Positions 1 to 64,000 of a stretch of 64,000 nucleotides of DNA are shown here, piece after piece (position 1 is the first letter of the stretch; every line of letters begins with the position of its first letter). The DNA is from Gloeobacterales cyanobacterium ES-bin-313. Lineage in GTDB: Bacteria; Cyanobacteriota; Cyanobacteriia; Gloeobacterales; Gloeobacteraceae. Location of the stretch: the NCBI GenBank assembly GCA_014379585.1, contig JACMLN010000099.1, forward strand, positions 1 to 64,000. Direction: 5' to 3'. The translations under genes and the position numbers were made by a program. The notes below the pieces were generated by a model. That model did no database searches. It saw nothing but the letters and a program-made list of their open reading frames with translations, and was not told where the DNA came from.

Positions 1-260
1 CGCAACCCAGCAACACCAAGTATCAAGCCACTAAAGTTGCCAAGGGGGTGTGGGGGACAGGCTTCTGTCCCCCACGGGGTGGGAGTCCAGAGGGAGGGGC
101 TTGCCCCTTCCCTTTGGTGCCGTTCGCCATATTTATCGCAACTCACCAAAATAATGCGTGGTTTGGTTGGTATTCCAATGGCCTGATGGTGGGCGCAGCA
201 TGCTGCGCCCCTACACAACTTGATGATTTAATCGCTCAACTTAAAGGCAAAACGGTATTA
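1..260 (+). repeat. Composite interspersed repeat, copy 1
   Basis: This stretch recurs almost exactly, inverted, at 15334-15600, and in part at 38133-38367 and 38998-39145. It contains a perfect 9-bp hairpin (52-60 with 65-73, loop GCTT), a second C-rich hairpin near 94-113, a perfect 20-bp palindrome at 191-210, and the terminal motif AAACGGTATTA at 250-260. The left edge may lie outside the window. An open frame through it (48-278) is not a credible gene, because the same peptide appears wherever the repeat does. Confidence 0.85.
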
Positions 261-283
261 CCTGTTGTCTTCAAATAAGCAGC

Positions 284-1084
284 TCAATCGTTCTTCTCAC
301 CCAATGCTTTTGCCCGATCAGCAGCAGCTTGAACTGCGGCAATGCAAGCACTTCGAACCCCGTGTGCTTCGAGTTGGGCAATCCCGGCAATGGTGGTGCC
401 ACCGGGACTTGTGACACGATCTTTTAGTACCGCAGGATGCAAATTTTCTTGAATCAGTAATTCGGCACTGCCACGGACAGTTTGGAGAACCAACCGAGTA
501 GCAATATTGCGGGGCAAACCGACAGCAACGCCGCCGTCAATTAAGCCCTCGATAATCACAGCTAAGTAGCCAGGGCCGGAGCCAGAAAGCCCCGTGACTG
601 CATTCATAGAGGATTCAGGTACTTCGACGACAGTGCCAACTGCCGCGAATAAATCTTTTGCCCTCGTAAATAATGCTTCGGAAGTACTGGAACTGCGGCT
701 TAAAGCCGTAATCCCTGAGCGCACCAGAGCAGGCGTGTTTGGCATCGCCCGAACAAGGGCACATTGAGGAAAGGACGCAACAAGAGTCTCCAAAGAAATT
801 CCGGCCAAGATCGAGATGACCAGTTGGGATGAAACTTGCTCAGCGATCTGGGCAACAACTGTTGCAAACATTTGGGGTTTGATCGCCAACAGCAATAATT
901 CGGCAGCGCAAACGGCCAAATTGTCACCCGTAGTATGCACCCCATAGCGTTCGCTCAACACCAAACAGCGTTCAGGTTGTGGATCGCTGACGATGATGTC
1001 GCGAGAGGCAAGGATTTGACTTGTGAGCAAACCAGATACGATCGCTTCCGCCATCGCACCACCACCGATGATTCCTAATTTCAT
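284..1084 (-). CDS. proC: Pyrroline-5-carboxylate reductase
   Basis: Catalyses the last step of proline synthesis, NAD(P)H-dependent reduction of pyrroline-5-carboxylate, in the cytosol. The 266-residue protein has the family's usual length. It opens with the Rossmann loop GIIGGGAMAEAI (residues 4-15) and has the C-terminal signature TSPGGTT (about 225-231). It is the last gene of a minus-strand cluster yggS-sepF-proC, with 10 bp between it and sepF. The same gene order is found in many cyanobacteria, which supports the call. Confidence 0.96.
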   Translation of the reverse strand: MKLGIIGGGAMAEAIVSGLLTSQILASRDIIVSDPQPERCLVLSERYGVHTTGDNLAVCAAELLLLAIKPQMFATVVAQIAEQVSSQLVISILAGISLETLVASFPQCALVRAMPNTPALVRSGITALSRSSSTSEALFTRAKDLFAAVGTVVEVPESSMNAVTGLSGSGPGYLAVIIEGLIDGGVAVGLPRNIATRLVLQTVRGSAELLIQENLHPAVLKDRVTSPGGTTIAGIAQLEAHGVRSACIAAVQAAADRAKALGEKND

Positions 1085-1094
1085 CGGCGATTAA

Positions 1095-1649
1095 CTAACC
1101 TTGGGCACGGCGCTGTTCTTCGGCATTCATCCGAAAATTGCTGCCAAAGCCCTGGGCTGCATTGCGCAGTTGAGAAGGCATTTCGGTGCTGATCATCACA
1201 GTGCTTGGCGTGAAGAGGAAGATACCTTCTCCGACCCGTTCTTGATGACCATCGATGGCGAAAGTGGCACCAGCCACAAAATCGACACTGCGTTGGGCTT
1301 GGTCAGAATCCATCAAGGTGAGATTGAGAATGACGGACTTGCGGTCGCGCAGGTGTTGCACAATCGCTGGTGCTTCGTCAAAGGAGCGTGGCTCGATGAC
1401 GAGGACTTCGTTGGCACCACCACCACTACCGGGCATCCCGATCACATTGCCACTGCGGGCAGGGCGGCGGCGTTGGGCTGGGTTAGGTGTTGCTTCAGCA
1501 GCCTCAGTCTCCTGCACAGGGGTGCCTGCGGTGGGACGACGGGTTTCTTCGCGCTTTTCGTCGCCGTAGAGCGCAAAATCTTCATCTTCGTAAACGTCTG
1601 AGTCGCCAAATCCAGCGAACTCTTTGACCCGATTCCATAAACTACTCAT
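1095..1649 (-). CDS. sepF: Cell division protein SepF
   Basis: SepF (Cdv2 in cyanobacteria) tethers FtsZ to the membrane and shapes the division septum. The 184-residue protein has the expected layout: an amphipathic N-terminus ([14 protein letters not shown]), an acidic and proline-rich linker, and a conserved C-terminal domain from about residue 80 containing [20 protein letters not shown] and the stretch around [12 protein letters not shown] strong ribosome binding site, GGAGG, lies about 6 bases before the start. The start overlaps the 3' end of yggS by 8 bases, which suggests coupled translation. Confidence 0.95.
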
Positions 1650-2367
1650 TTGTCATCCTCCGTTGCAATGGACGTGAGCCGAATAGCGCTTGACCAAGAC
1701 GAACCATGGTCGTCCCAGCTTGGACCGCCAGGGGATAGTCCCCGGACATGCCCATGGACAACTCTTCCATCCGAATGCGTTCCCAACCGGAAAGCCCGGC
1801 GCGGTGCGCAATCTTGAGGGCCAGTTGTTTGACACGTTTGAACAGATCGGCGGTCTCTTCAGCGCTTTGCCCAAAAGGGGCGATAGCCATCAATCCGCGA
1901 ATGTCGAGGTCGCTCAACCCAGCCAAGGCGGGCAGTGCTTCCTCTAACTCAGCTTCTGACCAACCTGATTTGGTCGGGTCTTCAGCCAACTTGACCTGCA
2001 GCAGCAACTTTGGCCTGCGACCGACTTGGGGAATGAGCGCACTGATTCGCTCCGCAAGTTCCAAGGAATCGACGGAATGAATCCAATCGAAACATTCGAG
2101 GGCGGGTCGGACTTTGTTGCGCTGCAAACTACCAATCAAGTGCCAGGTAACTCCATCGAGATCTGCAAGTTGCGGGATCTTCGCCTGCGCTTCTTGAATA
2201 CGGTTTTCCCCAAAATCCCGAAGACCTGCCTCGTACGCTTCGCGTATGGCTTGTGCCGGAAATTGCTTAGACACAGCGATCAGTCGCACCCCAGTAGGCA
2301 ACTGTTGACGAATCTGATCGAACTGTTCGGGGATTCCCACTACCCAGGAGATAGGCGAGGACAGCAT
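1642..2367 (-). CDS. yggS: PLP homeostasis protein (YggS/PipY family)
   Basis: Non-enzymatic pyridoxal-phosphate carrier involved in vitamin B6 and amino-acid homeostasis. The 241-residue form starting at 2367 matches the family length. The PLP lysine is K34 in LIAVSKQFP, followed by [12 protein letters not shown] and [23 protein letters not shown] lies near the C-terminus. The frame stays open upstream to 2589, but that extra stretch is low-complexity and not family-like, so I reject the longer start. In many cyanobacteria the homologue (pipY) follows pipX; no pipX is visible here. Confidence 0.93.
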
Positions 2368-2509
2368 AACTGTATCAAAAAAAATCAAATTACAATAGCG
2401 ATTTTCCAAAAAAACTCTATATCTAGGGGAAGGTTTTCGAAAAAACCCCGGTTTCAGCCACTGATCCCCACTAGCTGTGTAATTGCAAACGATAAAACAC
2501 TGAAAAAAG

Positions 2510-3619
2510 TCACGATAAATTGAGGTGTCCCAAGACTGCTTCGAGAATGCGTTCCGTGGCTTTGCCGTCTCCGAAGGGATTAACAGCACGAGCCATTTGG
2601 TTGTAGGCTGCCGAATCGCTTAGTAATTCGTGGGCAGCATCGACGATGATTTGGCGCTCAGTGCCAACTTTGCGGGCAACTCCAGCTTCGATAGCTTCAG
2701 GCCGTTCGGTGGTTTCACGAAGGACGAGTACTGGCTTGCCCAGCGCAGGCGCTTCTTCTTGGATACCCCCGGAATCGGTCAAAATGAGTGTGGATCGCCG
2801 CATCGCCCCAACTAACTGTGGATAGTCTAAAGGTTCACAGAGAAACGCCTGGGGATGATCGCCCAAGATGGCCTGCAGGGGGTCTCGTACGGTTGGATTT
2901 TTGTGCAGGGGCAAAAGCAAAGCGGTATCGGGATGCTTGTCCAAGATGTCCCGCATGGCATAGGCAATCTGCTCTAAAGGTGCGCCCCAATTTTCGCGAC
3001 GATGGACTGTGGCTAGGAGCACTCGCTGTTTTTGCCAATCCAATCCAGGAATTGGGCATTCAGGAGATCGTCCCGCAATGGTTAATAGGGCATCGATCAC
3101 CGTGTTCCCAGTCATAAAGACATGTTGCGTGACACCATCGTGGGTCAAATTGCGCACCGCTTGCGGTGTCGGTGCGAAGTGTAGGGTGGCCAACTGGGAT
3201 GTGATCCGGCGGTTCATCTCCTCAGGGAAAGGATCATTGGCGACCCCAGTCCGTAATCCTGCTTCAACGTGCCCCACCGGGATCTGTTGATAAAAAGCCG
3301 CTAGTGCCGCTGCGAAAGTCGTCGTCGTATCCCCTTGGACGATCACCAGATCTGGCCTGTCCGATTGGAATCGGCTTTCGAGTCCTTGCAAAGAGCGGCA
3401 GGTAATATCCGCCAAACTTTGCTTGGGAGTCATGATTTGTAGATCGGTATCAGCAGCAATGCCAAACCAGCCAAGGGTCTGATGGAGCATCTCTCGGTGT
3501 TGACCGGTCACCACGACACGGGTCTCTAACTTGCTACATTCCCGCATCGCCAAAATCACCGGAGCGAGTTTGACGGCTTCTGGACGGGTGCCCAAGACAA
3601 TCGCAACTTTTTTCTGCAT
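2510..3619 (-). CDS. wecB: UDP-N-acetylglucosamine 2-epimerase (non-hydrolysing)
   Basis: Interconverts UDP-GlcNAc and UDP-ManNAc to supply ManNAc for surface polysaccharide. The protein has 369 residues, typical of the family. Recognisable motifs are LGTRPEAVKLAPV near the N-terminus, VQGDTTTTFAAALAAFYQ, GHVEAGLRT, FPEEMNRRI and the UDP-binding TDSGGIQEEAP. It ends about 140 bases before the yggS start. That gap contains an imperfect hairpin near 2425-2450, too weak to call a terminator. Confidence 0.95.
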   Translation of the reverse strand: MQKKVAIVLGTRPEAVKLAPVILAMRECSKLETRVVVTGQHREMLHQTLGWFGIAADTDLQIMTPKQSLADITCRSLQGLESRFQSDRPDLVIVQGDTTTTFAAALAAFYQQIPVGHVEAGLRTGVANDPFPEEMNRRITSQLATLHFAPTPQAVRNLTHDGVTQHVFMTGNTVIDALLTIAGRSPECPIPGLDWQKQRVLLATVHRRENWGAPLEQIAYAMRDILDKHPDTALLLPLHKNPTVRDPLQAILGDHPQAFLCEPLDYPQLVGAMRRSTLILTDSGGIQEEAPALGKPVLVLRETTERPEAIEAGVARKVGTERQIIVDAAHELLSDSAAYNQMARAVNPFGDGKATERILEAVLGHLNLS

Positions 3620-3732
3620 TTAGCTAATTTAACTTAAAGTCGCGTCCGAAAATTCGACTTAATTCTGGTGGAGATGGGGAAAAAAGGCTTTTGAATCGCT
3701 TACCCTGAGAGGAACTTTACATCTCCCTGCTG

Positions 3733-4959
3733 ATGATTCCGCTTTTGGTAGAAGTAACACCGACCAGTGCAGCAACTACGCCGCTTGTGGCAACACTGTT
3801 TGCCTTGGTGGTGGTCTACCTCTCCAGCAAAATCGGTGGGGAACTTGCGGTTCGGATCAATTTACCTGCGGTTCTAGGTGAATTGGTGATGGGCGTTGTC
3901 GTTGGGATTAGCGGTCTTCATCTGCTCGGTGGTACCAGTGAAGTTGTTACTGTCCTATCAGAAATCGGTGTGATTCTTTTGCTATTTGAAATTGGCTTAG
4001 AGTCAGATCTCCAAGAACTTTTGAAAGTCGGAACCTTGGCCGCGATAGTTGCCTTTGTCGGAGTGGCGGCACCCTTTGCCCTCGGTACAGTCGGTCTGAT
4101 TGCTTTTTTTGGTGTGCCAGTTCTGCCTGCTGTTTTTGCGGGCGCAGCACTCACTGCCACGAGTATCGGGATCACAGCGCGGATCTTAGCGGATCTAGGC
4201 CGATTAAATTCCACAGAAGGCCAAGTGATCATCGGTGCTGCCATCTTGGATGACATCTTGGGAATCATCATCCTGGCAGTCGTTCTGGGGATCACCCAAA
4301 AAGGGGCGGTGAGTGCCCTGGATCTGACGTATACAGTCGTGATCGCCACTGGATTTCTCGTCGTCGCGATTTTTGCTGGTCGCCTCTTTGCACCGTTCTT
4401 CGTCAAGATTGTCAATCGCCTACGTACACGGGGAGATCTGCTCGTCAGTGCCCTGGTCTTTGCTTTTGGTCTGGCCTATATTGCCTCAATCATCGGTTCT
4501 GAGGCGATCCTAGGTTCTTTTGCCGCTGGACTGGTGCTTGCTGAAACCGATAAGCGCGAGGAACTAGAGCGCAAAATTAAGCCTGTTGCAGATACTTTTG
4601 TGCCTGTCTTTTTTGTCAGTGTCGGAGCCAGTACCAATCTCGCTGTCTTGAATCCTTTCAATCCTGAGTCCCAAGCTGGGTTTGCGATCACCCTTTTTCT
4701 GCTTGTCGCGGCGATTGTCGGCAAGATGATGGCTGGCTTTGTCATCCGACCTAAAATTCCGGTCAACCGTCTGGCCATTGGTTTTGGGATGATTCCTCGG
4801 GGGGAAGTGGGATTGATCTTCGCTGGACAGGGATCGCAAGTTCCAGGACTCTCTCCAGCTGTTCAGACTGCCATTGTCGTCGTTGTGATCGTGACTACTT
4901 TTATGGCTCCCCCGCTTCTGCGCTTTGCTTTGGGTCGCCAAGAAGCGCCAAAAACATGA
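3733..4959 (+). CDS. Cation:proton antiporter (CPA2/KefB-type)
   Basis: Inner-membrane monovalent cation/proton antiporter. The 408-residue protein is almost entirely hydrophobic, with about 11-12 predicted membrane segments. Family features are [33 protein letters not shown], the unwound-helix region [33 protein letters not shown] (carrying the ion-binding Asp pair) and [14 protein letters not shown]. No C-terminal TrkA domain is present, so it is the short form. Whether the ion is Na+ or K+ cannot be told from the sequence. A glycosyltransferase gene follows on the same strand. Confidence 0.9.
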
Positions 4960-5023
4960 AAAATCCCGCGCCCTCAGCACCTTACAATGTGTTGGGAAGG
5001 TTTGTAATGTGTTGGGAAGCAGT

Positions 5024-5995
5024 ATGCAGCTCTCGGTGGTCGTTCCAGTTTTTAATGAAGAAGAAAATTTGCCTGAACTCTATCGACGCTTGACGAAAGC
5101 GCTCGAAGCTCTAGAGCTTCACTACGAACTGATCTTTGTGGACGATGCCAGTTATGACCGTACCCCTCAGATGATTCGTCAATTTATTGACGGGGATCAG
5201 CGGGTGCGCCTTCTCAGCTTTTCTCGCAACTTCGGCCATCAGATCGCTGTAACTGCTGGACTGAATTTTTCACGGGGTGAGGCGGTTGTGATCATGGATG
5301 GGGATCTTCAAGACCCACCAGAACTCTTAGGACAACTGCTTGAAAAGTGGCGCTCCGGCTTTAAAGTTGTCTACGCCCGCCGAATGAGTCGCGCAACTGA
5401 AAGTCCTTCCAAGCAACTCTTTGCTTTTGTCTACTACCGAATTCTCCAACGCCTTGCGGAAGTGCCCATTCCCGTCGATAGCGGTGATTTTTGTTTGTTA
5501 GATCGCCCAGTTGTCGATCTACTCAATGCGATGCCCGAGCGCAATCGGTACTTGCGGGGTCTGCGTAGTTGGGTCGGCTTCAAGCAAACAGAAGTGCCTT
5601 TTGAGCGTCCACCCCGCCTCGCTGGTGAACCCAAGTACAACTTTGGCAAATCCCTCGCCCTCGCCCTTGATGGCTTGGTTTCTTTCTCCCGACTGCCCCT
5701 CAGATTGGCGACCTGGTTCGGTTTTTTCACAGGCATTCTCGCCTTGCTCATGGTCGGCCTTGTGATTTACTGGCGCTTCACGCAGTCCACCCTAAATGGC
5801 TTCGGGATCCTAGTTGCAGCCGTTTTCTTCATCGGCGCAGTGCAACTGATCACCGTTGGCATTCTCGGTGAATACGTGGGCCGCATCTACGAAGAGATTA
5901 AAAATCGTCCCCTCTATATCTTGAAAGACGCTTCTGGTTTCGATCGTCCGGTCATCCCACCCAGCCGCCAGCCTGCCCGCAACGATGAACTCTAG
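5024..5995 (+). CDS. Glycosyltransferase family 2, DPM1/GtrB-like
   Basis: Membrane-anchored family 2 glycosyltransferase, probably moving a sugar from a nucleotide donor to polyprenyl phosphate. From the ATG at 5024 it has 323 residues. The catalytic domain starts at once with [20 protein letters not shown] and includes FVDDAS and the DGDLQDPPE metal-binding region. Two membrane segments follow ([22 protein letters not shown] and the [24 protein letters not shown] region), then a short cytosolic tail. The frame is open from 4925, overlapping the antiporter gene, but the family begins at MQLSVVV. The last 11 bases overlap trmL. Confidence 0.9.
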
Positions 5996-6446
5996 TCCTT
6001 TCCAAATTGTTCTTGTCGATCCAGAAATTCCGCCGAACACTGGGAATATTGCCAGAACCTGTGCCGCCACTGGAACACCGTTGCATCTCGTCGGTGCACT
6101 TGGTTTTCAATTAAGCGACAAGTATTTAAAGCGGGCAGGACTCGATTATTGGGAACACGTCAATCTCCACTACCACCCCGACTTCGCCAGTTTCCGACAA
6201 CAGTCGCAGAGCCGTTTGGTTTTTACGAGTGCCCGCCGTGGTCAGCCTGTTTGGGACTTCACATTTGCACCTGGGGACTGTCTGGTTTTTGGCTCCGAGT
6301 CCCAAGGTTTGCCTGCTGACTTGCTCGACAGTGCTGAAAATATTGTGACGATTCCAATTTTTGGGGCGGTGCGTAGCCTGAATCTCGCCAATGCAGTCGC
6401 TGTCATACTCTTCGAGGGATTACGACAGCTGCGTCCTAGACAATGA
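5985..6446 (+). CDS. trmL: tRNA (cytidine/uridine-34-2'-O)-methyltransferase
   Basis: SPOUT-fold enzyme that 2'-O-methylates the wobble base of tRNA-Leu. The 153-residue protein has the normal length. The three family motifs are present: [34 protein letters not shown], and [23 protein letters not shown], which forms the C-terminal knot. Its start overlaps the upstream glycosyltransferase by 11 bases. Its 3' end overlaps the convergent ccdA gene by 11 bases. Confidence 0.94.
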
Positions 6447-7116
6447 TCTGCGGGAAGTAGGGAGCGAGCCACAACTGGACTTGTGTATCCCAGCCAAACA
6501 AGATGGCAAGGGCTGTCACGGCAACAACAGCGCCGCCAATGCGCTGAATGATTTCACTCTTGGAGCGAAGACTTTGCAATTTTTGACTGAGGGAACGGCT
6601 GCCGTAGGCCAAGAGTAGCATTGGAATACCAGCCCCCAATCCGTAGACCACCAAGAGTCCAAAGGCAGACAGGGCATCGTGTTCGATGGCTGCTAGGGTC
6701 AAGATTGTTCCTAGCACTGGGCCGGCGCAGGGTGTCCAGACCAAACCGAGTTGACTGCCGATCCAAAATTCTCCCCATAGTCCGGTCGCTTTTGAAGAAT
6801 CCCCACCGACACCAAATCTGCTAAAAACACGGTTGCCCAGACTCGGAAAGAGCGCCAAGATCCCCATCGCGAACAACACTAAAATAGCGACGTTGCGGAG
6901 TATAGAAGCAGCACCTGCAAACCAACTGACTGTGATCCCCAAGAGACTGCCCGCAAGGGCAAATCCGCCGATCAGGCCAGCGACGAGTGCCACAGGACCA
7001 AGGCGATGGGATCGCAAAGAAGTGCCCAAAAGAATCGGTAAGATCGGCAAAATGCAGGGAGAAAGAATGGTCAAAAAGCCCCCCGCAAGGGCGAGGGTGA
7101 AAGGCACAGCAGACAT
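6436..7116 (-). CDS. ccdA: Thiol-disulfide transporter, CcdA/DsbD family
   Basis: Six-helix membrane protein that passes reducing equivalents across the inner membrane to periplasmic (or lumenal) thioredoxin-like proteins, often for cytochrome c assembly. The 226-residue protein has the two expected active cysteines: C21 in LSPCILPILP in the first helix and C130 in VWTPCAGPVLG in the fourth. A redoxin gene lies 4 bases upstream on the same strand and is its likely partner. It converges with trmL. Confidence 0.92.
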   Translation of the reverse strand: MSAVPFTLALAGGFLTILSPCILPILPILLGTSLRSHRLGPVALVAGLIGGFALAGSLLGITVSWFAGAASILRNVAILVLFAMGILALFPSLGNRVFSRFGVGGDSSKATGLWGEFWIGSQLGLVWTPCAGPVLGTILTLAAIEHDALSAFGLLVVYGLGAGIPMLLLAYGSRSLSQKLQSLRSKSEIIQRIGGAVVAVTALAILFGWDTQVQLWLAPYFPQIIV

Positions 7117-7120
7117 GGGA

Positions 7121-7660
7121 TTAGCCTCTTAGGAGTGTACCGATCATGCGTTCAGTGGTATCGTATGCCCCTTCGCCGATGTGGTCGTAGCGCAGACGAC
7201 CTTGGCGATCCGCAAGAAACAAATGGGGCCAATACTGGTTGTTGTAGGCTTTCCAAAGGGCGAACTGGTTGTCTACCGCGTTGGGATAGGTAATGCCGTG
7301 GCTGGCAATAGCCTGTTTAATATTGCCGATCTCCCGTTCGTAGGGAAATTCAGGTGTGTGGATACCGACCACTTTTAAGCCCTGGGAAGCATACTTTTTA
7401 GACCAATCGACGACGTAGGGAATCGTACGTTGGCAGTTGATACAAGCAAATGTCCATATATGAATCAGAACAACATTACCTTTTAGATCCTCGACAGTCA
7501 CTGGCTTTGGGGTGTTAAGCCAATTGGTTGCTCCTGTAAAACTGGGCAACTGTTTGCCCACTTCCGAATTTTCTTTGGCCTCGGAGAGCCCGCTCCAAAT
7601 CAGTCCTGAAGCGGCGATTCCAGCGCCTAAATAACCAAGTAGTGCGCGTCTTGTGTGCAT
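7121..7660 (-). CDS. Exported thioredoxin-like redoxin (TlpA/DipZ type)
   Basis: A 179-residue protein whose N-terminus, MHTRRALLGYLGAGIAASGLI, has a twin-arginine pair before a hydrophobic stretch, consistent with Tat export or a membrane anchor. The redoxin domain covers about residues 36-175. The active site is C73-I-N-C76 in HIWTFACINCQRT, the form found in the DipZ C-terminal domain rather than classical CGPC. It precedes ccdA by 4 bases, so the two probably form an electron-transfer pair. Its client protein cannot be identified from the sequence. Confidence 0.9.
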   Translation of the reverse strand: MHTRRALLGYLGAGIAASGLIWSGLSEAKENSEVGKQLPSFTGATNWLNTPKPVTVEDLKGNVVLIHIWTFACINCQRTIPYVVDWSKKYASQGLKVVGIHTPEFPYEREIGNIKQAIASHGITYPNAVDNQFALWKAYNNQYWPHLFLADRQGRLRYDHIGEGAYDTTERMIGTLLRG

Positions 7661-7715
7661 CTTGTCCCCTCTTGAATCACTTCTACAGTGTGTACGTAAG
7701 ATGATTCAAATTGGA

Positions 7716-8546
7716 TTAGCGGCGAACTAGCACGGCACGACGGAGTAAAATCCAACTATCTTGGGGATCTAAAGCAGTGGCAGCATCTGGCACTTGACCA
7801 GTCAATGCAGTGCGCAAATCGCGATCTAAACGCGAACCTGTACCGAACAAATCGTTGACCACTAAACGCTTCTCGCCGAGGGCTGGCAACATGAGGGGTG
7901 CTGGGTCAATGGGGTTGACAGATCCAAAGATCAACAAGTCGTCGATGCTCTCTTTTTGGCCTTTTAAGGTTGTGAAAGTAATGACGATGTCGGGGCCATA
8001 GCCGATACTGACGACTTCGCCCGGTTTTGCTGGTTTGCCGTAACCGGAGGCAGGATGCAGCGGCGCGAGGCGAATCTCCTCGTCAAGATCTAAGACATAA
8101 ATGTAGAGGGGCACCTGGGAACGATTGGTGACATCGATGACGAGGTTGCGTCCGTTGGCGAGTAGAACGGCTTCATTCTCAACAGAAAGCGGCTCCGTCT
8201 GTCCAGGTTTGTCTTTGGTTGCTGCTTGGCTAAGCCGTTTGAGTTCTACGTCAATTTCTAAACCGAGACGGTTATTTGGTATGGCGAGATTGAGCACATT
8301 CAGATAACCTGCCAGATGTTCAAGGGTATCGCGGGCTTTACGGTCAGGTCGGAATCCAGAGAAGCGCACAGCGCCAAGCGGACGTTCGCCGAGCAAAAAG
8401 ACAAATCGCCCATCTTGAACCTCCACGCAGATCTCCGCTTGATTGGCGACGAGCAAAAGAGGCGAGGCATCAATTTCAGTACGCAGAGCCTCGGCAGCTT
8501 TGCCTTTACCTTTGACGAGAACTGGCTGAGGGCGTGGCAACGGCAT
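7716..8546 (-). CDS. Protein resembling the accessory region of bacterial caspase-like proteins
   Basis: A 276-residue protein with no signal peptide or membrane segment. The middle (LVIDVTNRSQVPLYIYVLDLDEEIRLAPLHP, then a glycine/proline turn and IVITFTTLKGQ) resembles the DUF4384-like beta-sandwich that follows the peptidase domain in bacterial metacaspase/orthocaspase proteins. The first 100 residues resemble the linker in those proteins. No His-Cys catalytic domain is present here or just upstream, so this is either a stand-alone accessory protein or the remainder of a former protease. The family assignment is from memory of the pattern and is moderate at best. Confidence 0.6.
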   Translation of the reverse strand: MPLPRPQPVLVKGKGKAAEALRTEIDASPLLLVANQAEICVEVQDGRFVFLLGERPLGAVRFSGFRPDRKARDTLEHLAGYLNVLNLAIPNNRLGLEIDVELKRLSQAATKDKPGQTEPLSVENEAVLLANGRNLVIDVTNRSQVPLYIYVLDLDEEIRLAPLHPASGYGKPAKPGEVVSIGYGPDIVITFTTLKGQKESIDDLLIFGSVNPIDPAPLMLPALGEKRLVVNDLFGTGSRLDRDLRTALTGQVPDAATALDPQDSWILLRRAVLVRR

Positions 8547-8586
8547 AGTCGATGTAAAAGTACCAAGCTCACCTTACTACAACTTC

Positions 8587-9912
8587 TTAGGGGGTTGATT
8601 GCGAAGATGGGGTTTCAAGTTCTATGGCTTCAAGTTCGATGCTGCCATTGCGCACTAGCCCTAATTCATTTGGGCTTTCGAAGTGCCAATGCTGGCGAAA
8701 CTGGTTGAGAAAGTTTTGGCCGACTAACCCATCAATTTTAACGTTTTCAAATAGCCCACCCCGTATCGCAATCCCTTTGAGATTTTTTAGGGTGTGGTTT
8801 CCCATAGTCACGTCGTTCAGTTGGACAACAAAGGATTGATCTTGTCCGCACCAGCCAACAATGGTGCGTTTGGCCTTGGGTTTGATGCCAAGGCGCTGCA
8901 TTAATTTCTGAGAAATAACCATCTCATCGGCGCCAGTGTCCAGGGCAAGGGCAAATGGACCTTTGCCATTGATGCGCACCTGCGCCACCATCAATCCGGA
9001 GATGCCATGAAGGGCGATGGTATCGATCGAATGTCCTGTAGAAGTATTGGAGAGCAACTGCAACTGGGCAAGCTTTGGATCGATCACCATGTCGTAGGCG
9101 CTCAAGAAGTCAAGGCCAATCGCTCCAGCGAAACCACCCGGCACCAAATTGGCAGGAATGGCTGTGCCTGTAAGTTTCCGGACGGAAGCCAACCCAACCG
9201 TTAACTCGGGTAGCTTGACAATACTGACTTGTTCTTTGCCAGTACACTGATTGCCAACCACGCTCTGTTTGAACGTTTCAGCCGGAAGAGGAACCCCGGA
9301 CAATTTCATCTTGCGGGCTAGGGTATTGTTGATCACCGAGTGCGCTGCACCGGTATCCAGCAAAAATGTTTTTGTTTCTGCCCCAACACGTACAGGAACA
9401 GTAAACACTTTTGACTCTTGACCATCTTCTTGGGGATGAGAAAGAGAAGCAATAGCCTCACCGCGTCCCTCTCTCGTGGGCAAGCCCTCACCGAGAGCTC
9501 TCAAGAGCGCGATCACCCGTTCTTCTTGTTCCGCCTCGGGACGCTTACGCCCCTGGGAATCAAAGATTGCCACTTTGGAGACGCACTTTGCCACAGTCGC
9601 TTTCAGCGTAGTGGCTGCAATCCCTTCAGGATTCGGAATCAATTCCCGTACACATTGGCGCGCCTCTGCCAATAAGCGCTTCCCAAGCGGGCTGCCAGCC
9701 TCTACTACCGCACTGGCGACCGTCGCAGCCCCCTCACGCACTTGGCCGTTTAATCCTGATTGTTTGTGGATCAAAAGTGCTTCTTGGCGGGTCAGGTGAT
9801 GGGTCTTGACCTCTTTTTCCAGCCACGCAGGCAGTTCCTCAGCCCAAACGGGTAGAACCGAAATCAGAATCGAGAGCGTACTTAAACAGAGCGCTTTAGA
9901 TGAAAGCTTCAC
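8587..9912 (-). CDS. Secreted two-domain retropepsin-like aspartyl protease
   Basis: I chose the GTG at 9912 because AGGGA sits 6 bases before it and the protein then begins with a clean signal peptide, KLSSKALCLSTLSILISVLP, cut after VWA. That gives 441 residues. Two retropepsin-type domains follow a helical N-terminal region: FLLDTGAAHSVIN (D186-T-G) and ALALDTGADEMVIS (D325-T-G). Each is followed by a beta-rich segment (GAIGLDFLSAYDMVID; VDGLVGQNFLNQF). The frame stays open to an ATG at 9951 and further to 10092, which would overlap the divergent aminotransferase. Substrate unknown; periplasmic or outer-surface action is inferred. Confidence 0.82.
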   Translation of the reverse strand: MKLSSKALCLSTLSILISVLPVWAEELPAWLEKEVKTHHLTRQEALLIHKQSGLNGQVREGAATVASAVVEAGSPLGKRLLAEARQCVRELIPNPEGIAATTLKATVAKCVSKVAIFDSQGRKRPEAEQEERVIALLRALGEGLPTREGRGEAIASLSHPQEDGQESKVFTVPVRVGAETKTFLLDTGAAHSVINNTLARKMKLSGVPLPAETFKQSVVGNQCTGKEQVSIVKLPELTVGLASVRKLTGTAIPANLVPGGFAGAIGLDFLSAYDMVIDPKLAQLQLLSNTSTGHSIDTIALHGISGLMVAQVRINGKGPFALALDTGADEMVISQKLMQRLGIKPKAKRTIVGWCGQDQSFVVQLNDVTMGNHTLKNLKGIAIRGGLFENVKIDGLVGQNFLNQFRQHWHFESPNELGLVRNGSIELEAIELETPSSQSTP

Positions 9913-10075
9913 AGCGTTTCCCTGCGGGCGGATCACGTTTAGTGTTCCCATGGGATTTTTGTGTACATCAGTGAATTGACGGGAATGTTTTTTTGGCCAC
10001 ACCGCTTCTAATTGCCAAGTCGTTAGGATAGAGAGGTTTTGGGCAATCGCCCGATGACTGTCAATAGGAAATTCT

Positions 10076-11392
10076 ATGATTAGCCTCGCCACTGACCGGA
10101 GCTTACCCCGAGTTCCTCGCCTTGTTGGATCACTTCCTGGCCCACGAGCCCAAGCCTTGATTGCTCGGGATCAAGCAGTCACCTCACCTTCTTACACACG
10201 GGGCTATCCGTTGGTGGTGAAACGCGGCGAGGGGTGCATGCTCGAAGACGTGGATGGCAATGTGTTTTTGGATATGACCGCTGGCATTGCAGTGACCGCC
10301 ACAGGCCACGCTCATCCAGTGGTTGTGAAAGCAATCCAGGATCAAGCTGCAGCTCTTTTGCACATGTCTGGCACAGATTTTTATTACGAACCGATGGTGG
10401 AATTGGCGGAAAGTCTGGCTACCCATGCCCCTTTTCCCTTGCCTGCGAGTGGGCCACGGGCGAAAGTCTTTTTTAGCAATTCCGGTGCAGAGTCCAACGA
10501 AGGGGCACTGAAACTGGCTCGGTACTATACAAAGCGCCAGAATATCGTTGCTTTTTTGGGTGCTTTTCACGGACGGACTTTTGGTGCGATGTCACTGACC
10601 GGTTCAAAGGCTGTGCAGCGTCAGGGGTTTGGCCCCCTCGTTCCTGGCATCACCCATATACCCTACGGCACCCACGACAGTCTCGACTATCTCGAACAAA
10701 GTTTGTTTCCTGCCACTTTTCCCCCAGAAGAAATTGCAGCGATTGTCGTCGAGCCGATCCAAGGCGAAGGGGGCTATATCGTTCCTGAGGACGGCTTTCA
10801 CGCCCGCATCCGCGAGATCTGCGACCGCTACGGCATCTTGATGGTGGTCGATGAGGTGCAAGCAGGCATGGGGCGCACTGGCAAGCTCTTCGCCATTGAG
10901 CATTGGGGTGTGCAGCCGGACATCATTACGATGGCCAAAGGGATTGCCAGTGGTCTTCCGCTTGGCGCAATTCTTGCTCGACCAGAAATCATGACCTGGC
11001 CTCCTGGCTCCCACGCCACCACCTTTGGCGGCAATCCTGTCGCCTGCGCTGCAGCCAACGCCACGATGAAGCTACTCGAAGCTGGGCTGATTGAAAACGC
11101 GGCGCAGATGGGCGAAATCTTGCAGGCTGAACTCAGTACTTTAGCCCACCGCTTTTCCTGTGTTTCTCAACCCCGTGGAAAGGGGTTAATGGTGGCTATT
11201 GACTTACTCAATGGCGAAGGTCAGCTCGATCGCGATCTGCGCGATGCAATCGTTGATCGCGCATTTTACAAAGGCTTATTGCTCCTCGGTTGCGGTAAGG
11301 CCGCGATCCGCTTCTGCCCACCCCTGGTTTTGGACGCTGCGCAGATCCGGATAGCCATCGATATTTTGGGCGAATTGTTTGGAGCACTGTAA
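10076..11392 (+). CDS. Class III PLP-dependent aminotransferase
   Basis: Fold-type I aminotransferase of the acetylornithine/4-aminobutyrate group, 438 residues. Motifs: SNSGAESNEGALKLARYYT (cofactor phosphate binding), FHGRTFGAMSLTG, VVEPIQGEGGYIVP, VVDEVQAGMGRTGK, and the PLP lysine K288 in MAKGIASGLPLGA. The length and motifs fit omega-amino-acid aminotransferases (GabT/DavT-like) as well as ArgD-like enzymes, so the substrate is open. It overlaps the next gene by one base (TAATG), so it is probably co-translated with the DUF1338 protein, pointing to lysine or aminoadipate metabolism. Confidence 0.9.
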   Translation: MISLATDRSLPRVPRLVGSLPGPRAQALIARDQAVTSPSYTRGYPLVVKRGEGCMLEDVDGNVFLDMTAGIAVTATGHAHPVVVKAIQDQAAALLHMSGTDFYYEPMVELAESLATHAPFPLPASGPRAKVFFSNSGAESNEGALKLARYYTKRQNIVAFLGAFHGRTFGAMSLTGSKAVQRQGFGPLVPGITHIPYGTHDSLDYLEQSLFPATFPPEEIAAIVVEPIQGEGGYIVPEDGFHARIREICDRYGILMVVDEVQAGMGRTGKLFAIEHWGVQPDIITMAKGIASGLPLGAILARPEIMTWPPGSHATTFGGNPVACAAANATMKLLEAGLIENAAQMGEILQAELSTLAHRFSCVSQPRGKGLMVAIDLLNGEGQLDRDLRDAIVDRAFYKGLLLLGCGKAAIRFCPPLVLDAAQIRIAIDILGELFGAL

Positions 11393-12243
11393 TGGAGACA
11401 GCAAAAACGCTCTGGGAACACCTCTGGGAGCGCTACCGTGCCCATGTTTCCTATGCACGCACCTACGAAGAAATGATCAGTGCGGCAGGTGGTACGTTTA
11501 TCAACGATCACATTGCTTTTCGGTCTTTGCGTTTGACCCTTGATGGCCAAGACTTTGGTATTGGCTACCTCGCCCAGATCGCTGCATCCCTCGGATACAC
11601 GCCGAAAGATGAGTACCACTTTCCGCATCAACATCTTTACGCCCGCTATTACCAGCATCCAGATCAGACCTTGCCAAAATTGTTTATCAGCGAACTGATC
11701 GTCGAAGAAATGCAGATGCATATCGCTGAGGCCATCGTGAAGACAGTGAAAAATGCGAAACTAGCAACCTTCGCCCAAACCGACCCAGGATCGTGGTTGA
11801 ATATCTTCGGTACACCCTGGCTTCCACCGCTGAAGAGCACCGTTGAACTCGTCAACACAGTGAGTCAATATGGTGCCTGGGTTCTGCTTCATGGCTACGG
11901 GGTCAACCACTTCACAGGCTCCGTCAATCACCAAAATACCCCTGTGTATCCCGACATTGAAAGCACAGCAGCAGGGTTAGCAGCGCTTGGGGTGCCAATG
12001 AAAGAAGTGATTGAAGGTAGTTGGGGTTCAGGTCTGCGGCAAACAGCGACTAATGCGGTGAATACCCTCGTGATGGTGCGCGATGACCAGAGCGGCCAAC
12101 TCGTCGAGATCCCTTGGACTTATGCCTATTTCGAAATTGCGGAACGGGGGATGATCGAAAATGCGTCTGGAGTCAAAGAACTCTTCCAAGGCTTTCTTGG
12201 ACAACAAGCAAAGCAACTTTTTGAAATGACCAAGAAGGCTTAA
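11392..12243 (+). CDS. DUF1338 protein, 2-oxoadipate dioxygenase/decarboxylase-like
   Basis: A 283-residue member of the DUF1338 family. The characterised member HglS converts 2-oxoadipate to 2-hydroxyglutarate with Fe(II) and O2 in lysine breakdown. Candidate metal ligands are H40 (NDHIAFRSL), H173 (GYGVNHFTGSVNH) and E248 (YFEIAERG), spaced as expected for a vicinal-oxygen-chelate-like fold. The start overlaps the aminotransferase stop by one base. The pairing suggests amino-group removal to a 2-oxo acid followed by oxidative decarboxylation. The substrate in this organism is inferred. Confidence 0.85.
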   Translation: METAKTLWEHLWERYRAHVSYARTYEEMISAAGGTFINDHIAFRSLRLTLDGQDFGIGYLAQIAASLGYTPKDEYHFPHQHLYARYYQHPDQTLPKLFISELIVEEMQMHIAEAIVKTVKNAKLATFAQTDPGSWLNIFGTPWLPPLKSTVELVNTVSQYGAWVLLHGYGVNHFTGSVNHQNTPVYPDIESTAAGLAALGVPMKEVIEGSWGSGLRQTATNAVNTLVMVRDDQSGQLVEIPWTYAYFEIAERGMIENASGVKELFQGFLGQQAKQLFEMTKKA

Positions 12244-12371
12244 GAACTGAACAGTTGTGCTTCCATGAGAGCGCACAGAAACCGCTGCCAGCACCCAGAT
12301 TTCTGCCTGGGTATCTTATGGTGAGATGGGCGAGGTGCCCACATGGAGGTCGGTTGCATTCCATACAGTCT

Positions 12372-14576
12372 ATGAATCTGGAGGAGGCACTCAAGCGCTA
12401 CTTCGGCTTCAACACGTTTCGACCCGGTCAGCGTCAGATCGTTGAGCGGGCAATTCAAGGGCACGACCAACTCGTGCTCATGCCCACTGGCGGCGGAAAA
12501 TCCCTCACCTATCAACTGCCTGCCTTGCTACTGCCAGGTTTGACGGTCGTTGTTTCACCCTTGATCGCTCTGATGCACGATCAGGTGGACAGGCTGCGCG
12601 AAAATGGCATCGCCGCTACCTATATCAACAGTTCGTTGACCAGCAAACAGCGCACCCTTCGGGAACTGGCGGTGTTAGATGGTCAGGTCAAGCTTCTCTA
12701 TCTGGCTCCTGAACGGCTACTCACCGAGGAATGTCTTGCGCTCTTGGAGCGCACAAATCTATCGCTTCTGGCCATCGACGAAGCCCACTGCGTCAGCGAA
12801 TGGGGGCATGATTTTCGACCGGAATATCGGCAAATCTCTAAGGTGCGCGAACGTTTCCCAGCTCTATCGGTGCTGGCTTTGACAGCCACGGCCACAGAAC
12901 GGGTACGTCAGGACATTCACAATCAGTTGCAGTTGCGGGATCCAGATATTCACATTGCCAGTTTCAACCGACCAAATCTTACCTATGAGGTGCGCCCAAA
13001 GCACAAACAGTCCTACAGTGAGTTGCTAGCAATCCTGCGTTCTTGCGCCGGGAAATCGGTGATCATTTACTGCCAGAGTCGCAAAGCGGTCGAAAGCCTG
13101 AGCGCGCATCTCGAAAAGGATGGGATTCAATCAGCCCCTTACCACGCCGGTTTGAGCGCCCAGCTGCGCATCGACACCCAAGATCGATTCATTCGCGACG
13201 ATATTCCGGTGCTAGTGGCCACGGTCGCCTTCGGGATGGGCATCGGTAAACCGGATGTGCGGGCGGTGATCCACTTCGACCTGCCCCGCAACCTCGAAGG
13301 CTACTACCAAGAATCAGGGCGCGCTGGACGGGACGGACTGCCTGCAAGTTGCGTCCTCTTCTTCAGTAACGGCGACCGGGCGAAAGTGGAGTACATGATC
13401 GCTCAGAAGCCAGATCCTCAGGAACAGCGCGTTGCCCGTGCCCAGCTTTCCCAGGTGGTGGCCTACGCCGAAAGTGCGGTCTGCCGTCGCCGGATTCAGT
13501 TGGGTTACTTCGGTGAAGTGTGGGAAGTAGAAAATTGCGGCGCTTGCGATAACTGCCTGCGCCCTGTGCCCACCGAAGACCGGAGCATCGATGCCCAGAA
13601 ATTTCTCTCCTGTGTCTATCGCTGCCAGGAGCGCTTCGGGATGCGGCACACCATCGAAGTTTTGCGGGGAGCCGATACCGAGAAGATCCGCTCCCTTGGC
13701 CATGACAAGCTTTCTACCTACGGCATTGGTACCGACTACAGCCAGGACGAATGGTCACGATTGGGGCGCACCTTGCTTCACGAGGGCTTACTTTCGCAAA
13801 CCGATGATGGCTATCCAGTCCTGAAGCTCAACCCCCTCTCGTGGGAAGTGCTGCGCGGCCAACGCCAGGTCATGGTTGCCGGAGTTCCTTCCCAACCCTC
13901 TGCTTCACAAGCCCGTTCGGACGTAGCCGATTCTGCCCTTGATGCGGATTCCCAGGGTCTTTTTGATCATCTACGTCAGTTGCGCAAACGTTTAGCCGAC
14001 GAACAGAGCGTTCCACCCTACGTCATCTTTCCTGACACCAGCTTGAAAGCAATGGCTCGCCATCGTCCCCTCACCCAGCCCCAATTTCTGCAGATGCCCG
14101 GTGTCGGAAGCCGCAAAGCAGAAGCCTACTGCCAAACCTTCACCGATCACATTCGCGGTTACTGTCGTAGCTTCTACTTAACCGCTCCCCTCGATATTCC
14201 AACCTCCCAACCAGCCGCAGTCCAACCTGCCGGCAGCGAAACGAGTACGATTCCTACGCGAGAACAGACCCTAGCCCTCTGGAGACAAGGGTTGAGCGTT
14301 GTCGAGATCGCCCAGCAACGCTCCTTCAAAGCGAGCACCATCGAAGGACATCTCGCCGATTTGATCGAAGCCGGGGAAGAGATCGATATAGACAGTTTAG
14401 TCACTATCGATCAGCGCCGCGCCATCGAACAAGCTATCCAGCTTCACGGGGATCAAAGCCTCAAACTCCTCAAAGATCAACTCGATGAAGGCATTTCCTA
14501 CGGTCTCATCCGGATAGTACAAGCCGCGCGGATTGTCGGACAAAAAGATGTCGGTTCGAACGCTGAACCTGCATAA
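12372..14576 (+). CDS. recQ: ATP-dependent DNA helicase RecQ
   Basis: 3'-5' DNA helicase for recombination and fork repair. From the ATG at 12372 it has 734 residues. Helicase motifs: Q-motif region FGFNTFRPGQRQIV, Walker A MPTGGGKS (37-44), DEAH (136-139) in AIDEAHCVSEWGHDFRPEY, and YYQESGRAGRDG. A zinc-binding cluster (CRRRIQLGYFGE...NCGACDNC) and a winged-helix region follow, then an HRDC domain (DTSLKAMARHRPLTQPQFLQMPGVG). A further C-terminal helix-turn-helix-like segment (LALWRQGLSVVEIAQQRSFKASTIEGHL) is the C-terminal extension seen in Bacillus-type RecQ. The frame is open upstream to 12255, but the family starts at MNLEEAL. Confidence 0.96.
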   Translation: MNLEEALKRYFGFNTFRPGQRQIVERAIQGHDQLVLMPTGGGKSLTYQLPALLLPGLTVVVSPLIALMHDQVDRLRENGIAATYINSSLTSKQRTLRELAVLDGQVKLLYLAPERLLTEECLALLERTNLSLLAIDEAHCVSEWGHDFRPEYRQISKVRERFPALSVLALTATATERVRQDIHNQLQLRDPDIHIASFNRPNLTYEVRPKHKQSYSELLAILRSCAGKSVIIYCQSRKAVESLSAHLEKDGIQSAPYHAGLSAQLRIDTQDRFIRDDIPVLVATVAFGMGIGKPDVRAVIHFDLPRNLEGYYQESGRAGRDGLPASCVLFFSNGDRAKVEYMIAQKPDPQEQRVARAQLSQVVAYAESAVCRRRIQLGYFGEVWEVENCGACDNCLRPVPTEDRSIDAQKFLSCVYRCQERFGMRHTIEVLRGADTEKIRSLGHDKLSTYGIGTDYSQDEWSRLGRTLLHEGLLSQTDDGYPVLKLNPLSWEVLRGQRQVMVAGVPSQPSASQARSDVADSALDADSQGLFDHLRQLRKRLADEQSVPPYVIFPDTSLKAMARHRPLTQPQFLQMPGVGSRKAEAYCQTFTDHIRGYCRSFYLTAPLDIPTSQPAAVQPAGSETSTIPTREQTLALWRQGLSVVEIAQQRSFKASTIEGHLADLIEAGEEIDIDSLVTIDQRRAIEQAIQLHGDQSLKLLKDQLDEGISYGLIRIVQAARIVGQKDVGSNAEPA

Positions 14577-14868
14577 CGCTTTATTTCGCCAAGATTTGCG
14601 TATTGATAGGCATTGCCGATGTTGCGCACTGCTGCCTCCGCTTGCCAGAGTTCATCCCGTCGCGTCCATCGCCCAAAAACATTCGGGATTGGGATGCGCG
14701 ATCTCGGCAAGTAACTTTCCTCGCCGGGATTGCCTTCCTGTGAACCTTTTAAAAACGTAGGAAAGAATAGCTTGCCTCTCTAGAATAGTAAATCTCAGCT
14801 ACAACAAAAAACTGACCGCGCTGCTGCAGGTTTCAGGTATCATTCCTGTTGTAAGTTGGAGAATAATT

Positions 14869-15333
14869 GTGAGTAACGTAGCCTTCAATCGCAGATTATT
14901 GAGTAAGACGTTTATCCAGGTGGCAGGTCTAATAACTTTTGGCTTCTCTGGAAAAGCCTACGCCCAGGAAGACGAAAAAAGTAACTTCAATAATACTCCT
15001 ACTGGTATTTGGAGACTTAGCCTAGAAGGCTTTAAGTGGAGGTTGACTCTTTCTGAGGCAGGCGGGAAGGTAGCAGGCTCGATGATGCCAGACTTGATGA
15101 AAGTTGACCCAGAGGGCATTAGCGCACCTGTAATCGAGGGATCTTTTGCAAAAGGAAGCATTGTCCGCTTAGTAGTTGATGGAGGTCATGTGTTCCCAAA
15201 TCTTTCTGAAGCCGAAAAAGCTCTTTTTAGAAGCGAGTACGTCGGGGTTCTTAAAGGAAATACCATGAAAGGTGAAACCCCGTTAGTTCAGAATAATATT
15301 CTGCGAATCGTGCCTTGGGGGGCTGTTCGTATC
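14869..15333 (+). CDS. Small secreted protein of unknown function, 3' end at a repeat
   Basis: GTG start with the ribosome binding site TTGGAGA 6 bases upstream. The 155-residue product begins with a signal peptide (about 1-33, ending KAYA before QEDEK). The mature part, TGIWRLSLEGFKWRLTLSEAGGKVAGSM, reads like one small beta-rich domain. I do not recognise the family. Base composition looks more AT-rich than in neighbours. The stop codon TAA (15334-15336) lies exactly in the terminal motif of the inverted repeat that follows, so the C-terminus may have been cut short by the repeat. Confidence 0.7.
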
Positions 15334-15775
15334 TAATACCGTTTCACCTTTTAATTGAGTGGTTTGATCGCAAGATATGTAAGGGCAAACCTTGTTACGT
15401 CTTTCCCTCAGATCATGTGGGTGCGGGCTAAAGAACGCATTATTTTTATTTTGGTGGGTTGCGAAAAATATGGCGAACGGCACCAAAGGGAAGGGGCGAG
15501 CCCCTCCCTCTGGACTCCCACCCCGTGGGGGACAGAAGCCTGTCCCCCACACCCCCTTGGCAACTTTAGTGGCTTGATACTTGGTGTTGCTGGGTTGCGC
15601 AGTCCTCTTCCCACGTTGCGGGCGGGTGCGCCACCACCCAAATCTGTGGACTGGTGGCACGGTAGGTATGACGCTGCGCGTCCCAGACTCATGGCGCTAC
15701 GCGTGGTTGAGCGGAATTGGAGACGGGTTGGGAGAGGTCTGAGTGCCGATGGGAGGCACATTGGGTTTGGATGCC
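15334..15775 (-). repeat. Composite interspersed repeat, copy 2 (inverted), with extension
   Basis: The complement of 15334-15600 matches 1-260 in order: shared left part, 9-bp hairpin (15527-15535 with 15540-15548), C-rich hairpin, AT-rich linker, and the end motif AAACGGTATTA. Beyond 15600, the segment about 15640-15772 matches 38133-38225, which shows that the element can extend on the other side of its left part. The open frames crossing it in both directions are repeat-encoded noise. The whole gap between the secreted gene and the 317-residue gene is repeat. Confidence 0.85.
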
Positions 15776-15783
15776 TCAGTTAC

Positions 15784-16737
15784 TTATTTCGATGACGAAT
15801 CAGTATGAGATCCGAAAGTCAATTTGCAAAACATTGTATAATCCTGGCTTGCTTCTAACCCTTGTGGCACGCTATTCTCCGTCACGCCTTGTATCTGCGG
15901 CTCCAATTGAGGGGTAATCACTGCGACTGGTGCAGAGAAATACTGAAGTGGCAGCTTTTTTGTCGCTTCTTCGGCAACACGAGGAAGATATATCTTAGGA
16001 ACAAGACGGCTCGGTGAAAAGCTGATCAATAAAGTATGCTCTGTACGAGCTATATAAAATTTATGAATTCGCTTATCTTCTACTTCAAAGCATTCTGGCT
16101 GGATAGCGAGTTGAGCAGTAAGCGCTTCCGTCATCTGCCATCTATCCGTGGCCATAGCAACAACTGCGGGCTTATATTTGCGAATAGCCTCGGCAATCCG
16201 CTTGGCGTTGTGTGCGTCGAAAACGTGTTCGTAGGTCTCCCGATCGTCTAAGAAATCGTGTTCTGTCAGATCATGAAACATCCACTCGGAAGCATCCTTT
16301 GCGTAGATGTTGCTCCACTCAAGGCTGAATCCCTCAGGCGTTTCGAGGCGTTGTAGAAAATGTCTGTATCGAGATGCATATCCATCTGGTTCCCCTGGGC
16401 GAGTCGGTAGCATGGCTCTGAGTCTGGCGTTGAGTTGGCCAAAGTGCCAGTACCGACCAGCGCGCTTATCGATGGGATGACCAGGAAAAACCCCGTTTGT
16501 TGATCCTGGTAGCCATGTTGACAGCATTTCTGCGATGCGCCAAAGCCGGACTTCTGGTGTCGAAGCGGGACCCACCACATCATTCGTAGACCATCGGGTG
16601 TCGATCTCTTGGCCAAGTACCCAGTAGGGATGACTTGGATTGCCGGTGCCGAGGTGTTGATACAGCATGTAGTCGATCACCCAAGGGGCAATCAGGGAGC
16701 CTTCGACGTAGTCCTGTGCTTCTTTACTGAAGTGCAT
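15784..16737 (-). CDS. Conserved-looking protein of unknown function
   Basis: A soluble 317-residue protein with no signal peptide. Patterned segments include PYWVLGQEIDTRW, a predicted alpha/beta core with KPAVVAMATDRWQMTEAL, and a basic stretch ISFSPSRLVPKIYLPRVAEEATK. The last segment vaguely recalls the C-terminal motif of uracil-DNA-glycosylase-fold proteins, but this is speculation. The C-terminal 50 residues are low-complexity. It is the last of three minus-strand genes that overlap end to start (159, 84 and 317 residues), so they are probably co-expressed. I do not recognise the family. Confidence 0.65.
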   Translation of the reverse strand: MHFSKEAQDYVEGSLIAPWVIDYMLYQHLGTGNPSHPYWVLGQEIDTRWSTNDVVGPASTPEVRLWRIAEMLSTWLPGSTNGVFPGHPIDKRAGRYWHFGQLNARLRAMLPTRPGEPDGYASRYRHFLQRLETPEGFSLEWSNIYAKDASEWMFHDLTEHDFLDDRETYEHVFDAHNAKRIAEAIRKYKPAVVAMATDRWQMTEALTAQLAIQPECFEVEDKRIHKFYIARTEHTLLISFSPSRLVPKIYLPRVAEEATKKLPLQYFSAPVAVITPQLEPQIQGVTENSVPQGLEASQDYTMFCKLTFGSHTDSSSK

Positions 16738-16978
16738 GATCTGTGAATATCCCGGAGATTGACTTGAGAATACGTCTTACAGTCCCTTGCATAGGATGCC
16801 CTGTAGCTAAAAGGAATTCACGAAAATTATATCCGGGAAATTGCCTGGATCTAGTATTGATTCTTCCATTTAAGTAAGCATGAAAGGTTGAGGCTTCATT
16901 GCCTAAAACGACGTACTTTCGTTGAAATATCTCAATGTAACAGAATACGAGGATAGGCGGTACAACAGCCCCGTTCAA
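16724..16978 (-). CDS. Small hypothetical protein, possibly translationally coupled
   Basis: An 84-residue frame starting at TTG, whose start overlaps the stop of the upstream 159-residue gene as TTGA and whose end overlaps the next gene by 14 bases. The fit between two genes suggests it is real. There is no clear ribosome binding site and only one internal methionine, so it could also be an uncoded spacer. The sequence is basic toward the C-terminus (MQGTVRRILKSISGIF). No family recognised. Confidence 0.35.
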   Translation of the reverse strand: MNGAVVPPILVFCYIEIFQRKYVVLGNEASTFHAYLNGRINTRSRQFPGYNFREFLLATGHPMQGTVRRILKSISGIFTDHALQ

Positions 16979-17454
16979 AAGCGTTTCAGCAGGGCATTGA
17001 GTTTTTCACCAAAGAGTTGATATTTATCGACTTGGGCTTTGTAGATAATCAAGTCGGATTCGTAGCGGGCTTGCTTGAATTCTATTTTGTTGTTGCGTCT
17101 AGTATCGATGTGTACCAAAACGCGACCCATATTCTGAACTGCCATTTTTAAGGTGTCGGTGTAGTTTGTGAACAATTGGTAAAATTCGACGAGCAACAAT
17201 TTTTCGGGATTGTTTTCAGACAATTCCAAAATTTGACGCTGTTCGGCTTTGGTCTTTTCGAGGAGCTGAATGAGCCGATCACTGAGCGGTTGTACTTTGT
17301 CCTTCAAGGGTGCGACATCGTTCCAACCGAAGGTATTTTTCCAAGAAAAAAGCTGGTCGTCCACGACCAAATAATCGTCGAGGATCTTGCCCACTTCAGC
17401 AATGAGTGCCCCTGCTACGGCTTTGAGCGTTTGGTTCTCCATGGAGTTCATCAT
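16975..17454 (-). CDS. Helical protein of unknown function
   Basis: A 159-residue, charged, largely alpha-helical protein. Heptad-like runs (LSDRLIQLLEKTKAEQRQILELSE; ARYESDLIIYKAQVDKYQLFGEKLNALLK) suggest a coiled coil or helical bundle. There is no signal peptide. It is the first of three overlapping minus-strand genes and is divergent from the ABC-F gene across only 66 bases. The start is uncertain: ATG-ATG at 17454 or the ATG four codons later. No family recognised. Confidence 0.6.
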   Translation of the reverse strand: MMNSMENQTLKAVAGALIAEVGKILDDYLVVDDQLFSWKNTFGWNDVAPLKDKVQPLSDRLIQLLEKTKAEQRQILELSENNPEKLLLVEFYQLFTNYTDTLKMAVQNMGRVLVHIDTRRNNKIEFKQARYESDLIIYKAQVDKYQLFGEKLNALLKRF

Positions 17455-17520
17455 AAGGTAAGTTCAGATACATTGCCGATCCGTTACAATTGGATTGGCT
17501 TTACGAATGGCAGGTTGCCC

Positions 17521-19194
17521 GTGCTTAGACTTGAATCGGTCAGCAAAATTTATCCGACTGGGGAAGTCCTCCGCGACTGTACCTGGGAAGTCCTTTCTGG
17601 CGAGCGCGTCGGCCTTGTCGGTGCCAACGGTGCGGGCAAATCCACCCAGATTCGTATGCTCCTCGGTCACGAAGAACCGACCAGTGGCCAGGTCGTTCGG
17701 GCGCGCAATGTGCGGATCGGCTACCTTTCCCAAGAATTTATGGTCACACCAGGCCAAACGGTGCGCGAAGAGATGTGGTCTGTGTTCACGGAAGTGAATG
17801 CGATTCAGCACCAGATCAATACGGCGAATGCAAAGTTGGCAGACTCGGAAGGATCAAGTGACGTAGAAATTACGCGTCTCCTCAAACAGATCGATCAATT
17901 GCAAGAAAAATTTGATGCCCTCGACGGCTACACCCTGACTGCCAAAGTCGAAAAGTTGCTGCCTGAATTAGGCTTTAGCGATACCGACGGCGACCGCCTT
18001 GTCGAAACCTTCAGTGGTGGCTGGCAGATGCGTCTGGGTTTAGGCAAATTGCTGCTCACCGACCCAGAAGTCTTGCTGTTGGACGAACCGACCAACCACC
18101 TCGATGTCAAGACCATCGAGTGGCTCGAAGGTTATCTCAAAAGCTTGAACCGCGCCATGGTCATCGTCTCCCATGACCGCCTCTTCTTAGACCGAATCAT
18201 CAACAAGACCGTCGAAGTCGAGCGCGGCGTAGCCACGACCTACAGCGGCAACTACTCTTTCTATCTCGAAACCAAAGCCTCTTTGGCGGATGCCCAACTA
18301 TCTGCCTACGAGCGCCAACAGCGCGAACTGACCCGCCAACAGGCGTTCATCGACAAATTCCGCGCCAGTGCAACCCGCAGTACCCAAGCGAAGAGCCGCG
18401 AAAAACAACTCGACAAAGTCGAGCGCATCGATGCCCCAGTTGGCCACGAACGCACCCTGCGCTTCCGCTTCCCGGCTGCTCAGTCCAGCGGCAAACAAGT
18501 GCTCCTCGTTCGCGATCTCAGTCTGGAGTACGGCGAAAAAATTCTGTTTTTGGGTGCCAACCTCGAAGTGGAAAAGGGCGAACGCATCGCGCTCCTCGGC
18601 CCGAACGGTGTCGGCAAGTCTTCACTCTTGCGCGTCTTGTCTGGCGAAGAAGTACCCACCGATGGCACCGTCAAAAATGGCCACAATGTCATTCCTGGAT
18701 ACTACGCCCAGCACCAAGCCGAATATCTCGACATGGACAAACTCGTCCTGGACACCCTCCACGACGAAGCCCCTCAGATGACCAACGAAGAGATTCGCAC
18801 TCTCCTCGGTCGTTTCTTATTCAGTGGCGACACTGTTTTCAAGAAAGTCGGTGCCCTCTCCGGTGGCGAGAAGTCCCGGATTGCCCTCGCCAAACTTCTA
18901 CTACGACCCACAAACTTCTTACTGCTTGATGAACCGACCAACCACTTAGACATCCCCAGCAAGGAGATGCTCGAAGAAGCCCTCTGCGCCTACACAGGTT
19001 CGTTGCTGTTCATCTCCCACGACCGCTACTTCATCCGCAAAGTCGCCACCAAGATCGTCGAAGTTGCCGATGGCCAACTGGTCACCTACGACGGGGACTA
19101 CGACTACTACTTAGAAAGAAAAGCCGAAGAAAAACAGCGCAAACAAGAGGCCGCCAAACAAGCCCGCACCCAAACCAAAGGCAAAAAGCGTTAG
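17521..19194 (+). CDS. ABC-F family ATPase
   Basis: A soluble tandem-ATPase protein of the translation-factor/ribosome-protection group (Uup/EttA/YheS-like). From the GTG at 17521 it has 557 residues. ABC1: GANGAGKST, ETFSGGWQMRLGLGKLL, LLLDEPTNHLD. A charged helical linker with DKFRASATRSTQAKSREKQL follows. ABC2: GPNGVGKSS, GALSGGEKSRIALAKLLL, LLLDEPTNHLD. The C-terminus is a lysine-rich tail (EKQRKQEAAKQARTQTKGKK). There are no membrane segments. The frame is open upstream to 17176 but overlaps the divergent gene, so I rejected that start. The subfamily cannot be fixed without alignment. Confidence 0.92.
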   Translation: MLRLESVSKIYPTGEVLRDCTWEVLSGERVGLVGANGAGKSTQIRMLLGHEEPTSGQVVRARNVRIGYLSQEFMVTPGQTVREEMWSVFTEVNAIQHQINTANAKLADSEGSSDVEITRLLKQIDQLQEKFDALDGYTLTAKVEKLLPELGFSDTDGDRLVETFSGGWQMRLGLGKLLLTDPEVLLLDEPTNHLDVKTIEWLEGYLKSLNRAMVIVSHDRLFLDRIINKTVEVERGVATTYSGNYSFYLETKASLADAQLSAYERQQRELTRQQAFIDKFRASATRSTQAKSREKQLDKVERIDAPVGHERTLRFRFPAAQSSGKQVLLVRDLSLEYGEKILFLGANLEVEKGERIALLGPNGVGKSSLLRVLSGEEVPTDGTVKNGHNVIPGYYAQHQAEYLDMDKLVLDTLHDEAPQMTNEEIRTLLGRFLFSGDTVFKKVGALSGGEKSRIALAKLLLRPTNFLLLDEPTNHLDIPSKEMLEEALCAYTGSLLFISHDRYFIRKVATKIVEVADGQLVTYDGDYDYYLERKAEEKQRKQEAAKQARTQTKGKKR

Positions 19195-19552
19195 ATCTTC
19201 TTCGCTTAGCACACCCACAGACAATCAACCCACCGCAGTCGGGGCACAAGGTTCGCCCACCCCCCGCTTTTAGCAGGGTTTGGGATGTGCATCAAACCAC
19301 CTTGGCGATCATTGCTTCTCAACGGCAGTTGCCAAGAATCGTGGATCAATAGCGACGATTTTTGGGAAGAAGGTGTGTATCGAGAAGAGACTACTCCGGT
19401 AGATCATTTCAAGATTGCCAATCGTCGGATCTAAGGGAAGGGCACAGCATAGTTGACCCCTACGTACCTTGTGATTCAATTGCTTGGTTTAAAGGCGAAA
19501 CGGTATAAGAACACATAGTGAAATTGATTGCGATAAATGCCACAGGTAATGC
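19195..19552. other. Intergenic region with a possible gene remnant and a solo repeat end
   Basis: No complete gene is evident. A 49-codon frame at 19285-19434 (+), containing INSDDFWEEGVYREE and VDHFKIANRRI, has protein-like composition and could be a remnant. I cannot name a family and do not call it a gene. The region also holds a solo copy of the repeat terminus at 19457-19507. Confidence 0.5.
19457..19507 (+). repeat. Solo terminal segment of the composite repeat
   Basis: About 50 bases matching the right end of copy 1 (roughly 208-258). Shared blocks in order are CCCTAC, CTTG, GATT, AAT.GCT and AAAGGCGAAACGGTATA. The stem-loop part of the element is absent, so the terminus can occur alone. 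Confidence 0.65.
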
Positions 19553-20896
19553 TTACTTTTGGATGAGAACCCATCGCTCTTGACGACTCTCATTGTCTTT
19601 TGTGGCATTGAATAGGAGCTCGTAGCGGGTACCTTGAAAGCTAACCACCGACTGAAATTGGAAAGTGAAATTACCTTGTGCATCCGCTTGGACGCTTTCG
19701 TTGAAGACTTTTTGTGAGTAGCCAAGAAAGCCGACTACAGAGGAAGCGGCTTGCACGTCAAGAGATACCAAAGCACCAGGGCTACTTTGGCCACGAACCA
19801 CAATCTGACCTACTGGTATCGTGCTATTGTTCGCAGGGCTGAGTATTTTGATAAACAGTGGTTGGGCAGCAACTTGGCGGGTCACATCGAATGCCCAGGT
19901 TGAGCGCCCTACGTTGCCTGCAAGATCTTTAAGATCGACTTCCACACGGTACTGACCGGGGAGTAGGGCACGGGGCAATTGATAATTGAAAGATGTTGCT
20001 GTGATCCTGGCACCGCGAGTCACATCGCGGCCATCAAAGCGGATCCGCACCGATTTTGGATCGACCCCCGTCCCTCGACCATCGTCGAAAACTCCAGAAA
20101 TTTTGGGTCGGTCAGTCGTAGCGACACTACTGTCTGCGGGAAATAGGTTTTGAACAGTCGGTGGTTCTTTATCGTTGACAAGTCCGCCATTGAGTCGGGA
20201 TTGGACTGTCTGTCCACCGTTTTTAAGCAGGGCGATGATCACAACTCCCACCGGAATTCTGTCGTTGCGGCGCACAGTATAGTGGCCCTCGTAGGTGCCA
20301 GGATTGATTTCGTCCATTGCCCGGTTACGAACCACACCTGTAATCGTGAAAGAGACTTTAGCGCGGGACGTGCCGATCACCCGAAAGACTAGTTCTGTAC
20401 CTGGTTCTAGGTTTTCGATCGGATCAACAGTGAACTGCTTAATCGTTGTTTCATTAGTATCAGCATTAGGATCAAAATTAGTCGCAGTTTCGATCAAAGG
20501 CTGGTTGAGGCGTGCTGTTGCTGTTTGGTTTCCACGGCGCAAAGTCACTCGAACAGGCGTACTGTTGCTAATTCTGTCACTTCGGCGGATCGTGTAGTGC
20601 CCTTCGTAGATACCTGGCTCAATCTCTTGCATTGTAACGTTTCGGGCAGAGGTACCAATGGTTAAATTGGCCTTGGCACGGGGAGTCGCTTCAACCGTAA
20701 ACACTAAGTCTGTTCCAGGACTTAGATCACTGACCAATTCGGATCGAAAATTCTGAATTTGAAGAGCTGCCTGCGCGATGACAGTGGGAGAAAGCGGCGC
20801 TGCATAAGCAATCGGTGCCGTTAGCGCGACAGCAACTGCTACCACTTTTGTCGCAACTTGCCGAAACCATTTTGTGTTTACACTCATCTTATTCAC
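19553..20896 (-). CDS. Secreted protein with tandem beta-sandwich repeats
   Basis: I chose the GTG at 20896 because AGGAG lies 7 bases before it. The product has 447 residues and a signal peptide ending PIAYA. Two tandem repeats of about 100 residues follow, each with LVF.V..T.RAK, then EI.PG.YEGHYT.RR.DRI and a return strand ending in a Leu-Asn/Gly turn. Next come an Ig-like domain (PPTVQNLFPADSS...VSWAFDV-type pattern) and a final beta domain (IKILSPANNSTIPVG to RQERWVLIQK). It is probably a periplasmic or cell-surface adhesion or binding protein. No catalytic motif is visible. Confidence 0.8.
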   Translation of the reverse strand: MNKMSVNTKWFRQVATKVVAVAVALTAPIAYAAPLSPTVIAQAALQIQNFRSELVSDLSPGTDLVFTVEATPRAKANLTIGTSARNVTMQEIEPGIYEGHYTIRRSDRISNSTPVRVTLRRGNQTATARLNQPLIETATNFDPNADTNETTIKQFTVDPIENLEPGTELVFRVIGTSRAKVSFTITGVVRNRAMDEINPGTYEGHYTVRRNDRIPVGVVIIALLKNGGQTVQSRLNGGLVNDKEPPTVQNLFPADSSVATTDRPKISGVFDDGRGTGVDPKSVRIRFDGRDVTRGARITATSFNYQLPRALLPGQYRVEVDLKDLAGNVGRSTWAFDVTRQVAAQPLFIKILSPANNSTIPVGQIVVRGQSSPGALVSLDVQAASSVVGFLGYSQKVFNESVQADAQGNFTFQFQSVVSFQGTRYELLFNATKDNESRQERWVLIQK

Positions 20897-21338
20897 GTAC
20901 AATCTCCTAACCATGCCAAAAACTTATTGTGTAGCAAAAGGCTTGGAAATAGTCTTTTGCTACGCCGATTATTACATGCTTTCCATGACAAGACTGGGTA
21001 TTACGGATTTGATACCCGAAGTCTCTTTTATAATCTGCACTTGCTTGATGCAATCCTCGAATATCGCGGGTGTTAAAAATTGCTTATCTTCAGAGCCATC
21101 TGCTATTGCTAATCTAGGCAATTACAACGACGATAATACTTCGACAGGACACCTGCATCACCCTTCCGAATTAGAGCAAAATCATCCATTTGGAAGAGCC
21201 ATCATTGAGGTTTTTATCATAAGCAATTTACTGGTGAATTTACTGGCATTCGTCCGAGAACGATCTCTACAAGCAAACAACTTCATTCCTTTAAGATAGC
21301 TATTCTCACGAGATGTATTAAAACTCGCAAGGCACTCA
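20897..21338. other. AT-rich intergenic region, no gene supported
   Basis: About 440 bases between two minus-strand genes. A 141-codon frame on the plus strand (20874-21299) has no ribosome binding site and an erratic composition, and it overlaps the secreted gene's start. I see no RNA gene or convincing hairpin here. Confidence 0.5.
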
Positions 21339-22190
21339 CTATTTGCGCGCAACGATGGAATACATCAGGGGCAAATTTGGTTTGTTTTCGGGTGGCCACA
21401 TCCGCCGCCCCTCTGTCTCTTGCATATCCGACCAAAGCCTGCAGCCATTGGCGTAGGGATACTCTTTGAAGACCTCGATGTGCAATCCAGCTTCGATCAA
21501 AGCGGTCAGAATTTCTGAGGTTGCCCACTGAAATTCGTGACAGCGATGGGGATTTTGAAAGTCTTTGATCCCTTCTTCGTAGCCTGAAAGCGAAAGCCCT
21601 TCCCCAGAGAGAGCAACATAATCGCGGATGCCTTCCTCCCAAGTAAGTACATTGCCCTCCGCAAAGTAGTTGTAGCGGTGGTTCCAGTCATCGTCGAAGA
21701 TCATCGCGACTGGGTGGAATTCGATGTCCACAAATCGCCCCCCTGGAGCCAAAACCTTGGCAACCCCTTGTGCCCAACGCTTCAAGTCCGAGAGCCAACA
21801 GATCGCCCCATAGGAACAAAAAACAATATCAAATGAAGCAGGCGGAGCTTTCTCCAGCCAGTCGTAGACATCAGCACGCTCAAACTCGGCTGGAACCCCT
21901 GAATCTTCAGATAAACGAGTGGCGAAAGCGATCGCTTCATCACTAATATCGACGCCTGTGACCTTCGCTCCGAGGTGGGTAAGACTGAGGGTATCCTGGC
22001 CGCTGTTGCACTGAAGATGCACGAGGCGCAGATCTTCGATCTTCCCCAACAGCTCGATTTCCTCTGGGAAAAGCGTGCTGCCACCATCACGCAAAAAAGC
22101 AGCCTGATCTTTCTTGTGGCTGTTGTGGGCAAGGGTTGCTGCATTCCAGGAGAGCCGGTTTTCTTCGTGTAGTTTTTGCCAGTCGTTCAT
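21339..22190 (-). CDS. SAM-dependent methyltransferase
   Basis: Class I methyltransferase of 283 residues from the ATG at 22190. SAM-binding motif I appears as LVHLQCNSGQDTLSLTHLGAKVTGVDIS, a variant with CNSG where ExGxG is usual. The acidic motif is PAEFERADVYDW, and FDIVFCSYGAICWL and VLAPGGRFVDIEFHP follow. The substrate is unknown; the C-terminal half (NHRYNYFAEGNVLTWEEG, HRCHEFQWATSEI) resembles small-molecule methyltransferases. The frame remains open to 22394, but that part overlaps the divergent redoxin gene. Confidence 0.88.
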   Translation of the reverse strand: MNDWQKLHEENRLSWNAATLAHNSHKKDQAAFLRDGGSTLFPEEIELLGKIEDLRLVHLQCNSGQDTLSLTHLGAKVTGVDISDEAIAFATRLSEDSGVPAEFERADVYDWLEKAPPASFDIVFCSYGAICWLSDLKRWAQGVAKVLAPGGRFVDIEFHPVAMIFDDDWNHRYNYFAEGNVLTWEEGIRDYVALSGEGLSLSGYEEGIKDFQNPHRCHEFQWATSEILTALIEAGLHIEVFKEYPYANGCRLWSDMQETEGRRMWPPENKPNLPLMYSIVARK

Positions 22191-22348
22191 CGTCAATGCC
22201 TGAAAAGTGTGCGCGGTGTGTAGAGAGCCAGTGCTAGTGTACAACCCAGGCATTTCTGGCCCTAAGCGCAATGCTTGAAAGGTGTCCAGAATCGCCAAAA
22301 ATGCGCTGAGCAATGCCAAGATGCGAAGGAGATTTACAGGAGAGAACC

Positions 22349-22930
22349 ATGGCACGTACTGCCTCGACCATGCTCGCCCTCGGCACCCAGGCACCCGATT
22401 TTAATTTGCTCGATGTCACTACGGGGGAAATGCGTACCCTCGCTAGCTTCGATCAGAAAACAGCGCTACTGGTCATGTTTATCTGCCGCCACTGCCCATT
22501 TGTGATTCACGTTCAGGGCGAACTCGCCAAATTGGGCAAAGATTATGCCAGTACAGGACTCGGCATCGTCGCAATCAGTGCCAATGACGCTGAGAAGTAC
22601 CCCGCCGACGGGCCTGGGAGCTTGAAGGAAATGGTCGTCGAACTAAGTCTGCTCTATCCAATCTTGTTTGACGAAAGTCAGGAAGTTGCCAAAGCTTATA
22701 CTGCTGCTTGTACGCCGGACTTTTTCCTCTTCGATAGCGCGCGGAAACTGATCTATCGCGGGCAGTTGGATGATAGCCGCCCTGGAAATGACAAGCCCGT
22801 CACCGGAAGCGATCTGCGTGCAGCCATCGATGCAGCTTTGCTCGGTAAGCCGATTCTTGAAGAGCAGAAGCCCAGTATCGGTTGCAACATTAAGTGGAAG
22901 CCAGGGAACAATCCCGCTTACTACGGCTAG
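22349..22930 (+). CDS. Thioredoxin-fold redoxin (AhpC/TSA type)
   Basis: A 193-residue cytosolic redoxin. The ribosome binding site AGGAG stands just before the ATG at 22349. The N-terminal half has the AhpC/TSA layout: APDFNLLDVTTGEMRTLASF, then LLVMFICRHCPFVIH. The active site is therefore C-R-H-C, not the peroxiredoxin TxxC. The rest includes VAISANDAEKYPADGPG and TPDFFLFDSARKLIYRGQLDDSRPGND. Such thioredoxin-family proteins with a CxxC-P-F site are common in cyanobacteria. The role is not established. It is divergent from the methyltransferase. Confidence 0.87.
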   Translation: MARTASTMLALGTQAPDFNLLDVTTGEMRTLASFDQKTALLVMFICRHCPFVIHVQGELAKLGKDYASTGLGIVAISANDAEKYPADGPGSLKEMVVELSLLYPILFDESQEVAKAYTAACTPDFFLFDSARKLIYRGQLDDSRPGNDKPVTGSDLRAAIDAALLGKPILEEQKPSIGCNIKWKPGNNPAYYG

Positions 22931-23228
22931 AGTTGTGAGATTTTGTGCGGAATATTCTTACAACTTCTCACACTTTTCATGCAGACCTAAGAGGACTTCT
23001 AGGTGTAGCAACTCTTAAAGTGACAGGGTCGTCTTGAGAGTGCAGCGATGGCCCAGAAGACGCGGATTAATAACGAAGCGCTCATTGAGTTGCTTTTCCT
23101 CTGTCGAGCAGATCAACAAGAGCGGATCATCTCCCTTTCTCGTCAAGCCGCGTTCCCCCAGCGGGGTCGGCCCAGCACTCAACCATCGTCCCTGTCCCAG
23201 TGGCTTTTACCCCTTCCCTGTGGATTAG
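22931..23228. other. Leader region of the RND gene
   Basis: Contains a perfect 7-bp inverted repeat TGTGAGA/TCTCACA (22934-22940 and 22966-22972, spacer 25) just after the redoxin stop, and an imperfect hairpin CCTAAGAG/CTTCTAGG near 22986-23003. A 67-codon frame at 23048-23251 overlaps the RND start and lacks family or signal features; I do not call it. Confidence 0.4.
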
Positions 23229-26200
23229 ATGGCAATGCGCAACATCTCTGAGTGGTCGATTCGCAACCCGATTCCCACCATCGTGCTATTTTTGTGCCTC
23301 ACGTTGGTGGGAATTGCGGGTTTTTCAGCCCTGGGCATCGATCTCGATCCGAATACCGATGTGCCACAAGTTTCAATTACCATCACCCAAACAGGTGCGG
23401 CTCCGGTGGAACTGGAAACCCAGATCACCCGCAAAGTCGAAGAGGCTGTTGCGGGAATCGGCAATATTCGGCATATCAACTCCACGGTGAGCGACGGTGC
23501 CTCTCAGACCAACGTTGAATTTGTCCTGGGCACCAATATTGATCGCGCGGTCAACGATGTCCGCGATGCAGTTGCAAAGATTCGCCAACAACTGCCCCAA
23601 AGCATCGATGAGCCAACGATTCAGCGGGACGACAACACGTCGGAACCGTTCATTTCGTTTACGCTTTCCTCCAATCGCCGTTCGCCCGTTGAACTGAGCA
23701 CGATCGCGGATCTCCAGGTTGCCCGTGCTTTGATGACCGTGGGCGGGGTGTCGCGGATCTATCAATTTGGCAGCAAGCGCGAAATTGGCATTCACCTCGA
23801 TCCGCTGCGCCTCCAGGCACTCGGCATGACTGCAGATCAGGTCAATACGCAGATCAAGGCTTTAAATATTGACCTTCCCGGTGGTCGCGGCGAAGTGGGC
23901 ACCAGTGAGCAAGCCATTCGTACCCTGGGCAGTGCCTCGCGGATTGAAAGTCTGAGCAAGTTACGCATTGCGTTGCCCGGTGGCAGTTTTGCCCCGTTAA
24001 GTAGCCTCGGCACGATTACGGACGGCACGGCGGAACAGCGGTATATCGCCTTTTTTGATAGCAAACCCGCTGTTGTCCTTCAGGTCGTGCGGACTCCAGG
24101 GAGCAATTTGGTCGCTGTTGAAGATGCCATCAACGCCAAGGTGCGTGAACTGGAAAAGTCACTGCCTTCAGATATCAAGATCACCTTGCTTTGGACCACA
24201 GGCGATTTTGTCCGCGAATCCTACAATGCCTCTGTGGAGTCCGTTCTGCTCGGCGCTGGACTGGCGATTGTCGTCATCTGGCTGTTTTTAAGGGATTGGC
24301 GCTCGACACTGATCGCGGCTTTGGCCATTCCTCTCTCGGCAATTCCAACGTTTGCAGCGATGCGCGCCCTTGGCTTCACCCTCAACAATATGTCCATGCT
24401 CGCCCTCGCCCTCGTGATCGGGATTCTGGTGGACGATGCCATCGTCGAACTCGAAAATATTACCCGCCACATCGCCATGGGCAAAACCCCTTTTCAAGCG
24501 GCCATCGATGCCGCCGATGAAATTGGTTTGGCAGTTGTAGCAACAACGATGAGCATCGTCGCTGTCTTTTTGCCCGTCGGTTTTATGCAAGGGATTCAGG
24601 GGCAATACTTTCGACAGTTTGGCCTGACGGTGGCCGTGGCTGTGCTTTTTTCATTGGCCGTAGCTCGGATGCTCACTCCACTGATGGCAGCGTATCTCCT
24701 AAAAGCCGATGAAAATCCCCATGGGGCTGGATCAAAATTCTATGACCGCATCCTGCTCTGGTCACTCAACCACCGTTTGGTAACTATTCTGCTCGCGATT
24801 GGTTTTTTCGCAGGCAGTCTCGCCTTGATCCCGGTGCTGCCAACCTCGTTTTTAGGCAAGGTCGATTCCGGCCAGTCTTTAATCAGCGTCACTTTGCCCC
24901 CAGGGTCGAGTATGGCCACGACCCGCAAAGCGGTCGAACGGTTGACGGCTATTGTCAAAGCGGATCCGAACGTTGCGAGTGTGTTTGGTCGGGCAGGGAG
25001 TGCAGGCAGTGGCTTTGGCCCGGTCAATAGTGGCCGTTTGCTCATGAACCTCAAGCCCCGTAGTGAACGCAAGCTCTCTCAGCAGGAATTTGAGGCAGAA
25101 ATTCGCCCAAAGCTCAACCAAGTACCAGGGGTCAGAATCTTGTTCGGTGGGGGGTGGTCTACAGCGATGCGCCTCGTCTTGACCGGAGACAATCCGGAGC
25201 TTTTGAACCGCACCGCCCGCGACTTGGCCGACCAGATGCGCTCTACCGAAAAAGTGTTTGTGGATGTCTCCTCCAGTGCAGCGCTGTTGCGCCCTGAAAT
25301 TCAGGTGCGTCCGAATCTGGCTCGCGCTGCCGAGCAGGGAATTTCCGTGGATGCCATTGCCCGCACTGCGCTGATTGCGACCCTTGGAGACAGTGAAGCC
25401 CGCCTCGCCCGCTTCAATTTGCCCGGTCGTCAGATCAATATTCGCGTGCAACTTGATCCGCATTTCCGTAGCAACATCGACACGATCCGCAACTTGCAGG
25501 TCGCCGGAAATGATGGCCGCCTCATTCCTTTGCAAACGGTTGCCGATGTGCGTATGGGCAGTGGTGCTGTCGAAATTTCCCGCTACGATCGTGCGCGCCA
25601 AGTGACCGTCAGTTCCAACCTCGCTCCCGGTGTCGAACTGGGGACAGCCCTGAAAGTTGTCCACCAACTGCCTGCGCTGAGTCGTCTTCCCGCCGGGATC
25701 AGCGAAAAACTCTCTGGAGACGCAGAGAATCAGGCCGATGTCTTTAATGGCTTTGGGTTTGCGATTGTCGCTGCCATCTTGTTGATTTACGCCGTTTTAG
25801 TGATCTTGTTTGGTGGCTTCCTGCATCCGCTGACGATTATGGTCTCGTTGCCCTTGTCCTTAGGGGGGGCGCTGATCGGCCTTTTGATCTTCGGAAAATC
25901 CCTTGGACTCTACACGCTGATCGGCATCATTATGCTCATGGGTCTGGTCACCAAAAATGCGATCTTATTGGTGGAATATGCCCTGGTCGCCATGAAATCA
26001 GGCGTACCCCGTCAACAGGCGATCTTAGGCGCGGGGGAAGCACGGATGCGCCCGATCTTGATGACAACCATCGCGATGATTGCCGGCATGTTGCCCATTG
26101 CCCTCGGCTGGGGGGCTGGGGCTGAAGCCCGTTCCCCCATGGCTGTTGCTGTCGTCGGTGGTCTGATCACCTCCACAGCATTGACACTAGTTGTTATTCC

Positions 26201-26297
26201 TGTTGTCTTTACCTGCTTCGACGATCTGCAAAAGTGGCTCAGTAAGCTGCTTCGGGGCGTACCCAAGGAGTCTGCTGCCCTTCCAGCCCAAGAATAA
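23229..26297 (+). CDS. RND efflux transporter, HAE1/AcrB family
   Basis: Proton-driven inner-membrane efflux pump, 1022 residues, full length for the family. N-terminal signature ISEWSIRNPIPTIVLFLCLTLVGIAG, periplasmic porter domains, proton-relay helix GILVDDAIVELENITRH, and the second repeat with GLVTKNAILLVEYA and MRPILMTTIAMIAGMLPIALG. The Asp pair needed for proton transfer (VDDAIV) is intact. There is no membrane fusion protein or TolC gene beside it, so it must use partners encoded elsewhere. Substrate unknown; the HAE1 type suggests hydrophobic or amphiphilic compounds. Confidence 0.94.
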   Translation: MAMRNISEWSIRNPIPTIVLFLCLTLVGIAGFSALGIDLDPNTDVPQVSITITQTGAAPVELETQITRKVEEAVAGIGNIRHINSTVSDGASQTNVEFVLGTNIDRAVNDVRDAVAKIRQQLPQSIDEPTIQRDDNTSEPFISFTLSSNRRSPVELSTIADLQVARALMTVGGVSRIYQFGSKREIGIHLDPLRLQALGMTADQVNTQIKALNIDLPGGRGEVGTSEQAIRTLGSASRIESLSKLRIALPGGSFAPLSSLGTITDGTAEQRYIAFFDSKPAVVLQVVRTPGSNLVAVEDAINAKVRELEKSLPSDIKITLLWTTGDFVRESYNASVESVLLGAGLAIVVIWLFLRDWRSTLIAALAIPLSAIPTFAAMRALGFTLNNMSMLALALVIGILVDDAIVELENITRHIAMGKTPFQAAIDAADEIGLAVVATTMSIVAVFLPVGFMQGIQGQYFRQFGLTVAVAVLFSLAVARMLTPLMAAYLLKADENPHGAGSKFYDRILLWSLNHRLVTILLAIGFFAGSLALIPVLPTSFLGKVDSGQSLISVTLPPGSSMATTRKAVERLTAIVKADPNVASVFGRAGSAGSGFGPVNSGRLLMNLKPRSERKLSQQEFEAEIRPKLNQVPGVRILFGGGWSTAMRLVLTGDNPELLNRTARDLADQMRSTEKVFVDVSSSAALLRPEIQVRPNLARAAEQGISVDAIARTALIATLGDSEARLARFNLPGRQINIRVQLDPHFRSNIDTIRNLQVAGNDGRLIPLQTVADVRMGSGAVEISRYDRARQVTVSSNLAPGVELGTALKVVHQLPALSRLPAGISEKLSGDAENQADVFNGFGFAIVAAILLIYAVLVILFGGFLHPLTIMVSLPLSLGGALIGLLIFGKSLGLYTLIGIIMLMGLVTKNAILLVEYALVAMKSGVPRQQAILGAGEARMRPILMTTIAMIAGMLPIALGWGAGAEARSPMAVAVVGGLITSTALTLVVIPVVFTCFDDLQKWLSKLLRGVPKESAALPAQE

Positions 26298-26381
26298 AAG
26301 ATTTTTCTCACAAACCCTCTATTGTGAGCATCTCTCGGCGGACAAATAGTAACTGTACTTCTGGACTGAGCAAATCTTTTC

Positions 26382-26771
26382 TTAGCGCATCAGCGGGGAA
26401 CCATGGTGGTGCACCAGAAACCAATCGCCACCCATCCGCTCAAACAAGTTAGTGGCTACCGATTGGGCACGGTCTTGACGAAGGCCAACCACTTGGCGAA
26501 GATTTTCGATTAAAACCACGTAGGCAAGGTCGCCGTTGATTTCGACAGAGAGAATCTCTGGTTCGATTTCGATGTAAGCGGTATTTTTGAGGATCGCTTC
26601 CCAAGAGTTGCGCACGGCTTCCCAACCGATCAGTGCTGTTCTGCCGGGGTGAATGCAGAGGGTGCCGATCCCTTTCGACCAAACCTGACTCATCGCTGCC
26701 ATATCTCGCTTTTCGAAGGCGCGGTAAAAAGCTTGATTGGCGGCTAGCACCGCATCTTGTTGTCCTGTCAT
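26382..26771 (-). CDS. SnoaL/NTF2-like protein
   Basis: From the ATG at 26771, preceded by GGAGGAG 8 bases upstream, the product has 129 residues. The NTF2-like cone fold (DUF4440/SnoaL-3) is suggested by AVLAANQAFYRAFEKRDMAAMSQVW, CIHPGRTALIGWEAVRNSWEAIL and the closing strands WFLVHHHGSPL. Members are small-ligand-binding or isomerase-like proteins, and the function is rarely known. Two upstream ATGs (26789, 26822) are in frame but less well placed. Confidence 0.85.
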   Translation of the reverse strand: MTGQQDAVLAANQAFYRAFEKRDMAAMSQVWSKGIGTLCIHPGRTALIGWEAVRNSWEAILKNTAYIEIEPEILSVEINGDLAYVVLIENLRQVVGLRQDRAQSVATNLFERMGGDWFLVHHHGSPLMR

Positions 26772-26893
26772 GGCCGAAACTCCTCCCATCGCCCCCACTA
26801 TACCAACCCTCCCCAAGGACATTGCGCTTCAGCGCATAGGAGAATTGAGCTGAGTTCTATAAAATGAAATTAGTCAACTCAAGGAGTGCTGCG

Positions 26894-27181
26894 ATGAAAG
26901 ATTTACCGACTTCACCCCGTGGCTGGAAGCAATTCATCCTTCGGGGTGTGCGCTTTTACCGGAGTGCGGATGTGCCAAACTTACTGAAAGTGGCAACAGT
27001 GCTCCTCTGCGCTGGCTACTTGATCTTGCCCATCGACTTGGTTCCGGACTTCCTGCCTTTTATCGGTGAAGTCGATGATGTCACGATCGTCGTACTCATC
27101 CATATGGCGATCGTCGGTTGGGCACAACAGCATTACGCGGTGGATCTCGATAACAAGCAGCAGACCATCGACGTTTCCTAA
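26894..27181 (+). CDS. DUF1232 (YkvA-like) membrane protein
   Basis: A 95-residue protein from the ATG at 26894 (AAGGAG 7 bases upstream). The DUF1232 core is clear: LLKVATVLLCAGYLILPIDLVPDFLPFIGEVDDVTIVVL, a hydrophobic hairpin with the conserved PIDLVPDFLP motif. Membrane-associated; biochemical role unknown. A strong terminator follows 20 bases after the stop. Confidence 0.9.
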   Translation: MKDLPTSPRGWKQFILRGVRFYRSADVPNLLKVATVLLCAGYLILPIDLVPDFLPFIGEVDDVTIVVLIHMAIVGWAQQHYAVDLDNKQQTIDVS

Positions 27182-27201
27182 AGATTCCTGCGTTACCCCC
27201 C

Positions 27202-27237
27202 AAAAGCCCTTCTTCTACTCATGAAGAAGGGCTTTTT
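27202..27237. terminator. Bidirectional intrinsic terminator
   Basis: A 14-bp perfect stem (27202-27215 with 27223-27236, loop TACTCAT), followed by a T-rich run on the plus strand and by the complementary run on the minus strand. It lies between the convergent DUF1232 and malic enzyme genes and can serve both. Confidence 0.93.
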
Positions 27238-27273
27238 CGTTGGTTTTTTCGAGGAGCAATAAAAATCTCAACG

Positions 27274-28473
27274 CTACTGCTCTTGTTGCCATGCCTCGGC
27301 GACACAGGGTGGGATACGTTCAAGCAAACGGGGGTCGAAGGGTTTGGGGATGATGTAATCCTTGCCGTAGTTGAGTTCGGTGAGATTGTAAGCATCGAGC
27401 ACGATCTGCGGGACTGGCTCACGAGCAAGGGCAGCCAGCGCTTTAGCTGCAGCAATTTGCATCGCTGTCGTGATTTGCTTGGCGCGTGCATCTAAGGCAC
27501 CACGAAACAAGTAGGGGAAGCACAGCGCATTGTTGACCTGGTTGGGGAAATCCGAACGCCCCGTTGCCATTACCAAGTCGTCGCGGATGGCATAGGCAAG
27601 GGAGGGCAAAATTTCTGGATCAGGATTTGCCAGCGCAAAGACGACAGGATTGGGAGCCATCCCTTTCAATAGCTCGGCGGGTAGGGCATTGGCGGCTGAA
27701 ACGCCAACAAAGACGTCTGCCTCTGGCATCACGTCGGCTAGGGTTCTCGCCGATGTATCCCGTGCCAAATCCGCAGGCAGTAGGTTGAGGTCGGCACGCT
27801 CACGATGAATAACGCCCCCTTTATCGACCATCGTGATATCGTTTGCGCCCATCACTTTCAGCAATCTGGCCGTGGCAGCACCAGCAGCACCAGCCCCTAA
27901 AAAAACGATTTTGGCCGAACCGAGGATTTTTCCTTGTAAATCCAGAGCGTTCAGTAAAGCCGCACTGATGATCACAGCAGTACCATGCTGATCATCGTGA
28001 AAGACAGGAATATCCAGGCGTTCACGCAGTTCTTTTTCGATGCGAAAGCAATGGGGAGCAGCAATATCTTCGAGGTTGATGCCCCCGAACGTGGGAGAGA
28101 TATTCACGACCGTCTCGATAAAGCTTTCGATGGAAGGGGCGTTCACTTCAATATCAAATACGTCGATGCCAGCAAAGCGTTTAAATAGAACCGCTTTACC
28201 CTCCATGACGGGCTTGCTCGCCAGCGAACCCACATTGCCGAGTCCCAAGACGGCTGTGCCGTCGGTGATCACGGCCACCAGATTGCCTTTGTTGGTGTAG
28301 CGGTAGGCATTTTCAGGATCGCGGTGAATCGCGCGCACGGGTTCTGCTACGCCTGGTGTGTAGGCCAACGAAAGATCCGCCTGGGTTGAGCAGGGTTTGG
28401 AAGATTCCACCGAGAGCTTTCCGGGCTTAGGATACTCGTGATAGACCAAGGCATCGTGTTTGAGGTCTGTCAT
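27274..28473 (-). CDS. NAD(P)-dependent malic enzyme
   Basis: Oxidatively decarboxylates malate to pyruvate. The 399-residue protein is the short prokaryotic form without a phosphotransacetylase domain. Motifs: LSLAYTPGVAEPVRAI, NLVAVITDGTAVLGLGNVG, the metal-binding NLEDIAAPHCF and IPVFHDDQHGTAV, and the dinucleotide-binding IVFLGAGAAGAATARLL. It supplies pyruvate and reducing power. Cofactor preference cannot be read safely. It ends at the shared terminator. Confidence 0.94.
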   Translation of the reverse strand: MTDLKHDALVYHEYPKPGKLSVESSKPCSTQADLSLAYTPGVAEPVRAIHRDPENAYRYTNKGNLVAVITDGTAVLGLGNVGSLASKPVMEGKAVLFKRFAGIDVFDIEVNAPSIESFIETVVNISPTFGGINLEDIAAPHCFRIEKELRERLDIPVFHDDQHGTAVIISAALLNALDLQGKILGSAKIVFLGAGAAGAATARLLKVMGANDITMVDKGGVIHRERADLNLLPADLARDTSARTLADVMPEADVFVGVSAANALPAELLKGMAPNPVVFALANPDPEILPSLAYAIRDDLVMATGRSDFPNQVNNALCFPYLFRGALDARAKQITTAMQIAAAKALAALAREPVPQIVLDAYNLTELNYGKDYIIPKPFDPRLLERIPPCVAEAWQQEQ

Positions 28474-28605
28474 GAAAGGGCACCTTCCTTTAGATACGAT
28501 TCAGAAAACATCTTGCTGAAGATTAAGTATCGATGAAGTACAATGAAAAAACGGAAACCAGACCAACTTGGTTTTGTTTTCGACAGAGAGCGAGAGGCAC
28601 AAGGA

Positions 28606-29823
28606 ATGGCAAGAGCGATCTATATGGATAACAATGCCACGACTCCGGTGGATCCGGTAGTCATGGACATCATGTTGCCTTACTTTACAGAGAAGTTTGG
28701 AAATGCGGCCAGTCGCAACCACTCCTACGGGTGGGAAGCGGAAGAAGCTGTGGATATTGCCCGTGGCCAGATTGCTGCAGCGATCAACGCGGATCCCAAA
28801 GAAATTATCTTTACGAGCGGTGCCACCGAGTCCAACAACCTCGCCCTTAAGGGTGTGGCAGAGATGTACCGCGAGAAAGGCAACCATATTATTACGGTTC
28901 AGACCGAGCACAAGTGCGTCCTCGACAGCGCCAAATATCTTGAACAGCATGGCTGCACGGTCACTTATCTGCCTGTGCAAACCGATGGGTTGATCGATTT
29001 GGCCGTTCTTGAAGCGGCGATTACACCCGAAACGATCTTGATCTCGGTGATGTTCGCCAATAACGAGATCGGAGTGATTCAACCGATTGCACAGATCGGT
29101 GCAATCGCCCGCAAGCATGGGGTGCTCCTGCATACCGATGCCGCCCAGGCTTTCGGCAAAGTGCTCATCGATGTCCTGGCGCAAAATATTGACTTGATGT
29201 CGATCTCCGGTCACAAGCTTTACGGCCCCAAAGGGATCGGTGCGCTCTACGTGCGCCGCAAAAATCCTCGGGTACGCCTCGAAGCCCAACAGCATGGTGG
29301 CGGCCACGAGCGGGGAATGCGCTCCGGCACCCTCTACGTCCCTTTGATCGTTGGCCTTGGTGCCGCTGCTGAGCGGGCCGTTGCTGAAATGCCGACTGAA
29401 TCTGTGCGCACGCTCCAATTGCGGGAGCGTTTATACAAAAATGTGACCAGCCGTCTTCCTGAAGTCTACGTCAACGGCAGTCTCGAACACCGCTTGCCCG
29501 GAAACTTAAACATCAGTTTTGCCTTCGTCGAAGGCGAAGCACTGCTCATGGGTCTGAACGACACCGTGGCGCTTTCTTCCGGTTCGGCCTGCACTTCCGC
29601 GTCTCTCGAACCTTCCTACGTACTAAAAGCGTTGGGTGTGGGCGATGAATTGGCACACTCTTCCTTGCGATTTGGCATTGGCCGTTTCAATACAGAAGCA
29701 GATGTAGACCGCGTCAGCGACAAGATTGTCGATGTTGTCACCCGCCTACGGGAGATGTCTCCACTCTGGGAGATGCACCAAGAAGGCGTCGATTTGACCA
29801 AAGTCCAGTGGGTTGCCCACTAG
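28606..29823 (+). CDS. iscS: Cysteine desulfurase IscS
   Basis: PLP enzyme that removes sulfur from cysteine for Fe-S clusters and thiolation. From the ATG at 28606 it has 405 residues, the IscS length. N-terminus [19 protein letters not shown] lysine in [19 protein letters not shown], and the catalytic loop cysteine in [21 protein letters not shown]. This extended loop and the [14 protein letters not shown] ending are typical of IscS rather than SufS. The frame is open to 28543, but the family begins at MARAIYMD. First gene of iscS-iscU-iscA-rsmE. Confidence 0.95.
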
Positions 29824-29858
29824 TAAACCGCTCCATACTTTTCAAGAGGAACGTTCCC

Positions 29859-30248
29859 ATGCCTTACAGCGACAAGGTCATCGACCACTACAACAATCCC
29901 CGCAACATCGGTTCACTTGACAAGGGCGATGCCAGTGTCGGTACTGGAATGGTGGGCGCACCGGAATGTGGCGACGTGATGAAGCTCCAGATCCGTGTCA
30001 ACGAACTGGGCATCATCGAAGAAGCCAAGTTTAAAACCTTCGGTTGTGGTTCCGCCATTGCCTCTTCGTCCCTGGCCACTGAGTATCTCAAAGGCCGTTC
30101 TTTGGATGAAGCCCTTGAGATCAAAAACACCGATATCGTCCGCGAACTGAGCTTGCCCCCGGTCAAGATCCACTGTTCGGTGCTCGCCGAAGATGCGATC
30201 CGCGCCGCCATTGCCGACTATCAATCCAAGCAGGAAACAGCGAAATGA
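29859..30248 (+). CDS. iscU: Fe-S cluster scaffold IscU
   Basis: Scaffold on which Fe-S clusters are assembled. The 129-residue protein is a single IscU domain. The three ligand cysteines and the conserved Asp are present: GAPECGDVMKLQI, KTFGCGSAIASSSLATEY and KIHCSVLAEDAI. AGAGGA is the ribosome binding site. It lacks the LPPVK form of the HscA recognition motif only in context: the sequence here reads LSLPPVKIHCS, so the LPPVK motif is in fact present and fits an HscA-type chaperone. Its stop overlaps iscA (ATGA). Confidence 0.95.
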   Translation: MPYSDKVIDHYNNPRNIGSLDKGDASVGTGMVGAPECGDVMKLQIRVNELGIIEEAKFKTFGCGSAIASSSLATEYLKGRSLDEALEIKNTDIVRELSLPPVKIHCSVLAEDAIRAAIADYQSKQETAK

Positions 30249-30610
30249 CAGCAGCTACCCCAACGCGCCGTCTTCCTCGGCGCGGCATCAAAATGACCGA
30301 TGTGGCCTTGAGCGAAGTTCTGCGGATGCGGGAGCGCAAGGGCGAGGACTTGCTATTGCGGGTCGGTGTGAAAGGTGGTGGATGCTCTGGCCTCAGCTAC
30401 ACCATGAACTTTGAAGATGTGAACAACATCAACCCCAACGACGAAGTCTTCGACCACGAGGGTTTCAAAGTGGTGAGCGACAAAAAGAGTTTGCTCTTTT
30501 TGTACGGTCTGGTTCTGGACTATAGCGACGACTTGCTGGGTGGTGGTTTTCAGTTCAACAACCCTAACGCCGAGCGCTCCTGCTCCTGCGGCAGTTCCTT
30601 CTCGGCTTAG
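30245..30610 (+). CDS. iscA: Iron-sulfur cluster carrier IscA
   Basis: A-type carrier of 121 residues. The three cysteines are at the standard positions, GGGCSGLSY and CSCG near the C-terminus. The N-terminus (MTAATPTRRLPRRG) extends about 15 residues beyond the usual IscA start at GIKMTDVALSEVL, so the inner ATG is an alternative. It overlaps iscU by 4 bases (ATGA) and rsmE by 1 base. Confidence 0.94.
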   Translation: MTAATPTRRLPRRGIKMTDVALSEVLRMRERKGEDLLLRVGVKGGGCSGLSYTMNFEDVNNINPNDEVFDHEGFKVVSDKKSLLFLYGLVLDYSDDLLGGGFQFNNPNAERSCSCGSSFSA

Positions 30611-31320
30611 TGGTTCGCCTCTTCTTAGAACCAAAACAGTTCTCTGGGGAGTCCGCTACAACCCTCACACCTGACCAACTTCACTATTTACGCAAAGTCC
30701 TCCGGTTTCGGCCAGGGGACTTTTGCGTGGTGCTCGATGGCCTGGGCAAAGCTTGGCGGGGTGTTTTCGATGGTGAGCGTCTTGCCCTGGAAGCGCTTCA
30801 GGAATCTCCAGGCTACGAGCTGCCGATCAGCGTCAAACTTGCCTGTGCCGTACCCAAAGGGGAGCGTTGGGAATGGCTTTTGCAAAAGGCCGTCGAATTG
30901 GGAGCGACAGAGATTGTGCCCCTCCAGACAGAGCGCTCAGTGGTCAAGCCCCAGGTCGAAAAATTAACTCGCTGGCAGGCAATCCTGCGGGAAGCCGCAG
31001 AGCAGTGCGAGCGCGCCATCTTGCCCCAAGTGCTAGCACCGATGACTTTGGCAGATTTCCTCGCCCAGGGAGTGATGGGAAAAGGGCTAATCTGTACAGC
31101 GCGGGGAGAACGCCCTTCGCTTTTGTCCCAGCGCACCACGGAACCTCTCACCGTGTTGAGTGGCCCGGAAGGGGGATTCTCGGCCACAGAAATTGCTCAA
31201 GCCCAGGTAGCAGGGTTTCAGTGCGTCAGTCTTGGCCAACGCATCCTGCGCGCAGAAACAGCACCCCTCGTTGCCCTCAGTTGGATCGGGGCTTGGTTTG
31301 AAGGGGACGGTTGGGTGTAG
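30610..31320 (+). CDS. rsmE: 16S rRNA (uracil-1498-N3)-methyltransferase RsmE
   Basis: SPOUT methyltransferase acting on the 30S subunit. GTG start sharing a base with the iscA stop (TAGTG). 236 residues: an N-terminal PUA-like domain (TPDQLHYLRKVLRFRPGDFCVVLDG) and a C-terminal knot domain with WEWLLQKAVELGATEIVPLQTERSV, LSGPEGGFSATE and SLGQRILRAETAPLVALSW. Probably transcribed with iscSUA. Confidence 0.94.
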   Translation: MVRLFLEPKQFSGESATTLTPDQLHYLRKVLRFRPGDFCVVLDGLGKAWRGVFDGERLALEALQESPGYELPISVKLACAVPKGERWEWLLQKAVELGATEIVPLQTERSVVKPQVEKLTRWQAILREAAEQCERAILPQVLAPMTLADFLAQGVMGKGLICTARGERPSLLSQRTTEPLTVLSGPEGGFSATEIAQAQVAGFQCVSLGQRILRAETAPLVALSWIGAWFEGDGWV

Positions 31321-31397
31321 GTACCTCTACTTGACCGTCTTCGATTGAAATGACAGGATCAAGTTAATAAGACTTCATACTCACGAGGGGTCTCCTC

Positions 31398-31727
31398 ATG
31401 TTCCTACCTTTTGATCCTGCTGCGTTCTCCACTGATTCAAGTGCCGAGGCGCTCAAAGAAAACAAACTCCTGCACTACATGCAGCAACAACCCCAAGAAC
31501 AGATGGCGCAGATTGCCCAGGCCGTCTCTCCAGAAATTCAGCAGTTGATTGCCAATAACATCCAGGGCTTGATGGGTGCTCTACCTGCCAATCAGTTTCA
31601 CGTCCAAGTCTCGACCAACCGCGAAAACTTGGCTGGTTTGCTGGCTTCAGCGATGATGACCGGCTACTTTCTGCGCAATGTCGAGCAACGCATGGAACTT
31701 GACGTGCAATTTAGCGCCCTCACCTAA
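31398..31727 (+). CDS. DUF760 protein
   Basis: A 109-residue protein of the DUF760 family, found in cyanobacteria and plastids. Core segments are LLHYMQQQPQEQMAQIAQAVSPEIQQLI, NIQGLMGALP, and NRENLAGLLASAMMTGYFLRNVEQRMELD. The ribosome binding site GAGGGG is 7 bases upstream. No biochemical function is known. It ends just before a long terminator. Confidence 0.88.
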   Translation: MFLPFDPAAFSTDSSAEALKENKLLHYMQQQPQEQMAQIAQAVSPEIQQLIANNIQGLMGALPANQFHVQVSTNRENLAGLLASAMMTGYFLRNVEQRMELDVQFSALT

Positions 31728-31744
31728 CCGAAAAATCAGACAAG

Positions 31745-31780
31745 AAAAAGTCCACTACGTACATACGTAGTGGACTTTTT
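31745..31780 (+). terminator. Intrinsic terminator
   Basis: A perfect 17-bp stem (31745-31761 with 31764-31780, spacer CA) beginning AAAAAGTCC and ending GGACTTTTT. It closes the DUF760 transcript. A stem this long with such a short loop would also extrude as a cruciform. Confidence 0.93.
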
Positions 31781-32089
31781 GATGGAAAACCTTCTCCAAG
31801 GAGTCAACTTCCCACTGAGCATTCCAAGTAGTTGAAATGTATGGTGGAAAATAACTGCTGATTACTCCAGCTGATTAGGCAGTAAACACCAGAACTAGGG
31901 TAAAGACTCCAGAAGAGATCGCATAGGCCGATCTAGCGAGAAAGTGAAGAAGCAAGAATCACTGATCGAAAAGAGACTTGCTTTACGTGCATCTTGGAAG
32001 GGCAGAGATTATCGAACATACCTAATGCAAATCACTCTCACGCATTTCTAAGGGCATTTCCTTGTGGACCAAAAGTCACCAGTTGCACT
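31781..32089. other. Intergenic region, nothing recognised
   Basis: About 310 bases between the terminator and the minus-strand DNA-binding gene. I see no coding frame, tRNA or clear hairpin. Confidence 0.5.
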
Positions 32090-32491
32090 TTAAACCGCTC
32101 CAGTTTCTTTTTCACTGAGACCGGCGTAGTCTTCTTCATCGGTGGACAGCAAGGTGGAACCTTTTGCCCAAGTTAGTAGTGAGATCAAAAAAGATTGGTA
32201 GCCAACGTGACGGCGTTGGGCTTCATCTTTGAGCCACTTCAAAAGTTCACCCGGCATCCGAATACTGATGAGGAAACGTTCATCGGTCTTCGCTGCTTCA
32301 AGGGTTTCATCGAGGCTAGTGCGGGGCTTGTAGGCGTAGCGCTTCCAGATATGGCGGTAGCGATAGATGGTGCTGACCGACAGTTCAGTTTCACTTGCCA
32401 ATTCCCGAACCAACTGACTGCTTTGCATGGGCAGAGCATTCTTTTTGTTCAGGGTCTTGATTGCGGCATCGATCTTTTCTTGATTTTCCAT
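32090..32491 (-). CDS. Composite HTH plus ribbon-helix-helix DNA-binding protein
   Basis: A 133-residue protein with two apparent DNA-binding parts. Residues about 20-52 (LPMQSSQLVRELASETELSVSTIYRYRHIWKRY) look like a helix-turn-helix in which SVSTIYRY would be the recognition helix. Residues about 70-112 (ERFLISIRMPGELLKWLKDEAQRRHVGYQSFLISLL) match the ribbon-helix-helix pattern of BrnA/CopG-like antitoxins, including the GYQ motif. No BrnT toxin or other partner is adjacent. Probably a transcription regulator; the family is inferred from pattern only. Confidence 0.7.
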   Translation of the reverse strand: MENQEKIDAAIKTLNKKNALPMQSSQLVRELASETELSVSTIYRYRHIWKRYAYKPRTSLDETLEAAKTDERFLISIRMPGELLKWLKDEAQRRHVGYQSFLISLLTWAKGSTLLSTDEEDYAGLSEKETGAV

Positions 32492-32589
32492 GGTGCGGCT
32501 TTAACTCCAGGCTTCGGACTTCTAGTTGCAAACTATACATCAAACATAGCTAATTTGCAGAGGATTGGCTAAGAATCTTCTTCAGTTTT

Positions 32590-33471
32590 TTATGAAATGA
32601 GTTCCTGCAATTGTTGGGGATGGTCTGTCATCAGTCCGTCCACGTGCCAGTCCAGCAGTATCCGCATTTCTTGGGAATCATTCGCAGTCCAAGGAATAAC
32701 CAGGATGCCGTGCCTGTGGGCTTCTTGGACTGTTTCCTGTTTAAGCGCGCGATAGTGTGGACACCATAAGTAGGTACCGAGGGCTGCCAACTCATGAGCA
32801 ATGTCCACTGGGCGATGTGCGGTGAGTAGGGCAATTTCTGTCTGGGGTAGCAAGTGACGAAAGCGCTGCAAAACCGAAACAGTGAAGGAGAGGACGACTA
32901 CTTTTGTACATGAATTGTCAGGGCTCCTGACAATTGCGGCGATTAAATTTTCGAATTGCTCGCAAAAAAAACCCAGTTGGGCAGGATCGCAGAAGGGTGT
33001 GCGCTTCACTTCAAGATACACATACAGACTACGAATATATGCGGCTGCCTCAGGGCTTTGCTGGGCATAGAGCTTTAAAAGGGCAAACACTTGCGCCAAA
33101 CTCGGTGGGCTAAATGGGCTGAGTGCCCCTGCCATCAGCACTGGGGAGAACTTGCCCACAAAGCTAGCTGTCTGCCGAGGATACTGCTGAGGATCTGGAT
33201 TGCCATCGGCAATGTATTGAGATTGAATTGTCGCGAGGTCTAGGCTTGACCACAGGGGAGGCGAGTTTTCGACACTCCCCAACACTGTCCGGCACTTGTC
33301 CGGCAGAGGCCAGGGGTCATGGGTGACGAGGATATGGCCATCGCGGGTGAGATGGAGATCGATCTCGATACCCCCAACCCGCAGGTCGAGGGCTTTTTCG
33401 ATGGAAGGCAGGGTGTTTTCCGGCACTAACCCCCGACAACCGCGATGGCCAATGACTCTAGGTCGGTGCAA
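32590..33471 (-). CDS. Glycerophosphodiester phosphodiesterase family protein
   Basis: TIM-barrel GDPD of 293 residues. Catalytic residues: H9-R10 in VIGHRGCRGLVPENTLPS, E18, E36/D38 in GGIEIDLHLTRDG, and H51 in ILVTHDP. An insertion of about 80 residues separates the N-terminal catalytic strands from the rest. The C-terminal end, VDGLMTDHPQQLQEL, is typical. No signal peptide, so cytosolic. Its start overlaps the end of chlP by 14 bases. Confidence 0.9.
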   Translation of the reverse strand: MHRPRVIGHRGCRGLVPENTLPSIEKALDLRVGGIEIDLHLTRDGHILVTHDPWPLPDKCRTVLGSVENSPPLWSSLDLATIQSQYIADGNPDPQQYPRQTASFVGKFSPVLMAGALSPFSPPSLAQVFALLKLYAQQSPEAAAYIRSLYVYLEVKRTPFCDPAQLGFFCEQFENLIAAIVRSPDNSCTKVVVLSFTVSVLQRFRHLLPQTEIALLTAHRPVDIAHELAALGTYLWCPHYRALKQETVQEAHRHGILVIPWTANDSQEMRILLDWHVDGLMTDHPQQLQELIS

Positions 33472-34651
33472 GGGCGTTGCCCCGCAGCAGAGAACCGATG
33501 GTCTTGAGCGTGATCTTGGTTTGGATGAAGGGATTGGCTGGGACGACTGTCTTGTAGAGATAAGAATCGAAGGTCAGACGTTGGACATCACTATCCGCGC
33601 ACATTTCCACAAACGCTTCGCGGCTCGCATCGCTGCGATAGAAGACATCTTGGAGGATGGAAAGCACTTTGTAAGTCAGGCCATACTGTTTGTCCCAGCG
33701 CCGAACATACTCTTTGAGTTGGGCTTCGGTGGGTACTTTGCCCCCTTCCGCAGCTTCAACCACCATTTCGGCGGCCATCCGACCCGACTTGGCGGCAAAG
33801 TAGATGCCTTCACCGGAGGACTTGGTGACGTAGCCCGCAGCATCGCCGACTAACATGACGCTACCAACAACTCGGCGAGGACGGGAACGTTCTGGCAGGG
33901 GATGGGCTTCGATCTTGATAATCTTGCCACCGGCAATCTTATCCCCTGCCCGCTCGCGCAGGGCTTTTTGCATCTTGCGGATGCCGTCTTTGTTGGGGGA
34001 CATGGTGCCTGTGCCGACAGCGACGTGGGTAGACTTCGGGAAAATCCAGGCATAAAAATCAGGGGAGACATCGAGCCCCAGGTACATCTCGGCCCGATCT
34101 TCGTAGTAGGCCATTTTTTCCGGCGGCAGTTCAATGCGTTCTTGGTAAGCAATGGCGTAGGGCACTTCGCCGGCATCGATGGTCTTGGCGATCTTGGAGT
34201 GAAAACCATCGGCAGCAATCACGACATCGGCTTCGATGGTATGGGTTTTGCCTTCTGGATCGCGGTACTCCAGCTTGTTGGGCTTGCCCACTTTCAGTTC
34301 GGTGAAGGTGCCATGAATCAACTTGGCACCGAGTTTCGCGGCTCGGTTGCGCATAAAACTATCGAGGACTTCCCGCCGACACATGCCGATGTACTCGGCC
34401 TGATTGGGCAGGGAGATATCCACGGCAAAGTTAGAAGGGGAAATCATCGTCATGTTGCGCACGCGCCTGTCGATGATGCTTTCAGGTAAGTCAAACTCGT
34501 TCACCATGCACAGCGGGATGGCACCACCGCAGGGCTTGGAGTTGTTTAAGTTTTTTTCTAATAAATAGGTCTCAAATCCGGCCTTTGCACAGACCTCGGC
34601 GGCACATGAACCTGCAGGCCCAGAACCAACCACTGCTACTCGAAGTGTCAC
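33458..34651 (-). CDS. chlP: Geranylgeranyl reductase ChlP
   Basis: FAD enzyme reducing geranylgeranyl groups to phytyl groups for chlorophyll and tocopherol. I chose the GTG at 34651 (GAGGG 9 bases upstream); a TTG two codons earlier is in frame. The product has 397 residues. N-terminal dinucleotide fold RVAVVGSGPAGSCAAEVCAKAG, NNSKPCGGAIPLCMV, CRREVLDSFMRNRAAKLGA, and GSVMLVGDAAGYVTKSSGEGIYFA. It is direct evidence of a phototroph. Overlaps the GDPD gene by 14 bases. Confidence 0.96.
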   Translation of the reverse strand: MTLRVAVVGSGPAGSCAAEVCAKAGFETYLLEKNLNNSKPCGGAIPLCMVNEFDLPESIIDRRVRNMTMISPSNFAVDISLPNQAEYIGMCRREVLDSFMRNRAAKLGAKLIHGTFTELKVGKPNKLEYRDPEGKTHTIEADVVIAADGFHSKIAKTIDAGEVPYAIAYQERIELPPEKMAYYEDRAEMYLGLDVSPDFYAWIFPKSTHVAVGTGTMSPNKDGIRKMQKALRERAGDKIAGGKIIKIEAHPLPERSRPRRVVGSVMLVGDAAGYVTKSSGEGIYFAAKSGRMAAEMVVEAAEGGKVPTEAQLKEYVRRWDKQYGLTYKVLSILQDVFYRSDASREAFVEMCADSDVQRLTFDSYLYKTVVPANPFIQTKITLKTIGSLLRGNALAPT

Positions 34652-34742
34652 AGGCAACGACCCTCAATAACTACGGCGCATACTAACACGCTTCACACTT
34701 TGGATCTGGGGGACATGAAGGAATGTTGCGAAGTGTAGAGGG

Positions 34743-36512
34743 TCAATCGACTTTGACTGGCTCCATGAGCGGAAAAGTGTGGTGTTCGAGGAGCAGATCC
34801 AGGCTCAGTGGGGTTTTGAACTTTTGGGCGGTGCGCTCAATCCCGAAGGCCCGCAAAATCAGTTCTGTAGCACTCTGGCCGAGCAGAGTACCGAGGCTAC
34901 TCTCTTGCTTTTGAAGCACTTCCAGGGAGATGTCGTTGGGGGTCACTTTGATCTTTTCAGCAGCGAGGGCAATCGCCGTATCGAATCCACCGAGCTTATC
35001 CACCAGTCCGAGGGTTTGGGCATGGGCACCCAACCAGGTTCGGCCTTGGGCAATCTCTTGCATGGCGGCTAGGGGCTTATGGCGGCCTTGGGCGGCAAGT
35101 TGTACGAAGCGCTGGTAGCTTTTCAACAGTTCTTGGTCAAAGATCTTGGCGTTTTCGGGATTGAGGGGATGGTTGCCACTCAGCGCGTCGGCGCGGTTCC
35201 CGCGCTTGAAAGATTCGACATTGAGGGCAAGATTTTTGTTGAGTGCCTCAACGTTAGGGATTACCGACCAGATGCCGATAGAACCTGTCAAAGTAAGCGG
35301 ATCCGCGACAATGGCTGTTCCATCCATGGAGACCCAGTAACCACCACTGGCTGCGTAGTTGCCCATGGAGACGATCACAGGCTTTTTCTTCGCGAGTTGC
35401 TCGACGGCACGGCGCACCAAGTCACAGCCGAGACCTGCGCCACCGGGGGAATCGACCCGAAAGACGACTGCTTTGATGTCGTCGCGCTTGCCAGCTTCTT
35501 GGAGGGCACGAATAATCGGTTCTGCACCCTGGGAAGGGCCACTAGAGAGAGGGCTGGCACCACCTCCTTCACCAGCAACAATCAAGCCTACCGAGTAGAC
35601 GATGCCAACTTTGTTAGATCCTTTATTTAGACCCATGTCTTCCAGGGCAACTTGCCCGTAGTCCGAAGCTTTCACTTTTTCCAGGTTTTTGTCCGCATCT
35701 ACCCCAATTCGCTTTTTGATGATGGATTCCACTTCGTCGGCGTAGGCGATGCCATCGATGAGCTTGTGTTCCAATGCCCACTCTGCATTGGGCAGGTTGC
35801 TATCAATTAACTGCTTGACCTGCTCCACCGAAAGCTTTTTGCCGTCAGCAACGGCTTTGACAAAAACACTATATTCTTCGTCGAGGTTGAGATTGATCAT
35901 CTCCTTGACGGGTTCGCTCAAAGCTATGCGACCCAAAGATTCACCGCTTTGGGATTTATATTTTCCGTAACGGAAATACTGCACACCAACTCCGAGTTTC
36001 TGGAGCAACCCTGGCCAATGGGTAATTTCGGTGGTCAGGCCGTTCATCTCAAAAAAGCCTGTGGGTGGCATGTAGTAGTTGTCGAGGGCGAGGGCCAAAT
36101 AGTAGCCCCGTTCGTTGATCGCTTCGCTGTAGCCAATTGCAAATTTGCCGCTCTTATGAAATTCTGCAAACGCATCCCGCAATTCTTGAACCTGCGCCCA
36201 ACCTGCACCGAGGCTATCGAGCTTGACCAAAACCCCTTTGATCCGGTTGTCTTTGGCCGCTTTTTTAAGATTATCGAGCTGATCTTTAAAAGTTAGAGTA
36301 GCGTTGCCCAGCAGGTTGGTTGTGAAATCGGAGGCGGCATACTCGGGCAGTTCTCCTTTAAGATCCATCACCAAAATCGATTGATCGGCAATCTTCGCCC
36401 CGCGATTGGTGAGACCAAAAGCAATCAGGGCAACAATTCCAAGGACGAGCAGGCCACCGATGACCGCGAGAAGGGTACGCAGCCAACCACCGAGCGTTCT
36501 TAAGAAATCCAT
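34743..36512 (-). CDS. sppA: Signal peptide peptidase SppA, 67K type
   Basis: Membrane-bound serine protease that degrades leftover signal peptides. 589 residues, the double-domain form. One N-terminal membrane anchor (LAVIGGLLVLGIVALIAFGL). The N-terminal ClpP-like repeat supplies the lysine; the C-terminal repeat has FRVDSPGGAGLGCDLVRRAVEQL and the nucleophile serine in MGNYAASGGYWVS. In cyanobacteria SppA has been linked to light acclimation. Divergent from cysS across 100 bases. Confidence 0.95.
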   Translation of the reverse strand: MDFLRTLGGWLRTLLAVIGGLLVLGIVALIAFGLTNRGAKIADQSILVMDLKGELPEYAASDFTTNLLGNATLTFKDQLDNLKKAAKDNRIKGVLVKLDSLGAGWAQVQELRDAFAEFHKSGKFAIGYSEAINERGYYLALALDNYYMPPTGFFEMNGLTTEITHWPGLLQKLGVGVQYFRYGKYKSQSGESLGRIALSEPVKEMINLNLDEEYSVFVKAVADGKKLSVEQVKQLIDSNLPNAEWALEHKLIDGIAYADEVESIIKKRIGVDADKNLEKVKASDYGQVALEDMGLNKGSNKVGIVYSVGLIVAGEGGGASPLSSGPSQGAEPIIRALQEAGKRDDIKAVVFRVDSPGGAGLGCDLVRRAVEQLAKKKPVIVSMGNYAASGGYWVSMDGTAIVADPLTLTGSIGIWSVIPNVEALNKNLALNVESFKRGNRADALSGNHPLNPENAKIFDQELLKSYQRFVQLAAQGRHKPLAAMQEIAQGRTWLGAHAQTLGLVDKLGGFDTAIALAAEKIKVTPNDISLEVLQKQESSLGTLLGQSATELILRAFGIERTAQKFKTPLSLDLLLEHHTFPLMEPVKVD

Positions 36513-36612
36513 TGAGCATTTTGGCGAGAGGACAGCCTCAATCTAACAAAAGTGTTCCGAATACCACGAAGTCGAACCGCATTATCATAGAGCAAGCTTT
36601 CTGACTCGACCC

Positions 36613-38058
36613 ATGGCATTACATATTTACAACACCCTCACCCGCAAAAAAGAATTTTTCCAACCCCAAAGTGCAGGGCAAGTCAAGTTTTACTGCTGCG
36701 GTGTCACCCCCTACGATCACAGTCATCTCGGCCATGGGCGCTCCTATGTGGTCTGGGATACGGTGCGTCGCTACTTGGAATTCTCTGGTTACTCCGTCAC
36801 CTACATCCAAAATTTTACGGACGTAGACGACAAAATTCTCAAGCGAGCCGATGAAACCGGGTTAACGATGACGGAAGTGGCAAATACTTTCATCGCTTCC
36901 TATCACGACGACATGAAAGCATTGAATATTAGGCCAGCGACGGCTTTTCCGCGTATCACCACGTCGATGCCCCAGATCACGGACTTGATCAAAGAGCTAG
37001 AAACGGCTGGTTTTGCCTATCCATCCCATGGCGATGTCTACTATCATGTGCGGCGTTTTGCAGACTATGGCAAGCTCTCAGGTAAGCGTCTTGAACAGTT
37101 AGAAGCAGGCCGCAGCAACCGCCTTAATGACGACGAAGTTGATCGTAAACAAGATCCCTTCGACTTTGCCCTGTGGAAAGCAGCGCAGGAAGGTGAGCCT
37201 GCTTGGGAATCGCCTTGGGGGCCAGGTCGTCCCGGCTGGCACATCGAATGCTCCGCGATGCTGCGGGAGCACTTAGGAGACACGGTGGATATTCATGCGG
37301 GGGGCGAAGATCTGCAATTTCCCCACCACGAAAATGAGATTGCTCAATCGGAGGCGGTCACTGGGAAGCCCTTGGCGCATTGGTGGATGCACAACGGCTT
37401 TTTAAACGTCGTCGATTCCGAGGGCAAAGTTGAGAAGATGTCGAAATCCCTTGGCAATTTCGTCACTCTGCGCAACTTGTTTCAAGAATATTCGCCCATG
37501 GCACTGCGCTTACTCGTCCTCAATACTATTTATCGAAATCCGATTACTTTTTCTCTCGATATTCTCCAGGCAAACCAAAATGCTTGGCATACCATTGAGG
37601 AAGCTTTGCAACTCTCAGATTGGATTGCGAGTATATTGCGTCAACCTCTCGATGGCGAAGTGCTTTCTGAAGAGATTGAACGTTTCAAAAAAGGCATGGA
37701 TGACGACTTCAATACCCCCGAAGCCCTGACTGTAATCTTTGAGTTGAGAAACTATTTACTCAAGGAATACAACACTGTCACCCATGGCGGCACTTTGGCG
37801 GATCCAGCCCACTTCGCCCGTACTTGGCGAACCTTGAAATTGCTTTCAGAAGTCTTAGGACTCAAAGCAGAACCAATCAAAGCAAAAATAATGTCCCTCT
37901 CCGCTGAAGCGATCGAGGCTCAGATTCTGCTTCGCAAGCAAGCCCGCGAGTCCCGCAACTGGGGAGAAGCGGACCGCATCCGCAAATATCTTGCCGAAAA
38001 AGGAATTACCTTGATCGATCACAAAGACAAACCAACCACTTGGATTTCGTCATTGTAA
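36613..38058 (+). CDS. cysS: Cysteinyl-tRNA synthetase
   Basis: Class I aminoacyl-tRNA synthetase of 481 residues. Signature motifs: YCCGVTPYDHSHLGHGRSYV (the HIGH motif as HLGH, with a zinc-binding cysteine before it), GWHIECSAMLREHLGDTVDIHAGGEDLQFPHHENEIAQSEA, and KVEKMSKSLGNFVT (KMSKS). The DALR anticodon domain and a C-terminal helical part follow. A single-copy housekeeping gene. Confidence 0.97.
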   Translation: MALHIYNTLTRKKEFFQPQSAGQVKFYCCGVTPYDHSHLGHGRSYVVWDTVRRYLEFSGYSVTYIQNFTDVDDKILKRADETGLTMTEVANTFIASYHDDMKALNIRPATAFPRITTSMPQITDLIKELETAGFAYPSHGDVYYHVRRFADYGKLSGKRLEQLEAGRSNRLNDDEVDRKQDPFDFALWKAAQEGEPAWESPWGPGRPGWHIECSAMLREHLGDTVDIHAGGEDLQFPHHENEIAQSEAVTGKPLAHWWMHNGFLNVVDSEGKVEKMSKSLGNFVTLRNLFQEYSPMALRLLVLNTIYRNPITFSLDILQANQNAWHTIEEALQLSDWIASILRQPLDGEVLSEEIERFKKGMDDDFNTPEALTVIFELRNYLLKEYNTVTHGGTLADPAHFARTWRTLKLLSEVLGLKAEPIKAKIMSLSAEAIEAQILLRKQARESRNWGEADRIRKYLAEKGITLIDHKDKPTTWISSL

Positions 38059-38132
38059 TCCCGAGCTATCCAACGATTAGTAATCTGCGACTGCAAAGAT
38101 CTCGTACCGATTCGTCACCACAATGAGCACCC

Positions 38133-38367
38133 GAGATATCGAAACCCAATGCACCGCCCATCGGCAAACCAAACCTCCTCAAATCCGTCTCCAATTCCGC
38201 CTCACCACGCGTAGCGCCCGATGCAATTCTTAGTATCAAGCCATAAAAGTTGCCGAGGGGGTTTGGGGGACAGGCAGTCTGTCCCCCAATCGGGGAGGGA
38301 GTCCAGAGGGAGGGGCTTGCCCCATCCCTTTGGTGCCGTTCGCCATATTTTTCACAACCCACCAAAA
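38133..38367 (+). repeat. Composite interspersed repeat, copy 3
   Basis: The left part (38133-38225) matches the complement of 15640-15772. The core, from AGTATCAAGCC at 38232 to CCCACCAAAA at 38367, matches 19-151. The hairpin arms (38265-38273 and 38279-38287) are unchanged, but the loop is GCAGT instead of GCTT. The right part of the element, with AAACGGTATTA, is missing, and a gene fragment begins directly at the junction. Confidence 0.82.
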
Positions 38368-38581
38368 ATGCCAAAGCAGCACTCGGGGGCAGTCCTGTGA
38401 TCGTGTAAGACTGGATAGATTGGCCGTTTTGACTGATGGCGACCATATTGCAGGTGGTCGTCGGATCCATGGATTGGACTGGCGATGCTGTAGATGCCTG
38501 ACGACCACCACTTTCTTGCATGTTGAAGGAACGGCTGGAGGCCGCAATGGATCCGGCAAGGGCTACTGAAGGGCTACTGAT
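38368..38581 (-). pseudogene. Remnant of a small secreted protein gene cut by the repeat
   Basis: The minus-strand frame from 38581 reads a hydrophobic piece like the end of a signal peptide (SVALAGSIAASS) and then a protein-like stretch with DPTTTCNMVAISQNG and IQSYTITGLPPSAALAFL. It then runs straight into repeat-encoded sequence at 38367. There is no good start codon before an in-frame stop at 38582-38584, so both ends look damaged. An ATG at 38521 would allow a shorter product, but I consider it a broken gene. Confidence 0.5.
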
Positions 38582-38619
38582 TTATCCAGAACAACTGCAA
38601 CTATTGATCGATGTTCAAG

Positions 38620-38910
38620 CTAATCGCTGATCGTCGTCGGATCTATGCGATTTTCGCTGCGCTCTCTCAGCAATACCTGTAGGTTTCGCAATTGTCGAAT
38701 AGTGTAACCAGGAGCCTGCGACTGCACCCCTTTTTCACTAACATTTGTATTAGGATGGCGTATCAAGAATTTCTCAGCATTGCTCAAAGGCTGGCTCAGG
38801 GACGCCTTGAGATTGATAGGAGTGGCTGCACGGCTCGGAATGGTCGTAAGGGCCAGTAAAACGACAAACGCTGTGGCACTCAACGCGGTACTCAAAATGG
38901 AAAGGTTCAT
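38620..38910 (-). CDS. Small secreted protein of unknown function
   Basis: A 96-residue product with a clear signal peptide (TALSATAFVVLLALTTIP, cut near SRAA). The mature part has about 65 residues, ending GYTIRQLRNLQVLLRERSENRIDPTTISD, with a predicted helix. Conserved-looking but not recognised. It lies between two repeat copies, together with remnants of two other small secreted genes. Confidence 0.6.
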   Translation of the reverse strand: MNLSILSTALSATAFVVLLALTTIPSRAATPINLKASLSQPLSNAEKFLIRHPNTNVSEKGVQSQAPGYTIRQLRNLQVLLRERSENRIDPTTISD

Positions 38911-38997
38911 TGTAAGTCTCTATTGTTTGGGCTGAACTATTCAATGATAAACCGTATAATCTAATACAGCGTCGCCTGCATTTACATGTGTTCACAC

Positions 38998-39145
38998 AAA
39001 AACCCATTGGCAGACCAGCCAATCCGCTTCCAATTCCGCATCACCACGCGTAGCGCCCGATGCAATTCCAAGTATCAAGCCGTAAAAGTTCGCCGTGCAG
39101 GGGTGCGGGGAACGGGCGCGTCCGTCCCCCAAGGGGTAGGGGTTT
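38998..39145 (+). repeat. Diverged interspersed repeat, copy 4
   Basis: Shares with copy 3 the order CAATTCCGC.TCACCACGCGTAGCGCCC-like left part, AAGTATCAAGCC, and the main hairpin. Hairpin arms are 39107-39115 and 39122-39130. One A-T pair of copy 1 is replaced by G-C and another pair is broken (A opposite C). The part beyond the hairpin is shortened. Confidence 0.75.
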
Positions 39146-39233
39146 CAGGAGTACATGCAGCATCTTCAGCCTTCACCGGATGTTGGTAAAGAAGAGAAAC
39201 ACACAGTCCTAGGCCAAGCACATTCCAGCGCAT
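39075..39233 (-). pseudogene. Signal peptide fragment fused to repeat sequence
   Basis: A 52-codon minus-strand frame starting at ATG 39233. The first 22 residues, MRWNVLGLGLCVSLLYQHP then VKA, form a convincing signal peptide. A short DAACTPETP follows and the rest is encoded by the repeat. This looks like the 5' end of a small secreted-protein gene truncated by the repeat. It might still be expressed as a short exported peptide. Confidence 0.45.
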
Positions 39234-39269
39234 TTTTGATTCCAAATAGTGCGATGATTTCTTTGATGT

Positions 39270-39998
39270 TTAAGCTTTTTCTAAAAGCTTTGCGGCGGCT
39301 AGCTGATCGATAAACCAGAATAACGCGCCATCAGTTGGGATAATTCCTTGGCTCGGATAGCGCGTACCACCAGCAATCACTTCGGCAAGAACTGTTGCTT
39401 TATCTGCGCCTGCAACGAAGAACACAATACAACGACTGCGATTGAGTACAGGATAGGTGAGCGTGAGACGGGGAGTGGGCTGGCTTTGTGGACGGGCAAC
39501 CGCGACAGGACGATCCAAGACGTTCAGCGCTGGATCCCCAGGGAAAAGGGAAGCCGTGTGACCATCGCCTCCCATCCCCAAAAAGGTCAGATCCAAACGA
39601 ATATCGCCGTCAAAAAAAGCTTCAAGTTCTTGGCTGTAGGCTTGAGCGGCTTCTTCAAGATCTATGTAGCCAACAGGCATCCCGTGAATATTTTCAGCAG
39701 GGATAGGTACGTGGTCAAAAAGTGCTTCTTTGATCATTCGGTAGTTGCTATCTGAGTGGTTGTAGGGAATGTAGCGCTCGTCCCCCCAAAACAGATGGAC
39801 AGCAGACCAGTCGATCTGACTCTTGTAGGGTTCACTGGCCAGCAGTTGATAGAGCTTCTTGGGCGTTGAGCCACCTGCAAGAGAGACCGTGAATCGTCCC
39901 CGTGCTGCAATTGCCAATTGGGCATGCTCGATGAAGCACTGAGCAGCCCCCTGATAGAGGGCAGTGAGATCCGCGAAAATCCGTGGTGTACCAGCCAT
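39270..39998 (-). CDS. pgl: 6-phosphogluconolactonase
   Basis: Hydrolyses 6-phosphogluconolactone, the second step of the oxidative pentose phosphate pathway. The 242-residue protein has the DevB-type motifs FTVSLAGGSTPKKLYQLLA, WSAVHLFWGDERYIPYNHSDSNYRM and LTFLGMGGDGHTASLFPG. The start is 2 bases from the stop of opcA, so zwf-opcA-pgl is one operon. Confidence 0.95.
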   Translation of the reverse strand: MAGTPRIFADLTALYQGAAQCFIEHAQLAIAARGRFTVSLAGGSTPKKLYQLLASEPYKSQIDWSAVHLFWGDERYIPYNHSDSNYRMIKEALFDHVPIPAENIHGMPVGYIDLEEAAQAYSQELEAFFDGDIRLDLTFLGMGGDGHTASLFPGDPALNVLDRPVAVARPQSQPTPRLTLTYPVLNRSRCIVFFVAGADKATVLAEVIAGGTRYPSQGIIPTDGALFWFIDQLAAAKLLEKA

Positions 39999-40000
39999 AG

Positions 40001-41140
40001 CTATTTCAACAAGCTCAACATGGCGTGCACAACACCGAGAGCTTCTTCGAAGATTACATCATGATCTGGAGCCTGAAGCACTTCAGACAACAGTTGCTCG
40101 GTATTGAGATTTGTCAGTGCTGTCACGTAGGTGGTGAGCCCTTCGCCGATGCTCGTTTGTACCCTGACACAACTTGGAGCGTCTTCGCTACAGAGTATCG
40201 TCGAGCAATCAGAGCCAGAGTCGCTAGAGCTTAGACCAATGGACATAATCCGAGCATCTAAGTCAGTCTCTGTGGGTACAGCCTTAATCGTTGCTTGAAT
40301 CGGGCGTTGCTCGCGATCTGTAAAAATGAGCTGACGTAAACCCTTCTTACTGTGAAATGAGATAGGTGTCCAACCCAGCCGTCCAGCAAACCAACCCAAG
40401 AACAAATAGGCTTGACTGGGATTGACGAGGGAATTCGGTTTTTGACCGTACTCGATGATCACTTGATCGAGGGAACCCAAACATTTACAGCGTTCTTCGC
40501 TGTCGAAGGCCAAGGCTGCCTCTTCGCGCCAAGGGGTTAATCGAGACCAATTTAAATCTCCGAATGAATTGCTTCCTTTAGACGCAAGGGCAAACTCTGC
40601 AAACCTGCGTAGGCTTTCATCTGGAGTTTCAAATAAGAGCGAGTCGATCACTGTGCGATCAACGATACCTTGCAAGTTGGTAAAAAGTTGTAAATTTGGA
40701 GCAATTGGCGCTTGCCACCAGAGAAATGTCTCTAGTTCAGGCAAAAGCAGAGAAGAGACTGTTGTATGCAATTCTTCAAGTGCTTGCCCTGAAGCCCGCA
40801 AAGTCACATACTCACAGCAAATCGATTCTTGCGCACCCCCCTCAGAAATCGGGCAGTACGCAGCGACAAACGCTTCAAGTCCTGACTCAGGGACATCGGA
40901 GGCTGCCGAAAGCACAATCGCTCGGCAGGGATGCTGAATAGCAATCGCTCCTATCGAAGCAGGTATTTCTTCAGCATGAGCCGTTTCTGGCTGGAAAACC
41001 AACAAATTAAAGGTAGAGGCGCGGGTCGCCCCTGAATCATTCTTGGCACTCCAGATCTTGCTGAGTTGCTTATTAACTTGAGCGATCTGAACCTTTTGGG
41101 GTTCAGCAAGAGCAACAACTGGTGAGCTATTTTTCATCAC
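40001..41140 (-). CDS. opcA: Glucose-6-phosphate dehydrogenase assembly protein OpcA
   Basis: Redox-sensitive allosteric activator of cyanobacterial Zwf, acting by promoting its active oligomer. The 379-residue protein contains STFNLLVFQPE, IAIQHPCRAIVLSA, LPELETFLWWQAP and the C-terminal DVIFEEALGVVHAMLSLL. Cysteines at HPCRAIV and ESICCEY are candidates for thioredoxin control, as known for this family. It lies between zwf (23 bases) and pgl (2 bases). Confidence 0.93.
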   Translation of the reverse strand: MMKNSSPVVALAEPQKVQIAQVNKQLSKIWSAKNDSGATRASTFNLLVFQPETAHAEEIPASIGAIAIQHPCRAIVLSAASDVPESGLEAFVAAYCPISEGGAQESICCEYVTLRASGQALEELHTTVSSLLLPELETFLWWQAPIAPNLQLFTNLQGIVDRTVIDSLLFETPDESLRRFAEFALASKGSNSFGDLNWSRLTPWREEAALAFDSEERCKCLGSLDQVIIEYGQKPNSLVNPSQAYLFLGWFAGRLGWTPISFHSKKGLRQLIFTDREQRPIQATIKAVPTETDLDARIMSIGLSSSDSGSDCSTILCSEDAPSCVRVQTSIGEGLTTYVTALTNLNTEQLLSEVLQAPDHDVIFEEALGVVHAMLSLLK

Positions 41141-41163
41141 AGGTATATCCCACAGCGTTTATG

Positions 41164-42690
41164 TTAAAGGCGACGCCAGAAGCGTCCTTCGTCCATCAAT
41201 TGGCTGGCCGCACTAGGTCCCCAGGAGCCTGCCTCATAGTAATTCAGGTCTTTGGTTGATTTGTCGTCCCAACGTTTGACAATCGGTGTGACAATCGTCC
41301 AGGCAGCCTCAACTTCATCTGCGCGGGTGAAGAGAGTTTGATCTCCCAACAAACAATCGAGCAGCAGACGTTCGTAGGCTTCTGGAGAAGCCACCTCAAA
41401 GGTGCTTCCATAACGGAAGTCCATATTCACTGAGCGGATCGAGATATCGGCAATCGGTCGTTTTGCCTCAAAGCGCAGCGAAATCCCTTCATCGGGCTGA
41501 ATGCGCATCACCAAGAGGTTGGGGCTGACCTGATTGGCTGCACTACCAGGGAACATCTGGTGAGGGACGTCTCGAAATTGTATCGCAATCTCGGAGACGC
41601 GCTTGGGCATCCGTTTGCCTGTGCGCAGGTAGAACGGCACCCCTTTCCAGCGCCAATTGTTGATTTCAAATTTGGCTGCGATGTAACTTGAAGTCTGGGC
41701 ACCGGGGATGACGCGTTGCTCGTCCTGGTAGGCAGGAACAGGTTCTCCCCCACTCCAACCTGCTTGGTATTGTCCACGGACTGCTTGAATTTTTTTGCCC
41801 GCATAGGCCAACTGTGTTGCCCGCAGTACTTTTACTTTTTCGTCGCGAACAGTGTCCGCTTCAAACGTGGCAGGTGGTTCCATGGCAGTCACCGCCAACA
41901 ACTGCATCAAGTGGTTTTGAATCATGTCCCGCAACGCACCACCCGCTTCGTCGTAGTACGGGGCGCGGTTTTCGACACCGACCGTCTCAGCAACCGTGAT
42001 TTGAACGTGATCGACGTAGCGATGGTTCCAAAGCGGCTCAAAGATCGCGTTGGCGAACCGGAAAACCAACACATTCTGAACTGTTTCTTTGCCCAGATAA
42101 TGATCGATCCGATAGACCTGCTTCTCTTCAAAAACGGCTTGAACCACCTTATTGAGTGTTTGGGCAGTTTCAAGGTCGCGCCCAAATGGCTTCTCGATGA
42201 CGATCCGGGTGTTCTGTACCGTTCCGGACAATCCGGCTTGCCCCAGATTTTCAATGATCGGCTTGAAGTAACTTGGGGCAGTGGCTAGATAAAAAGCGCG
42301 GTTGCCATTGGTGTGGCGCTCGCTGTCCAGTTTTTCTAAAAATTCCGCCAATTGCTTGTAGCTGGCGATATCCTCAAGGTCACCTTGGAAGTAGTAAATT
42401 CCCTTCGCAAAGTTCTCCCAAAGGGTTCCGAGTTTGGCGCGGGAGAATTTTTCGATCCCCTCTCTCATCCGCTCACGAAACTCGTCTTGGCTCCAAGCAC
42501 GACGGGCAAAGCCAACCACTGTAAATTCTGGAGGTAAGCGGCGGTCGCGAGCTAAGTCGTAGAGGGCAGGAAGGAGTTTGCGTTCTGTGAGATCCCCCGA
42601 AGCCCCAAAGATCGTTAAGATCGTGGGCTTCGGGGTACGCTCCAGGCGCAGTCCCTCGCGCAGGGGATTACTGGAGAGTGCAGAGGTCAT
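41164..42690 (-). CDS. zwf: Glucose-6-phosphate 1-dehydrogenase
   Basis: First enzyme of the oxidative pentose phosphate pathway and a main source of NADPH in the dark. From the ATG at 42690 it has 508 residues, the length of cyanobacterial homologues. Motifs: [24 protein letters not shown] (cofactor), [18 protein letters not shown], and the active site [14 protein letters not shown]. The frame stays open to 42744 but the extension is not family-like. First gene of zwf-opcA-pgl. Confidence 0.96.
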
Positions 42691-42833
42691 ATCGCATCCG
42701 AGTAAAGGCCGACTTGGGAGTGGTGCAACTCTGCCGGTTGTCACTACCCTAGTTGCGGCTCAGTGTCATTTCACCGAAATGCACAGCAGAACTTAAGATT
42801 TTGCTGCTCCTCACCCCAAAGGCAAGGACTTAT

Positions 42834-43124
42834 CTAGTCTTCGTCGTCTTTTTCGACACCGCTAAAGAAGCCCGGTGAGCGCATACCCATCACAGAACTG
42901 CTTCCCGATTTCGGTGTATTGACCTGAACTGCAGTGATATCACCGCTCATCACAGCGATGCGCTTTTCGGTCATCTTTTCGCAGGTCAGTTCGAGCAGTT
43001 TGGAGTGATCGGAACTGAGGGCCGCGACAATTTGCTGGTAGAGGGCAGTAGCACCGGCTGCTTCTTTGCGCTGCACCGAAAAGGAGAGGGGATTGCCTCG
43101 CAAAATGACATCGATCGTATACAT
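42834..43124 (-). CDS. UPF0367 family protein
   Basis: A 96-residue cyanobacterial protein. MYTIDVILRGNPLSFSVQRKEA, ALYQQIVAALSSDHSKLLELTCEK and RIAVMSGDITAVQV are the UPF0367 core. The C-terminal 25 residues are acidic and look disordered. Function unknown. It is divergent from the first TonB-dependent receptor, with about 420 bases between the two starts. Confidence 0.88.
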   Translation of the reverse strand: MYTIDVILRGNPLSFSVQRKEAAGATALYQQIVAALSSDHSKLLELTCEKMTEKRIAVMSGDITAVQVNTPKSGSSSVMGMRSPGFFSGVEKDDED

Positions 43125-43547
43125 GGTGATCCATTAAGTACTCTGTGATCGATTGTAGGTTAGCCAGCAGAACACTTCTCGATTGCTTCGCTAAAAGTAC
43201 TCTACAAATCAGTCGGGGCAGTATTCACGCAGTCACTTGTCTTTCTCTCCTCCAACACCTCAAGCCTTTAACCACACAAAATAAATTTATATTTACTAAA
43301 GCTTGATTTTGTGCGCCCAGAACGGGCCAAGAAAATAAGAATACTCTCATTTTCTTCTCATGAGTTTTTAACCTTTGAAGAGAACTGTTGGACATGTTCG
43401 AATAGAGCGGCAACTCGATCAATGAACCGTACTTTGCGCAATTCTGGTTCTGCTTGCAGGCAAGAAAGTGATGACAACTTGACTCGAAAAGTGAAAGTGA
43501 ACAGCACCTGTTTTGTTCCAAATACCCAGTTCTTGAGGGAAAAAGCA
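43125..43547. other. Divergent promoter region before the first TonB-dependent receptor
   Basis: About 420 bases without a supported gene. It holds the TYTCAT direct-repeat operator at 43345-43361. The plus-strand frame running through it from 43311 is upstream read-through of the receptor frame, not coding sequence. Confidence 0.6.
43345..43361 (+). promoter_or_regulatory. Putative operator, site A: direct repeat TCTCAT, 11-bp period
   Basis: TCTCATTTTCTTCTCAT: hexamers at 43345-43350 and 43356-43361. It matches site B at 15 of 17 positions. Helical-turn-spaced direct repeats are the usual target of OmpR-type response regulators. It lies about 190 bases before the receptor start. Confidence 0.65.
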
Positions 43548-46265
43548 TTGATTAAACTTAGACTTAAATCTTTGGGGTATCTTGGCAGTTTGACGTTCAG
43601 TCTCTCCAGCACCCTTTCGTTTGCGCAGATCTGTCAGGCAGAACCGCTGTTGTCCCGTGTTTCTACCCCTGCCTCTGGACTGACAGTCCAACAGCTTTTA
43701 GCAGAGAGCAACAACAAGGCAGCAGTATTACTGAATCTCCAAAAGCCAACCGATTGGACAGCCTCTGAGGCAATTTTCCAGCTGAGTCAGCTGTCCGACA
43801 CGCCAGTAAAACCATCCGCCACCGAACCGATTGCCCAAGCACCATCCTCCGAGGAGGATGATCTTCTGAATGAGGTTTCTGTGACCGCCACGCGGCGGCC
43901 AACCCGTCAGCGCGATACAACTGCAACGACCTACTCTGTCAAGAAAGAAGACTTCCGTGCCCAATCAGCCCAAACAGCTACAGATGCACTGCAGTACGTA
44001 CCGGGCTTCCAGGGATTCACCACACCTGGAGGCGTTGCTTCGCCTGGGGGTGGGGGTGGGAATCCCTTCTTTTTGCGGGGATTTGACGACCAACGCTTTC
44101 AAGTTCTGCGCGACGGTATCTCTCTACAGCGCTCAGGCAATGGACGTACTGATCTTTCGCGTCTACCAGTCGAAAGTCTGGAACGCATCGAGGTTGTGAC
44201 CGGGGGTGCCACACTCCGCTACGGTGCTGGCGCTGTCGGCGGTGTCATCAACTTGATCACAGAAACCCCAAAAGGGCCACCCAAGCTGACCCTCGAATAT
44301 CAGACCGGCTCCTACGGTTTCAGTAAGTACGTTGCGAAGTACGGTGGCGGCGATGACACCTTCAGCTATAACTTTGTCTACTCGGGACTGGTAGCCTTCA
44401 ACAATTACCCATACCGCTTCACACTGCCTAACCAAGCCACCTTTTACGGGCCGACAGTCAACCAGAACGCCTCCGTCCCTTCGCGCATCAACCCAGCGGG
44501 TTATCCGAACCGACGCAACTCCTTCGGTGTCGGTGGCTCTGAATCAGCCGACCCTAGAAACAATGGTTCTGTCGATCTCTTCGGCTACCTCACCCCTGAA
44601 GTTGGGCCACCCATCACTGTCACTGGGATCAACAGCACCAACACCGTTGCCATCGACAACTACAACTTTAAACTGAGCTGGAAACCGGAACCGACCGACC
44701 GAATTACCATCAGTGCGGAATTGCAGAACTACAAGTCGCTGTTTTCCAATCCAGGCAACACCTACCGCAATGCCTGCTTTGGTGGAGCATCAACTGCCAC
44801 AAACCCGGTCATTTCCCTGAACCGATTCTTCCCCGTCGTACCCGATGCATCTGCCCCCGGAGGAGCGCGGATCTTGCCCTGCGATCAACAACGCTACATC
44901 GTCCGTACTCCGACGAGTCAGCAGGCGCTTCCGTTTAATTACAACACCAGTTTGGACGGTAGAATCGTTTTCCCAACCGGCCAGTCTTACCCCTTTGCCG
45001 AGCAGAACACGACGGATGCAGCCTACTACGCAACAGTGAACCAGACGCAATTTGATGGTGTCGTCAACTGGGATCATGACATTACCCCGACCTCAAGCCT
45101 CAACAGTTATATTTCCTATTACCGCTTTGCTTCGCCGCGTTTTGTCCCAGCTTTATACCCCTTCAATACCAACATTGAACAGGGTCAGCCTTTACCTGGT
45201 CCGCCTGGTCTGCGGCAAGCACCAATCAATATCCAACCCTACTCTGAGTCCAAACGCTTCGAAGCATCTAGCACCCTGAGTACCCAGATTTCTCCTGGCC
45301 AGACGCTTACCTTTGGTCTCCAGTTTCAGCAAGATGCCAGTTACCAGCAGCCCACCATTCAGGGCACTTTCTTTGAAGAATCGATCTCGCGCTCGGCGCT
45401 CTATGTCATCGACGACATCAGCTTTGGCCCTGAGCTGAAGGCCAATCTTGGCTTTCGCTACACCTACTCGACCCAATTCGGTGCTGTGGGTACACCAGCC
45501 ATTGGTCTACGCTACTCGCCCAATAGTTGGCTATCCTTCCGGAGTAACGGCTCCTACGTGTTCAATGCTCCAGCCATCACCAATCTGTTTACCAACTCCG
45601 CTGGAGTGCTCTCCAACCCTGGCCTCAGACCAGAAACAGGGGTCACCTACGATCTTGGTGTGGACATTACCCCAGCCTCCAATCTAGGTCTGCGACTGAC
45701 CTACTTCAGCACCACCCTCGACGGTGTGTTTACCAACGTCAACTTGCCCAACCCAGATGTGAACAATCCAGCCTCCCGGAATTTCGGTTTCATCTTCGTC
45801 TCCCAAATCCAGAACCTCAACAGCCGACTCGCCTCGGGAATCGAAATGGAAGCACTCTGGCAACCTGCAGAAAACTTGCGGTTGCGTCTGCAATGGACCA
45901 ACACAGATGCCCGTAACTATGGTCTGACAGATAACATCAACCAGCCCACCTTCCCCTACTTCTTCGGGTACCAAGATTCATTCATTCCCTTCAACAATGT
46001 GTTGCTTAGCGCTACCTACACAAACAAAGGACTCACAGCAGCATTAATTGGTCGCTACGACAGCGGCAAACGTCGCCCAAACTCCCTCGACTTCGCACCA
46101 GCCTTCGCCACAATGGATCTCAACGTTGAGGTGCCAATCTCTCCAAGCTTTACCCTCACCGGTAGTGTGCTGAATATTACAGATACCCAGTACGAACTGT
46201 TTCCTGGCGCACCAGCACCAGGTACGACATTTCGCGTCGGTGGCAAGCTCGAACTGGGGGTCTGA
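43548..46265 (+). CDS. TonB-dependent outer-membrane receptor
   Basis: I chose the TTG at 43548: GAGGGA lies 7-8 bases upstream and the product then begins with a proper signal peptide (IKLRLKSLGYLGSLTFSLSS, cut after QICQA). 905 residues. A short extension after the signal (VQQLLAESNNKAAVLLNL) is followed by the TonB-box region LNEVSVTATRRP, a plug domain (TDALQYVPGFQGF, FFLRGFDDQRFQVLRDG, ESLERIEVVTGGATLRYGAGAVGGVINLITETP), and a 22-strand barrel ending in FRVGGKLELGV. Substrate unknown; iron-chelate uptake is likely. It converges with a second receptor, 9 bases apart. Confidence 0.93.
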   Translation: MIKLRLKSLGYLGSLTFSLSSTLSFAQICQAEPLLSRVSTPASGLTVQQLLAESNNKAAVLLNLQKPTDWTASEAIFQLSQLSDTPVKPSATEPIAQAPSSEEDDLLNEVSVTATRRPTRQRDTTATTYSVKKEDFRAQSAQTATDALQYVPGFQGFTTPGGVASPGGGGGNPFFLRGFDDQRFQVLRDGISLQRSGNGRTDLSRLPVESLERIEVVTGGATLRYGAGAVGGVINLITETPKGPPKLTLEYQTGSYGFSKYVAKYGGGDDTFSYNFVYSGLVAFNNYPYRFTLPNQATFYGPTVNQNASVPSRINPAGYPNRRNSFGVGGSESADPRNNGSVDLFGYLTPEVGPPITVTGINSTNTVAIDNYNFKLSWKPEPTDRITISAELQNYKSLFSNPGNTYRNACFGGASTATNPVISLNRFFPVVPDASAPGGARILPCDQQRYIVRTPTSQQALPFNYNTSLDGRIVFPTGQSYPFAEQNTTDAAYYATVNQTQFDGVVNWDHDITPTSSLNSYISYYRFASPRFVPALYPFNTNIEQGQPLPGPPGLRQAPINIQPYSESKRFEASSTLSTQISPGQTLTFGLQFQQDASYQQPTIQGTFFEESISRSALYVIDDISFGPELKANLGFRYTYSTQFGAVGTPAIGLRYSPNSWLSFRSNGSYVFNAPAITNLFTNSAGVLSNPGLRPETGVTYDLGVDITPASNLGLRLTYFSTTLDGVFTNVNLPNPDVNNPASRNFGFIFVSQIQNLNSRLASGIEMEALWQPAENLRLRLQWTNTDARNYGLTDNINQPTFPYFFGYQDSFIPFNNVLLSATYTNKGLTAALIGRYDSGKRRPNSLDFAPAFATMDLNVEVPISPSFTLTGSVLNITDTQYELFPGAPAPGTTFRVGGKLELGV

Positions 46266-46274
46266 TCGATCAAG

Positions 46275-48638
46275 CTAGAAGCGATAGCGAATGGTGCCGT
46301 AAGCGCTGAGGGGTTCGCCAAGCCGAGCTGAACCCCGACCACCGCTTGCGTAATAGTCGGAATCGGTCAGGTTACGCAAGTTGAGTTGGATTTCATAGTT
46401 GTCGTTTGTGTAGCTGATCAAGCCGTCGAGGCTGGCATAGCTCGGCAGTAGGCCAGTCCCGTCCTGATTCGCAAAGCGTGTGTCCTGGAAGTTGAATCCC
46501 AATCCAACTTTCCACTGGGGCGCCACCTGGTATGTCGTCCAGAGGTTGAGGGAATGGCGGGGCACGCCAGTAATTTGCGTATCGCTTCGGGCTGGAGAGA
46601 GAATACCAATGTTGCCATCGAGGCTCAGCGGCACCCCACGGGTCGTCACTGCATCGAGAAAGGCATAGTTAACATTGAACGTCCATTCGGGAACCGGGCG
46701 GGCAATGAGATCGAGTTCTATCCCACGGGAGCGTTGGTCTACTGGATCGGTGGGGTTATTGTTGACATCGAGACGGCTAACAACGTTTACACGGTTGGTG
46801 TTGAAAAGGGCAACCGTCAAGTTGAGTCGGTTGCCGAAGAAACTGCCCTTGTAACCCACTTCGTACTGTTCGGAAGAAGCTAAGGGTAGCGGGGCAAGGA
46901 CATTGTTGACTACGGCTGCCCCATTGGAAGAGAAACTGCTGGCAAAGCTCGCATAAATTGCATTGTTCAAGTCAGGTTGGTAGACAATGCCGATGCGCGG
47001 GTTGAGTTTGGCGACTGTCCGGTCGTAACTGCGAATGGGGGTGCTCCCTTCGGCTCGACGAATCTGAGCCTCACGGAAACTGTCGAAGCGCAGACCCACC
47101 AGAGCCTTCCACTGCTCAGAAAAAGTGATCTGGTCTTGTAGGTAGACAGCAAATGTCTCATTGACCGAGAAGCGGTTTTCGTTGATGTTCGCCTGTACGC
47201 GCGCCACTGGCGATTCGCGAAAGACAACGTTAAACAAGTCGATGCAGGGCACCCGTCGAGTATCGATATTTCTGGCTCCATCAGCACAGACAGCGTTGCC
47301 GTTGAGCGGGTTGGTCGGATCGTTGCTCTGACTCGTAGAGCCAATGGAGCCACTTTGGTAGCGCAGGGTATCGCCATTAATCTTGCTGTACTCAAAGCCA
47401 GTCAAGATCCGGTGATCTGCCCCGAAAAAACGGGTATCAAAGGTGAACTCGCTGCGATTAAGGAAAGCCTCATCGATGTCAAATTGTTCGCGCAGGCGAC
47501 GGGCAAGGGCAATACCACTGGGGAACTCAGCAGAGGGTGTAACGTTGTAGGCGATCACGTCCGTAGCATTGCGGATGAGGTCGAGGCTGCGGCGGGTGTA
47601 GAAGAACTTATTGGTAAAGCTGACTGCGTCCGCAATTTTCAAGTCGTAGATCAGTCCTACCCGGTAGTATTCTTGATCCGCTTTGGCAAACGGAGTGCGA
47701 TAGAGGCGTTCACCTGTGGCAATTGCGCCGTTGGATCCGGGCAAAAACGGAATGCCCGGAATATCCGGCTCGGCGTTGATGCGACGGTAGTCGAAGTCAA
47801 AGGTGAGGGTGTTTTTGGGGTCGATGCGCCACTGAAAAGAGGGAAGAATCTCCAGGCGATAAAGGCTCTGGCTGCGATACCCCTCGCGCTCTTCATAGCC
47901 AAGGTCTAGCCGATAGAGCAGTTTGCCGTCAGGACTAGCACCACCCGTGTTGAGTTGCCCAGCCCGTCTACCAAAACTGCCAAATGAAAAGGTCGCCTCT
48001 GACTCAGCCTTCTCAGTAAATGGTCGGGTGATCAAATTCACCAATCCCGCTCCAGCATTATCGCCAGAGCTGGCCAGTCCGTAGAGTGCCCCAGCCGGCC
48101 CCTTGAGCACCTCAATGCGCTCAACATCGGCAAAGCCACGAAACAGGCCAGAGCGTTCGGTATTGATCGGTGTGATTGCATCGGGCACCCCATCGCGCAA
48201 GAATTCTGCCTGGAAGCCACGAATATAGAAATTATCGATGAAACCGTAGTTTGCGCGGGTACTGGCATTGATGCCGCTGACGTTGCGCAACACATCTTGA
48301 AAGCTAATCGGGTCTTGCTCGCGAATAACTGCTCTGGGAATTGTTTGCACCGAGAAAGGCACATCCCGTGCAGGGGTTTGTATGCCCGTAGCTGACGTTG
48401 TTATCCGCGACTGATTGCGATCCCTCGTGACGGTCACTTCGTCTAGTTCGTCGGGGTTCGCCTGCAGCGAAGGTACAGTTTGAGCAAGCTGGCCTGCATT
48501 TGTCGAAATAGGCGCTAGCTCCCTTAAATAAGGCGCAACTTGAGGCCCTGTAGCCACTACCTGAGCAGAACTCGAAGTAGTCGGCAGCAAAAACAAGCTA
48601 CCTGCTAGAAGCAAGCAAGCCTTTTGGTGATGAAACAT
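46275..48638 (-). CDS. TonB-dependent siderophore receptor
   Basis: 787 residues with the signal peptide ACLLLAGSLFLLPTTSSSA. TonB-box region DEVTVTRDRNQSR, then a plug domain with VPFSVQTIPRAVIREQDPISFQDVLRNVSGINAS, FYIRGFQAEFLRDG and VERIEVLKGPAGALYGLASSGDNAGAGLVNLITRP, which is the siderophore-receptor (FhuA/FpvA) form. The barrel ends in YRF with a terminal aromatic residue. It differs clearly from the first receptor, so the pair is not a recent duplication. Confidence 0.94.
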   Translation of the reverse strand: MFHHQKACLLLAGSLFLLPTTSSSAQVVATGPQVAPYLRELAPISTNAGQLAQTVPSLQANPDELDEVTVTRDRNQSRITTSATGIQTPARDVPFSVQTIPRAVIREQDPISFQDVLRNVSGINASTRANYGFIDNFYIRGFQAEFLRDGVPDAITPINTERSGLFRGFADVERIEVLKGPAGALYGLASSGDNAGAGLVNLITRPFTEKAESEATFSFGSFGRRAGQLNTGGASPDGKLLYRLDLGYEEREGYRSQSLYRLEILPSFQWRIDPKNTLTFDFDYRRINAEPDIPGIPFLPGSNGAIATGERLYRTPFAKADQEYYRVGLIYDLKIADAVSFTNKFFYTRRSLDLIRNATDVIAYNVTPSAEFPSGIALARRLREQFDIDEAFLNRSEFTFDTRFFGADHRILTGFEYSKINGDTLRYQSGSIGSTSQSNDPTNPLNGNAVCADGARNIDTRRVPCIDLFNVVFRESPVARVQANINENRFSVNETFAVYLQDQITFSEQWKALVGLRFDSFREAQIRRAEGSTPIRSYDRTVAKLNPRIGIVYQPDLNNAIYASFASSFSSNGAAVVNNVLAPLPLASSEQYEVGYKGSFFGNRLNLTVALFNTNRVNVVSRLDVNNNPTDPVDQRSRGIELDLIARPVPEWTFNVNYAFLDAVTTRGVPLSLDGNIGILSPARSDTQITGVPRHSLNLWTTYQVAPQWKVGLGFNFQDTRFANQDGTGLLPSYASLDGLISYTNDNYEIQLNLRNLTDSDYYASGGRGSARLGEPLSAYGTIRYRF

Positions 48639-48824
48639 GGTGACTTTAACTCCTCAAAAACTCAACTTTGGTTTGGACTGCGCTCCACGCCGACTGAATT
48701 TTCTTCAGCCATAGATAGACATCGGTGCAGCACGAAGAGATCAGCTTTGCGTGAGATGCTGTTTTCCTTCGCGGAATGCAACATCCAGAGCAAATGCAAC
48801 ACGGATTGCAGCACATAAGCACTA

Positions 48825-48841
48825 TTTCATATTCTTCTCAT
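48825..48841 (+). promoter_or_regulatory. Putative operator, site B: direct repeat TYTCAT, 11-bp period
   Basis: TTTCATATTCTTCTCAT: hexamers at 48825-48830 and 48836-48841. Nearly the same as site A, including the TTCT in the spacer. It lies about 190 bases before receptor 2 (minus strand) and 330 bases before the porin. Confidence 0.65.
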
Positions 48842-49062
48842 TAGCTACACCCAAAGTATGTGACGGCGGACGACAAAATTGCCAGGATAAAATACTGCAA
48901 ACGCAGGTAAGGCTATCTTTTTGAGTCCGTTTCTAGCAATTCAAAAAAGGGCGAACAAGGCCGACTCAAAGCCCTCTTCACTTTTGGAAGTAACAAGAGA
49001 AGCCTAAACTTAATGAAACTATTTGTCAATAAAAGCGACAAACCTTTCCCGGAAAAACTTAG

Positions 49063-49078
49063 ATGAGAAAACTCTCAT
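49063..49078. promoter_or_regulatory. Putative operator, site C: inverted repeat ATGAGA-N4-TCTCAT
   Basis: ATGAGAAAACTCTCAT, symmetrical also in the flanking AG and CT (49061-49080). It lies 90 bases before the porin start. Same 6-4-6 layout as sites D and E. Confidence 0.65.
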
Positions 49079-49168
49079 CTAAACTGGGCTGTTTTCAGCA
49101 TACAAAGCTTAAATACGATAGAAAGATCCGTTTTTTTCGGTCTTTTTTATTCATGTGGGGAGTTGGCA

Positions 49169-50902
49169 ATGAAATTCAAAAACTATCTAGCTGGGACGAT
49201 AGGTCTGCTAGGTCTTGCGTTGTATTCAGTTCCGGCGCTTGCTGAGCCTTCGGAGATTGCACAGGTTACCGACTATACACGGCAGATGATGAAAGAATCT
49301 GTCGCACAGGTCAACTCTGTTTCCGAGTTGAGCGATGTCGATCCGAACTCCTGGGCCTTTCAAGCCCTCAAGAGCGTCGTTGAGCGCTTTGGCTGCCTAG
49401 AAGGCTATCCCAATAAGACTTACTTGGGCAACAAGTCCACCAGCCGCTACGAATTTGCTGCGGGACTCAACGCTTGCTTGGAGAAGGTCAACGACTTGAT
49501 CACCAGCAACACATCCAACAAAGCAACGAAAGAAGATTTAGCCATCCTCAAGCGGCTTCAAGACGAGTTCGCCGCTGAACTCGCTGCCCTACGCGGACGG
49601 GTCGATGCCCTCGAAGCCAAAACCAAAGATATTGAATCGAAGCTCTTCAGCACCACCGCCAAACTAGACGGAACCGTGGTCATGGCGATCACCGGTGGCG
49701 GTGGTCAAACCGGCGGCAACATCTTCTACCCCACAAATGGAACCAGCGGCCCATTCTTGAGTGGTCCTTTTGGCGATTCGCCTCTCTCCCAATCCATTGG
49801 TCCGCTTGGAAGCGCGCCAGCCACAGCCGCGAACACCACTTTCGTGGCACGCACATCGCTCAATTTGCGGGCGACAATTACCGGCAACGACGAATTATTG
49901 ATCCGTCTACGCGGCGTCACCGGTCAAGATCTTGCTGCGCTTTATCAAAGTCAGGCATCCAACTTTGGAACCCTGTTCTACGCTCTTGGACCTGGCAACA
50001 TCCCCTACGATGGTTCCTTCCCGAATAGTGGTGGCAGCCAAGGTACCAACGGTTCTTCCCTGGTCACGATTGACAAGATCCGCTACTTGTACAATGTCAG
50101 CGAAAGTTTCAACGTCTACTTCGGACGTGTCGATATCTACGAGTTCTTCGACACCAACTCGTTCAACAACGAAGAAACGACATTTTCAAGCGGCTTCACG
50201 ATCAATAGCCCAGCCGTGGCCTTCTTCTTCACAGGGCCTGGTGGTGGCTTTAACTACCACATCACCGACAGACTGGCGATTCGCGGTCTTTACTTCGCGG
50301 TCACTGGTGGTTCCGTAACAGCAGGCAACACCGGTAGTAGCGGTCTCTTTGGCGGCACAAATGCCCTCGCTGGCGAGATCGAGTTCAACCCCAGCGCATC
50401 GTCCCATATCAAGTTCACCTATGTGCGCCTCACCGAACAGAACAGCCTCTACGGTGGCGACATCAGCTCGTTGGCGGGTCTCGGTAGTACTACGGACATC
50501 TTCGGCTTCAACACTGAGTGGGCGATTAACCCAGGCTTGATCGTCTTTGGACGTTACAGCTTCTCCAACTCCGAGCTGAAAGGTCTTCTCACACCTGGTG
50601 GTTCGTTCAGCACGATCAATGCTAGTACGTGGCAAGGCGGATTCGGCCTACCTAACTTGTTAGGTTCCGGCAACCTCTTCGGTGCCATCTACGGCCAACC
50701 TGTCCGCTTCGGTGGCGGTCAAGTGAATGGCCTGAGCGCTGCCACAAATGGTATCGAGAACGTCGCTGAGATCTTCTTCCGCTTCCAGCTGAATGATCGC
50801 CTCAGCATTACCCCAGACGTGCAGTTCGTGATCAACTCCGCCAACACCCGTGACAGTGTCGGCCTCACCGTTGGCACCCTTAGAGCTACCTTCACCTTCT
50901 AA
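49169..50902 (+). CDS. SLH-domain outer-membrane porin (iron-uptake porin type)
   Basis: From the ATG at 49169 (GGGGAG 6 bases upstream) the product has 577 residues. Signal peptide (NYLAGTIGLLGLALYSVPALA), then an SLH domain (DVDPNSWAFQALKSVVERFGCLEGYPNKTYLGNKSTSRYEFAAGLNACLEKV, written here only as a guide from about residue 50 to 105) that binds peptidoglycan-linked polymer. A coiled coil follows (LAILKRLQDEFAAELAALRGRVDALEAKTKDIE region), then a Gly/Ser/Asn-rich beta barrel ending in TLRATFTF. This layout is that of cyanobacterial OprB/Som porins; some are linked to iron uptake. Confidence 0.92.
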   Translation: MKFKNYLAGTIGLLGLALYSVPALAEPSEIAQVTDYTRQMMKESVAQVNSVSELSDVDPNSWAFQALKSVVERFGCLEGYPNKTYLGNKSTSRYEFAAGLNACLEKVNDLITSNTSNKATKEDLAILKRLQDEFAAELAALRGRVDALEAKTKDIESKLFSTTAKLDGTVVMAITGGGGQTGGNIFYPTNGTSGPFLSGPFGDSPLSQSIGPLGSAPATAANTTFVARTSLNLRATITGNDELLIRLRGVTGQDLAALYQSQASNFGTLFYALGPGNIPYDGSFPNSGGSQGTNGSSLVTIDKIRYLYNVSESFNVYFGRVDIYEFFDTNSFNNEETTFSSGFTINSPAVAFFFTGPGGGFNYHITDRLAIRGLYFAVTGGSVTAGNTGSSGLFGGTNALAGEIEFNPSASSHIKFTYVRLTEQNSLYGGDISSLAGLGSTTDIFGFNTEWAINPGLIVFGRYSFSNSELKGLLTPGGSFSTINASTWQGGFGLPNLLGSGNLFGAIYGQPVRFGGGQVNGLSAATNGIENVAEIFFRFQLNDRLSITPDVQFVINSANTRDSVGLTVGTLRATFTF

Positions 50903-50945
50903 GTCGTGGTCACCCACTTCTTTGAAAGCTGATTGAAGCGCACGA

Positions 50946-50996
50946 GCTCGCAAAGAAAGCAATCACCTCGCTTTCTTTGCGAGCTTGTATTTTTTA
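50946..50996 (+). terminator. Intrinsic terminator of the porin gene
   Basis: A perfect 15-bp stem (50946-50960 with 50970-50984, loop of 9), followed by TTGTATTTTTT. It lies 44 bases after the porin stop. Confidence 0.93.
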
Positions 50997-50998
50997 GC

Positions 50999-51044
50999 AT
51001 GCTTATTCCTCGTACTTCTTTTGACGAGGGATAAGCATTTTTTG
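50999..51044 (+). terminator. Second hairpin with T-run downstream of the porin
   Basis: A 15-bp stem with one G-T pair (50999-51013 with 51024-51038, loop of 10), followed by six Ts. It directly follows the first terminator, so it may be a back-up terminator or the 3' end of a short transcript beginning between the two. Confidence 0.75.
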
Positions 51045-51124
51045 TGATAGTGAAATTTTTCTGACAATTTAGGAATTTGCGCTCCATATCCTACTAGAGT
51101 GTGGAGATCCTCTTTTGCGACCAG

Positions 51125-51162
51125 ATGAGACTGTGATGAACAAAAGATGAAAAAGTTTTCAT
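51125..51162. promoter_or_regulatory. Putative operator, site D: three direct half-sites plus one inverted
   Basis: ATGAGA at 51125, ATGAAC at 51136 and ATGAAA at 51147 are spaced exactly 11 bases. The last also forms ATGAAA-AAGT-TTTCAT (51147-51162) with an inverted half-site. Just downstream lies another 6-4-6 inverted repeat, GTAAAA-ACTG-TTTTAC (51171-51186). The array is 65 bases before the histidine kinase, which suggests autoregulation. Confidence 0.7.
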
Positions 51163-51226
51163 GTAAAGTAGTAAAAACTGTTTTACAACGAATGAAGGCA
51201 GGGTAGCGATCCATTCTTCGGGGAAA

Positions 51227-52648
51227 GTGAATGCTGCAATGGCTATAAGCAAGAAATGGAGGGAGTTGAGCCGCTGGAAGTGGGTTTTGGGAAGCGTCCG
51301 TTCTCAAATTCTCATTTGGTATATGGCTTTAATGACTTCTGTGGGCGTGATCGTGATCGTAGCGAGCCAAGAAGTTCTGTTTTTCCGTCTTTCAGAGCGC
51401 ATTCATCAGACTGTCGAGCGCGAAGTCAATCACTTTCGTCTAGACACTGCCGAGGAAGGGAATGTAAAGACCCGATTTGATCGCTATTTAGTCCGCACAC
51501 TTCCCCATGAGTATCTGTATCTATTGACGTTTATTGACGGCAAGCTTTATAAATCTTTCCCTGGCTCATTGCCCCAGGATCTGCTCAAGGCGATCATCCA
51601 AAAGAAGGCTACCAGCGGAGAGATTCGTACCCAGTCAGGCACTTATTTGTTGCAGGCCGAGCCTTTGGCCCAAGGGGGTAAAGTGCGCGGGCAACTTGTG
51701 GCTGCCTACTGCCTTTCCTGTGATCGTAAAGCAATCGATGATTCGACATCGATTATGGCCATTGCTTTTATCATCAGTATCTTGGCCGTTTCTGCCCTCG
51801 CTTGGGATGCGGCTGGACGCATCTTAGCCCCCCTCAAACTGCTGACGCAAACAGCACACAAAATCACTGAAGCGGACTTCACACAGCGCATTCCCCTTCG
51901 AGGCTACGGAGAAATTGCGGAGATGACCGCAACTTTTAATGAGATGTTGGATCGCTTAGAAATTGCTTTTGCCAGCCAACGCCAGTTCATCAACGATGCA
52001 AGCCACGAGTTGCGCACACCGATTACGATCATTAGAGGGCATCTCGAATTGCTGGAGGAGGAGCCTGAGGAGCGCAAAGAAACGGTCGCTCTCGTTTTGG
52101 ACGAACTGGACCGAGTTTCCCGATTCGTCGAAGATCTGTTGCTGCTGGCCAAAGCCGAGCAGCCCAAGTTTTTGGTCATGCAAACAGTCGATATGGCCAC
52201 TTTGACAGAAGAAATCTTTGCAAAAGCGAGCGCCCTCGCTCCTCGTCAGTGGTACTTGGAAAGTAAAGCGCCTGTGAAACTCGTTGCTGACTCTCAGCGT
52301 CTCACCCAAGCAGTAATTAACTTAGCTGAAAATGCCGTGAAACACACCGATGGCAAGATTGCCATTGGCTCCGCCGTTCAAGGCAACAACGTTGCCCTCT
52401 GGGTGCGAGACAGTGGCCGAGGAATTCCAGAGCCCCAGCAAGAGCGGATCTTTGAGCGCTTTGTCCAGATCGATTCTCCCCGCAGTGCCGATGGTGTAGG
52501 TCTTGGCCTCAGCATTGTCCGCGCCATCGCTTCTGCCCACTTTGGACAGGTCACGTTGGAATGCCAACCAGGGCAGGGCTGTCTTTTTAGCATTGTGCTT
52601 CCTCTCAATCACCAAATGAGCCACCATGAACCGTATCTTGATCGCTGA
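51227..52648 (+). CDS. Sensor histidine kinase
   Basis: A 473-residue membrane kinase. First membrane segment about 27-47 and second about 174-193, enclosing a sensor domain of about 125 residues. A CxxC pair (C162-L-S-C165) stands just before the second segment. HAMP domain about 195-247, phospho-accepting H260 in FINDASHELRTPIT, and an ATPase domain with NLAENAVKHT (N-box), VRDSGRGIP and GVGLGLSIVRAI. Ribosome binding site GGGGAAAG. It overlaps the response regulator by 23 bases; the kinase-first order is less usual. Confidence 0.94.
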   Translation: MNAAMAISKKWRELSRWKWVLGSVRSQILIWYMALMTSVGVIVIVASQEVLFFRLSERIHQTVEREVNHFRLDTAEEGNVKTRFDRYLVRTLPHEYLYLLTFIDGKLYKSFPGSLPQDLLKAIIQKKATSGEIRTQSGTYLLQAEPLAQGGKVRGQLVAAYCLSCDRKAIDDSTSIMAIAFIISILAVSALAWDAAGRILAPLKLLTQTAHKITEADFTQRIPLRGYGEIAEMTATFNEMLDRLEIAFASQRQFINDASHELRTPITIIRGHLELLEEEPEERKETVALVLDELDRVSRFVEDLLLLAKAEQPKFLVMQTVDMATLTEEIFAKASALAPRQWYLESKAPVKLVADSQRLTQAVINLAENAVKHTDGKIAIGSAVQGNNVALWVRDSGRGIPEPQQERIFERFVQIDSPRSADGVGLGLSIVRAIASAHFGQVTLECQPGQGCLFSIVLPLNHQMSHHEPYLDR

Positions 52649-53294
52649 AGACGAATCCCGGATTGTCGCGTTCCTCGAAAAAGGGCTACGCGCCAATGGA
52701 TTTACCACCACTGCCGTCAATGACGGCAACCAGGCTGCCCGCATCGCCTCTAGCGAAGACTTCGACTTGATGATCCTCGATCTTGGCTTGCCTGGAAAAG
52801 ATGGCCTGGTAGTCCTTGAAGACATTCGCGGACGGGGAGAAAAATTACCAATCATTATTCTGACTGCCCGCGACGACATCCACGATAAAGTAACTGGTCT
52901 TGAATCGGGAGCAGACGACTATCTCACCAAACCTTTTCGATTCGAGGAACTGCTCGCCCGTATTCGTGTTCGTTTACGAGAATCGCGTCAGCCGAGCGGG
53001 GGGTCAGGGATGACCATTAAAGTGGGTGATGTTGTTTTGGATCTACGCACCCGCAAAGTGGCAGTGAATGGCCGCCACGTGGAACTCTCAGCACGAGAAT
53101 TTACTCTAGCGGAAACCTTTCTTTTGCATCCTGGGCAGGTGATGACCCGCGAACACTTGCTCAGTCGGGTCTGGGGATACGATTATGATCCAGGATCCAA
53201 TATTGTCGATGTTTATGTTGGTTATCTGCGCAAAAAAATCGATAGCCAACTGATCGAGACTGTGCGCGGTATGGGGTACCGCTTGCGGGTATGA
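52626..53294 (+). CDS. OmpR-family response regulator
   Basis: 222 residues. The receiver domain has acidic residues E8-D9, phospho-accepting D52 in MILDLGLPGKDG, T-A in IILTARDD, and the K in DYLTKPFRFEEL. The C-terminal winged-helix domain has LSAREFTLAETFLLHPGQVMTREHLLSRVWG and VDVYVGYLRKKI. Such regulators bind direct repeats about one helical turn apart, as seen in sites A, B and D. Its stop codon lies inside site E. Confidence 0.95.
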   Translation: MNRILIAEDESRIVAFLEKGLRANGFTTTAVNDGNQAARIASSEDFDLMILDLGLPGKDGLVVLEDIRGRGEKLPIIILTARDDIHDKVTGLESGADDYLTKPFRFEELLARIRVRLRESRQPSGGSGMTIKVGDVVLDLRTRKVAVNGRHVELSAREFTLAETFLLHPGQVMTREHLLSRVWGYDYDPGSNIVDVYVGYLRKKIDSQLIETVRGMGYRLRV

Positions 53295-53306
53295 GAGCCT
53301 TCTCAT
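53291..53306. promoter_or_regulatory. Putative operator, site E: inverted repeat ATGAGA-N4-TCTCAT
   Basis: ATGAGAGCCTTCTCAT overlaps the last codon and stop of the response regulator gene and lies about 100 bases before the ABC exporter gene. A single ATGAGA also lies at 53352-53357. Same 6-4-6 form as site C. Confidence 0.6.
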
Positions 53307-53402
53307 CTGCCCCTCACCCTTGCTACACAGTCCTCAACAATAGTTGTTATTATGAGAAATACCTTGCCAAATTGTACTAGATAAAGCTTTAGGAGCACAT
53401 GT

Positions 53403-55334
53403 ATGGCAGTCAGTCTTGAGCCCTCGAAGATAGTACCCCAGGGGAAGTTCGGTGCGCAAGATCCTTCAGCAACGGTAGCGGCACCGACACCGTATGGACG
53501 GCTGCGTGCCCTGCTCCAACAAGAATGGCTAGATGGCACCTTAATCCTCGTCTATACAGCGATGATCGGTCTGTTGTCTTTGGCAGTACCACTATCAACC
53601 CAGGCTTTGGTTAACACAATTGCCTCTGGTGTCTTCTTACAGCCGCTAGTGGTTCTCAGCTTCCTTGTGCTTGGCTGCTTGTTGTTTGCTGGATTGTTGC
53701 AGGTGTTGCGCTTAGTTTTGGCAGAGCGCTTGCAGCAGCGCATTTTTGCGCGGGTGGCTCTCGATCTTGCTTTGCGATTGCCCTTTGTGCGCCAGTCTGC
53801 CCTTGCTGATGCCTACGCTCCGCATCTGGTCAATCGCTTCTTTGATGTACTCAACGTTCAAAAAACCCTCTCTAAGCTGCTCATCGACGTGCCAGCCTCC
53901 GCTTTTCAGATTCTGGTTGGCCTCTTGCTGATGGTCTTCTACAGCCCTCTGTTGCTGGTTTTTGCCCTCTGTGTCATCTTATTTATTTTAATTACTTGGC
54001 TGGGTTTAGGCATCGGTGGATTGCAAACCAGCATCAAAGAATCTTCCTACAAGTACCATGTTGCCGACTGGCTTGAAGAATTAGGGCGGTGCAACGTCGG
54101 CTTCAAGCTGAGCGGAAACAGTAGCTTTCCCTTGGAGCGAACCGACAAACTTGTGCTTGGTTACATCAACGCAAGACAGCTGCACTTCCGCGTGCTTCTG
54201 CGTCAAGCTGTTGGCAATGCGATCTTTCGAGCCGTGGCAAACGCTGGGGTGCTCGCGATCGGTGGCTGGCTTGTGATCAATGCCCAGTTCACGATTGGTC
54301 AACTTGTTGCTGCCGAGATTGTTTTGCTTTCTGTGCTGTCTGCCCTCGACAAACTTGTGAGAATGCTGGAGGATCTTTACGACCTGCTTACTAGTCTTCA
54401 CAAGCTCGGCCAACTCACCGACCTGCCCCCAGAACGTCAAAATGGGGTGGCAATCTCCAATGCACCTACATCTAGCCCGCAGAGCATTCCAGGAGCGAGT
54501 GTACTTTGCCGAGGGGTACGGTTCAGTTACCAAGAAGATACCGAAGTGCTGTCCGGACTAGATCTTGATTTAGAGCCAGGCGCTCAAATCAGCCTTGTTG
54601 GGACGAGTGGTGCTGGCAAGTCAACGCTTGCGGCTCTGCTGGTTGGCTTGCAAGAGCCAAGCCACGGGCTTGTCATGGTGAACAGTGTGGAAGTCCGCAG
54701 TGCCAATCTTGAAAATCTCCGCAAGATCGTGAGCCTTGTCAACGACACCAACGAAATCTTTGAAGGAAGCATCGAAGAGAATATTCTCCTTGGACGCCCT
54801 GAGATCAGTCCTTTCGATATTGAATGGGCTTTAGAAACAGCGCAACTGACCGAAGAACTGGCCAAAATGCCAAAAGGTTTGAAGACACCCTTGATCAGTG
54901 GAGGACGCAACCTTTCCCGTGGACAGTTGCAACGCCTCTTGATTGCCCGCGCAATCATCACTCGCCCACACCTGTTGATCCTGGACGAAGCCTTCACAGG
55001 CATTGATGAGCGGGATAAGTTAAGCATCCTCGAATGCCTCTACGCCGAAGATAAGCATTGGACGATCATCGATATTTCCCACGATCCTGAAGTCGTCATT
55101 CGCTCCGATACGATCTACGTTCTCGAAGATGGCAAGTTGGTTGAGACCCACACAGGTATCAAGTCCAAGTCCAATTTTCCAGGTGCTAAGAGTCGGTTTG
55201 CCGCTCTGTTTCCAAGCCTGCGATCCTCCAATCTACCTCCTAGTTACGTGAAGACCTATGCTGCAAGCCCTGCCCCAATCCAAACAAACATTGCCCAAGT
55301 CCCTACAAACTCTACAAACTCCTCGGCCTCTTAG
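53403..55334 (+). CDS. ABC exporter with fused membrane and ATPase domains
   Basis: 643 residues. An N-terminal cytosolic stretch of about 35 residues, six membrane segments (about 55-330), then an ATPase domain: Walker A GTSGAGKST (about 400-408), a variant signature LSRGQ (about 504) in place of LSGGQ, and LLILDEAFTGID. No C39 peptidase domain, so it is not a leader-cleaving exporter. Ribosome binding site AGGAG. It is followed by hlyD- and tolC-like genes, with a 77-base overlap into the first. The substrate is not visible. Confidence 0.9.
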   Translation: MAVSLEPSKIVPQGKFGAQDPSATVAAPTPYGRLRALLQQEWLDGTLILVYTAMIGLLSLAVPLSTQALVNTIASGVFLQPLVVLSFLVLGCLLFAGLLQVLRLVLAERLQQRIFARVALDLALRLPFVRQSALADAYAPHLVNRFFDVLNVQKTLSKLLIDVPASAFQILVGLLLMVFYSPLLLVFALCVILFILITWLGLGIGGLQTSIKESSYKYHVADWLEELGRCNVGFKLSGNSSFPLERTDKLVLGYINARQLHFRVLLRQAVGNAIFRAVANAGVLAIGGWLVINAQFTIGQLVAAEIVLLSVLSALDKLVRMLEDLYDLLTSLHKLGQLTDLPPERQNGVAISNAPTSSPQSIPGASVLCRGVRFSYQEDTEVLSGLDLDLEPGAQISLVGTSGAGKSTLAALLVGLQEPSHGLVMVNSVEVRSANLENLRKIVSLVNDTNEIFEGSIEENILLGRPEISPFDIEWALETAQLTEELAKMPKGLKTPLISGGRNLSRGQLQRLLIARAIITRPHLLILDEAFTGIDERDKLSILECLYAEDKHWTIIDISHDPEVVIRSDTIYVLEDGKLVETHTGIKSKSNFPGAKSRFAALFPSLRSSNLPPSYVKTYAASPAPIQTNIAQVPTNSTNSSAS

Positions 55335-56613
55335 CACACTCGCCATCGTTTTAACTGCCCTTGCGGTTGCCACAGGGGTCGTCCTTGTCGCTGTGCCCTG
55401 GCAACAGACGGTCTCTGGAAAAGGCAAAGTGATCGTTTTTTCTCCCAGGGATCGTCCGCAGAATCTTGAAGCGCAGATTTCTGCACGCCTTGACCGCTGG
55501 CTTGTTTCAGAAGGTGATTCCGTCAAGGCAGGGCAGATCATCGCCTATCTAACAGATATTGACTCTAAATTTCTCGATCCTTCTCAACTCAAAAGCCTAC
55601 AAACACAGCGTGCAGCACTTCTGCGCAAGCGCGAAGCTACCGCTGAGCGGGTAAACGCTCTGTCAAACCAAATCTCTGATCTTGGTAAATCCCAGAAATT
55701 TGCGATTCCAGCTGCCCAACAGAAAGCCCAGCAGGCCACTGATCGCGCCACAGTGGCACAGCAGACGGTCATCGCTGCCCAGCAGACCCTCAAAACAAGC
55801 CAACTTAACTACGCACGTTTAAAGGAACTGTACAGCAAAGGCTTGCGTTCTCGGCGGGACTTTGAACTTGCTGAACTGGAGTATGTGCGCTCCCGTACTG
55901 AATTAGAGCGCGCCCAAGCATCCCAAGCTGCCGCTGCGCGGGACGTGACGGTTGGCGATTTCGACAGCAGTAGAGTTGCTACGGACACTAGCGCTTCACT
56001 CAATGGCATTCGTGCCTCCGTCGCAACTGCCCGCGAAGCTGTGGCCACAATCGACTCAGACTTAAGCAAGCTTGATATTGATATCGCCAACTTGAAGGCG
56101 CGAAAAGACCAGCAAATTGTGCGTGCCCCACGCGCCGGCAGAGTGGTTCGTCTGCTGGCAATCGGAGCGGGCTCAACGGTCAAAGCTGGAGACGTGCTAG
56201 CTGTACTGGCTCCAGATACCCAAGATCGGGCTGTCGAACTCTATGTCACCGACAATGATGTTCCCCTCGTTGATGTGGGTCGTCCAGTCCGCTTGCAGTT
56301 TGCTGGCTGGCCTGCGGTGCAATTTGCTGGCTGGCCCTCGGTGGCTGTTGGCACCTTTGGTGGTCGCGTTTCCGTCGTCGATGCGATCGACGACGGCACG
56401 AGCCGCTACCGGGTGATCATCGTTCCCGACGTCAAGCAGCGCGATGGCAAGGACGAACCCTGGCCAAGTACAAAGTACCTGCGCCCAGGTGCCGAGGCCA
56501 ATGGCTGGATTCAACTCAATACAGTCTCCCTCGGTTTCGAACTGTGGCGGCAATTTAATGGCTTCCCAGCCACCGTGCAAAAAGATCCAGTCCCCCGCAA
56601 AGGTGGCAAATAA
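55258..56613 (+). CDS. HlyD-type membrane fusion protein
   Basis: A 451-residue periplasmic adaptor. One N-terminal membrane anchor (TLAIVLTALAVATGVVLVAV), a lipoyl half (QNLEAQISARLDRWLVSEGDSVKAGQIIAYL), a long helical hairpin (about 110-290), and the second lipoyl half (IVRAPRAGRVVRLLAIGAGSTVKAGDVLAVLAP). The beta-barrel part has the duplicated WPAVQFAGWPSVAVGTFGG pattern of one HlyD subgroup. It starts 77 bases inside the ABC gene; a later TTG start is possible. Confidence 0.92.
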   Translation: MLQALPQSKQTLPKSLQTLQTPRPLSTLAIVLTALAVATGVVLVAVPWQQTVSGKGKVIVFSPRDRPQNLEAQISARLDRWLVSEGDSVKAGQIIAYLTDIDSKFLDPSQLKSLQTQRAALLRKREATAERVNALSNQISDLGKSQKFAIPAAQQKAQQATDRATVAQQTVIAAQQTLKTSQLNYARLKELYSKGLRSRRDFELAELEYVRSRTELERAQASQAAAARDVTVGDFDSSRVATDTSASLNGIRASVATAREAVATIDSDLSKLDIDIANLKARKDQQIVRAPRAGRVVRLLAIGAGSTVKAGDVLAVLAPDTQDRAVELYVTDNDVPLVDVGRPVRLQFAGWPAVQFAGWPSVAVGTFGGRVSVVDAIDDGTSRYRVIIVPDVKQRDGKDEPWPSTKYLRPGAEANGWIQLNTVSLGFELWRQFNGFPATVQKDPVPRKGGK

Positions 56614-56637
56614 TTCCCCTTTGGAGAACGAGTACCC

Positions 56638-58083
56638 ATGCCACCCAAAACTCCGATGGCTCTGCTTGTCTTGGCCACTTGGCTCTTCGCTCTGGAGAGT
56701 GCAATCGCCGATACGCCCCCCTCTACCAAGAGTCGAGATCTCCAGATTGATAACAATACGCTCACCATCGAAGCGGTGATTGACCAGGTGCAGAATTATC
56801 ACCCAAAACTGCTAGGTGCCCGAATTGAGCGAGACATTGCTGGTGCCAAATTTCTTGAAAAACAGGGTGCCTTCGATCCGGTGCTGACTGGCTATAGCGA
56901 GTACCTGGAGTTTAATAGCACTACCAGTCGTGGCAAGCTCAACAATGCTTCTCAAAGCACCTTCGCTATTGAGTTTCCAACCCGCTCTGGCCTGAAGTAC
57001 TACTTTGGCTATCAGCGCAACACTGGTACGGTCAAATCGCCGCTTTCAGCCACCGGCGAGGGAGGAGAATTCTATACTGGTTTCCAATATCCGCTGTTTC
57101 GAGGTGCGGGCATCAACGACAAAGTCATTGCGGAACAACAAGCAGAACTAGGTATCTCTGTTGCCGATGCTGGCCTTGCTCTCACGCGCCTTGAATTGTT
57201 GCAAAAAGCAATTTCTAACTACTGGGACTGGGTTGCAGCCAATCAGCGCCTAGAAGTTGCTCGCACCCTACTTAACCTTGCTCAAGTCCGCACAGTCGCG
57301 ATCCAAGATCGCGCCAAAGCCGGGGATCTGCCAACTATTGATATTGTCGAAGCCCAGCAAGAAGTGCAATTGCGTCAAGGTGAATTGATCAAAGCGCAGC
57401 GCGATGTGCAAAAAGAGTCATTATTCCTCAGTCAATACCTCTGGAACCGCGATGGCAGCCCCGGTTCGCCCCCATCATCCCAACAAGCGCCTCGACAATT
57501 TCCTGCCCCAACTCCGATAGAAGCCTCCCTCGCGCAAATTTCTCCAGAGCGCATTCTGGCGCGCCGACCTGAACTACAGCGCATCGCCCTCAACAATCAG
57601 ATTGCTTCTCTCGACGTTTCTCTCGCACAGAACCAGCGGCTCAACGCTGTCGATCTCTACGCGACAGCAGGCCAGGATACGGGTCTCAACAATGTCGGTT
57701 CTACCTTCAAATTGGGTGTACGGATTACGCTTCCCCTGGCACAGCGCACCGCTGACGGCCTCATCGAGCAGGCGCAACTCAAAATTGACAAGCTGACTCT
57801 GGACAATCTAAGCGAAAAGCAACGCATTAGTATTGAAGTCAACGATGCCCTCCAATCCATCGATGCAGCGCTTGGACGTTACGATGCGGCTACCCAGGAA
57901 GTGCAACTTGCCAGTCGGTTAGAAGAGAGTGAGCGCACCCGATTTAGCCTTGGGGACAGTACAGTCTTTTTGGTCAATCAGCGCGAACGCTCTGCCGCCT
58001 CCGCTCGCATCAAACAGATCGAAGCACAGACCTTGATCGAAAAAGCAAAAGCCACTTTTCTCACCATTACCAATCAGTTTTAA
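56638..58083 (+). CDS. TolC-like outer-membrane efflux protein
   Basis: 481 residues with a signal peptide (MALLVLATWLFALESAIA). Two OEP repeats: the first has LTIEAVIDQVQNYHPKLLGARIERDIAGAKFLEKQGAFDP, the second NQIASLDVSLAQNQRLNAVDLYATAG, with long alternating helices. Third gene of the ABC-HlyD-TolC set, so the three form a tripartite envelope-spanning exporter. No terminator is obvious before the next gene. Confidence 0.92.
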   Translation: MPPKTPMALLVLATWLFALESAIADTPPSTKSRDLQIDNNTLTIEAVIDQVQNYHPKLLGARIERDIAGAKFLEKQGAFDPVLTGYSEYLEFNSTTSRGKLNNASQSTFAIEFPTRSGLKYYFGYQRNTGTVKSPLSATGEGGEFYTGFQYPLFRGAGINDKVIAEQQAELGISVADAGLALTRLELLQKAISNYWDWVAANQRLEVARTLLNLAQVRTVAIQDRAKAGDLPTIDIVEAQQEVQLRQGELIKAQRDVQKESLFLSQYLWNRDGSPGSPPSSQQAPRQFPAPTPIEASLAQISPERILARRPELQRIALNNQIASLDVSLAQNQRLNAVDLYATAGQDTGLNNVGSTFKLGVRITLPLAQRTADGLIEQAQLKIDKLTLDNLSEKQRISIEVNDALQSIDAALGRYDAATQEVQLASRLEESERTRFSLGDSTVFLVNQRERSAASARIKQIEAQTLIEKAKATFLTITNQF

Positions 58084-58205
58084 CGACGGCGACATCTCCC
58101 GACCCTCACCTTGCAAGTAGAGTGTGGGGCTACTTGCATAGGAGCTAAACCCTCCAATCTAGAGCATGTCTGCTTAGGATAGAAGTCAGCGCTCATGGGC
58201 ACAGA

Positions 58206-59561
58206 ATGCGACGGTTACTGCTGATCCTTACCACTGTTCTGGTTGTTCTATTGGGAGGCCGCCTTCTCTGGGCAACCCTTAGCGTCCCCCAAACCAGCAA
58301 AAAAGTCGTCCTCACTTCCCACGACCGCCAACTCCAAGTGCTAGCTCTACGCACAGATCCAAAATTGCGTGGTGCCCTGCAACTTCTTGGCGAAACCCAA
58401 ATTCTGGAAGAAGCTATCGATGCCTACCGCGCCGAAAGTCTTGCCCTCGCCAAAGATCCGCGCCGTCGTGCGCCAATCTTGATCAAACTTGGACTGCTGG
58501 AAACAGAAACGTCTCCAGATCGCGCCCTCAAAACATGGAAACAAGCTGATTTGACTCCCGCTGCGCCGATTCTTGCCGGACTGTGGAAATCGCCACCCCT
58601 GATCTTGCCTGAGGGAGAAGCGATCTTGGGGGAACAACTCACAGGCTGGTATCGCAGTCAAGCGCTGACAAGGCTCTATACCGTCCAACGGCGTACCGAT
58701 GCCCTCCAAGACTTACAGGCTGACGACCGAACCCAAGCTCTGGAGATCTTTTCACGCTTATTGGTGGTTCAATTGGTTCCGCTGATCGCCACGGTACTTG
58801 GCAGCATTCTTTTGCTCAGTTGGCTGGCGTGGCGGCAATTTCAGCCTTTGCCGCCTCGGTGGCAAGTGCCTTGGTCTATAGAAACGACCTGGGAAGGAGT
58901 TGTGTATTGGTATGCATTATTCTTAAGTCTGAGTGTCCTGCTTTCTCAATTAGGCGCCATCCTCAAATCTGCCCGCTCCGATGCTTTGGGCGTTGCTCTA
59001 CTCAATCTATTTAATTACGGAGTGCTCTCAGGTGCAGGAATCACACTCCTCTACCTACTTATTTGGCGACCCTTGGGCGAAAGCAAAAAATGGTTCAGCT
59101 ACCAATTTGTTGCTGGGTGGTGGCGATGGGGCATCGGAGGCTGGCTCGTGAGCTTCCCAGTTGTGATTGTCTTCTCAGCGCTTTCGCAGAAATTACTCGG
59201 CGATGGTGGTGGTGGCAATTCTTTATTGGAGTCCATCGGTGATGCCAAAAGTCCGCTTGTCCAACTGGTATTTGTGAGTGCGCTCTCCATCGCTGCACCC
59301 CTTTTTGAAGAAACCTTTTTTCGGGGCTTTGTCTTTGCAGGTTTGGCAAGCCGCCTCAGTACCCCCCAAGCAATTGTCACTTCTGCTGGGCTTTTTGCCC
59401 TCGCCCACTGGAGTGCAGTCGAATTTTTGCCTCTGGCTGCTCTGGGGATCATCCTGGCAACCGTATACCATTACACCCGCTCTTTGCTCCCTTCGATCCT
59501 GATTCACGCCCTTTGGAACGGTGGGACATTTCTTTTCTTGGTCCTGCTGGGCAACAGTTGA
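58206..59561 (+). CDS. CPBP family intramembrane protease
   Basis: 451 residues. One N-terminal membrane segment, a helical soluble region of about 170 residues (25-195), then about seven membrane segments. The CPBP motifs are complete: F-E368-E369-T-F-F-R373-G, a histidine in FALAHWSAVEFLPL, and the asparagine in HALWNGGTF. Many cyanobacteria have this long form. In some bacteria CPBP proteins process exported peptides, so the location after an exporter is suggestive but not evidence. Confidence 0.92.
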   Translation: MRRLLLILTTVLVVLLGGRLLWATLSVPQTSKKVVLTSHDRQLQVLALRTDPKLRGALQLLGETQILEEAIDAYRAESLALAKDPRRRAPILIKLGLLETETSPDRALKTWKQADLTPAAPILAGLWKSPPLILPEGEAILGEQLTGWYRSQALTRLYTVQRRTDALQDLQADDRTQALEIFSRLLVVQLVPLIATVLGSILLLSWLAWRQFQPLPPRWQVPWSIETTWEGVVYWYALFLSLSVLLSQLGAILKSARSDALGVALLNLFNYGVLSGAGITLLYLLIWRPLGESKKWFSYQFVAGWWRWGIGGWLVSFPVVIVFSALSQKLLGDGGGGNSLLESIGDAKSPLVQLVFVSALSIAAPLFEETFFRGFVFAGLASRLSTPQAIVTSAGLFALAHWSAVEFLPLAALGIILATVYHYTRSLLPSILIHALWNGGTFLFLVLLGNS

Positions 59562-59601
59562 GTTCTGGGTATTCTAGGTTCCACGTACAGAGCGTTTACC
59601 A

Positions 59602-60285
59602 ATGACTCCGCCTGCCGAAACTCCCCTACTGAAAATCGTGACTGAAGCCTATTTGGGCGATGTCTGTTATCGCGCTTTTCTCTACGACACCCGTGGCCTG
59701 ATTCACCTGCTCCTCGATGGCAAAAAGTATCTCCCCTTTTCGCAGTGGGATGGTGCTTCGAGCTGGGATCCGGGGATAAAGTTGCCAAAATATCAAGTGC
59801 AGCTCCTCCGGGAAGTTGGGCGGTTTAACGAACCCTGTAAACCCTTGGAAGTGAGCTACAAACATACCCTGGATATCTGGGGAACCCCAGATGATCACCG
59901 CTGGTACCATAGACCCGATTACATTGCCCACGAAAGCAATCTCCAAAAAGCAACTATCTCTTGGCCCCAGATGCTCAGTCTTGAAGGAGACTACGAGCAA
60001 CCAGCCCTGATTGCTTTGCTCCGCCAAGAATTGCAGAAGCTCTACTTGATTGATCGTCGTCTCATCTGTCAGGTCAAAATTTCGGTACGCCGTCCACGAG
60101 GAGACGAGAACCTCCTGCTCCTCAAGCACAGAGCTGCCCCCATCGATCAAGTCCGTTGGGAGATCGAAGATCTGATCCGCACCATTCAAAATCGCCTGCA
60201 CAGTACGACACTGCATCTTTGGATCGACATCCACGACATCACAGCCCAGCCCAACGTCTTAAATCTGCTGATCAGCAAGATTTAG
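59602..60285 (+). CDS. Conserved-looking protein of unknown function
   Basis: A soluble 227-residue protein with no signal peptide or membrane segment. The first half is beta-rich and aromatic (VCYRAFLYDTRGLIHLLLDGKKYLPFSQW), the middle has HRWYHRPDYIAHES, and the C-terminus is helical (IDQVRWEIEDLIRTIQNRL). I do not recognise the family. It is 40 bases after the CPBP gene and may be co-transcribed. It converges with the alcohol dehydrogenase. Confidence 0.65.
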   Translation: MTPPAETPLLKIVTEAYLGDVCYRAFLYDTRGLIHLLLDGKKYLPFSQWDGASSWDPGIKLPKYQVQLLREVGRFNEPCKPLEVSYKHTLDIWGTPDDHRWYHRPDYIAHESNLQKATISWPQMLSLEGDYEQPALIALLRQELQKLYLIDRRLICQVKISVRRPRGDENLLLLKHRAAPIDQVRWEIEDLIRTIQNRLHSTTLHLWIDIHDITAQPNVLNLLISKI

Positions 60286-60306
60286 GTTTTGCGCGGGTGT
60301 TTGGAC

Positions 60307-61383
60307 TCAAAACCGTGAAAGCGAAATCAAACTTTCTTGGAGCACAGAAAACACCTGTTCAGGGGTGACTTCAAAGGGCAGATAGTGAATATCTGAACCA
60401 ACTTTGCAGCAATCTTGGGCAACTTGAAAAAGTTGCTGTTGGCTCAGTTCGCCAAAGTGCAGATCTTGGAGGGTGAGGGGAAGCCCGATGCGGCGGTAGA
60501 ACTGTTCGAGTTGTTGGCGCGCGATCCCGGCGAGGCGCTGTTGACCGACAGTTTCTTCGAGGCGCAGTTGCACCAAAATGCCGAAAGCGACTTTCTCCCC
60601 ATGGAGCGTAGAGCGGGTCCCAGGCAAGCCTGTGAGGGCGTTGTGAATGGCATGGGCTGCCACCGTCCGACAGCGCGCACCACCCAAGCCACCGACCAAT
60701 CCGGCAAGGCAGAGGGAAGCATCGACCATCTGCACCCAAGCAGAACTGCCAGGGGACTGCAGTGCCGCTTCACCGTGTTGCAAGATCAAATCCCTGAGCA
60801 CCCGTGCCTGCTGAACCGCACTGATCACTAGTGGATCGTCAGAAGTCCCAGAACTCACCGAGGATTCGTACCACTTAGCAAGAGCATCGCCCATACCGCT
60901 CACCAACGTGCGTTGGGGGGCTGTCGCGATCACGGCGTAGTCAATCAAAATACCCTGAGGCACACTGGACAACTCGATGCCGTACTGCCATTCCCCTGTG
61001 TCCGAGTAAATATTGGAGAGCGCCGCCCAACCAGCACAGGTCGCAGCCGAGGTCGGAACGGTGATCACGGGTAGTCCGGCGCGATAGGCGACGAGTTTGG
61101 CCATATCGAGTGCCTTGCCACCACCGATGCCAACCACCACATCGCAGCCGTGGCTACAAGCAAGCAAACGGGCTGCTGAAGCCTCTGTGCAGTCAGCGCC
61201 ATAGCTTTCGTAGCGCCCTTGAATCCTCAAACTGAAGCGCTCAAGGGTATGCTTTCCACCGATCACCAGCGGGGCACTGCCCAGGGATGCCACCCAGGGA
61301 GCCAGTTGGTTCAGGGTTCCCCAACCACGCACGACGCGGTGGGGAGCAATCAAAGAAGTGATCGGCAAATCGACGCTGTTCAA
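60307..61383 (-). CDS. Iron-containing alcohol dehydrogenase family protein
   Basis: 358 residues, in the glycerol dehydrogenase branch by layout. NAD-binding VVVGIGGGKALDMAKLVAYRAGLPVITVPTSA; metal ligands in GMGDALAKWYE and, further on, histidines in TVAAHAIHNALTG and LHGEKVAFGILVQL. An oxidoreductase of alcohols, possibly glycerol or a related polyol phosphate. The substrate is not determined. It is divergent from the carotenoid oxygenase, with about 190 bases between the starts. Confidence 0.9.
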   Translation of the reverse strand: MNSVDLPITSLIAPHRVVRGWGTLNQLAPWVASLGSAPLVIGGKHTLERFSLRIQGRYESYGADCTEASAARLLACSHGCDVVVGIGGGKALDMAKLVAYRAGLPVITVPTSAATCAGWAALSNIYSDTGEWQYGIELSSVPQGILIDYAVIATAPQRTLVSGMGDALAKWYESSVSSGTSDDPLVISAVQQARVLRDLILQHGEAALQSPGSSAWVQMVDASLCLAGLVGGLGGARCRTVAAHAIHNALTGLPGTRSTLHGEKVAFGILVQLRLEETVGQQRLAGIARQQLEQFYRRIGLPLTLQDLHFGELSQQQLFQVAQDCCKVGSDIHYLPFEVTPEQVFSVLQESLISLSRF

Positions 61384-61577
61384 TGAAGACTCCGAAAGAC
61401 GCTCTTTTATTGATAGCGTTTTTCGGCTTCACCTTGCCAGGGGAAACCTATCCGAGATTGTACGGTTACTGCCATTGCCCTCAAATCAAGAACATCACTT
61501 GAGTCCTGGGAATCGCGCAGAATGGCCATCGAAGCGCAAGATATTATGGGTGAAGTTTGGTTTATTCGAGACGACTG

Positions 61578-63038
61578 ATGGTTTCCGCTCCTTCAATCCG
61601 ACCAACCTGGTCAAAAGCGATTGCAAGACCCGCCAAGGAGTTCGCCTTGACCCCCTTGCAGGTGATTGCTGGAAAGCTTCCCGAGGGGTTGCACGGCACA
61701 CTCTACCGCAATGGGCCAGGGCGCTTAGAAAGAGGGGGTGTCAAAGTCGGTCACTGGTTTGATGGCGATGGCGCGATTCTGGCCGTGCATTTTGGGCAGG
61801 AGGGAGCGAGGGGGACTTACCGCTACGTGCAAACGGAGGGCTATCTCGCCGAAGAAAAAGCTGGGAAGTTTTTGTACAGCAACTACGGCATGACAGCGCC
61901 AGGGCCGATCTGGGAGCGTTGGGGGAAATCGGTCAAAAATGCCGCCAATACTTCGGTGATTGCCCTACCAGATCGTCTGCTTGCCCTTTGGGAAGGTGGA
62001 TTGCCCCATGCCTTAGATCTAGAAACCCTTGAAACCCAAGGCACAGAGAATCTCAGCTATTTGCACAAAGGTCTTAGCTATTCAGCCCACCCAAAGCGCG
62101 ATCCGAAGACAGGGGAGATTTTTAATTTCGGCGTATCGATTGGGGTGCCAGCGACGCTTCACCTGTATTGCAGCGATGAACGTGGCCGCATTCGACGCCA
62201 AGGCGCGGTCAAACTCGACGGGATCCCTTTGATTCACGATTTTGTCATGGCTGGCCCTTACTTAATCTTTTGCATTCCCCCGGTGCGGATCAACGCGTTC
62301 CCAGTCGGATTCGGACTGCAAAGCTACAGCGACGCGATGGCCTGGAAACCCGAACTAGGGACCCAAATTCTCGTGATTGACCGCGAAACTCTGACGCTTG
62401 TTGCCAGAGGGGAGGCAGAACCCTGGTACCAGTGGCATTTCAGCAATGGCTACGTCGAAGCGGACGGTACCGTGGTCATCGATCTGGTGCGCTACGAAGA
62501 CTTTAAAACGAATTCGTATTTGGGGGAATTTGTGACGGGCGAAACCCGAACGGTTTCACCGGCCTGGTTTTGGCGGATGCGCATCGACCCCAGAAAGGCC
62601 AAAGTCCTTTCTGGAGTACCTCTACTCAGTCGTTCCTGCGAATTTCCAACCATGATGGCTTCAGAAGTGGGTCAGCCTAGTCAATTTGCCTATCTGGCGC
62701 TATACCGCTCCGGCCAGGTCATCGGCCAGGACTTCTTTGGCACCGTCGGTCGATTGGATCTTGCCTCTGGCAACTTGGTGATTGCCCCATTTGCCGATGG
62801 CCACTATCCTAGCGAGCCGATCTATGTTCAAAATTTGACAGACTTAGAAAATGGCTGGGTTCTCACAGTTGTCTACAACAGCGCAGAGGACAGCAGCGAA
62901 CTCTGGATTTGCGATGCTTCCCACCTCGATACTGCACCTATCTGCCGCTTGGCACTACCGCAAGTGATTCCACCAGGGTTTCACGGCACCTGGAGATCTG
63001 CTCCCCCAAACGAAGGAGTCCGTAAATCCTCAGGTTGA
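61578..63038 (+). CDS. Carotenoid cleavage oxygenase
   Basis: Fe(II) dioxygenase with a seven-bladed propeller, 486 residues from the ATG at 61578 (a TTG at 61557 is also possible). The four iron-binding histidines are H171 (YSAHPKRD), H220 (PLIHDFVM), H287 (WHFSNGY) and H469 (PPGFHGTW). The LPEGLHGTLYRNGPGRLERGG entry motif and GHWFDGDGAI are typical of apocarotenoid-15,15'-oxygenases, which make retinal. Substrate preference is inferred only. Small conserved genes follow. Confidence 0.94.
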   Translation: MVSAPSIRPTWSKAIARPAKEFALTPLQVIAGKLPEGLHGTLYRNGPGRLERGGVKVGHWFDGDGAILAVHFGQEGARGTYRYVQTEGYLAEEKAGKFLYSNYGMTAPGPIWERWGKSVKNAANTSVIALPDRLLALWEGGLPHALDLETLETQGTENLSYLHKGLSYSAHPKRDPKTGEIFNFGVSIGVPATLHLYCSDERGRIRRQGAVKLDGIPLIHDFVMAGPYLIFCIPPVRINAFPVGFGLQSYSDAMAWKPELGTQILVIDRETLTLVARGEAEPWYQWHFSNGYVEADGTVVIDLVRYEDFKTNSYLGEFVTGETRTVSPAWFWRMRIDPRKAKVLSGVPLLSRSCEFPTMMASEVGQPSQFAYLALYRSGQVIGQDFFGTVGRLDLASGNLVIAPFADGHYPSEPIYVQNLTDLENGWVLTVVYNSAEDSSELWICDASHLDTAPICRLALPQVIPPGFHGTWRSAPPNEGVRKSSG

Positions 63039-63075
63039 GCCTCAGTAGGATAGGGGCGTTGTCACGGTTCGGTTT

Positions 63076-63501
63076 ATGCTACGCAAAAAGTCTTCCGCCG
63101 TCGTTCCCATTGAGACCTATCGACAACTAGCGCACCGCCTTGAAGAGGCCGAAAGTCTGATCGATACCCTCACCCTGGGCAATGAACAATTGCAACAACA
63201 AAATCAAGTCTTGCGCGAAGAGCTACGCAAACTCAGCCTCAAGTTCAGCAAGCGTCCACGGGTCAGCGAAGAAACTTGGGAACCCGTTGCCGCTTTGCCT
63301 GTTGCCAAGTTGCGCAGTTCCACTGGACGTGCCCCCCGCCCGAAAGCGGAAGCGGATTGGGAAGACGAAGACGAAGCCATTGAAGAAATCGCACCCCGTT
63401 CTCCGGGTTTTGGCTTTTGGCTATTGACCTTAATCATCGCAGCGGTAGCAGGTCTAGGCACCTTCTACTTGGTACGCCCAGTGCTAGGTACACATTTCTA
63501 A
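63076..63501 (+). CDS. Small coiled-coil membrane protein
   Basis: 141 residues. A coiled coil at about 12-58 (TYRQLAHRLEEAESLIDTL...QQQNQVLREELRKL), a basic and then acidic linker, and one C-terminal membrane segment (FWLLTLIIAAVAGLGTFYLV). The layout suggests a tail-anchored protein with a cytosolic coiled coil. The family is not recognised. Confidence 0.75.
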   Translation: MLRKKSSAVVPIETYRQLAHRLEEAESLIDTLTLGNEQLQQQNQVLREELRKLSLKFSKRPRVSEETWEPVAALPVAKLRSSTGRAPRPKAEADWEDEDEAIEEIAPRSPGFGFWLLTLIIAAVAGLGTFYLVRPVLGTHF

Positions 63502-63594
63502 ATCTAAAACTCTTTTCCTGCTGAAATAAAGTCGGTATACTCAAGCGTGCCATCTTCCCGCAGTCCTGATAAATAACGAATTTGGAGAAATAGC

Positions 63595-63906
63595 TTGGCT
63601 AGACGCAAGCGCAAAGATCCCCGCCGCTTAGAGGGAAGGCGCATCCTTGACCTCGTTCCACGCTTTCGCCTCGACTGTGGCGAAGAAAAAGCGGTAACTG
63701 CGGCTCGCAAATACATTCAAGACCGAGGGATTCCAGCTCCAGCGATCTTAGTTGTGCAAAGGGGCGAGAAAGCCCAAGAACGTTTCTTCTGGGGATTCAA
63801 GGGACTGTTTAGTGCCCAGTATGTCGAGGAGAACCATTTCATGTTTCCTTCCTTAGACATGCTCCGCAACCAGTACCAAGAAGCCCAAGACGGTTCGGTC
63901 GCCTGA
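63595..63906 (+). CDS. DUF3155 protein
   Basis: TTG start with GGAG about 9 bases upstream. The 103-residue protein begins with a basic run (MARRKRKDPRRLEGRRIL) and contains EEKAVTAARKYIQDRGIPAPAILVV and FSAQYVEENHFMFPSLDML, the pattern of the cyanobacterial DUF3155 family. Function unknown. It lies directly before the upp-like gene. Confidence 0.85.
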   Translation: MARRKRKDPRRLEGRRILDLVPRFRLDCGEEKAVTAARKYIQDRGIPAPAILVVQRGEKAQERFFWGFKGLFSAQYVEENHFMFPSLDMLRNQYQEAQDGSVA

Positions 63907-63907
63907 C

Positions 63908-64000
63908 ATGGCCTTGACCATTCACGTTCCACCCCACCCATTCATCTCCAACTTGCTCGCCCTCTGTCGGGACGAAAATACGCCAACACCGATTTTTCGC
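63908..64000 (+). CDS. upp: Uracil phosphoribosyltransferase-like protein (5' part)
   Basis: The window ends after 31 codons. MALTIHVPPHPFISNLLALC, then RDENTPTPIFR, matches the N-terminus of cyanobacterial uracil phosphoribosyltransferases (VPPHPLIKHWLAVARD pattern), which salvage uracil to UMP. The catalytic part lies outside the window, so the call rests on the N-terminus alone. Confidence 0.7.
   Translation, partial: MALTIHVPPHPFISNLLALCRDENTPTPIFR

Follow-up and report, generated by a model that had tools for sequence, protein, structure and literature searches.

The closest described counterparts of the repeat analysed here come from Streptococcus pneumoniae and from cyanobacteria. RUP is a 107-bp element of S. 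pneumoniae whose terminal inverted repeats (TIRs) resemble those of IS630-Spn1 (PMC3049150). Our repeat shares with RUP a short, non-autonomous build, TIRs that match an IS630 element of the same genome, enrichment between convergent genes and the presence of stem-loops; compared by description, RUP is simple, whereas the repeat is modular, measures 365 to more than 480 bp and has a core that also occurs without TIRs. The pneumococcal boxA-boxB-boxC elements (BOX; PMC3049150) are likewise composite, with conserved ends, a variable, optional or repeated middle, stem-loops and a convergent bias. BOX differs, again by description, in sequence and host, and the repeat has its own optional middle (a module B and an AT-rich palindromic array) and ends of the IS630 type.

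Among cyanobacteria, the ISNpu3-like Nezha (PMC3049150) and the 147 MITEs of Anabaena sp. 90 (PMC3542288) are, in the excerpts of these accounts, similarly small, TIR-bearing intergenic repeats. The same excerpts link Nezha to an insertion sequence of its host, as is also the case here, and present the Anabaena MITEs, unlike our repeat, without a matching IS TIR; within those excerpts a composite hairpin core with covariation is not described for either. The Synechocystis element ISY100, of the IS630 family, targets TA for insertion and duplicates it, and its single transposase suffices in vitro (PMC2170065). The TA target and imperfect inverted repeats (about 24 bp) of ISY100 and the IS630/Tc1-mariner group recur in the repeat, and an ISY100-type element is a plausible model for its mobiliser; ISY100 is autonomous, whereas the repeat carries no transposase gene. 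Finally, GTAG-tagged REPs and their RAYTs (PMC3733652) offer a parallel in palindromic structure, high copy number and location at gene 3' ends, and one hairpin in the right arm of the repeat is GTAG-like. Here, in contrast, a RAYT is absent, the core hairpins are untagged and the ends are of the IS630 type.

The family appears to be undescribed, composite MITE/BOX/RUP-like repeats being a known kind. We consider it probable that it is a high-copy, modular, non-autonomous repeat, the complete form of which is an IS630/Tc1-mariner-type MITE that is moved in trans and survives mainly at gene 3' ends.

Copies in the window and in the genome

All five copies that a first-pass annotation had proposed are present in the window, the 64,000-nucleotide stretch of DNA analysed here. 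The features are as follows.

1..261, + strand: copy 1, a long-form element cut by the contig edge, with the end of module B, the hairpin core and a complete right arm (E 4.6e-134 to itself; many genomic relatives)
50..75, + strand: hairpin 1 of copy 1, GTGTGGGGGACAGG ... CTGTCCCCCAC
87..117, + strand: hairpin 2 of copy 1, CCAGAGGGAGGGG ... CCCCTTCCCTTTGG; in other copies its pairs show compensatory variants
191..214, + strand: right-arm hairpin GGGCGCAGCATGCTGCGCCCCTAC of copy 1; its - strand reading starts GTAG
233..260, + strand: right TIR of copy 1 (233-255), flanking TA (256-257) and target TNA (258-260)
15333..15808, - strand: copy 2, a complete long-form element; left TIR 15781-15803, right TIR 15339-15361
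15804-15805 and 15337-15338: flanking TA of copy 2
15334..15336, + strand: TAA, the stop codon of the adjacent ORF (14869-15336), forming the T-N-A of the copy 2 insertion target
19420..19508, + strand: copy 5, a solo right arm with right TIR
38102..38370, + strand: copy 3, a short-form element with left TIR and hairpin core but without the right arm, stopping after CACCAAAA
38263..38289, + strand: hairpin 1 of copy 3, loop GCAGT
39003..39150, + strand: copy 4, a truncated short-form element with a partial left arm and hairpin 1 only
39107..39130, + strand: hairpin 1 of copy 4, with a G-C pair of its subfamily and one private broken pair

Profile alignment places copy 1 at 1-261, close to the 1-260 first given, but base 1 coincides with the edge of contig C106 and is not a biological end: contigs C74, C78, C159, C184, C185 and C190 likewise start or end within the repeat, as happens when an assembly breaks at repeats, and what looks like the start of copy 1 is only where the assembly stops. 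Copy 2 is inverted, as annotated, but extends beyond the earlier limit of 15775 to 15808, and it is the only complete copy within the window. Copy 3 was correctly recognised, although it begins not at 38133 but at an intact left inverted repeat (38102-38104), and it ends at 38370 instead of 38367. Copy 4 and the solo right end are both genuine, with the boundaries listed above replacing 38998-39145 and 19457-19507, respectively.

A genome search with copy 1 returned 155 candidates, and 40 scored copies had E-values from 4.6e-134 to 1e-50, a similarity far beyond chance. A covariance model of the two-hairpin core identified at least 97 copies in the assembly (198 contigs, 96%-complete), while profile alignment covered 75 matches in a first set and then about 40 (41) further copies. 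The copies are dispersed, and in many long contigs they have unique flanks on both sides. No element DNA was found in the 38 relatives searched, blastn of the element against plasmids and phages gave no match, and searches of other genomes and of viral contigs for the exact core pattern were negative. Rfam gave no match at the gathering threshold in the window, nor at E 0.1 in five loci.

Complete copies come in three builds, with lengths of about 365, about 475 and more than 480 bp. The short build (about 365 bp) consists of a left arm A, the core C and a right arm D; the long build (about 475 bp) adds module B, of ~100 bp, and the longest has a palindromic array of AATTCAAA-type units between A and B. 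As in BOX, the ends are conserved and the middle modules are optional or repeated, and module B is partly duplicated in the copy on contig C22. The AATTCAAA arrays vary in length within a subset of copies (C14:1-421, L064, C54:6702-7185, C105 and C38) and are as short as AATTCAAAATTTTGAATT in C38. Long copies of this genome also contain a near direct repeat pair, GTTTTCGCCAT / GTTCGCCAT. Many copies lack D and stop just past CACCAA, and most of those found through the core alone are missing both outer ends and have variable left boundaries. Modules are thus freely combined among copies, in keeping with the earlier idea of recombining short repeats. TIRs do not bound all copies, many lacking one or both, so only the complete subset is filed as a MITE.

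Terminal inverted repeats and a matching IS630 end

The aligned left and right ends of the repeat form an imperfect inverted repeat, TNATACCGATTCGTCATCGNAATGAGTG / TNATACCGTTTCGCCTTTAAATTGAGCG, of about 27-28 bp that starts with CCG beside TA (41 left and 29 right ends). The left end reads T-N-A-[TA]-CCGATTCGTCATCG... and the right end ...GAAACGG-[TA]-T-N-A, with TA adjoining 36 of the 41 left ends and 20 of the 29 right ends. The stretch AAACGGTATTA, previously called an end, is made up of the right inverted repeat, the TA and a target base preference. The outer TNA is conserved, and in several copies it doubles as the stop codon of the adjacent gene. Its middle base is unequal on the two sides of most complete copies, which does not suit TNA as the target duplication, a reading therefore rejected, and fits a duplication of TA only, lying within a palindromic preference TNA-TA-TNA. 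No empty sites were found among the DNA examined, so the duplication of TA is something that we only infer.

The genome contains two IS630-type transposase genes, on contigs C121 and C102. The C121 transposase belongs to the IS630 family (NCBIfam NF033545, E 6.6e-40), and directly behind its gene lies TAATACCCTTTCGTTATAATAATGAGCG, a 28-bp end that matches the TIRs of the repeat, agreeing with each of the two ends at about 20/28 positions (counted by hand). In a masked background of 594,500 windows none equalled its score, and a weight-matrix scan of 267,756 positions returned only the C121 site besides the ends of the copies in the window. The contig stops within the C121 element, and a single IS end is assembled; a search for its N-terminal half and its other end found neither. 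Given the match of about 20/28, this insertion sequence may be a cousin of the actual donor. IS630 relatives of the C121 transposase, found in Microcoleus and other cyanobacteria, are bounded by TNA[TA]CCAATT.../...AATTGG[TA]TNA, and distant cyanobacterial IS630 elements show the same T-N-A-[TA]-CC outer arrangement as the repeat.

Other candidate partners were rejected. The ends of the second IS630 differ from those of the repeat, and the other transposases found through DDE_Tnp_1 have no matching ends. A 1.17-kb pair of right ends on contig C144, considered as an insertion sequence, encloses an ordinary gene without a transposase. The C102 element itself has its IS630-family transposase in two ORFs and the ends CGAAATACCT / AGGTATTTCG.

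No transposase gene lies inside the element, the ORFs that cross copies being without Pfam or PHROGs match. The suggestion of a non-autonomous element was sound in that IS630-type inverted repeats make the complete copies MITE-like, and these copies are most likely moved by a borrowed IS630 enzyme. In the mechanism that we propose, an IS630-family transposase would act in trans on the TIRs of the complete form and insert it at a TA within the TNA-TA-TNA preference. The body would be a palindromic core of two hairpins that stay paired as their sequence changes, and module exchange, deletion and inversion would leave copies with and without inverted-repeat arms side by side. Surviving insertions would then be those mainly at gene 3' ends, and above all between convergent gene pairs.

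Pairing and possible age of the hairpin core

The first-pass annotation was right that copies 1-3 pair without a mismatch throughout the hairpin stem GGGGGACAG/CTGTCCCCC and that their loops read GCTT or GCAGT. For copy 4 (GGGGAACGG/CCGTCCCCC), both the change of an A-T pair to G-C and the one broken pair were correctly read, but the G-C change is common to a subfamily (GGGGGACGGGCGCGTCCGTCCCCC, loop GCGCGT; for example C155, C179 and C46), and the broken pair is the only change private to this copy.

Pairing analysis of the cores demonstrates that the structure-preserving change is real and systematic. In 24 distinct cores, 99% of cells were paired and 8 of 24 pairs had changed on both sides; 0 of 500 shuffles reached the observed paired percentage, number of double-changed cells or covariation score, and sliding the pair partners abolished the covariation signal. 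These 24 came from an earlier set of 29 distinct cores and excluded two in which hairpin 1 is broken, so the count was redone on all 58 distinct cores, in which 95.7% of cells were paired, again with 8 compensatory pairs distributed over both hairpins. At position 54/68 of hairpin 2, for instance, A-T, C-G and T-A variants are found. Further genomic copies and retained base pairing, the two points on which the annotation had staked its reading, were both found. In one copy (C35:46714) the loop of hairpin 1 is inverted. Since hairpin inversions are expected from DNA-level hairpin processing, compensatory change need not imply selection on RNA, and either selection or template switching within hairpins may have kept the pairing.

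The core model gave weak matches in 2 of 115 other cyanobacterial genomes. One of these two genomes, from another cyanobacterial family (G058), holds about 40 copies with an equal order of parts: GCGTAGCGC, hairpin 1, GGGGTTGGAGG, hairpin 2 and GGCTCGGAAACCAAAAG. The layout is like that of our repeat and the stem sequences differ; the linkers are nearly invariant and the stems vary. The G058 copies (L183 on C52, L225-L249) are flanked by near direct repeats, GGTTCGGAAAC / GGCTCGGAAAC, and no IS630-type ends were seen in this family by eye. In copy L249, hairpin 2 stands in reverse-complement orientation (alignment row 15), which is evidence of hairpin flipping at the DNA level. The copies without TIRs, together with the look-alike in G058, imply that the core may predate its IS630 wrapping, in which case IS630 may not account for the spread of the core.

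It is therefore possible, if doubtful, that the hairpin core is a mobile repeat in its own right, REP-like and moving through single-stranded hairpin DNA or by another route, with the IS630 arms captured later by a MITE. Such an origin would suit the copies found by the core alone, most of which end near CACCAA and have neither TIR, the similarly laid out places in G058 with their other stem sequences, and the two inverted hairpin parts, the hairpin 1 loop in this genome and hairpin 2 in G058; pairwise identity is also higher in the core (0.83-0.94) than in the arms (0.60-0.83). However, no mobiliser for the core was found, the two Y1 transposases of the genome being of the IS200 type and unflanked by the core. 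The variable left boundaries of core-only copies are as decayed MITEs would show, and deletion of an arm up to the next gene accounts equally for the short right ends.

Position at gene 3' ends

By a crude ORF-based gene call, the intergenic regions with copies comprise 26 convergent, 23 tandem and 1 divergent, compared with 3, 12 and 9 among window intergenic regions without repeats. In the first set, gene 3' ends occupied 68 of 95 flanking sides, as opposed to 18 of 48 in repeat-free window intergenic regions, and the median distance from repeat to gene was 22.5 bp; held-out copies showed the same 3'-end bias (46 of 66 sides). Orientation relative to genes gave only a weak, suggestive bias (p 0.07 overall), and no U-tract follows the core hairpins. 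Convergent excess is also known for the pneumococcal BOX, RUP, SPRITE and IS elements, and was read by the authors as tolerance (PMC3049150).

This location raises a second alternative, that a formerly mobile repeat is now a functional RNA element of 3' ends (a terminator, an insulator or an mRNA-stabilising hairpin pair) under selection. In cyanobacteria Rho is missing and the majority of transcript ends lack an explanation (PMC13289151), the copies lie close to gene 3' ends, both hairpins evolve by compensatory change, the hairpins stay while the arms are lost, and a similar layout exists in another family. We nevertheless judge this explanation unlikely: harmless insertions pile up in the same places, as the pneumococcal elements illustrate, the core hairpins are without the U-tract and the orientation bias is weak, and hairpin-directed template switching can make compensatory pairs without selection. 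A combined version, in which the core would be an ancient 3'-end element with a structure kept across families, acting at converging transcript ends and captured and spread by an IS630 MITE, is more speculative still and we hold it to be improbable.

The RAYT that the first-pass annotation suggested looking for is absent, and mobilisation as a REP/REPIN by such an enzyme is very improbable. The hairpins are intergenic, and the one in the right arm begins with GTAG on the - strand, as in GTAG-tagged REPs (PMC3733652), but the core hairpins carry neither a GTAG nor a CGTC tag at their base, complete copies have IS630-type TIRs and the 96%-complete assembly contains no RAYT. Its two Y1 proteins are ordinary IS200 types, scoring 133.6 and 136 bits with the IS200 model (cut-off 55) and 23.9 and 22.6 bits with the REP_Tyr_transpos (RAYT) model (cut-off 80), and the repeat was not found beside either gene. 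The regions of these two genes (L133, L134) are 87-94% alike over about 1.4 kb. The right-arm hairpin (191-214) reads GTAGGGGCGCAGCATGCTGCGCCC on the - strand, resembling GTAG-tagged REPs, and a similar GTAG-like hairpin stands ahead of the left arm in some copies without TIRs (C51:21794, C74:8730).

A structured coding sequence or an assembly artefact is hardly credible: ORFs of 106-150 aa do cross the repeats and contigs do break within them, but a small protein was rejected on the frame-shifting indels of 1-2 bases in loops and junctions and on the absence of any family match (Pfam, PHROGs), and copies that, in many long contigs, are bordered on either side by unique DNA speak against an artefact. 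In the window such ORFs run through 38066-38521 and 15283-15795, again with no family match, and they are likely to be wrongly annotated as hypothetical proteins.

As a probable IS630-type MITE, the repeat offers a clear case of a cyanobacterial short repeat that can be traced to a likely mobiliser, and its hairpin body is maintained by compensatory change across about a hundred copies. It sits at many gene 3' ends, and the transcript ends of this group are poorly accounted for. If the repeats do not shape transcript ends, they would be a good example of neutral accumulation combined with hairpin-driven sequence repair; if the core is instead an ancient 3'-end element spread by an IS630 MITE, a transposon would be distributing transcript-end signals in bacteria without Rho.
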